This document shows, in pieces, positions 1-29,810 of a stretch of DNA of 29,810 bases. A program made the position numbers and the translations under genes. Where the stretch lies: the IMG/VR virus record IMGVR_UViG_3300036828_000479, positions 1 to 29,810 of that record. One strand, written 5' to 3'. This stretch comes from a virus. Position 1 is the stretch's first letter. The number at the start of each line of letters is the position of its first letter. The notes below the pieces were generated by a model. It was not told where the DNA came from and made no database searches. It saw only the letters and a list, made by a program, of their open reading frames with translations.

Positions 1-11
1 CGTCTCAGACT

Positions 12-482
12 ATGGCAACAAGCGCACCAGACGACGCAGAACGCCCCGTGGTGGCTGAAATGCCGGACGAGGCTGAACATGCCCTGCGCTTCACCCGCGC
101 TCGTGAGGCGCAATCCAATGCGCTGATAGAGGATTATGTTGAGCTGATTGCCGACCTGCTGGTTACCACCCGCGAAGCCAGAACCACGGATATCGCCAAA
201 CGCTTCGGCGTTTCGCACCCGACTGCGATCAAGAACATCGCCCGGCTTAAAAACGCTGGCTTGGTAGAGTCACGCCCTTACCGGGGAGTTTTTCTGACCG
301 AAGAAGGTGAACAACTGGCGCAGAAGGTACGACGTCGCCACCGGATTGTGGTCGATCTGCTGGTGTGCCTTGGCGTATCGAATGAAACGGCAGAGCTGGA
401 CAGCGAAGGGATTGAACATCACATTTCTAACGACACCCTGGCGGTGTTTGAACAGTATCTGCAAAAGCACGCAGTAAAATAA
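12..482 (+). CDS. mntR: Manganese-responsive transcriptional regulator MntR (host gene)
   Basis: This is a DtxR/MntR-family metal-dependent repressor of 156 aa, almost the length of E. coli MntR (155 aa). The N-terminal 30 or so residues are variable. A winged helix-turn-helix follows (about residues 55-95, including AKRFGVSHPTAIKNIARL and the wing GVFLTEEGE). The C-terminal dimerisation/metal-binding half holds the family signature GIEHHISNDTL near residues 133-143, whose Glu and His residues are expected Mn(II) ligands. Known role of the family: with Mn(II) bound it represses manganese uptake genes such as mntH and activates export. It is the only clearly chromosomal gene here, and the prophage begins just after it. 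Only 11 bases precede the ATG, so its promoter is not visible. Confidence 0.9.
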   Translation: MATSAPDDAERPVVAEMPDEAEHALRFTRAREAQSNALIEDYVELIADLLVTTREARTTDIAKRFGVSHPTAIKNIARLKNAGLVESRPYRGVFLTEEGEQLAQKVRRRHRIVVDLLVCLGVSNETAELDSEGIEHHISNDTLAVFEQYLQKHAVK

Positions 483-539
483 ATCCTCGCCAATAAAAAA
501 GGGAGGCTTTCGCCGCCATCCTGATGCTAACAAAAACAA

Positions 540-580
540 GCAGTTACAATAATATCAATGAGTTGGATACTTGTAACTGC
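540..580. repeat. Inverted repeat at host-prophage junction
   Basis: Ten-base arms GCAGTTACAA (540-549) and TTGTAACTGC (571-580) are perfectly complementary around a 21-base loop. They sit about 60 bases after the mntR stop. This could be a transcription terminator for mntR, although there is no T tract, or part of the attachment/integrase-binding region. The sequence alone does not decide. Confidence 0.5.
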
Positions 581-620
581 CTGCCTAAAGTGGGTATAGC
601 GTGGGCGTTTGGGTCAATTT

Positions 621-640
621 GTGGATCATCAAAGATCCAC
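621..640. repeat. Perfect 7-bp hairpin in the junction region
   Basis: GTGGATC (621-627), loop ATCAAA, GATCCAC (634-640). It lies between the host gene and the 3' end of the minus-strand nuclease gene. It may act as a bidirectional terminator or be an integrase/Cox arm site. The U tract is poor on either strand, so the terminator reading is weak. Confidence 0.4.
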
Positions 641-709
641 TTCCTATTGATCATAATTTGTTAGTTTTAACTTGACACCCAATGTGCTAAAAATTCGTAC
701 CGGCGAGGG

Positions 710-2140
710 TTATCGTTTACTTGCAGAAGCTTTCTTTGTAGCATCTACATAGAATATTTCTGATGCCTTTTTCCCATTACGTATAATGCAGTCTTTTATT
801 TTATTTACTTTTTCAAGTTTTGACCCCAAACCACCAAAATCAACGACAAGAAAATAACCAGCAGATGTTGATTCAGCATCCTTATATATATTTAACTGTG
901 TTTCATACCCATGAATCATATTTGTATTGGTTGAAAGCTTTATTTCAACAACAACCTTGGAGCTATAACCTTGGGAAAATTTAAAGTCTACTGGTCCATT
1001 GCCAGAGTTTGCCTCCGGAGTTAAATCCAAATTGAAAGACTTACAAATTTGCAAGGCGGTAATATAAAAAATCCTCTGAACTCCATCCTCATTCAAATGA
1101 ACATCCCCGTTCCATAAAGATTTCCAGATCCCTTTATTCTCCACTAAGTCAATGAACTCCTCAATAATATCCTTAACTATCAATTCAGCATCTGACTGTA
1201 AAAGAGACTTTCTGCTAAAACCATTAAATACATGAGTGTCATCAATCTCCCTATGTAAATTAGCCAAGAAAGGAAGACTCTCAAAATTTGATACTTTATC
1301 ATGGACACTTGAAAGAAGCTCCATCACATCGTCAAATTGTTTTTTCATACTCAGGAGATCCCCTCCAGCTAACACAGCATTCTTAATGAATTTTAGTAAT
1401 AGTTCAGGAGGTGGGGATATATCTAAACCTGTCAATATACTAATCGCCTTATTTTGGTAATCTCTCCCATGGACCTTTAAAAAATAATCACTTAAACAAA
1501 TTCCCCATAAGCATTCCCTAACATCTTTAGAAAATCCAGACAAAACATTCACATCAGTGGGAGTCAAAAGATATTCTACCGGATAGTCTTTAATAAAAGG
1601 TTTTTTTATGTTACATAGCATCCTCAACAACTCAGAACAATAAAGATGATGTGCTCCATATACATTATCTTCATCAAGCATCGTATTTAGGTAGTGTTTG
1701 GCAGATTCGACATCATCTAATTCATAAATGGTTTCATTTGGCACCATCCACATTTCATTGTGTAACTGGAAACCAGAATAATTTACTTCACAGTTCGGTG
1801 ACACCAACAGCAATGCACCATCGTCTAGCATATAAAGTCGACAGCCCTTACTTTTATAGATGTATCTCATTCTTCCAAAAGCCGCAGCCTCCAACTTATC
1901 AAAGATAAGGACAGCACGCCTTTCGAAAGAACAATTATTAACTCGTGGCTCATATGGAAGATTTAATTCATTTTTAATATAGCTAAAGGTCAAAGTTTCA
2001 GGGATAGACTCAAACAGCTCACTCCGGGAAAGCAATATATTGGCTGAAGATTTTAAAGCGTTCAAAATAAAACCATCATCAGGAAATAAATTAAATTCTT
2101 TAATTGCAAAAAGTAGCATTTCCTCAAGTTCAGCTTTCAT
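710..2140 (-). CDS. PD-(D/E)XK nuclease-like protein, accessory gene downstream of int
   Basis: This 476-aa protein is not recognised as a named family member. Its C-terminal 100 residues have the layout of a PD-(D/E)XK nuclease: GPVDFKF with Asp385, then VVVEIKLS with Glu399-x-Lys401, then GYETQL with Gln415. The N-terminal 370 residues are mixed alpha/beta with no signal peptide or TM segment. It starts only 12 bases after the int stop codon and has no obvious ribosome binding site, so it is probably read through from the C-int lysogeny transcript. It is AT-rich compared with int and late genes, which suggests later acquisition. In P2 the attachment site follows int directly, so a gene here is an addition. 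I infer an antiphage or exclusion function; a self-regulatory nuclease role is also possible. Confidence 0.7.
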   Translation of the reverse strand: MKAELEEMLLFAIKEFNLFPDDGFILNALKSSANILLSRSELFESIPETLTFSYIKNELNLPYEPRVNNCSFERRAVLIFDKLEAAAFGRMRYIYKSKGCRLYMLDDGALLLVSPNCEVNYSGFQLHNEMWMVPNETIYELDDVESAKHYLNTMLDEDNVYGAHHLYCSELLRMLCNIKKPFIKDYPVEYLLTPTDVNVLSGFSKDVRECLWGICLSDYFLKVHGRDYQNKAISILTGLDISPPPELLLKFIKNAVLAGGDLLSMKKQFDDVMELLSSVHDKVSNFESLPFLANLHREIDDTHVFNGFSRKSLLQSDAELIVKDIIEEFIDLVENKGIWKSLWNGDVHLNEDGVQRIFYITALQICKSFNLDLTPEANSGNGPVDFKFSQGYSSKVVVEIKLSTNTNMIHGYETQLNIYKDAESTSAGYFLVVDFGGLGSKLEKVNKIKDCIIRNGKKASEIFYVDATKKASASKR

Positions 2141-2152
2141 AATTTTTGTTAC

Positions 2153-3130
2153 TCATATTAAAGAAATAGGGTTAAAACGAACTGCATCTTCCAAATAGTC
2201 TGGCGCAAAGTGCGCATAGACCATTGTTTGTAGGATGCTTGAATGCCCCAAGATCCGTTGTAACGCCAAAATATTGCCCCCATTCATCATGAAGTGGCTG
2301 GCAAAGGTATGGCGCAGAACGTGAACGGCCTGCCCTGCCGGCAAGCCAGGGGCAACCTCTTTGATACACGTTCTCACATACGAATAATTGAGTTCGGCGA
2401 ATATTGGCCCAGCCTTGATCCCAGAAGTGATTTCTTTGCAGAGTTCGGTTGAGATCGGCACCGTTCGGTTTTTGCTGTTCTTGGTGTTGAGGTAAGTCAC
2501 CTTATTGCCGATCACCTCTTCCCGCCGAAGTTTGACCACCTCGCCCCAGCGCGCCCCTGTTGCCAGGCACAACTTAACCGCCTTCAGATGATCACCTTCC
2601 AGCCGGTCGAGCAGCTGCCAGATTTCGTCATGAGTTAAGAACCCCATTTCCTGATCCGGCAGCTTAATTTTTTTCATCTCTTTGAGCGGGTGCTCGCCAT
2701 AGTAATGGCCCAGATCGATGAGCACGGAAAATACCCCGCCCAATTTTTCCTGGTCGAGATTGACGGTTTTTGCCTTTTTACCCTCGGCCAGCCGCAACAC
2801 ACGATAGTCAGAAAATGAGGCGCGAGTGATCTGGCTAGCCTTGGGGTTACCCATTTTGGCCGCCATCACCTGCAATTTATGCTCTATCTTCACGCCATCT
2901 TTCAGGTTCTGGCCATGATGCTTAAACCAGAGGTCTATCAACTCCGTGAGGGGGCGCTGATCGGCGGGTTTATCAACCCAATCTTTGTTGTTCTGCGTCG
3001 CGATAATCCAACGCTCAAACTGCTGCGCCTCGGACTTGGTCTTGAATTTTTTGCGGACTCGCTTACCCGTCCGCCCTTGGGGACGTAGGTCCACCATGTA
3101 GCCTTCAGTGCCCAGCGATTTAATACTCAT
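2153..3130 (-). CDS. int: P2-type tyrosine integrase
   Basis: Site-specific recombinase of 325 aa (close to P2 Int, about 337 aa) that integrates and, with Cox, excises the prophage. The N-terminal arm/core-binding part covers about residues 1-160. The catalytic domain shows Arg194 in the TGARWGEVVKL block, Lys near 217-220, His270-x-x-Arg273 in HVLRHTFASHF, His296 in LGHSS and the nucleophile Tyr305 in TMVYAHFAP. All expected residues of the pentad are present, so it should be active. It follows the repressor gene in the same direction with a 63-base gap, as in P2, and is probably expressed from the same repressor promoter. Confidence 0.95.
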   Translation of the reverse strand: MSIKSLGTEGYMVDLRPQGRTGKRVRKKFKTKSEAQQFERWIIATQNNKDWVDKPADQRPLTELIDLWFKHHGQNLKDGVKIEHKLQVMAAKMGNPKASQITRASFSDYRVLRLAEGKKAKTVNLDQEKLGGVFSVLIDLGHYYGEHPLKEMKKIKLPDQEMGFLTHDEIWQLLDRLEGDHLKAVKLCLATGARWGEVVKLRREEVIGNKVTYLNTKNSKNRTVPISTELCKEITSGIKAGPIFAELNYSYVRTCIKEVAPGLPAGQAVHVLRHTFASHFMMNGGNILALQRILGHSSILQTMVYAHFAPDYLEDAVRFNPISLI

Positions 3131-3193
3131 CCCAAAGATTCCTTTCGAAACAAATGCCGCCCCGCTTCCAGCGCTGCATTATTTTCCATGCGG

Positions 3194-3496
3194 TCAGCCA
3201 ACCTTTTTGCCTTTTTGGTTGCTGGATGAACTGGGATACCCATTAGGGGAGAGAACCGGAGATATTTGCCCAACCTCCGGTGCAACGTCGCCAGTCATTA
3301 ACCACATTGCATATTTTTTGAACCGCTGATGCTGAGTGATCATCAAGAGAAACTCACTACCAACGCTCTTGATACGATCTGTTTCGTATCGCTTCAAATT
3401 TCCTGCGGGAACCCCTGTTAATACTGCAAATTCTTCGCGGCTTAATCCTTCAGCCTCACGGATCTCACGAATTTTTGAACCTATGTTGGTTGACAT
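3194..3496 (-). CDS. C: P2 C-like lysogeny repressor
   Basis: Small helix-turn-helix repressor of 100 aa, essentially the length of P2 C (99 aa). The HTH spans about residues 18-45 (REEFAVLTGVPAGNLKRYE), followed by a short dimerisation region. There is no LexA-type autocleavage domain, so induction should not depend on RecA, as for P2. It is divergent from cox across 87 bases carrying repeated TGTACCC boxes. It should hold the early promoter silent in the lysogen and control its own transcript, which continues into int and probably the nuclease gene. Confidence 0.88.
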   Translation of the reverse strand: MSTNIGSKIREIREAEGLSREEFAVLTGVPAGNLKRYETDRIKSVGSEFLLMITQHQRFKKYAMWLMTGDVAPEVGQISPVLSPNGYPSSSSNQKGKKVG

Positions 3497-3506
3497 GGTA
3501 ATTATT

Positions 3507-3544
3507 TGTACCCATAATCCAGTTAATGGTACGGATATGTACCC
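3507..3544. promoter_or_regulatory. C-repressor operator: direct repeats TGTACCC
   Basis: TGTACCC occurs at 3507-3513 and again at 3538-3544 in the same orientation, with an inverted half site GGTAC at 3528-3532 between them. P2 C binds two directly repeated half sites overlapping the early promoter, and the same arrangement is seen here between the divergent C and cox genes. The assignment is by position and repeat structure. Confidence 0.65.
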
Positions 3545-3552
3545 TACATAAT
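3523..3552 (+). promoter_or_regulatory. Candidate early promoter Pe
   Basis: CATAAT (3547-3552, five of six to the -10 consensus) with a weak -35 TTAATG (3523-3528) at 18-base spacing. The second TGTACCC operator box lies between the two elements, so a bound repressor would block polymerase. It would drive cox and the following early genes. Confidence 0.5.
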
Positions 3553-3583
3553 AGAAAACTGCGTGATCTCAAAGGGTATCATT

Positions 3584-3850
3584 ATGAACAAAAACCGACA
3601 AAAAAAGGTGATTGGGGTAAGGGAAAACCAACTGCCGGCTGATTATCCATTTGGTGACCTGCTGGAAGAGTCGATCTCTGACTACGCCCTGCGCATCGGG
3701 AAGAACAAACAAACCATTCGTACACAGGCCGATACCGGTGCCCTGCCGATTTTGCAAGCGCGCCCTGGTGCAAAGCGTCGCGTCAATCTTTACGCCATCT
3801 ATCTGAATGCCAAGCGCCACGCTGAGAAATTTGTTGAACAGATGAGTTGA
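3584..3850 (+). CDS. cox: Cox-like excisionase/early regulator
   Basis: An 88-aa basic DNA-binding protein in the position of P2 Cox (91 aa), immediately across the operator from C. The segment ESISDYALRIGKNKQTIRTQADTGALP is an HTH-like element followed by KRRVNLYAIYLNAKR. The start is set at the ATG at 3584 because AAAGGG at 3571-3576 gives a well-placed ribosome binding site; a GTG seven codons upstream has none. Known role of the family: repression of the lysogenic promoter and directional control of Int toward excision. Similarity is to the Cox/CII group of P2-like phages rather than to a specific protein I can name. Confidence 0.78.
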   Translation: MNKNRQKKVIGVRENQLPADYPFGDLLEESISDYALRIGKNKQTIRTQADTGALPILQARPGAKRRVNLYAIYLNAKRHAEKFVEQMS

Positions 3851-3859
3851 GGCGGGAAT

Positions 3860-4468
3860 ATGCAGACCATGCGCCATGTCATTACCAAAATCAGCCGCAA
3901 CACCTCTCGTTATCGGGGCTTTGTGATCACCTATCGCCCGCAAACGGCCGTGAGCAAAATCGCCAGATATGAAGTTAGTCTCGGCGATCACTCGTTCGGT
4001 CTTTATGACTCGAAGGCCGGGGCGGTCAAGCATATTCACCAGCTATATGCCGAGAAGCGGCGGAACACTAAAAGTAAATGGTTTTTGGTAGCCATTGAAG
4101 GCGTGACCACTGACGGGCGTGCAATAACCGCCGAACAGCTCAAGCAGATGGCGACAAATTTCAACCCTGATCTTTTCAACGTCAGTGTATGCATAGAATT
4201 CGACGACAGAAAAACCTTGAGTGAAGTTATCGAAGTCGCTCTGGGAGAGAGAGGAGGCAAAGTAGCGCTTATGGCTCGTATCGTTGAGACGCCATCTTTG
4301 AGAGATTTTTATAAATCGGTGCAAAAAGACCAAAAACCAGTTTACCCAGCCATCGCAATGGCGATCCGGGATGAGGCCAGTCAGCTCTATGGCATCGGGA
4401 TCACATCCAACCCCACAATCCTGGATACCGATCCGTTGGTTTTTGATGAGCACGAGGCTGCAAAGTGA
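3860..4468 (+). CDS. Early protein with degenerate gpO-like (scaffold/protease) domain
   Basis: A 202-aa protein. Residues 1-68 are unrecognised and basic. Residues 71-195 align by eye with the N-terminal protease domain of this phage's own capsid scaffold protein (19687-20484): FLVAIEGVTTDGRAIT against FRVAVEGATSDGRQIQ, the GKVALMARI block against GKMALYAQV, and LYGIGITSNP against LTGLAFTDNP. The catalytic Asp is kept (Asp85), but the position of the catalytic His is Phe114 (VCIEF against VNLEH) and the position of the Ser is Ala164 (VYPAIAM against IFTSIEY). The fold is therefore probably kept while peptidase activity is lost. The C-terminal scaffold region of gpO is missing. It lies directly after cox and overlaps the next gene by 4 bases. 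Role unknown; modulation of capsid assembly is an inference. Confidence 0.72.
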   Translation: MQTMRHVITKISRNTSRYRGFVITYRPQTAVSKIARYEVSLGDHSFGLYDSKAGAVKHIHQLYAEKRRNTKSKWFLVAIEGVTTDGRAITAEQLKQMATNFNPDLFNVSVCIEFDDRKTLSEVIEVALGERGGKVALMARIVETPSLRDFYKSVQKDQKPVYPAIAMAIRDEASQLYGIGITSNPTILDTDPLVFDEHEAAK

Positions 4469-4737
4469 AACAGGCATACACCATTTTGGTTGACGATCTG
4501 CTGACGCAGTACCACGCCAAGGCCCAAAACATCAATGCAGCCAGCGCTATCGCTCCAGCAGTGCGGGCTGTTTCACTAAACGACCACGCTTTCCGTTTAA
4601 GCGTTGGCCTCACTGGCTTACTGAGCACGGCAGAAGCAGCAGGCGACGGCGTGGCCGCTGCGGTGATCGATGCTTTGATGCTGCGTTGCAATAACGGTGA
4701 TATCCCTGTGCCACGTGATATGCAGTGTTTCGCCTGA
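4465..4737 (+). CDS. Hypothetical early phage protein
   Basis: A 90-aa, Ala-rich, mostly helical protein starting at a GTG that overlaps the preceding stop (GTGA), so it is translationally coupled to the gpO-like gene. No domain, TM segment or signal peptide is recognised. It is the last plus-strand gene before the opposing membrane-protein cassette. Position corresponds to the small early genes between cox and A in P2 (orf78/B region), but it does not look like P2 B. Confidence 0.65.
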   Translation: MKQAYTILVDDLLTQYHAKAQNINAASAIAPAVRAVSLNDHAFRLSVGLTGLLSTAEAAGDGVAAAVIDALMLRCNNGDIPVPRDMQCFA

Positions 4738-4760
4738 TGGGCGGGTTGCCCGGCCCTATC

Positions 4761-4818
4761 TGAGAGCGCATCCCTTCCATTAACGTGTGGGCGATTGGCG
4801 TCGTGGGGTGTGCTCTCA
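4761..4818. repeat. Long inverted repeat between convergent genes
   Basis: TGAGAGCGCATCCC (4761-4774) pairs with GGGGTGTGCTCTCA (4805-4818): 14 pairs counting two G-U wobbles, with a 30-base loop. A second short hairpin, GGGC-GGGTT-GCCC, lies at 4739-4751. This is the only intergenic space between the plus-strand early genes and the minus-strand cassette. It may be a bidirectional transcription barrier or a structured RNA; neither side has a T tract. Confidence 0.5.
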
Positions 4819-4832
4819 AATGGGATTTCGTC

Positions 4833-5315
4833 TTACCGTGGAATACCACCGCTGAGAAAAGCACATAAGCGCTCTTTTAGAGTAAGCGTTTGGAGCTGCT
4901 GGCTAACATAGTCATCTGAAAAGCCAGCAGCGATAATAGCTCGAATATAGGCCGGTTTAATCAAACCACCAGGAATATCAGAATCATGTTCAGACAATTC
5001 AGCCAATGCAGATTTGATATCCAACTCACTCATCGAGACACTACGATGAATGATTTTTTCATATTCGAACGCTTGCTGTTTAGCAGCCGCGCCATATTCA
5101 CTCGGTTTATAGACGAACAGATAAGACGACAGAATCATAATAAGAAAACCAAGCAGCCAACCGTTAAAAACATCGGCCATCACTGTACTACCGAGTATTA
5201 CCTGAAAGAAGCTCACCAGGTTAAACAAGCTTTTATTCAGTTTGGTGGTCATTTGCTCGCGGTAGTAGCAATCATACATGTGTGCTTTAACTTTTTTAGT
5301 CAACTGCTCGCTCAT
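4833..5315 (-). CDS. Two-TM membrane protein, SLATT-like layout
   Basis: A 160-aa protein with two hydrophobic helices at about residues 29-48 and 51-70 (LFNLVSFFQVILGSTVM and GWLLGFLIMILSSYLFV) separated by a very short loop, flanked by an N-terminal basic helix and a cytoplasmic-looking helical tail. That layout matches SLATT-type two-TM proteins found as membrane effectors of defence systems, but I cannot confirm family membership. GAGGA seven bases before the ATG is a strong ribosome binding site and lies inside the end of the upstream small ORF. It runs against the early operon, so it is likely an independently expressed lysogenic gene, for example for superinfection exclusion. A long plus-strand frame over the same bases was judged a shadow. 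Confidence 0.68.
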   Translation of the reverse strand: MSEQLTKKVKAHMYDCYYREQMTTKLNKSLFNLVSFFQVILGSTVMADVFNGWLLGFLIMILSSYLFVYKPSEYGAAAKQQAFEYEKIIHRSVSMSELDIKSALAELSEHDSDIPGGLIKPAYIRAIIAAGFSDDYVSQQLQTLTLKERLCAFLSGGIPR

Positions 5316-5318
5316 TAC

Positions 5319-5432
5319 TTATTCCTCGTCATCCTGGTCATCACGACCGGAGTCGCGGTTAACCGGTTCTTCATATTGCCTATATGGGACGTGATATTTC
5401 TTATCATCATCGCAACAGAGACGTTTTTTCAT
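5319..5432 (-). CDS. 37-aa acidic small protein, upstream partner of the two-TM gene
   Basis: A short frame beginning MKKRLCC and ending in an acidic run DDQDDEE. It has a good ribosome binding site (AAGGAAG, seven bases before the ATG on the minus strand). Its stop is followed after three bases by the ATG of the two-TM protein, whose ribosome binding site lies in its last codons, so the two are translationally linked. A Cys pair (residues 6-7) is followed by three Asp residues. It may be a leader peptide controlling the membrane protein or a partner or antidote of it. No function is known to me. Confidence 0.5.
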   Translation of the reverse strand: MKKRLCCDDDKKYHVPYRQYEEPVNRDSGRDDQDDEE

Positions 5433-5603
5433 CACTTTCTTCCTTCTTGTGGGGGATTGTCATGCCCGTGTTCCGGTCAGAACGTGGCGGGCATGGCGAA
5501 GATACCACAACGCGGCCGGGCGCGTAATCCCGGAGCATTAAGGACAATCGCACCAATCCGGTCGCGCCCTAATAAATGAATGGGCTGCAAGAGAGCGGAT
5601 AGA

Positions 5604-5633
5604 TTGACCTAACCATGAGCCGGCATGGATAAA
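5604..5633 (+). promoter_or_regulatory. Candidate promoter for the second early operon
   Basis: TTGACC (5604-5609, five of six) and GATAAA (5628-5633, four of six) with an 18-base spacer. The predicted start near 5640 falls at the first base of the stem-loop at 5640-5681. Because the minus-strand cassette separates the genes from 5751 onward from Pe, an extra promoter here is expected. Confidence 0.45.
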
Positions 5634-5639
5634 ACCGGC

Positions 5640-5681
5640 ACATATTTCAGCACGTACTAATAAGTGCTTACTGAAATATGT
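5640..5681 (+). repeat. 11-bp inverted repeat at predicted 5' end of the early mRNA
   Basis: ACATATTTCAG (5640-5650) and CTGAAATATGT (5671-5681) are perfect complements around 20 bases that hold a further CAC/GTG pairing. No T tract follows, so it is not a simple terminator. It could be a 5' stabilising stem-loop of the downstream mRNA or a dyad operator. Confidence 0.55.
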
Positions 5682-5750
5682 AAATCACCGGTAATAAAAA
5701 TGCTGCCTTTCGGGTGGCGGGTTTCCCACATCCTGAATTCAGGGGGTTTT

Positions 5751-5945
5751 ATGAATGACGTTGCGTTAATGGAATTACTAACCGAAGCCCGCCGCGCCTC
5801 GCGGCTGCAACTTCTGGAATTATTGAGCACACGGATTGAACGCCTGGAAGCGGACAAGGCACCCAGAGAGCAAATTATTTCCATGCTGAAAAGCTGGATC
5901 AGCGCGCGCCAGAATATTGGGACTGAACAAGTAAAGGGGAAATGA
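5751..5945 (+). CDS. DUF2732-like small early protein
   Basis: A 64-aa helical protein (MELLTEARRASRLQLLELLSTRIE...). Its pattern resembles the DUF2732 family found in early operons of P2-like phages; I rate that as likely, not certain. The start is at the ATG at 5751 with GGGGG just upstream; the longer reading frame has no ribosome binding site. First gene after the 5640-5681 stem-loop, and it overlaps the next gene by 4 bases. Confidence 0.65.
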   Translation: MNDVALMELLTEARRASRLQLLELLSTRIERLEADKAPREQIISMLKSWISARQNIGTEQVKGK

Positions 5946-6169
5946 CCATGATCACTCTTGCTGGTACTGCTACCACTCCGGAAATATACCGCAAGGCAAT
6001 TATATTATTGTCTCAGTTTCGCCGTGGCAACCGTGTATTTCGTCGTATCAAGCCGCATGGCTATTTGAAAATAGATATTGGCTACCGCTGGCGTTTGCTG
6101 AGTAAAAACGACGGCAAGGATTGGCGGTTAATGACCCATGAAACGTACAACGTGGAGTACCGGAAATGA
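5942..6169 (+). CDS. Hypothetical early phage protein (75 aa)
   Basis: A basic small protein, with AAGGGGAA directly upstream and an ATGA overlap with both its neighbours, indicating tight translational coupling. The middle part (FRRGNRVFRRIKPHGYLKID, then GYRWRLLSK) looks like a small beta-rich fold. I do not recognise a family. Confidence 0.65.
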   Translation: MTMITLAGTATTPEIYRKAIILLSQFRRGNRVFRRIKPHGYLKIDIGYRWRLLSKNDGKDWRLMTHETYNVEYRK

Positions 6170-6309
6170 CGGATCTATGCCTTGCCATTGCGGCTATCGG
6201 TGCCGTTGTCGCTTTTGGTCTGATTGGCCTGTTTTTTTATCATTTTTGCAAATCTCGCCAGGGATCTGACAGCCAGTGTCTGCCCCCCGAAGAACGCAAT
6301 TACGACTAA
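6166..6309 (+). CDS. 47-aa single-TM protein
   Basis: A short frame overlapping the preceding stop by 4 bases (ATGA). Residues 4-27 form one hydrophobic segment (LAIAAIGAVVAFGLIGLFFY), followed by a polar tail ending EERNYD. The neighbouring genes are packed in the same coupled way, which supports it as a real gene. The topology is a membrane-anchored small phage protein; role unknown. Confidence 0.6.
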   Translation: MTDLCLAIAAIGAVVAFGLIGLFFYHFCKSRQGSDSQCLPPEERNYD

Positions 6310-6318
6310 GGATGCCCA

Positions 6319-6546
6319 ATGGCTGATCAAATCGACATGGCGCAGGAGCGGCATCAGCTAATTCTTGACGCCCAAATCAAAAACGCCCGCCAGCGACCTT
6401 GCGGGCCTTCCGCATTTCACTGCGAAGAATGCGGTTCGCCAATTCCTGAGCCACGTCGACGCTTGATCCATGGCGTCACTACCTGTGTGCATTGCCAGGA
6501 ACATCGCGAAGCCAAATCACGACACATGAAAGGAGGTTCATTATGA
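6319..6546 (+). CDS. TraR/DksA-type C4 zinc finger protein
   Basis: A 75-aa protein with a four-cysteine zinc finger: Cys35-x2-Cys38 and Cys56-x2-Cys59 (CEECGSPIPEPRRR...CVHC), preceded by a short helix. This is the arrangement of the small TraR/DksA proteins common in P2-like early operons. Some TraR proteins bind the RNA polymerase secondary channel and alter promoter use; that activity is inferred here. It overlaps the methylase gene by 4 bases. Confidence 0.85.
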   Translation: MADQIDMAQERHQLILDAQIKNARQRPCGPSAFHCEECGSPIPEPRRRLIHGVTTCVHCQEHREAKSRHMKGGSL

Positions 6547-7370
6547 ACCGTCCCGCCCTTAAATGGCTTGGCAGTAAAGCCAGCATCATCGACACCCTGC
6601 GCCAGCATCTGCCCGAGGGCAAGCGCCTGGTTGAGCCATTCGTTGGTTCCGGCGCAGTGTTCCTCAATACCGATTACGACAGCTATCTGCTGTGCGACAT
6701 CAACAGCGACCTTATCAACTTCCACAACGTGGCCAAAAACCTACCCGATGCGCTGATCAGGGAGGCCATAAATCTGTTTAAACAGCAGGCTGATGAGATT
6801 GGTTATTACGCCGTGCGGGCTGACTTCAATCTGCGTTGTGATAGTAATTTCCTGTACCGTGCAGCGCAGTTTCTCTACCTGAACCGCCACGGTTTTAACG
6901 GTGTTTGCCGCTATAACCTAAGCGGTGATTTCAATGTGCCGTTCGGTCATCGTAAAGCCCCCTACTTCCCCGAAGACGAGATCCACGCCTTCTCAGAAAA
7001 GGCACTGGCGAAGAAGGCCATTTTCCTGTGTTGCAGCTTCCAGGAAGCGATCAGGATGGCCCAGGCTGGTGACGTGATTTATTGCGACCCGCCCTATATC
7101 CCTGCATCAGTAACCGCCAATTTCACCAGTTACCACACCGACGGTTTTACCAGCGACCAACAGCGAAAGCTGGCCCGCATGCTGCGCATTGCTGCCCGCC
7201 GTGGAAGCCACGTTGTGGCATCAAACAGCGAAACAGTTGCCGCGCTGGATCTGTACTCCGATTTCAACATCACCACTACTACCGCCCGCCGTTCGGTCAG
7301 CGCTAATGCCGCTGGTCGCACGCGCGCCGGTGAAATCATCGCCACCATGGAGGCATCAACATGCAGCTAA
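6543..7370 (+). CDS. dam: Dam-type DNA adenine-N6 methyltransferase
   Basis: A 275-aa enzyme transferring a methyl group from S-adenosylmethionine to adenine, expected at GATC. Motifs: KWLGSK at 7-12, the SAM-binding FVGSGAVF at 33-40, and the catalytic DPPY at 182-185. Length matches the Dam family (about 270-280 aa). The start is at the ATG at 6543, which overlaps the stop of the zinc-finger gene and follows AAAGGAGG. Phage Dam enzymes commonly protect phage DNA from host restriction or influence replication and repressor binding. It overlaps the next gene by 10 bases. Confidence 0.92.
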   Translation: MNRPALKWLGSKASIIDTLRQHLPEGKRLVEPFVGSGAVFLNTDYDSYLLCDINSDLINFHNVAKNLPDALIREAINLFKQQADEIGYYAVRADFNLRCDSNFLYRAAQFLYLNRHGFNGVCRYNLSGDFNVPFGHRKAPYFPEDEIHAFSEKALAKKAIFLCCSFQEAIRMAQAGDVIYCDPPYIPASVTANFTSYHTDGFTSDQQRKLARMLRIAARRGSHVVASNSETVAALDLYSDFNITTTTARRSVSANAAGRTRAGEIIATMEASTCS

Positions 7371-8281
7371 AAGCGAGTGATTTGTTTGCCGGCCTGGGCG
7401 GTTCATCAACGGGAGCGGAAATGGCCGGTGTCGAAGTGGTTTGGGCGGGCAATCATTGGCCTGCCGCCGTTGATGCCCATGAAAAGAATCACCCCGGCGC
7501 AATTCATGTTTGCCAGGACTTGCACCAGGCTGACTGGTCGCGGGTGCCGCAGCATGATCTGATGATGGCATCCCCTTGTTGCCAGGGCCATAGCAAGGCA
7601 CGCGGGAAGAAAGCAGGCAATCCCCAGCATGACGCCAGCCGATCCACTGCCTGGGCTGTTATTTCCGCCGCTGAATATCATCGGATGCCGAACATCATCG
7701 TTGAGAATGTGGTCGAGTTCCTTCAATGGGCACTCTATCCGGCGTGGGAGGGCGCTATGCAGGCTCTGGGATATTCACTCGCACCGCATATTGTGGACTG
7801 TGCCGATCTGGGCGTCCCTCAGAACCGGAAGCGCTTATTCATTATCTGTACACGCAGCAAGAAACCACTGCATTTAGTTCTGCCAAAAATGCCGCATGTG
7901 CCGGCAGAAACCTTTATCGATTTCTCCGCAGGAAACTGGCAACCGGTTGAAAAACCAGGCCGCGCTACTGCAACGCTGGATAGAGTTAAAAGTGGTCGCG
8001 CACAGTTTGGCGATCGGTTCCTTTTTAGCTACTACGGCAACACCAAGACCGGGCGATCCCTTACCCGCCCCATCGGGACGATCACCACCCGAGATCGGTG
8101 GGCTGTCGTCGACGGCGCTCGCATGCGCATTCTGACAAAGGAAGAGAACATGTTGGCCATGTCATTCCCGGCAGATTACATCAAGCCGCCATCCCACAAG
8201 TTAACTGTACATATGGCTGGCAATGCCGTGCCTCCCAAAGCCATGTGCGAAATCATCACCGCGTTAGCGGCTCAGGCATGA
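7361..8281 (+). CDS. C5-cytosine DNA methyltransferase (Dcm-type)
   Basis: A 306-aa enzyme with the C5-methylase motif order: motif I DLFAGLGG (7-14), motif IV Pro72-Cys73 in ASPCCQGHS with the nucleophilic Cys, motif VI ENV (115-117), motif VIII QNRKRLF (154-160) and motif X GNAVPP near 287. It is complete and probably active; the target sequence cannot be predicted. No cognate restriction gene is next to it, so it acts as an orphan methylase, most simply as anti-restriction modification of replicating phage DNA. Confidence 0.92.
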   Translation: MQLKASDLFAGLGGSSTGAEMAGVEVVWAGNHWPAAVDAHEKNHPGAIHVCQDLHQADWSRVPQHDLMMASPCCQGHSKARGKKAGNPQHDASRSTAWAVISAAEYHRMPNIIVENVVEFLQWALYPAWEGAMQALGYSLAPHIVDCADLGVPQNRKRLFIICTRSKKPLHLVLPKMPHVPAETFIDFSAGNWQPVEKPGRATATLDRVKSGRAQFGDRFLFSYYGNTKTGRSLTRPIGTITTRDRWAVVDGARMRILTKEENMLAMSFPADYIKPPSHKLTVHMAGNAVPPKAMCEIITALAAQA

Positions 8282-8331
8282 AGAAGCAACCAAGAAAACC
8301 GAACTCGAAATATAGGAGCGCTGAACAATGA
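8278..8331 (+). CDS. Possible 17-aa bridging peptide
   Basis: A tiny basic frame (MKKQPRKPNSKYRSAEQ). Its ATG overlaps the stop of the cytosine methylase and its TGA overlaps the ATG of the next gene, each as ATGA. It could simply pass ribosomes from one gene to the next. There is a fair chance this is coincidence. Confidence 0.25.
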   Translation: MKKQPRKPNSKYRSAEQ

Positions 8332-8735
8332 CCGATTACAGCCAGTTAAGTGACTTTGAAATAAACAAACGCGTGGCAAGCATTCTTGGCTATGCCTTCC
8401 AGGACGTTGGCTGGGTTGATGGTATGGATGGAATTTATAACTTTATAGCCAAAACCAAAGACGGTTACCGATCAGTCCTGCCGGAATGTTGCGAAGAACC
8501 AACGTTTTCTTGGGAGATAGTCGTTAGGCACAAAATTGATATCACATTCGATAGCAACGGCACCAAAGAGTGGTGCCGAGCGCAGGCACCCACGGGGCAT
8601 GAGTTTACCAGCAATGCAGATCGACCACTGCGTGCGGCGATGATCGTTTTCCTGATGCTGCGGGAAACTCCGGCACGAAATGAAGATGTTAACGCTGGCT
8701 GGTTGCAAAAAATCGAACCAGGCAATGCCGGATAA
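8328..8735 (+). CDS. NinX-like / DUF2591 phage protein
   Basis: A 135-aa protein with the typical beginning MTDYSQLSDFEINKRVA and a C-terminal block PLRAAMIVFLMLRETP that I associate with the phage NinX/DUF2591 family. The function of that family is not established. AGGAG at 8313-8317, ten bases before the ATG, is a reasonable ribosome binding site. Confidence 0.65.
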   Translation: MTDYSQLSDFEINKRVASILGYAFQDVGWVDGMDGIYNFIAKTKDGYRSVLPECCEEPTFSWEIVVRHKIDITFDSNGTKEWCRAQAPTGHEFTSNADRPLRAAMIVFLMLRETPARNEDVNAGWLQKIEPGNAG

Positions 8736-8973
8736 CATCTTTATGAAAACTCACTCCTGTGTCACGCCAACTGGCGTTTTTACATTCACCTGTAATTCTC
8801 GCGATTTTGTTGTTCAACAAAAAGACGTCGCTTACTTCCACCCTTCAACAACCAATGAGGGGCAGTATTTCGTGATGATGCAAAACGGAAAGCAGTACCG
8901 GGCTGAAAACCTCGTGGAGATTATAAAGATGATCGGCCCGGCTGAAACAATCAGCGTGAGGAAGAAGCTTTGA
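8725..8973 (+). CDS. Hypothetical early phage protein
   Basis: The frame gives 82 aa from the ATG at 8725 (overlapping the previous gene by 11 bases) or 76 aa from 8743; neither start has a strong ribosome binding site. It reads as a small beta-strand-rich domain (GVFTFTCNSRDFVVQQKDVAYF, then YFVMMQNGKQYRAENLVEII). No family is recognised. Its 3' end overlaps the opposing gene by 23 bases. Confidence 0.55.
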   Translation: MPDNIFMKTHSCVTPTGVFTFTCNSRDFVVQQKDVAYFHPSTTNEGQYFVMMQNGKQYRAENLVEIIKMIGPAETISVRKKL

Positions 8974-9247
8974 TTAAATTAAGAGTTTGCGACGTTTCAA
9001 ATGCACTATCAAAAGCCTGCTTGACCGATTGCTGGATCACCGCCCGCTCATCACTTTCAGGTTTAGTAACGCGAGAGATTTCGGCTCGTACAAGGTCTGT
9101 TATTGCCTCCATTGATGATGGTGATTTTGTTGTTAATTCTTTTAATAAGGCCGTAATCATTACGCCTTGCGCTGCAAGAGTTAACTCCAAAGATTTCAAT
9201 CTGGCATCGACTTCTTCACCACTCAACTTTTCAACGTCATTAAGCAT
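8951..9247 (-). CDS. Antisense helical protein within the early operon
   Basis: A 98-aa protein starting at the ATG at 9247 (MLNDVEKLSGEEVD), with GGGA suitably upstream; longer frames to 9304 exist. It is predicted helical with coiled-coil-like spacing (VDARLKSLELTLAAQGVMIT, then ITDLVRAEISRV). It runs against all flanking early genes. A promoter-like pair upstream on its strand suggests independent expression, for example in the lysogen. No family is recognised. Confidence 0.55.
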   Translation of the reverse strand: MLNDVEKLSGEEVDARLKSLELTLAAQGVMITALLKELTTKSPSSMEAITDLVRAEISRVTKPESDERAVIQQSVKQAFDSAFETSQTLNLIKASSSR

Positions 9248-9284
9248 TCTGTTCATCCCATTTAGATGCATACGTAACGGGATG

Positions 9285-9313
9285 ATTATGAATAATTTTA
9301 CCACTTTGATAAA
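9285..9313 (-). promoter_or_regulatory. Candidate promoter for the antisense gene
   Basis: On the minus strand, TTTATC (9308-9313) and CATAAT (9285-9290, five of six) with a 17-base spacer. The predicted start near 9278 leaves a short leader before the ATG at 9247. The -35 is weak. Confidence 0.35.
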
Positions 9314-9330
9314 GCATCAGGCCACCATGC

Positions 9331-11877
9331 ATGGCTAGAAACTCCGGTGGCCGGCATGCTCCCACACCACCACCGCCGTTTCCGGGCAGCGGCGCACCTG
9401 CTTTTAAATGGGCATTCTCATGGAATGCCCCGCTCCCGGTTATCGATCCGTCGCTGAACCGACCGGCCGAGATCGATAAACAGACCGAGGAGCAGATCGC
9501 CGCCACCCTGCGCGCACATCATCTGTTAGAACAACAACCACAGCTGATCCAACGCGATGTTCGCTACCACATCAACAAGCTGGAAGAATCCCAGGGCATC
9601 CGCCGGGGCAATGCGTACTTGACGAAAAACTTTGTTGAGCGCGTATTGCCACGGCTTGATCTCGTTAGTGATAAATACCGCGCTTCCGATAACAACAGCG
9701 ATGCCGCCCTGTGCCACCGCTTTAACCATCTGCCGGACGCCGGGCGAGCTGATATAGAACTGCTGGCGAAAGATATCGCCGCTGTCATCAAGCAGGAACT
9801 GAGCGTAATAGACGAAGAGACTGGCCGGTCTTCTGAATTATTGAACGTCATGGCGCTATATAAAGGGGCTGCCGCACTCACCCGCAGGTTTAAGCAAAAG
9901 CCACCACTGTGGAAAACCTATCAGGTGGCCCGCTGGAAAATGACAGTGGAGAACACCTCACCGGCAGTCATGCGCATGATGTCAGAAGATTGGTGGCTGC
10001 GCCGTTTACGACGCCATTCTGACCGCTGGAAAGAACACCTGCATATAGCTATCGGTCACGTCAGCAAAAAAGCGACACCCTATGCCAGCCGGCCAACCGT
10101 CAGCGATTGGCGGGAGCAGAAACGCCGCACCCGTGAATTCTTAAAATCGATGGAGCTGGAAGACGACGAAGGCAACCGCATTTCGGTGATCGACAAATAC
10201 GATCACAGCGTTGCAAACCCCGCCATTCGCCGGTGCGAGCTGATGAACCGCATTCGTGGTTTTGAGGATATCTGCAACGAAATGGGGTTCGTGGGGGAGT
10301 TTTACACCCTGACAGCCCCTTCCCGCTTCCATGCCACTAACAGACATGGCCACCGCAATCGGAAATGGTGTGGGGCCAGCCCGGACGAAACGCAGCGCTA
10401 TCTGCGCAATGTGTGGGAACGCGCGCGCGCCAAGCTACATCGTAAAGGGTTCCGTATCTTCGGGATCCGTGTGGCTGAGCCGCACGGTGACGGCACACCT
10501 CACTGGCATATGCTGCTATTCATGCGGCCCGAGGTAGTTGGCCAGGTGCGCGATATCCTGCGCGCTTATGCCTGCGCGGAAGACACTGACGAGCTTTACA
10601 GCGAACGCTCAAGAAAAGCCCGTTTCCACGCCGAAGCCATAGATCCGGAAAAAGGCAGCGCCACCGGGTACATCGCCAAATACATCTCAAAGAATATCGA
10701 CGGTTACGCACTTGATGGTGAACTGGACGACGACAGCGGCAAAGAGCTGAAAGAGGTTGCCCCGGCAGTATCCGCCTGGGCCGCCCGCTGGCGCATCCGC
10801 CAGTTTCAGTTTATTGGCGGCGCACCGGTGACGGTTTACCGCGAATTGCGCCGCATGGCTGACCATGAAACCGCACTAGGCCTCAGTGTCGAGTTTGCTG
10901 CCGTACATGATGCCGCCGATTATGGCCACTGGGCTGAATACGTCAACGCCCAGGGCGGCCCCTTTGTCCGGCGTGACGACCTGATCGTTCGCTCCTACTA
11001 CGAGCCGGCAGAAGCCACTAACGACTATGGCGAAGACGTGATCCGGATACGGGGTGTGTTTTCACCACCGGTCGGGATGGATACCCCAATTATCACCCGC
11101 ACGAAGGAATGGAAGTTCGTTCCGGCCCGTGCCGTTGACCTGGCCGTTGACCTTAAGGGCGCGCCTGCGCCCTCTCGGAGTTCTGTCAATAACTGTACGG
11201 CGCAGCCGGAAAGGCTAAAAAACAAGCAGATGCAGGAACCTCCGGCACCGCCTAAAAACCTCGATTTTGAGCGACTAACGGATAAAGAACGACGGTTATT
11301 GCTCCGGCGAATACGCACCGCACCGCCTGAACCCGTGAAAAATCCATTTATGGCCGTCGCCGAGGGCTTCGCATTGCCTGGCGAAGGGCTAAATCTGCCA
11401 CCAATAAGGTCGATACTGCCAGACCTGGCCAGCAATAAGCGCTGGCGGGAACAAATACGCCACGAACAAGAGCAACGCGCCCTGGCTTATTTCAGTTTGG
11501 ATGATGGGCAGGAAACTGAAAATCACCGGCCATCTACGGCCAGCGCTGGTATTAACACAATCAAGCGGCCACTCAGCAAGCTGGAACGCCAGATCGCCAG
11601 CTTCGCCGAGTCCATCGGTTTCAGTCTGGATCCCTGCATTCTGAAATCGGTGGCCAGGGGCGCAACGGTCACTATCGACGGTCAGCGCTACCGGGCACGG
11701 ACCGACGGTTGCCTGTATCAGCACTCAACACCGGCCACCACCACCGCGCTGACGCGACTCACTGCGCTATGGCATCGACAGATACCTGAGCAAACACGCC
11801 TTGTTGGCGACCACCTGAGAAAAGAAGCCGCGAAACAGAAATCGGAGGAACAACATGATCACATCGACAGAACGTAA
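9331..11877 (+). CDS. A: Replication initiation endonuclease gpA (HUH, P2 type)
   Basis: An 848-aa rolling-circle initiator that nicks the phage origin and joins to the 5' end; in P2 it is cis-acting and its origin lies within this gene. The HUH motif is His391-Trp-His393 in PHGDGTPHWHMLLF. The two catalytic tyrosines are Tyr447 and Tyr451 in GYIAKYISKN, with the same four-residue spacing as Tyr450 and Tyr454 of P2 A. The N-terminus is Pro-rich (PTPPPPFPGSG). Length is near that of P2 A (761 aa), with a longer C-terminal tail. It ends overlapping the next gene by 23 bases. Confidence 0.93.
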   Translation: MARNSGGRHAPTPPPPFPGSGAPAFKWAFSWNAPLPVIDPSLNRPAEIDKQTEEQIAATLRAHHLLEQQPQLIQRDVRYHINKLEESQGIRRGNAYLTKNFVERVLPRLDLVSDKYRASDNNSDAALCHRFNHLPDAGRADIELLAKDIAAVIKQELSVIDEETGRSSELLNVMALYKGAAALTRRFKQKPPLWKTYQVARWKMTVENTSPAVMRMMSEDWWLRRLRRHSDRWKEHLHIAIGHVSKKATPYASRPTVSDWREQKRRTREFLKSMELEDDEGNRISVIDKYDHSVANPAIRRCELMNRIRGFEDICNEMGFVGEFYTLTAPSRFHATNRHGHRNRKWCGASPDETQRYLRNVWERARAKLHRKGFRIFGIRVAEPHGDGTPHWHMLLFMRPEVVGQVRDILRAYACAEDTDELYSERSRKARFHAEAIDPEKGSATGYIAKYISKNIDGYALDGELDDDSGKELKEVAPAVSAWAARWRIRQFQFIGGAPVTVYRELRRMADHETALGLSVEFAAVHDAADYGHWAEYVNAQGGPFVRRDDLIVRSYYEPAEATNDYGEDVIRIRGVFSPPVGMDTPIITRTKEWKFVPARAVDLAVDLKGAPAPSRSSVNNCTAQPERLKNKQMQEPPAPPKNLDFERLTDKERRLLLRRIRTAPPEPVKNPFMAVAEGFALPGEGLNLPPIRSILPDLASNKRWREQIRHEQEQRALAYFSLDDGQETENHRPSTASAGINTIKRPLSKLERQIASFAESIGFSLDPCILKSVARGATVTIDGQRYRARTDGCLYQHSTPATTTALTRLTALWHRQIPEQTRLVGDHLRKEAAKQKSEEQHDHIDRT

Positions 11878-12199
11878 ACGCGCCCAGCGCCAGCGTGACA
11901 AGGCGAACGGCATCACCACGATCACCCTGCGCGTAGACAGCCAGGAAATGGCGATGATTTTGGAAGGTTGCCAGCAACGCAGGATTGCGCGTGAACCTTA
12001 TGAAGTAACTGAATATCTGATTGGCCTTATCCGGCAAGATAACAAGCTGTTGCATAAACAGATGGCTGAACTGCGGAAAAGTAGTTGTGGGAAGTGTGGG
12101 GATACGCTGCCGGGGGATCCGGGTGGTTGTTGTATGCAGGGAGATACTGCGTGCTGGCAAACAGCAGGATATAAGAAATTAATGCTGTCAACACTATAA
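11855..12199 (+). CDS. Small DNA-binding-like protein with Cys cluster, after A
   Basis: A 114-aa protein. The first 75 residues are basic and helical (TERKRAQRQRDKANGITTITLRV), with a possible strand-helix-helix arrangement like small RHH repressors. Residues 78-101 contain five Cys (CGKC, CC, CW) that might bind zinc. GGAGGAACAAC gives a strong ribosome binding site. It sits where P2 has orf91 after gene A. It is the last gene of the GC-rich early block; base composition falls sharply after it. Confidence 0.6.
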   Translation: MITSTERKRAQRQRDKANGITTITLRVDSQEMAMILEGCQQRRIAREPYEVTEYLIGLIRQDNKLLHKQMAELRKSSCGKCGDTLPGDPGGCCMQGDTACWQTAGYKKLMLSTL

Positions 12200-12251
12200 T
12201 TTAATTTTATGACTCAATACAACCTTGCAATAAATTACTAGTTATTAATCA

Positions 12252-12281
12252 TTTACACATGTCAGAATGATGATTCATAAT
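12252..12281 (+). promoter_or_regulatory. Candidate promoter for the HNH cargo gene
   Basis: TTTACA (12252-12257, five of six) and CATAAT (12276-12281, five of six) with an 18-base spacer. A second perfect -10, TATAAT (12333-12338), lies closer to the gene without a clear -35. Both are in the 171-base AT-rich gap between the early operon and the accessory gene, so the gene is probably expressed independently of phage development. Confidence 0.5.
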
Positions 12282-12370
12282 AGTGGCCGTGTAAATTAAA
12301 ATCATTGCACCTAAGTAAAAGCCATCATTTAATATAATTAGCTGACAATTATTATGCAGGGTGAATTTAA

Positions 12371-13543
12371 ATGAATGACAAAAAAAAAGCTAATGTCAAC
12401 GTACATGGTTTACGTAGATACATTCCGGTAGACATAGCAAGACAAATAAGAAAAGAGGCTGGGTATGGTTGTGTCATATGTGGTGCCCTATTTACTGACT
12501 ATGAACATATAGAACCCGAGTTTCATGACGCCCATGAGCATGATCCAAACAAAATGACTTTACTTTGTGGAACTCATCATGATGATGTAACTTTTAAAAG
12601 AATTTCAAAAAGAAAGGTTTGGCAAGCTAAAAAATCCCCAAAGAATATTATTGGTGGTCGCCTAACTCGAAGTATGTACCATCAAAAAGACGATCCAGAT
12701 ATAATTCTTGGAAGTAATAAACTCTCATCGTTTGATATGATGATATGTATTTACGACAAGCCTATTTTATGGTTTGAAAAAAGCGATAATATTGAAGAAC
12801 CAATACAATTATGTGCAACATTAATATTTAATGACTATGCAAACCATACGTGTATATCGAGAAATAGATTCTTAAGCACTGTGGGAAATTATGACATAAT
12901 TACAACGTCAGCGGACATAAACATCTTTAATGAGAAAAGAATAAATGTATTGTCGCTTAGTTTTGTAGGTGACGAATCAGTAAAAATTAACTCTTTAGAT
13001 ATTAATTACATGGGCTTCGGAATATCCGTAAACACACAAAACGAAATAACATTGAAAAATCCTAACGGCTGCATAATTAAATTTTCAAATGTTTTATTAC
13101 AAAACAACAAAAAATCAATCAACATCGATAGACCAATAGGATACAGAGATAATGGAATAGGTTTTAGAACTGCAATTTCAATTGCTTTAGATTGCATTAT
13201 CAAAGGTTATGAAGTGATATCATTCAATGGTGATGTTGTCGGATGGATAGATGGTGATTATATCATAAATAAAAACCACGAATACGTAGGTATCGTAAAA
13301 AAATCAATAAATAGCGGCCAAGAAATAAATTACGCACACGGATTAGACCTTGAATTCGTCGGAATAATAACAGAAATAAAATACCAGAACAAAGTCACAA
13401 AATCAATTCTACTCATAAATGATGAGTATGAAAATGGTGAACCGATATGGATATTTCCAAATGATAGAAGCAGTAGGAATTCAAAAAACTACCATGGATT
13501 TGATTTAGGACATAGATTTTTTGGTTCGACTTATTTCCCTTAA
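12371..13543 (+). CDS. HNH-domain accessory protein
   Basis: A 390-aa protein. The N-terminal 75 residues form an HNH-type zinc/nuclease module: Cys34-x2-Cys37, DYEHIEPE with His46, His56, then Cys66-x2-His69-His70 in LLCGTHHDD. The remaining 300 residues are rich in beta strands with repeated short turns (NCIIKF, GDVVGWIDGDYII) and resemble no family I can name. The start is an ATG with AGGGTGA six bases upstream. The gene is strongly AT-rich, has its own promoter-like elements and is closed by a terminator, which fits a moron or defence cargo in the P2 accessory position between A and Q. Nuclease-based defence is an inference. Confidence 0.72.
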   Translation: MNDKKKANVNVHGLRRYIPVDIARQIRKEAGYGCVICGALFTDYEHIEPEFHDAHEHDPNKMTLLCGTHHDDVTFKRISKRKVWQAKKSPKNIIGGRLTRSMYHQKDDPDIILGSNKLSSFDMMICIYDKPILWFEKSDNIEEPIQLCATLIFNDYANHTCISRNRFLSTVGNYDIITTSADINIFNEKRINVLSLSFVGDESVKINSLDINYMGFGISVNTQNEITLKNPNGCIIKFSNVLLQNNKKSINIDRPIGYRDNGIGFRTAISIALDCIIKGYEVISFNGDVVGWIDGDYIINKNHEYVGIVKKSINSGQEINYAHGLDLEFVGIITEIKYQNKVTKSILLINDEYENGEPIWIFPNDRSSRNSKNYHGFDLGHRFFGSTYFP

Positions 13544-13628
13544 AAACTTTGACCATCATCTTGGCGATTAAATATAGATAATTAATATATCACTGATTTT
13601 TATGTTATAGATTTGAAAGAATATCATG

Positions 13629-13661
13629 AACGCCTCTACTGTTCGTAGTCAGGCGTTTTTT
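13629..13661 (+). terminator. Rho-independent terminator after the HNH gene
   Basis: AACGCCT-CTAC, loop TGTTC, GTAG-(TC)-AGGCGTT followed by six T. It lies 86 bases after the stop of the HNH gene on the same strand, so the gene forms its own transcription unit. Confidence 0.8.
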
Positions 13662-13750
13662 ATTTGCGCCCTCGTTCGCGCCATAAATCTGATCGCCCAG
13701 CAGAACTTTGACCATGCAACAGGGGCGACCTTATGAGGCGTGAGACAGGC

Positions 13751-13797
13751 GGAACGATCCTCATCGTTCCCCTAATCCGTGCCGTCCCCCCCGCCCC
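13751..13797. other. Candidate cos region (hairpin plus C/G tract)
   Basis: GGAACGAT-CCTC-ATCGTTCC (13751-13770) is a perfect 8-bp hairpin followed by GTGCCGTCCCCCCCGCC (from 13779). In P2 the cohesive end lies between the replication/accessory end and gene Q. The C-rich 19-mer resembles the complement of the P2 cohesive end in about 14 of 19 positions by eye, but that is opposite to the expected strand orientation. The call rests mainly on position and on GC-rich phage-like sequence between two AT-rich cargo genes. Confidence 0.3.
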
Positions 13798-14052
13798 CAC
13801 GCTACATACTTGATAATTCACTTTTTATGCAGTAGAGAATCATGTCAAAATCTTGCTGGCAGTGACCTGAGAGAATGAGTCGATATGCAAGAAAGTATGC
13901 GGATTGTTGCACTTAGAATATGCAGTGTTTTTTTATCTAAAGTCCGAATAGAACCCGATAAAAAAAACGCTTTAGAAATGAGTACCGGCACAGGGAATTG
14001 CAAGTGACGAAAAACCATCCTGCCACGTCACAATTTTATTTTCAACAACGGT

Positions 14053-14064
14053 GTGACATGTCAC
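14053..14064. repeat. 12-bp perfect palindrome
   Basis: GTGACATGTCAC in the AT-rich non-coding stretch. It could be a protein-binding dyad. No adjacent gene makes a function clear. Confidence 0.3.
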
Positions 14065-14522
14065 GTACAACACACGGCAATACGTATACACATGAGCAAT
14101 CACGTATAAAGATACAAAAACCACATTTCGGTGGATAAATTTAGTACCATTAAGCAACTAACTTAATATGTATTAGCTTAGAGATTATCCAACATTGTTA
14201 TTTGGTCAAAAACGATTCTAGCTGAAAGTCAGTAACAGCGAAAAATGGACTCACCAACCCTACAGTACGCAAAGGCACTTAAGTAAAAATGAATGTATCA
14301 CTAACAATATTGACCCTCATAACACTCCCGCCACCATCACCCTAGTGTTTAGAAGACCGATGACAGTAAAACTTGTAAATAACACAGCACTATGAGTGCT
14401 ATTCTATCAATGGATGGTCATTAATATAATCGCTATAAATAGCTGACTCCCCCTATGCCGATTATATAGACAGCTAATTGACATGCAATAATAATTATTT
14501 AAAAATTAACAACTAGGTAAAT

Positions 14523-14644
14523 AACCTCATAAACTCAAAAGGCAAAAGGCAAAAGGCAAAAGGCAAAAGGCAAAAGGCAAAAGGCAAAAGGCAAAAGGCA
14601 AAAGGCAAAAGGCAAAAGGCAAAAGGCAAAAGGCAAACCTCATA
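14523..14644. repeat. Fourteen-copy AAAAGGC tandem repeat with flanking direct repeats
   Basis: Fourteen perfect head-to-tail copies of the heptamer AAAAGGC occupy 14537-14634. The array is bracketed by the 9-base direct repeat AACCTCATA at 14523-14531 and 14636-14644. It ends 13 bases before the stop codon of the HEPN gene (minus strand), so in that transcript it is read as repeated GCCUUUU in the 3' UTR. Perfect copies imply recent expansion by slippage and likely length variation between strains. Confidence 0.95.
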
Positions 14645-14647
14645 GAA

Positions 14648-16390
14648 TTACTTAAAGGTAACCCAAAGAACATTATGAATGCTAGTATTTTTATCATTAA
14701 ATACACAATAGACCTTGCTCACAAACTCAACACAATAATATGCATCCAAACTATAATTATTATAAACATAGTAACAAAAATCATCCGTTATAAACGTCCC
14801 TTCATTTATAGTTTTATAATCAACCATTATCCCTAGTAATTGTGAGTCGTTAAAGATTAAATCATTTGTTTCTTTGTTCTCCAAAACAACAAAATCAAAA
14901 GAAAATGATTTTTTCGCTATGGAAAAAGTATCAACGTCGACATTAACAAGTCTAGCTTGTTCGGTAAACATGTCTAATTTCAACTCATCCAATGATGCAT
15001 TAATTATATTTTCATTATGGGAGTGAGCTATCAGTTTTGCAAAACTTTTTTCATTTATTCCTAATTTCTTAAAAGCCAAACAGGAAAGAAGAACAACCAA
15101 CTTACTTAGCAAAACAAAAACATTGCTAAGATTTAAAAGTCCATTTCCCGTTTCAGTATGCATTTTTACAGGTTTTCCATGTGCAGCCTCATCTCTTATT
15201 TTTTTTATTATAACAAAATCCTTGTCAGTGAAATTTATAACCGACAGAAAATCACTATCTATGAGATTCAATACATATAAGTATCGTTCTTTAAATGTGG
15301 GGTTAAGCGTATTTTTAAAACCGTCTACATAACAGCAAAGAGACTCAATAATTTCATTACATTCCTCCTGATTATCAGTATCGAGAAGCTTCGCTTTTTC
15401 ATGTATCAAAGAAATTAAGTCAACTTTTAATTTTTTCATCTTAGGAGATGGGATCTTATATTTTTTTTCTTTATCTATTAACTTCTGACTATATGCATCA
15501 AGAATACTGGCATAACCCAATACTTCATACTCCCAAAACCCCTTATAGGAGTACATGCTCACAAACCTGGTCCATATATCTTCAAATTCATGCATGTTTT
15601 GTGCTGAAAAGAAATTATTTAGCATTACACTCCAATCGTCCATGGTTATATATGAAGGATGTGTAATCAATGTTTTTGCTGGGTAAGTAATAATGTTATT
15701 ATCAAAGTATCGGCTAATAAAATAGAATGGTGAATATACACCTCCGTTATCGTCACTACCTAGTGAAATATATTTAATTGACAGGTCGGTTCCAAAAATC
15801 AATGAAAAAAATGTTAGTATCTTAAAAGATAGTTTTTTTGCATCATCAAAGGTAATTTCGCCGTTTAATCTCTCTACACAAAGGACTGCATCCTCAAAAA
15901 TCTTAGTCATATTCCTGTCTGTAGAAACGGAAAAATAATGCTCCACAGTTAACAAATATTTTTCATCTTTATAATTAAATTCAACCTTAAGAAAATAATC
16001 TTTGATTTTTTTTCGCAACTCACCGTCTAACGTTCGGAAACCACTTGCACCATTAAAAAACTGATAAACCTCAGGAATTGAAATATAAAATCTGGAGTAA
16101 GAATATTCCCCCTTAGATTTTAAGATATATTTCGGATAAAGTGCATTAAAATGAACATTATTCAAATAAAGAAAGTAAACATCACCCTTGCAAGTGCATT
16201 TCACTCTTGACTTTATTTTTTTAAACTCTTCGCTATCTGTTTTGAATGAAGAATACCACTGGTTATCTTCGATCGATAAGTAAGGAGCTCGATTACTTCT
16301 AAAGACCAGTAGGCCTTTAACTGTAGGGAGATCATCAATATAGACATCAACATACAGCTCAAAATCATCTGAGAAATTCAATTCGCTCAT
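14648..16390 (-). CDS. ApeA-like HEPN antiphage protein (candidate)
   Basis: A 580-aa protein from the ATG at 16390, or 604 aa from a GTG at 16462. The ATG is preferred because GGGGGA lies seven bases upstream and a perfect -10 puts the transcript start very near the GTG. The C-terminal half is helical with the HEPN RNase signature R-x4-H in IRDEAAHG (Arg399, His404), followed by a long hydrophobic helix (VFVLLSKLVVLLSCLAF). The N-terminal half is beta-rich with LPTVKGLLVF near its start, the layout I associate with the ApeA N-terminal domain. ApeA-type proteins are single-gene antiphage systems with a HEPN nuclease. The gene is AT-rich, sits next to portal gene Q in a P2 accessory position and carries a tandem repeat in its 3' UTR. 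Confidence 0.68.
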   Translation of the reverse strand: MSELNFSDDFELYVDVYIDDLPTVKGLLVFRSNRAPYLSIEDNQWYSSFKTDSEEFKKIKSRVKCTCKGDVYFLYLNNVHFNALYPKYILKSKGEYSYSRFYISIPEVYQFFNGASGFRTLDGELRKKIKDYFLKVEFNYKDEKYLLTVEHYFSVSTDRNMTKIFEDAVLCVERLNGEITFDDAKKLSFKILTFFSLIFGTDLSIKYISLGSDDNGGVYSPFYFISRYFDNNIITYPAKTLITHPSYITMDDWSVMLNNFFSAQNMHEFEDIWTRFVSMYSYKGFWEYEVLGYASILDAYSQKLIDKEKKYKIPSPKMKKLKVDLISLIHEKAKLLDTDNQEECNEIIESLCCYVDGFKNTLNPTFKERYLYVLNLIDSDFLSVINFTDKDFVIIKKIRDEAAHGKPVKMHTETGNGLLNLSNVFVLLSKLVVLLSCLAFKKLGINEKSFAKLIAHSHNENIINASLDELKLDMFTEQARLVNVDVDTFSIAKKSFSFDFVVLENKETNDLIFNDSQLLGIMVDYKTINEGTFITDDFCYYVYNNYSLDAYYCVEFVSKVYCVFNDKNTSIHNVLWVTFK

Positions 16391-16477
16391 CACCATTTCC
16401 CCCGTAACACTTTCGGTTTTTAGCTTGAAAGTAGAGATATTGTATGATTCTAAAAAAACCACGACATCATCCGTGTG

Positions 16478-16483
16478 ATTATA
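16478..16483 (-). promoter_or_regulatory. -10 element upstream of the HEPN gene
   Basis: A perfect TATAAT on the minus strand in a very AT-rich stretch, predicting a start near 16471 and a leader of about 80 bases before the ATG at 16390. No good -35 is visible. Confidence 0.35.
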
Positions 16484-16667
16484 ATTAAATAATAACTATT
16501 TTTTTCTTAAAAAATCAAGAATAAACACTCCCCATTACAATATTTATATTATTTTTCATTGTTCCCTAATGAACTGTGGTATTTATGACGTCTTCTTATG
16601 TCAAAATCCAACTGTTGAAAAATATTCATGCCCGACAATGAAAAATGACAAGTCAAGTATTAATTAG

Positions 16668-16684
16668 TAGGCTTGTTAAGCCTA
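16668..16684 (-). terminator. Hairpin after the P-Q operon
   Basis: TAGGCTT-GTT-AAGCCTA, a perfect 7-bp stem four bases beyond the stop of portal gene Q. It is placed as a terminator for the minus-strand P-Q transcript, but the following sequence (CTAATTAATAC on that strand) is only partly T-rich. Confidence 0.45.
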
Positions 16685-16688
16685 TGAC

Positions 16689-17726
16689 TTATACGTCTGT
16701 TTTAAGCAGCTCATAAGGCTTGAAGCTGATCACCTCTTCCCCCGCCCACTCGTTCAGCTCACACAGCCGCTCTTGCAGCGGAGCCAGCTCGTTAATGGCA
16801 AACACCCGCGCAGCCTTCTCAACATCCCCAAAACCGCCGGTATTGTTCGGTAAAATCCCCATCAGTTGCGGTGGCGTGCGCTGGGCAGCAAGCTGATCAT
16901 CACGGGTCACGTTTTTGATGTTCAAAAACTCATCTTTTGCCGCGACTTCGGCCAGGGGGATCAGTTGTAACCCGTCCGGCTTACCGCCAGGGGCATACAT
17001 AAACAGATTGCGAAAGTTACCCGGCCCTTTCGACTCTTTCAGCGCTTTTCGCAGGTTATCAATATCCTCCTGCTTGTGCGCCGCGTCGTTCATGTACAGG
17101 ATAAATCCGGCATGACTGCCGTTAAGGTAGTATTTCCGGCGGAACAGCGTCGCCGCCTCGTTCAGCCAGATGGAGTTAAGTGAGGAAAGGTATTCGGGAA
17201 CACCGTAAATCTCCTGGTTAATGTCAGGATCCATCAGGTGAAAAATAGAACCCTCCGCAAACTGATGCGGCTCCATCCAGGATTGCACGAACCAGTAAGA
17301 ATCAGTTTCTACCCCACGGCGGGTGTACTTCGCCAGGCTGGGGGCCAACTTCATCAGACCGCCTAACCGGTTATAGCGCCCCTCAATAAAACTGTTGCCG
17401 AACACCATAAAATCCTGCGCGTAGCGGCTAAAATCCTGCTTTGACAGCAGCCGGTGCGGCTTGAACATGCTCACTAAAATATTACGCTTCATGGTGATCG
17501 GCGAACTGTGATGCACCGCCGCGCGGAACGTCTTAGCCAGGCCACTGAATGAGATCGGCGGCTCATACCAACGGTCAACAATGCTGCATTCCAGGTAGTC
17601 CAGGATTTCACGCCGATCCAGCATCGGGATCGGGTCGCCGAAGGTGAACGCCTCCACATGCTGCGCCCCGCTTTGTTTCTGTGTGATCGGCTGGGTGTTT
17701 TTGTGGCCCCGGTTGCGTTTGCTCAT
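16689..17726 (-). CDS. Q: Portal protein gpQ
   Basis: A 345-aa portal vertex protein of the P2 family (P2 Q is 344 aa). It shows the typical FTFGDPIPMLDRREILDYLE start of the conserved region, MKRNILVSMFKPHRLLS, and the C-terminal PPQLMGILPNNTGGFGDVEKA. It forms the dodecameric DNA channel at one capsid vertex and docks the terminase. Its start abuts the terminase stop directly, so it is co-transcribed with P. Confidence 0.96.
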   Translation of the reverse strand: MSKRNRGHKNTQPITQKQSGAQHVEAFTFGDPIPMLDRREILDYLECSIVDRWYEPPISFSGLAKTFRAAVHHSSPITMKRNILVSMFKPHRLLSKQDFSRYAQDFMVFGNSFIEGRYNRLGGLMKLAPSLAKYTRRGVETDSYWFVQSWMEPHQFAEGSIFHLMDPDINQEIYGVPEYLSSLNSIWLNEAATLFRRKYYLNGSHAGFILYMNDAAHKQEDIDNLRKALKESKGPGNFRNLFMYAPGGKPDGLQLIPLAEVAAKDEFLNIKNVTRDDQLAAQRTPPQLMGILPNNTGGFGDVEKAARVFAINELAPLQERLCELNEWAGEEVISFKPYELLKTDV

Positions 17727-19496
17727 CTAAAAAATCTCCATAAAACCTGTATTGCTACCGGTTGCCCCTTCGAGCGGTTCATTGAATAAGGCGTGCATGA
17801 CAGCCCAGGCAACATCTCCGTGGCTGACGCCTTCGGCGCGACTGGTGACATAGGTCGCCCGCCGGCCTGTTGCGGTCATCTGTTTGCGGATCGACATAAA
17901 CGCCTGGGCGATATCCAGCGCGCCGGCGTCGAACTCCAGACGGCCGGAGCGGATCACGTCGCGGGCTTTCAGTACCAGATCGGTTTTCATTTCCAGGCTG
18001 TAGTTGATGGCGTTAACCGCCGGGAAGAATTGGCGCACCAGTTGCGACACCGCGCGGCCAAGGCCGGTGTTATCGATGCCGATATAGGTCACGTTGTAGC
18101 GCTCGGTCAGCGCTTTAATATTTTTGGCCTGGGCGGAAAAATCCATGCCGCGCCACTGATGGCGCTCCAGCACCCGGAACTTACCACCGGCAATCAACGG
18201 CGGCAGGATAACCGCACAACCGGCGCTGTCGCCGTTTTCCGAACTGGCTGGGTCATAACCGATCCAGACTTCCCGCGCCGCCACCGGGCGCAATGCGAAG
18301 GGTTTAACGTCCGTCCAATGTTCCCAACTGTCGACCATGCAGCGCTGCATTTCCCCCATGGGGAACACCGACGCGGTATCATCAATGAAGTTGCACATGA
18401 ACAGGTTTTCAAAATCTTCATCGCTGTTTTCCTCGCGCAGCTCATCGAGGTCAAACAGGTCACAGCCCCCGCGTAACGCATCCTCAATGGTGACGATCTG
18501 GCGAAACTGTTTATCTTCACAGAGCAGGCCGCTGGCCAGACGTTTATAGCTAACGTCAATTTCCCGGCGTCTGTCCTTCGATTTGCCCTTGTTAAACAGC
18601 GTGCCATTCCAAAATGAATAGGCTTCATGGGTCATACTGGACGGGGTGGAGAAGTAGGTGGAACGGTAGCGCGTTTGCGATGCCATACCCGATGCGGCCC
18701 GGCGCAGCTTCTTAAAGCCCGGGATCCAGAAATACTCATCCAGATACAGGTTGCCCGGTCGCCCCTGGGCGGTGTTGGAGTTGGTGCCAAGGAAGTGCAT
18801 TTCCGCCGCATTCGGCAGGATGATTGTTTCACCACGCAACTCAACATCAACCTCCTGCGCAAAGGCCATGATGTAGTTTTTGAACTGGTGCGCCTGTGCC
18901 TTAGAGGCAGAAACAAACATCTGATTACGTCCCGTGTCCAGGGCATCGATCAGGGCTTCACGGGCAAAATAGTAGGTTGCGCCAATCTGGCGACTTTTCA
19001 GAATGTTGCGGATACGGAATTCTTTCGACAGCCCGGCCCGGTACCAACTGCGCTGATACTCAAACATCTGTTCAAGAAAGATTTCTTTCAGCCGGGCGTG
19101 TTGCTCGTCCGTAAAGGCATTTTTCTGCGTGCGTTTGCGCGGGCCGGCGTTACGGGCTGCAATGTTGGGGTTAAGAACAGTCTCATTCCCGCCGTCGTTG
19201 TATTTTCCTATGCGGGCGTGTCGTTCTGCCTGGCGGGCCAGCAGGTCAATTTCTTTAAGGTCACGCCCTTCTTTCTCCGGCTTTAGGATTAACTGGCAGT
19301 AGCGGGCGGCGGTCGTGATTTGCATCTGGTCGAGAGGGCCGTAATCGTCCCACTTGTCGCGACGTTTCCAACTGTGTACCGTGACGGACTTCTCCCCGAT
19401 CATTTCGGCGATACGGGTCACTCGCAGCCCCTGCCAATAGAGATACATCGCTTGACGACGGGGATCCAAATCGGCACTGATAGTAATAGCACTCAT
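17727..19496 (-). CDS. P: Terminase ATPase (large) subunit gpP
   Basis: A 589-aa packaging motor (P2 P is 590 aa). An N-terminal helix-turn-helix (about residues 20-45, GLRVTRIAEMIGEKSVTVHSWK) is followed by the ATPase: a Walker A-like SRQIGAT at 168-174 and Walker B LYLDE ending Asp253-Glu254. The C-terminal RNase H-like domain begins around EVWIGYDPASSENGDSAG. It cuts at cos and pumps DNA into the prohead with gpM. It is the first gene of the minus-strand late operon and diverges from O. Confidence 0.96.
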   Translation of the reverse strand: MSAITISADLDPRRQAMYLYWQGLRVTRIAEMIGEKSVTVHSWKRRDKWDDYGPLDQMQITTAARYCQLILKPEKEGRDLKEIDLLARQAERHARIGKYNDGGNETVLNPNIAARNAGPRKRTQKNAFTDEQHARLKEIFLEQMFEYQRSWYRAGLSKEFRIRNILKSRQIGATYYFAREALIDALDTGRNQMFVSASKAQAHQFKNYIMAFAQEVDVELRGETIILPNAAEMHFLGTNSNTAQGRPGNLYLDEYFWIPGFKKLRRAASGMASQTRYRSTYFSTPSSMTHEAYSFWNGTLFNKGKSKDRRREIDVSYKRLASGLLCEDKQFRQIVTIEDALRGGCDLFDLDELREENSDEDFENLFMCNFIDDTASVFPMGEMQRCMVDSWEHWTDVKPFALRPVAAREVWIGYDPASSENGDSAGCAVILPPLIAGGKFRVLERHQWRGMDFSAQAKNIKALTERYNVTYIGIDNTGLGRAVSQLVRQFFPAVNAINYSLEMKTDLVLKARDVIRSGRLEFDAGALDIAQAFMSIRKQMTATGRRATYVTSRAEGVSHGDVAWAVMHALFNEPLEGATGSNTGFMEIF

Positions 19497-19570
19497 GCGT
19501 AATCAGCCTGAATTTCAACGTTTCAATGCCGAAAGGCTACCTACCCGCTACCGCCAACACCCTTAATGCA

Positions 19571-19594
19571 CCTTGTGCCATTGACCACACAAGG
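19571..19594. promoter_or_regulatory. Ogr/Delta-type late activator box between P and O
   Basis: CCTTGTG-N10-CACAAGG, a 7-bp dyad containing TGT-N12-ACA, the known core of P2 late promoter activator sites centred near -55. It lies close to the middle of the 190-base gap between the divergent P and O genes and may serve both directions. A CATAAG -10-like element lies about 45 bases downstream toward O. The same palindrome recurs before V. Confidence 0.75.
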
Positions 19595-19686
19595 CCGCCG
19601 CGTTGTCCCCATTCCAGCCCCCCGCCAACATAAGCCAAACACGGCCAACACCGGCCACATTCGCTTACATGATCGGGGCTTATCCA

Positions 19687-20484
19687 ATGCCAATTTCAAA
19701 ATCTTTCCGTGTCGCCGTCGAGGGGGCAACCAGTGATGGCCGTCAGATCCAGCGCCAACACATCAAAGAGATGGCCGAAACCTATAACCAGCAGTTCAAA
19801 GCGGCGCGCGTCAATCTTGAGCATTACCTGAGCATTTTTCCTGACAGCACCTTCTGTGCTTATGGTGATGTGTTATCCCTGAGTGCCGACGAAATCAGCG
19901 ATGGCCCGCTAAAAGGCAAAATGGCGCTCTACGCCCAGGTTGACGCGACGGATGGCCTGGTGCAGTTGAACAATAAGCGCCAGAAGATTTTCACCAGCAT
20001 TGAGTATTACGAAAAATTCGCTGATACCAACAAAGCCTATCTGACCGGCCTCGCGTTCACGGATAACCCTGCATCCCTCGGCAGTGAAGCAATGAAATTC
20101 AGCTCAAATCACCTGGCGCAGCAAGGTCTGTTTTTCTCTGCCGCCGAAGAAACCACCCTCGAATTCGAAACACCGGAAACCGATAAGCCGAACCTGCTCG
20201 CCAGCATTAAAGCCATGTTCAGCAAACGGCAGGCCTCTGACGATGCCCGCTTTATCGATGTTCACCAGGCCGTGGAGTTGGTCGCGGAAAGGCAGCAGCA
20301 GGCCGAGGAAAAACTTTCCGGTTTGGATGGTGTGAAAGACACCATTCAAAAGCTGACAGACCGGCTGACCGCCAGCGAGACGGCATTTTCTGGTCTGGAA
20401 ACCAAACTCAGCACCACCGACCGCAGCGACAAGCGCCGCGAACTGTCAACGGGTGGCGAAAGCGCCGAGCTAACCGACTGTTAA
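19687..20484 (+). CDS. O: Capsid scaffolding protein and maturation protease gpO
   Basis: A 265-aa protein (P2 O is 284 aa). The N-terminal serine peptidase domain keeps the full triad: Asp17 in TSDGR, His46 in NLEH and Ser104 in IFTSIEY, matching P2 Asp19, His48 and Ser107. The C-terminal third is the helical scaffold (TEDVHQAVELVAERQQQ-like coiled coil) ending in the conserved LTDC. It guides capsid assembly, cleaves gpN, gpQ, gpL and itself, and is then lost. The start is chosen at the ATG at 19687 with CGGGG upstream, matching the P2 N-terminus; longer frames exist. Confidence 0.93.
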   Translation: MPISKSFRVAVEGATSDGRQIQRQHIKEMAETYNQQFKAARVNLEHYLSIFPDSTFCAYGDVLSLSADEISDGPLKGKMALYAQVDATDGLVQLNNKRQKIFTSIEYYEKFADTNKAYLTGLAFTDNPASLGSEAMKFSSNHLAQQGLFFSAAEETTLEFETPETDKPNLLASIKAMFSKRQASDDARFIDVHQAVELVAERQQQAEEKLSGLDGVKDTIQKLTDRLTASETAFSGLETKLSTTDRSDKRRELSTGGESAELTDC

Positions 20485-20539
20485 GCAATCAATTACAGGC
20501 GGTGATAGAACCGTTCTAGCCGATTAAAGGAAAAGAGAA

Positions 20540-21598
20540 ATGAGAAAGGTAACCCGTGAGCAGTACAAGAAGTATGTGAACCAGATTGCGGCCATCAACG
20601 GCATTGATGCCCTGGATGTGGCGGCAAGGTTCACCGTTGAGCCATCCGTAAGCCAGACACTGGAAGAGAAAATCCAGGAAAGTAGCGGTTTCCTGAAAAA
20701 AATCAATATCGTCCCGGTTGATGAACAAAGCGGTGACAAAATCGGCCTGGGGATTGATCGCCCGGTTGCCAGCACCACCAACACCGATGAAAAAGAGCGT
20801 GAACCCATCGATCCAACCAGCCTGGATGAACAGGGCTACGTGTGTACCCAGACCAACTTTGACACCGCATTGAAGTATTCAAAGTTGGATTCGTGGGCAA
20901 AATTCAAGGATTTCCAGGTAAAAATCCGCAACCAGATTGTGAAACGCCAGGCGTTGGATCGCATCATGATCGGCTGGAACGGAACTAAACGTGCAAGAAC
21001 GTCCGATTTCTCCGTCAACAAGCTGTTGCAGGACGTGAATATTGGCTGGCTGGAAAAAATCCGCAAAGGCGCGCCGGATCAGGTGATGTCAAAGATTTTG
21101 GATGAGGCTGGCGCTGTCGTGTCAGAAAAAATCCGCATCGGCAAAACTGGCGACTATCACAACCTGGACGCCCTCGTTATGGATGCCGTCAACGAGCTGA
21201 TCGCCGCCTGGTTCCAGGACGATACCGAGTTGGTCGCCATCGTGGGCCGCTCTCTGCTGGCGGATAAATACTTCCCGATCGTCAACAAAGAGCAGGAAAA
21301 CAGCGAAATGTTGGCGGCTGACGTCATTATCTCGCAAAAACGCATCGGCGGCTTGCAGGCGGTACGCGTCCCTTCCTTCCCGGATCACACCATTCTGATC
21401 ACCCGTCTGGATAACCTGTCGATCTACTGGCAAGACGGCACCCGCCGCCGCCATATCATCGACAATCCTAAGCGCGATCGCATTGAAAACTACGAATCGG
21501 TCAACGAGGCGTATGTGGTGGAAGACTACCAGTGTGCCGCGCTGATCGAAAACATCGAAATCCTGAAACCAGCCGCACCGGCACCGACGGAGGGTTAA
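20540..21598 (+). CDS. N: Major capsid protein gpN
   Basis: A 352-aa HK97-fold coat protein of the P2 N family (P2 N is 357 aa). The N-terminal 30 or so residues (MRKVTREQYKKYVNQIAAING) are the segment normally removed by gpO during maturation. Conserved blocks include GFLKKINIVPVDEQSG and the C-terminal VNEAYVVEDYQCAALIENI. AAAGGAAAAGAG precedes the ATG. Confidence 0.97.
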   Translation: MRKVTREQYKKYVNQIAAINGIDALDVAARFTVEPSVSQTLEEKIQESSGFLKKINIVPVDEQSGDKIGLGIDRPVASTTNTDEKEREPIDPTSLDEQGYVCTQTNFDTALKYSKLDSWAKFKDFQVKIRNQIVKRQALDRIMIGWNGTKRARTSDFSVNKLLQDVNIGWLEKIRKGAPDQVMSKILDEAGAVVSEKIRIGKTGDYHNLDALVMDAVNELIAAWFQDDTELVAIVGRSLLADKYFPIVNKEQENSEMLAADVIISQKRIGGLQAVRVPSFPDHTILITRLDNLSIYWQDGTRRRHIIDNPKRDRIENYESVNEAYVVEDYQCAALIENIEILKPAAPAPTEG

Positions 21599-21601
21599 CC
21601 C

Positions 21602-22258
21602 ATGACCAGCCCAGCACGCAGGCATAAGCAATATATCGCTGCGCAGCAATCCTCCTCGCTGAGTGAGGCGGCCAGCCTGAGCCACCTGGGCAACTATGAC
21701 CTGCTGCTGTTCAAGATGCAGCAGGACTTGGCCAGGCTGAGCGGTGTTGAGTCCCACGACACCAAGGCAGAACTGAAACGCAGCATGATCCCCACCTATA
21801 TGCCGTGGGTGGCCGGTGTGCTGCAAAGTGATGCCGGCAGGCAGGACGCCATTCTGATGCGCGTGCTGGTCTGGTTGCTGGACGTGGGCGACATGGAAAC
21901 CGCGCTGAATATCGGCGAATACGCGGTCAAGCATGATTTGGTCGCCCCGGACGGTTTCGAGCGTTCTACCGGTTGCCTGATTGCCGAAGAGTTGGCCGCC
22001 GCCGCACAGCGCAACATGACGGCCAATAAGCCGCTGGATACCGCGCAGTTACTCCGCGCTCAGCAGTTGCTCACAGGACAGGATATGCCGGACAAGGTCA
22101 AAGCCCGGCTGTATAAATTTGCCGGATATGCCCTCCGTCAAGACGGTGACAACGTACTTGCCCTGGACACGCTGAAAAAAGCCCTGCTGAAAGATGAAAA
22201 TTCCGGTGTGAAATCTGACATTAAGCAACTGGAAAAACAGATCAAAGCAGTTAGTTAA
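21602..22258 (+). CDS. M: Terminase small (endonuclease) subunit gpM
   Basis: A 218-aa protein (P2 M is 247 aa). Typical features are MTSPARRHKQ at the start and the TKAELKRSMIPTYMPWVAGVL block. It acts with gpP in DNA recognition and cos cleavage. It begins three bases after the gpN stop. The C-terminal part is helical with TPR-like repeats (YALRQDGDNVLALDTLKKAL). Confidence 0.94.
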   Translation: MTSPARRHKQYIAAQQSSSLSEAASLSHLGNYDLLLFKMQQDLARLSGVESHDTKAELKRSMIPTYMPWVAGVLQSDAGRQDAILMRVLVWLLDVGDMETALNIGEYAVKHDLVAPDGFERSTGCLIAEELAAAAQRNMTANKPLDTAQLLRAQQLLTGQDMPDKVKARLYKFAGYALRQDGDNVLALDTLKKALLKDENSGVKSDIKQLEKQIKAVS

Positions 22259-22351
22259 CGAATCGCCCCCGGCGAGGGCGGCACGGGAGCCGCGACAGGT
22301 TTTAACCGCATCAACGCTCCCGTCCACCGCCCGACTCACAGAGAAAAAACC

Positions 22352-22873
22352 ATGGTCAGCATAGCGATTGAACCCGCACCGGGCGACCAGAAACCCGGCA
22401 ACAACCTTGAAATTGATGTAACGCCTACCCCCGCGCCTCCGGTCAGCACGGTGATCAAAAATACGGATTTTTGGCCGGATATTGACCTGAAACAATACCG
22501 GGAAGATATGCGCCAGGACGGGACGATCACCCAGCCACGCCTGCTGGAAGCCGCCCGCAATGCCATCAATGAAGTTAACGATCGATTAGCTGGCTGGCGT
22601 AAACAGCAGCAAAGCGCGGGCTATAGCGCGCTGGATCAGGTTCCTGCCGATCGCCTGGATGATGAGAGCACCCGCATACAGCTTTACCGCCGTGCGGTGT
22701 TTTGCCTGACGCAGGCCAGCCTTACCGAGCGCTTTCGCAGCTTTGACGCCACCCATTCAGGCAACAAGCGGGCCGAATCGCTGGAGCCAACTGTTGACGA
22801 CCTGCGCCGCGATGCGGATTGGGCCATTAATGATTGCCAGTCGCTGCCGCGCATGACGGTTGAGTTGATCTGA
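22352..22873 (+). CDS. L: Head completion protein gpL
   Basis: A 173-aa protein (P2 L is 169 aa) with the family pattern IKNTDFWPDIDLKQYREDMRQ near residue 36 and a C-terminal DLRRDADWAINDCQS. It closes and stabilises the filled capsid at the portal. A 93-base untranslated gap precedes it. It overlaps gene X by one base (TGATG). Confidence 0.94.
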   Translation: MVSIAIEPAPGDQKPGNNLEIDVTPTPAPPVSTVIKNTDFWPDIDLKQYREDMRQDGTITQPRLLEAARNAINEVNDRLAGWRKQQQSAGYSALDQVPADRLDDESTRIQLYRRAVFCLTQASLTERFRSFDATHSGNKRAESLEPTVDDLRRDADWAINDCQSLPRMTVELI

Positions 22874-23076
22874 TGAAGGTCTATGCGCACCAGGGTGACA
22901 CCGTTGATGCATTGTGCCAGCGCTATTACGGCAAAACACAGGGCGTCACCGAGCAGGTATTGCTGAGCAATCCGGGCCTGGCAGATCGGGGACCAATTCT
23001 GCCCCACGGTTGCCCGGTAGACATGCCGGATATCATTCAGGCCGCATCGGTGCAAACCCTTCAATTATGGGATTAA
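22873..23076 (+). CDS. X: Tail protein gpX
   Basis: A 67-aa protein, the length of P2 X (67 aa), with a small LysM-like fold (VDALCQRYYG, EQVLLSNPGLA, PVDMPDI). It belongs to the tail assembly group and sits in the standard position between L and the lysis genes. Confidence 0.93.
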   Translation: MKVYAHQGDTVDALCQRYYGKTQGVTEQVLLSNPGLADRGPILPHGCPVDMPDIIQAASVQTLQLWD

Positions 23077-23100
23077 CCCCCTACGGGCGGGAGGTGGAGA

Positions 23101-23367
23101 ATGAAAATTATGACGGAAAAACTTGCCGCCGGTATTAACTACTGCATTGCCGGCGGACTCTGCACCGGCGGTCTGGTCGACTGGTTCCGCCATGTGGACT
23201 GGAATCAGGTTGCGGTGATCGGCGGTTTTATCCTGGGCCTGATCACTTATCTCACGCAGACCTATTTCGACTGGCGTCGCACCAAAGCCTATGAAAAAGG
23301 GGTTAGCGCCGGGATCATCACCGAGCCGCCGGTAAAACGCCGCCTTTTCCGTAAGGAGGCCGAATAA
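23101..23367 (+). CDS. Class II (phage 21-like) pinholin with dual start
   Basis: An 88-aa membrane protein with two TM segments: a small-residue, Cys/Gly-rich first segment (about residues 10-28, INYCIAGGLCTGGLVDWF) resembling a SAR domain, and a second at about 36-55 (VAVIGGFILGLITYLTQTYF). The N-terminus Met1-Lys2-Ile3-Met4 has the same two-start spacing as phage 21 S (Met1, Met4), where the longer form is the antiholin. It is not the P2 Y type. GGAGGTGGAG precedes the start. It overlaps the endolysin by one base and likely triggers it by membrane depolarisation. Confidence 0.85.
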   Translation: MKIMTEKLAAGINYCIAGGLCTGGLVDWFRHVDWNQVAVIGGFILGLITYLTQTYFDWRRTKAYEKGVSAGIITEPPVKRRLFRKEAE

Positions 23368-23852
23368 TGGCGATGTCATCCACCTTGCGCAAAAGTTTGC
23401 TTGGCGCTGCCGGTACCGGCGCACTGGCGATCGCCACGTTAATGATCCCTGAACTGGAAGGCGTCAGGCTGGAACCCTATCGCGACGTCGCGGGCGTGTT
23501 GACGGTCTGCTACGGCCACACCGGCCCCGATATTATCCCCGGCAAGCGCTACAGCCTGGCGCAATGCAAAGCCATGCTGGATAAAGACCTGATCCCCTTC
23601 TCCCGTTCGGTTGAGCGTTCGGTAAAGGTTCCGGCGACGGAATACCAAAAAGCCGCGCTGATCAGTTTCAGCTACAACGTGGGCGTTTACGCTTTCGAGC
23701 ATTCTTCTCTGCTTCGCAAGCTGAACGCAGGCGACGCAGCCGGCGCGTGTGCTGGCCTTCGCCAGTGGATTTACGCCGGCGGCAAACCGTGGAAAGGCCT
23801 GATGAACCGCCGAGATATAGAGAATGAGGTCTGCACCTGGGGGCAAAAATGA
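23367..23852 (+). CDS. SAR endolysin (lysozyme, GH24)
   Basis: A 161-aa muralytic enzyme with the catalytic set Glu31-x8-Asp40-x5-Thr46 of T4/R21-type lysozymes (LEGVRLEPYRDVAGVLTVCYGHT region). Residues 10-28 form a weakly hydrophobic Ala/Gly-rich signal-anchor-release segment, so it is exported by the Sec system and released when the holin depolarises the membrane. Length matches the family (about 165 aa). AAGGAGG lies in the end of the holin gene. Confidence 0.92.
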   Translation: MAMSSTLRKSLLGAAGTGALAIATLMIPELEGVRLEPYRDVAGVLTVCYGHTGPDIIPGKRYSLAQCKAMLDKDLIPFSRSVERSVKVPATEYQKAALISFSYNVGVYAFEHSSLLRKLNAGDAAGACAGLRQWIYAGGKPWKGLMNRRDIENEVCTWGQK

Positions 23853-24286
23853 CCCGTCTGATTGCTGTCATCATCCTGATCCTGCTCTGCCTGCTGGCCT
23901 TTCTGTTCTACAGCAATCAGGGGCTGCGCCAGGTGCGCGACACATTGCAGGATGCCAACGGTAAGCTGACCCGCCAGATTGATTGGCAAAACAAGACGCA
24001 GCGCGCTGTTGCTGCCATTGACGAAAACCGAAGCCGGGAATTAACCGATGCGAAAAGTAAAATTGATGATTTGCAGCGTGATGTTGACGATGGCCGTCGC
24101 CGGTTGCGGCTCAGCGCCACATGCCCAACCACCGCCGCCGCCAGCCTGGCTGATGCAGGCGGCCCCCGACTTACTGACGCCGCTCAACGGGATTATTACA
24201 CCCTCAGAAAGCGAATCGAAACCGCCCACAGCCAAATAGCCGGCCTGCAAGACTACATCCGCAGCGTCTGCCTGACACAACCGTAG
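23849..24286 (+). CDS. lysB: Inner membrane spanin Rz (LysB-like)
   Basis: A 145-aa protein with an N-terminal TM anchor (residues 4-21, LIAVIILILLCLLAFLFY) and a long periplasmic coiled coil (LRQVRDTLQDANGKLTRQID, then AKSKIDDLQRDVDDGRRRL). With the outer membrane partner nested in it, it should fuse the two membranes as the last lysis step. It starts in an ATGA overlap with the endolysin stop. Confidence 0.9.
   Translation: MTRLIAVIILILLCLLAFLFYSNQGLRQVRDTLQDANGKLTRQIDWQNKTQRAVAAIDENRSRELTDAKSKIDDLQRDVDDGRRRLRLSATCPTTAAASLADAGGPRLTDAAQRDYYTLRKRIETAHSQIAGLQDYIRSVCLTQP
24048..24239 (+). CDS. lysC: Outer membrane spanin lipoprotein Rz1 (LysC-like), nested
   Basis: A 63-aa protein fully inside the Rz gene in another frame. 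It has a signal sequence with the lipobox Val-Ala-Gly-Cys20, then a Pro-rich stretch (HAQPPPPPAW). These are the hallmarks of Rz1. The mature lipoprotein is about 44 residues. Confidence 0.92.
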   Translation: MRKVKLMICSVMLTMAVAGCGSAPHAQPPPPPAWLMQAAPDLLTPLNGIITPSESESKPPTAK

Positions 24287-24294
24287 GTGCGAAC

Positions 24295-24762
24295 ATGTTA
24301 AAACCGGACTCACTTCGCGCGGCCCTGAGCGGTTCCGTAAAGTATGTGAAGCAAAACCCCGATTGCCTGCACATTTTTATCGATAAAGGGGTGATTTATT
24401 CCACCCTGGCCCCGTCGCTGTCTTTCGAATATCAGTACACGCTGAACCTTATCGTGACCAGCTATGCCGATGACGCCAATCTGTTGATCGTGCCTATCCT
24501 GCATTGGTTGCGTACCCATCAGCCCGACATCATGGCCAACCCGGATAAACGCGGCGATGGGTTCACCTTTGAAGCCGATTTCCTGAATAATGCCGCGCGG
24601 GATATCAGCATTGATCTGAAATTGACCGAACGCGTGATCGTCAGCGAGGACAATGGCAAGTTGAACGTCAGGCATGTGGATGAACCCACGCCACCGCCGA
24701 GCGACCTCAGCAGTTATGAGGTCTGGATGGAAGGCCGCAAGGTGGCAGAATGGGCAGCTTAA
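24295..24762 (+). CDS. R: Tail completion protein gpR
   Basis: A 155-aa protein matching P2 R in length (155 aa) and pattern (FEYQYTLNLIVTSYADD, VPILHWLRTHQPDIM, FEADFLNN). It is needed to finish the tail and join head and tail. It overlaps S by 13 bases. Confidence 0.94.
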   Translation: MLKPDSLRAALSGSVKYVKQNPDCLHIFIDKGVIYSTLAPSLSFEYQYTLNLIVTSYADDANLLIVPILHWLRTHQPDIMANPDKRGDGFTFEADFLNNAARDISIDLKLTERVIVSEDNGKLNVRHVDEPTPPPSDLSSYEVWMEGRKVAEWAA

Positions 24763-25208
24763 ACGACTTCCAGGCACTGGACGAAACGCTGTCTGTATTG
24801 CTCCAGCAGCTTTCCCCGCAATCGCGCCAGGTATTTACCCGCCAGGTGGCCAAAGAGCTGCGCCAGCGCCAGCAAAAACATATCCAGGAACAGAAGAACC
24901 CGGACGGTTCACCGTACATACCGCGCAAAAACAAGCGGCAAGATAAGCACGGACGCATCCGCCGCAAGATGTTTACCCGGCTGCGCACAGCACGTTTTAT
25001 GAAAACCGAATCCAACACCGATGAAGCCGCTGTGATGTTTGCTGCCGGTGTGACTAATTTATCCGTCGTGCACCATTATGGCCTGCGGGATAAAGTCAGC
25101 CCAGACGGCCCCACCGTGCGTTATGCACGCCGACAGTTGTTGGGCTTCACCGATGCCGACCTTGAATGGATTAAGGATCTGGCACTAAATCACATAGCAT
25201 CCCGATGA
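24750..25208 (+). CDS. S: Tail completion protein gpS
   Basis: A 152-aa protein (P2 S is 150 aa) with the family's basic central part (PDGSPYIPRKNKRQDKHGRI, FTRLRTARF) and the C-terminal RYARRQLLGFTDADLEWI. It acts with gpR in tail completion. Confidence 0.94.
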   Translation: MGSLNDFQALDETLSVLLQQLSPQSRQVFTRQVAKELRQRQQKHIQEQKNPDGSPYIPRKNKRQDKHGRIRRKMFTRLRTARFMKTESNTDEAAVMFAAGVTNLSVVHHYGLRDKVSPDGPTVRYARRQLLGFTDADLEWIKDLALNHIASR

Positions 25209-25480
25209 ATGCTGGGTTTTCTGATATTATTTCTCCTTCCATGGAATCAATATGTACAGGTAGAAATATGCTAAAGGATGATTTTGCTAGGGAATTACGC
25301 CGTAAATTGTCTCAAATACCATTAGAGACACGCCGTTCGTGGGACGAAAATAATCTCTTTGCTTGGTATATGAAAGCTATTAGCGAAGACAGCTACCTTC
25401 GTTGGGAGCGTTGCCCTGGCGACCCATGGCAGTGGGTGCCGGGTTTCTGCGAAGGTTGCTACGGCCAGAGTGCTTGGTAA
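25205..25480 (+). CDS. Small hypothetical gene inserted between S and V
   Basis: A 91-aa frame beginning in an ATGA overlap with the S stop; a start at 25268 with AGGT upstream would give 70 aa. The second half is rich in Trp and Cys (YLRWERCPGDPWQWVPGF, CEGCYGQSAW). Its first 150 bases are clearly more AT-rich than S and V. P2 has no gene here, so it looks like an added gene, possibly a moron. No family is recognised. Confidence 0.6.
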   Translation: MNAGFSDIISPSMESICTGRNMLKDDFARELRRKLSQIPLETRRSWDENNLFAWYMKAISEDSYLRWERCPGDPWQWVPGFCEGCYGQSAW

Positions 25481-25515
25481 CGCCGAGCGTCCTCTAATTT
25501 AATACCCTTCCCCCG

Positions 25516-25539
25516 CCTTGTGCCATCGCTGACACAAGG
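25516..25539. promoter_or_regulatory. Ogr/Delta-type late activator box before V
   Basis: CCTTGTG-N10-CACAAGG, the same arms and spacing as the P-O box, sharing CCAT at the start of the spacer. Its centre is 55 bases before the V start codon, so if transcription starts at the usual +55 distance, the V mRNA would have almost no leader. It is the P2 V promoter position. Confidence 0.8.
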
Positions 25540-25582
25540 CACACAAAATGCTCCCCGCGCCCGCACGCGGCACACTGGCAGC

Positions 25583-26221
25583 ATGAAAGCATCCATCGCC
25601 GAACTAAAACGCCTCCTGGCTAACATTGTGCGCATTGGCACCGTATCCGAAGTGGACACGGCCACAGGCCTGTGCCGCGTGAAGATCGGGAAAAATGAAA
25701 CCGACTGGCTGAACTGGTTGACGCTACGCGCCGGGCGCGTGCGCTTTTGGTCTGCACCGTCGGTTGGCGAACAGGTGATCGTGCTGAGCATCTTCGGTGA
25801 ACTGACCACGGGCTTTGTGTTGCCAGGAGTCTTTTCTGATCAGTATCCCGCAGCCTCGACCTCACCCGACGCCGTACGCATGGATTTCCCGGACGGCGCG
25901 GTTATTGAGTACGAGCCTGAAAACGGCACGCTTACGGCAAAGGGCATGAAACAGGCCGATATTCAGGCATCTGAAAAAATCAGCGCCACCGCCAACGTCG
26001 TGCTGGTGACGGCCAGCCAGATGATCACCCTGGATGCGCCCGTGGTGGAATGCACCAATAAATTGATTGCCGGTTCACTGTTGCTCAAATACGGCGGCGA
26101 GATGTTCGGGAATATCACCCACACCGGCGGCAGCTTTAATTCCAACGGCGTGATCATCCACATCCATTATCACGGCAACGTGCAGAACGGCGGCGGTAAC
26201 ACCGGGGGGCCAGCATCATGA
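25583..26221 (+). CDS. V: Baseplate spike protein gpV
   Basis: A 212-aa protein (P2 V is 211 aa) starting MKASIAELKRLLANIVRIG. An OB-fold N-terminal domain (VDTATGLCRVKIG, APSVGEQVIVLSIFGEL) leads into FPDGAVIEYEPE and the C-terminal beta-helix ending with an HIHYHG iron-binding-type tip. It punctures the outer membrane. The start at 25583 is preferred to upstream in-frame GTG because it matches P2. No clear ribosome binding site is present, which is notable. Confidence 0.94.
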   Translation: MKASIAELKRLLANIVRIGTVSEVDTATGLCRVKIGKNETDWLNWLTLRAGRVRFWSAPSVGEQVIVLSIFGELTTGFVLPGVFSDQYPAASTSPDAVRMDFPDGAVIEYEPENGTLTAKGMKQADIQASEKISATANVVLVTASQMITLDAPVVECTNKLIAGSLLLKYGGEMFGNITHTGGSFNSNGVIIHIHYHGNVQNGGGNTGGPAS

Positions 26222-26565
26222 TGTATCTCGGCATGAACCGTAACGATGGCCAGACTATCAGCGAGATCGAACACATCCGCCAGTCGGTCAGCGATATTTT
26301 GATCACCCCCGTTGGTAGTCGTGTCATGCGCCGTGACTACGGTTCGCAACTATCGACCCTGATTGACCAGCCACAAAACCCCGCTCTGAACCTCCAGATG
26401 ATGGCCGCCATTTATGGCGCGGTTCTGCGGTGGGAAACCCGTATTTCACTCACTGCGATCAATCTCGCTTCCAGCGTTGACGGGGAAATGGTGGTTGATT
26501 TGGTTGGCAACCGGACGGACACCTCCGGGCGCATCCAGTTTTCCTTACCGGTCAGGGGGCAATAA
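26218..26565 (+). CDS. W: Baseplate wedge protein gpW (gp25-like)
   Basis: A 115-aa protein, the length of P2 W, with the gp25-like pattern ISEIEHIRQSVSDILITPVGSRVMRRDYGSQL split over residues 12-43. It joins the baseplate wedge. It overlaps V by 4 bases and J by one. Confidence 0.95.
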   Translation: MMYLGMNRNDGQTISEIEHIRQSVSDILITPVGSRVMRRDYGSQLSTLIDQPQNPALNLQMMAAIYGAVLRWETRISLTAINLASSVDGEMVVDLVGNRTDTSGRIQFSLPVRGQ

Positions 26566-27473
26566 TGGCCACCATTGATTTGAGCCTGCTACCAGCACCA
26601 AGCGTAATTGAACCGCTTGATTTCGAGTCGATATTTTCTGAGCGAAAAGCCTGGTTTATCTCCCTGTTCCCCGAAGATAAGCAAGAGTGCATCAGGCGAA
26701 CGCTGCAATTTGAGTCAGAACCCATCGTCAAGCTGCTACAGGAAAACGCCTATCGGGAGGTGCTACTACGCCAGCGGGTGAATGAGGCGGCACAGGCGGT
26801 CATGCTGGGCTATGCCGCAGGCAGTGATCTCGACCAGCTCGGCGGCAATTATAACGTTGCCCGGCTGGTAATTACCCCGGCCGATGACAGCACATTGCCC
26901 CCTGTGGCCGCCGTCATGGAAAGTGACAGTGATTTCCGCGTGCGTATCCAGCAGGCCTTTGAGGGGCTGAGTGTGGCCGGGTCGGTTGGCGCGTATCAGT
27001 TCCATGGTCGCAGTGCTGACGGCCGTGTCGCCGACGTGTCTGTCACCAGCCCAACACCGGCAAGCGTCACCGTGTCTGTGTTGTCTCGCGAGGGTGATGG
27101 AACGGCCAGCCCTGAGCTGATTGCGATTGTTGCGGCGGCACTCAATGCCGAAGATGTGCGGCCGGTGGCTGACCGGGTGACCGTACAGTCTGCGGCGATT
27201 ATTCCCTATGTAATTGAGGCTGTGCTCTATCTGTTTCCGGGGCCGGAGGCTGAGCCTGTTCGGCAGGCGTCTGAGCAAAGGCTAAAAGCCTATATCAGCA
27301 CGCAGCATCGCCTTGGCCGGGATATCCGTCTGTCGGCCATCTATGCCGCGCTGCATGTGGAAGGCGTGCAGCGGGTGGAACTGAAAAGCCCGGTTGCCGA
27401 CATCGTTTTAGACGAGACGCAGGCATCAAGCTGTTCACGCTACCAACTGACTGTTGGAGGATCCGATGAGTGA
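26565..27473 (+). CDS. J: Baseplate wedge protein gpJ
   Basis: A 302-aa protein (P2 J is 302 aa). It shows the conserved VNEAAQAVMLGYAAGSDLDQLGG block and the C-terminal IRLSAIYAALHVEGVQRVEL. It forms the outer rim of the baseplate with W and I. Confidence 0.96.
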   Translation: MATIDLSLLPAPSVIEPLDFESIFSERKAWFISLFPEDKQECIRRTLQFESEPIVKLLQENAYREVLLRQRVNEAAQAVMLGYAAGSDLDQLGGNYNVARLVITPADDSTLPPVAAVMESDSDFRVRIQQAFEGLSVAGSVGAYQFHGRSADGRVADVSVTSPTPASVTVSVLSREGDGTASPELIAIVAAALNAEDVRPVADRVTVQSAAIIPYVIEAVLYLFPGPEAEPVRQASEQRLKAYISTQHRLGRDIRLSAIYAALHVEGVQRVELKSPVADIVLDETQASSCSRYQLTVGGSDE

Positions 27474-28077
27474 TGGCCGCCTGCTGCCGGTCGGGTCGTC
27501 ACCGTTAGAAGTGGCGGCGGCCGTGGCCTGCGCTGAATTTGCACGGGTGCCGGTACCCCTGCGGCAGCTCTGGAACCCGCAAACCTGTCCGCTCAATCTG
27601 TTGCCGTATCTGGCGTGGGCGTTTTCTGTCGACCGATGGGATGAGCGCTGGCCGGAGGCAACAAAACGTAGCGTTGTCGAGAGCGCGCATTTTGTTCACC
27701 GGCATAAAGGCACCATCAGCGCACTGCGTCGCGTCGTTGAGCCGCTGGGTTATCTGATTGAGGTGCGCGAGTGGTGGCAGCTCAATGAGACCCCCGGCAC
27801 GTTTCGGCTGGTTGTCGGCGTACTGGAAACCGGCATCACCGATGAGATGTATCGGGAACTGGAGCGGATGATAGCCGACGCCAAACCCGCCAGTCGGCAC
27901 CTTGTCGGCCTCGCGATTAGTCTCTCCAGCGCTGGTGCCGGCTATGTGGGGGCAGCCAGCTACAGCGGTGATGCCCTGACCGTTTACCCCTATTTACCCG
28001 AAACCATTTCTGTCGGCGGCACCGGTTATTGCGGTGCGGCAATTCATCTTATCGATAACCTGAGAGTAAGCGCATGA
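27466..28077 (+). CDS. I: Tail protein gpI (baseplate/fibre attachment)
   Basis: A 203-aa protein (P2 I is 176 aa) with the family patterns LPYLAWAFSVDRWDE, HRHKGTISALRRVVEPLGY and YRELERMIADAKPASRH. The start at 27466 follows GGAGG and overlaps J by 8 bases. The last 55 residues (Gly/Tyr-rich, VGGTGYCGAAIHL) form a C-terminal extension relative to P2. Confidence 0.93.
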   Translation: MSDGRLLPVGSSPLEVAAAVACAEFARVPVPLRQLWNPQTCPLNLLPYLAWAFSVDRWDERWPEATKRSVVESAHFVHRHKGTISALRRVVEPLGYLIEVREWWQLNETPGTFRLVVGVLETGITDEMYRELERMIADAKPASRHLVGLAISLSSAGAGYVGAASYSGDALTVYPYLPETISVGGTGYCGAAIHLIDNLRVSA

Positions 28078-29528
28078 CAGCAAAATTCTTTGCCATTCTG
28101 ACCAATCAGGGTGCGGCAGCCCTGGCAAATGCGACCGCACTCGGCACCCGAGTTGACCTGACGCATATCGCCGTCGGTGACGGTGGCGGCGTCCTGCCGA
28201 CGCCTGACCCGGCGCAAACGGCCCTTAAGGGGGAAAAGCGTCGCGCGGCCATCAATCTGTTGACCATTGACCCCGGCAACGACAGCCAGATTATCGCCGA
28301 GCAAATCATCCCGGAAAATGAGGGCGGTTGGTGGATTCGAGAAATCGGTCTGTTTTCTGCTGACGGCACGCTGATTGCGGTCGCCAATTGCCCGGAGACC
28401 TACAAGCCGCAGTTGCAGGAAGGCAGTGGCCGCACGCAAACCATTCGCATGGTGCTGATTGTCTCCAGCACCGAGGCGGTGACGCTTAAGATTGACCCGT
28501 CCGTCGTGCTGGCAACGCGGCAGTATGTTGATGAACAAATCGGTCAACACGAGAAATCACGCAATCACCCGAACGGCACTCTGAAAGAAAAAGGCTTCGT
28601 GCAGCTTAGCAGTGCCACAGACAGTGACAGCGATACGCTGGCGGCTACGCCGAAAGCGGTGAAAACCGTCAGTGACGCAACGTTAAAAATCGCTAATAAC
28701 CTCTCTGACCTGACAAACAAGAGTGATGCACGTGGCGCTTTGGAGTTAGGAACGGCGGCGACTAAGAATGTGGGTGTGGCTGGCGGCAATGTGATGGCTG
28801 TGGGGGCGTTCGGTCTTGGCGTCGGCCCTATCGCTAAAGATGACGCATACAGCAACGTGGCGCAGTTTTATCGTATTAATGCGTCTTCAGTGAATAAGCC
28901 CCCCATTACCGGCAATATTGCGGCGGGCATCGTGAGCCTGCCTTGTGATGCGACCCCCTCCACTGGCTATGTTGCCGTGTCCGGCAATGGGGGGGCCTAT
29001 ATCGGTTCGTCAAATACGCCAGCCAACGGCGTGAAATGGAGTCGTGCATACACCACGGATTACAAACCCACGGCTGATGACGTCGGGGCGCTTAGCCGTA
29101 CAGATTTCCCGGTCGGTATTCCGCAACCCTGGCCGCTTGGCACTGCGCCGACAGGCTGGCTGAAATGCAACGGGGCGGCATTTGACAAAGCACAGTACCC
29201 ATTACTGGCTCAGGCCTACTCAAATGGCCGCCTGCCTGACCTGCGCGCTGAGTTCATTCGGGGTCTTGATGATGGACGCGGGATTGATCCGGGGCGCGGT
29301 ATATTAACGGCGCAGGAAGGGTCACGCATTCGTCAATTCATCGGTGCCGATGATGTCATGGGACGAGGTCTGGGTGTTGTGACAGTAGACAATCCAGACA
29401 ATAAAGGTTGGGACGCAGGTTGGTCAGTCGCCATCAATGAGGGTCAGAAAGCTAACTCTTTAGGGTGCGCATTGTATGGTATACGCCCCCGCAATACTGC
29501 CTTTAACTACATCGTGAGAGCCGCATAA
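28074..29528 (+). CDS. H: Tail fibre protein gpH
   Basis: A 484-aa receptor-binding fibre, shorter than P2 H (669 aa). The N-terminal 150 residues are the conserved baseplate-attachment domain (MTAKFFAILTNQGAAALANA, GGWWIREIGLFSADG). Repeats in the middle include KEKGFVQLSSATDSDSD and AATPKAVKTVSD. The C-terminus has a phage collar-type domain (PTGWLKCNGAAFDKAQYPLL, RLPDLRAEFIRGLDDGRG) and ends IRPRNTAFNYIVRA, as in many short-tip fibres. The tip sets host range and is typically mosaic. Confidence 0.92.
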   Translation: MTAKFFAILTNQGAAALANATALGTRVDLTHIAVGDGGGVLPTPDPAQTALKGEKRRAAINLLTIDPGNDSQIIAEQIIPENEGGWWIREIGLFSADGTLIAVANCPETYKPQLQEGSGRTQTIRMVLIVSSTEAVTLKIDPSVVLATRQYVDEQIGQHEKSRNHPNGTLKEKGFVQLSSATDSDSDTLAATPKAVKTVSDATLKIANNLSDLTNKSDARGALELGTAATKNVGVAGGNVMAVGAFGLGVGPIAKDDAYSNVAQFYRINASSVNKPPITGNIAAGIVSLPCDATPSTGYVAVSGNGGAYIGSSNTPANGVKWSRAYTTDYKPTADDVGALSRTDFPVGIPQPWPLGTAPTGWLKCNGAAFDKAQYPLLAQAYSNGRLPDLRAEFIRGLDDGRGIDPGRGILTAQEGSRIRQFIGADDVMGRGLGVVTVDNPDNKGWDAGWSVAINEGQKANSLGCALYGIRPRNTAFNYIVRAA

Positions 29529-29810
29529 TGAGCAAATACAGCACCGAATTACCCGCTGCAGTACTGAATAATAACGGACTGGCCTCGGTAGCCGGTTGGC
29601 TGACGATTTACAGCATTGAGCCGGTACAGCGTGAGTATCAGCAAGCCGCATTAGAGTATCTGCCGGAGGGTGTCGGCCTGCCGGCATTGAGTTTCGTGGA
29701 TAAGCCGATATTGCCTAATAAAGCCGGATTGGCGCTGGTGCGCAGCGTTGACGGGACTGCGTGGGAGACGCTGCCTGATTACCGTGGGCAGACAGTTTAC
29801 AGCACAGTGA
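29528..29810 (+). CDS. G: Tail fibre assembly protein gpG/Tfa (partial)
   Basis: The 94 visible codons run off the right edge. The start overlaps the H stop by one base (TAATG). The sequence WETLPDYRGQTVYSTV is the typical Tfa block, and the order H-G is standard. It is a chaperone for fibre folding. The C-terminal part is not in the window. Confidence 0.85.
   Translation, partial: MSKYSTELPAAVLNNNGLASVAGWLTIYSIEPVQREYQQAALEYLPEGVGLPALSFVDKPILPNKAGLALVRSVDGTAWETLPDYRGQTVYSTV

Follow-up and report, generated by a model that had tools for sequence, protein, structure and literature searches.

The gene at 3860-4468 raises the question of why a phage with an intact gpO, the scaffold/protease of P2-like phages, should carry a second gpO-like domain in its early operon, and what that domain could do there. 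The window, by which we mean the whole stretch of 29,810 nucleotides of viral DNA that was analysed, has at this locus the gene order divergent repressor, promoter, Cox-like gene, fusion gene and phrog_2549 gene. The features on which the argument depends are as follows.

3194..3496, minus strand: immunity repressor of the C type, oriented divergently to the early operon (HTH_31 E 2.1e-7; phrog_147 E 4.7e-30)
3490..3518, plus strand: likely early promoter, TTGACA-17-CATAAT, predicted by a scan as sigma-70-like with 11/12 consensus matches, between the repressor and cox
3563..3850, plus strand: Cox-like first early gene (phrog_11533 E 2.2e-25; Cox-like phrog_575 E 1.1e-3; Pfam Phage_Cox E 1.4e-3, below cut-off)
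3860..4468, plus strand: fusion open reading frame, ATG start, 202 aa
3860..4063, plus strand: N-terminal domain of the fusion, residues 1-68 (phrog_2492 E 1.8e-13; AlphaFold model), also free-standing in Yersinia and related prophages
4064..4468, plus strand: gpO-like pseudoprotease domain, residues 69-202, with D85 kept, H replaced by F114 and S by A164, without a scaffold tail
4112..4114, plus strand: codon of Asp85, the retained triad Asp (GAC; sequence and alignment)
4199..4201, plus strand: TTC, coding for Phe114 in place of the catalytic His (sequence and alignment)
4349..4351, plus strand: GCC, coding for Ala164 in place of the catalytic Ser, in the PA[I/M] motif (sequence and alignment)
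4465..4737, plus strand: downstream early gene (phrog_2549 E 6.1e-13), whose start overlaps the stop of 3860-4468 and which flanks the insertion site
19687..20484, plus strand: true gpO (scaffold/protease), full-length Phage_GPO match (E 1.1e-91, on the open reading frame 19603-20484), D-H-S intact, full scaffold tail

The early gene encodes a gpO-type domain without its catalytic His and Ser

A preliminary description of this DNA had claimed a gpO-type protease domain in the early operon, and profile searches bear this out. Positions 1-139 of the 268 in Pfam Phage_GPO align with residues 72-199 of the 202-aa protein at 61.2 bits (cut-off 33.6; E 1.6e-16), PHROG families of head maturation proteases and scaffolding proteins match it as well (phrog_11933, head maturation protease, E 1.1e-20; phrog_73, E 1.5e-18), and BLASTP aligned it with the window's own gpO at 29% identity (E 2e-11). 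On sequence grounds, these matches to the gpO-type domain are far above chance. Since the Phage_GPO match ends with the protease domain, which is also where the protein ends, the scaffold part is missing, as had been claimed. In P2 gpO, residues 1-141 constitute the protease and residues 195-284 the scaffold (PMC7552001).

The catalytic positions were set by alignment with 46 gpO-type proteins, and both the sequence and the alignments agree with the earlier reading of the triad, in which Asp85 is kept while Phe114 stands for the His and Ala164 for the Ser. The P2 mutant O(S107A), with the Ser change equivalent to Ala164, is protease-deficient (PMC7552001). A functional gpO would have a D-H-S triad, a C-terminal scaffold domain and a place in the late head operon beside gpN; the early protein has D85, F114 and A164, stops at profile position 139 of 268, and is encoded between the Cox-like gene and phrog_2549.

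Since its input alignment held gpO rows, the AlphaFold2 model of the 202-aa protein (pLDDT 85.7, pTM 0.73), which has a capsid-protease fold, indicates compatibility with that fold and is not fully independent evidence for it. Comparison of structures might have shown no relation to the gpO fold, but the best VIA-align matches were the varicella-zoster protease (1vzv; Z 9.8, rmsd 3.2, 113 residues), the pseudorabies protease (Z 9.2) and T4 gp21 (5jbl; Z 7.7), and the best viral model (BFVD) was the scaffolding protein of Serratia phage KSP20 (E 1.4e-7).

The early protein has the fold, the sequence and the DGR Asp in common with gpO of P2-like phages (PF05929; P2 gpO, KSP20 scaffolding protein), at about 30-43% identity over the domain. 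It differs from them in lacking the His, the Ser, the middle region and the scaffold tail, in the shortened loop after the His position, and in being fused to phrog_2492 in the early operon, whereas gpO belongs to the late head operon. Herpesvirus assemblins and T4 gp21 share the fold with the early protein at about 6-12% identity, but are active proteases.

The N-terminal domain is phrog_2492

The first 68 residues of the protein had been taken for a new N-terminus. They correspond instead to phrog_2492, the profile of which covers residues 3-68 of the fusion protein. In Yersinia phage vB_YenM_42.18, phrog_2492 is encoded by a gene of its own (69 aa), which follows the gene at the cox position. 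The domain also occurs alone, with no gpO-like partner, in many Yersinia and related prophages. Since it exists without the gpO-like gene, the fusion ties the function to that of a phrog_2492 early gene.

In vB_YenM_42.18 the corresponding protein (L005:1886-2095, UNA05718), 57% identical to the N-domain and encoded in the same operon slot, is 69 aa long and stands free, without a gpO domain. Although it contains the phrog_2492 domain only, its annotation reads 'gpO family capsid scaffolding protein', a name probably transferred to it from fusion proteins such as that of the window. The fusion would explain such misleading 'capsid scaffolding' names on 69-aa early proteins.

In the model, the N-domain consists of four or five strands and a helix (beta-beta-beta-beta-alpha). 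The only structural match listed for it (3872-4063, residues 5-68) was a weak one to the anti-CRISPR AcrIF24, in its N-terminal domain (Z 5.5, 58 residues; PMC9001735), and a PDB sequence search found no sequence relatives of the N-domain among solved structures, AcrIF24 included. An assignment to DUF4761 was rejected, with an hhalign probability of only 15%.

The loss of His and Ser is fixed in an early-operon family

The gpO-like domain was found in a family of eight sequences in P2-like early operons, either fused to the N-domain or free-standing. The first scans of the whole collection, in which the query was either the full protein or L077 by itself, recovered almost nothing, L003, a near-identical contig (98%), being the only match of scans with a single protein. 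The other members were recovered with a degenerate DNA pattern that encodes FL[VI]A[VI]EGxTxDGR and then with family alignments; a scan with the C-terminal half gave no further family members. A second fusion is encoded in L081 (205 aa, 41% identity); in L083 and L084 the N-domain and a gpO-like protein of 142 aa come from successive genes with overlapping stop and start; and L077 (145 aa) and L149 (139 aa) are free-standing in the early operons of two host-genus genomes. These six and the window were aligned, while L163, an IMG/VR sequence and 93% relative of L149, was read by eye only. Phage_GPO matches were seen for all members scanned, and the frame is open at every family locus found. At L149:5400-6494 an inverted 168-aa gene (phrog_1244) lies between a duplicate of about 16 codons of the gpO-like gene start and the intact gene; the same locus is undivided in L163.

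Homologues that retain the His or the Ser would speak against a dead domain at this locus, but none of the seven aligned members retains either. The triad reads D-[F/Y/A]-A in 7/7 early members, as against D-H-S in 46/46 gpO-type proteins, satellites included. The His position is occupied by Phe in four members, Tyr in two and Ala in one, whereas the Asp is kept and the Ser position is Ala in all seven; an invariant PA[I/M] motif surrounds the lost Ser, and behind the His position the alignment shows a loop shorter than that of gpO.

The window and L003 differ by 4 changes on 469 nonsynonymous sites and 9 on 137 synonymous sites (Fisher p 4e-4), and L083 and L084 by 19 on 332 and 15 on 94 (p 4e-3). 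By these counts, the early gpO-like family is under purifying selection in two pairs. The label 'degenerate' originally given to the domain is misleading, since His and Ser are missing throughout a diverged family that is under such selection.

The early domain was not copied from the resident gpO

The domain had also been regarded as a copy of the gpO at 19687, and on this point the phylogeny disagrees. With the longest branches left out, a maximum-likelihood tree put five early domains in one clade (support 100/99), and when the two most divergent members were added the early rows still lay on one side of a branch (support 94). A forced grouping of the early domains of the window and L003 with their own gpO was rejected (p-AU 3.5e-7). 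In the five phages tested, own gpO ranked 41st, 42nd, 28th, 17th and 46th in similarity among 46 gpO domains, the window's rank being the 41st. Given this p-AU and these ranks, a recent duplication of the resident gpO is rejected; the gpO-like domain belongs to an old paralogous family.

Neither a union of the early family and the gpO group of the window type (p 0.08) nor one with satellite gpO (p-AU 0.24) was rejected. The common short loop and the missing tail suggest descent from a satellite-type tailless gpO, which the latter value permits and does not support; counter to such descent, the early-family profile scores long-loop gpO proteins higher.

The satellites concerned (L058:2052-11499, G028; L059:901-11036, G155; L152:2959-11670, G164) are P4-like, with an integrase and an alpha-type primase, and L058 also has Ash and Ogr/Delta. 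They carry their own P2-family major capsid gene (Phage_cap_P2 E 8.5e-68 in L058) and a tailless 173-aa gpO protease. The stretches examined showed neither portal nor terminase, and these satellites possibly build their own capsids. Their gpO resembles the early domain in the absence of a scaffold tail and in the shortened loop. It differs in that D-H-S is intact (L058, L059) and in that it adjoins a gpN-like capsid gene; the Phage_GPO match in L058 has an E of 3.6e-42.

The gpO-like gene is an optional cassette

In L073 and L074, the Cox gene has 93-96% nucleotide identity to that of the window and the phrog_2549 gene 82%, and the stop codon of the N-domain gene overlaps the start of phrog_2549, with no gpO-like gene between. 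In L083 there is the same kind of ATGA overlap, but it leads into the gpO-like gene. The phrog_2549 neighbour is common to L073, L074, L083 and L084. The difference between these junctions indicates that the gpO-like gene is gained or lost as a cassette, and that losing one stop codon is enough for the fusion. Intact gpO is also present in all four phages with the late region at hand, namely the window, L003, L083 and L084. On the opposite strand inside the early operon of the window (4833-5315, minus strand) is a gene for a 160-aa predicted membrane protein with a close relative in L074; L003 and L084 have a different reverse-strand gene in its place.

With three different family members as queries, no second gpO-like place was found in any of 50,697 named phages. 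Short-frame matches (E <= 1e-9) in 392 genomes at family level consisted of tailless P4-like-satellite proteases and a few gpO-length matches in short open frames. The host genus is probably Serratia; mntR adjoins the window integrase and is 91% identical to mntR of a bacterial genome. Among 30 host-genus genomes, two have a gpO-like early gene, and a P4-type primase was present in one of these two as against 5/30 overall, a comparison that involves two positive genomes only. No description of an early-operon gpO-like gene was found in openly licensed papers. Whereas the gpO fold and phrog_2492 are known parts, the early-operon family of dead gpO domains appears to be new.

Possible role of the early protein

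We propose that an old gpO-type protease paralogue lost its catalysis and its scaffold tail and became a conserved early binding module. Its gene occupies an optional cassette between cox/phrog_2492 and phrog_2549, and the window has lost the stop after phrog_2492, so that a single protein contains both domains. This protein would be made from the repressor-flanking promoter before gpO exists, and it would act by binding and not as a protease. The loss of catalysis and tail, the early position, the optional distribution and the fusion to an independent early domain argue for an accessory binding module, and the location, rarity and presence/absence of the gene point to a role in conflict. Our leading reading, to which we give about even chances, is that it is an early accessory conflict factor which binds a host-defence component or a protein of a rival element and has no part in the phage's own capsid maturation. 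PADLOC identified no known defence family for the fusion protein or its neighbours.

The conflict could also be fought over the capsid itself. The dead domain might pair or compete with the gpO, or bind the gpN or gpQ, of a superinfecting P2 relative or a satellite, and so block capsid maturation at an early stage. A gpO fold with a dead triad would suit this. Pseudoenzymes, too, often regulate their active relatives. Also in its favour are the lack of a tail that would carry the protein into procapsids, the presence in related hosts of P4-like satellites with their own gpN and a tailless active-type gpO, and a clade of early and satellite domains that was not rejected (p-AU 0.24). However, the shortened loop and the replaced active-site residues imply that the substrate cleft is not preserved, own-phage gpO is not the closest relative of the early domain, and a satellite carrying gpN and gpO was not detected in the host-genus sample of 30 genomes. 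We therefore see a capsid decoy as a doubtful though not far-fetched explanation, and consider it unlikely that P2-like phages use the dead early paralogue as an anti-piracy pseudoprotease weapon against the head maturation of satellites or superinfecting relatives. Given the shortened loop, an own gpO that is not closest, and the fusion to an independently existing domain, a capsid-directed role is less certain than the preliminary description implied.

If the early protein instead bound its own gpO it might serve as a timer that delays premature cleavage of gpO and gpN, and intact gpO does always coexist with it in the same phage where the late region is at hand. This seems improbable to us, since a gene that is rare, optional and missing from near relatives is not needed for maturation, and the ranks of own gpO (41, 42, 28, 17 and 46 of 46) reveal no visible co-evolution with it. 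An enzyme with a different catalysis, employing Asp85 with another nucleophile, would account for the retention of the Asp in 7/7 members, but this Asp lies within the DGR motif, which is conserved structurally as well, the aligned family has no invariant Cys or His, and its sole invariant Ser (S-[ED]-V) is away from the triad positions, which makes such an enzyme very improbable. The loss of two catalytic residues might also be expected of a decaying, functionless gpO relic. We find this hardly credible when the frames are open at every locus, two pairs are under purifying selection, the replacement motif is invariant and the operon overlap is conserved; a pseudogene is disfavoured by this selection and conservation.

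For the conflict factor that we favour, the meaning would depend on the partner. If a rival gpO or gpN is bound, the protein would represent a phage-side answer to capsid hijacking, and if a defence component is bound, capsid proteases would be, or would have been, targets worth mimicking. An anciently duplicated and disarmed capsid-maturation protease domain, kept by selection in an early operon, would be a clear neofunctionalisation of a virion-assembly enzyme. The protein is small and open to experiment, and the family supplies natural pairs of nearly identical operons with and without it.

Other genes in the window

Between the portal gene and the replication genes, the window encodes a 604-aa protein (14648-16462, minus strand) that weakly matches the ApeA N-terminus (E 4e-4), contains an RDEAAHG motif similar to that of HEPN ribonucleases, and is encoded at a place that resembles the anti-phage hotspot of P2-like phages. 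Beside it is a gene for a 390-aa protein (12371-13543, plus strand) with an HNH-like start (CVICGALFTDYEHI...), which is perhaps an accessory defence gene.
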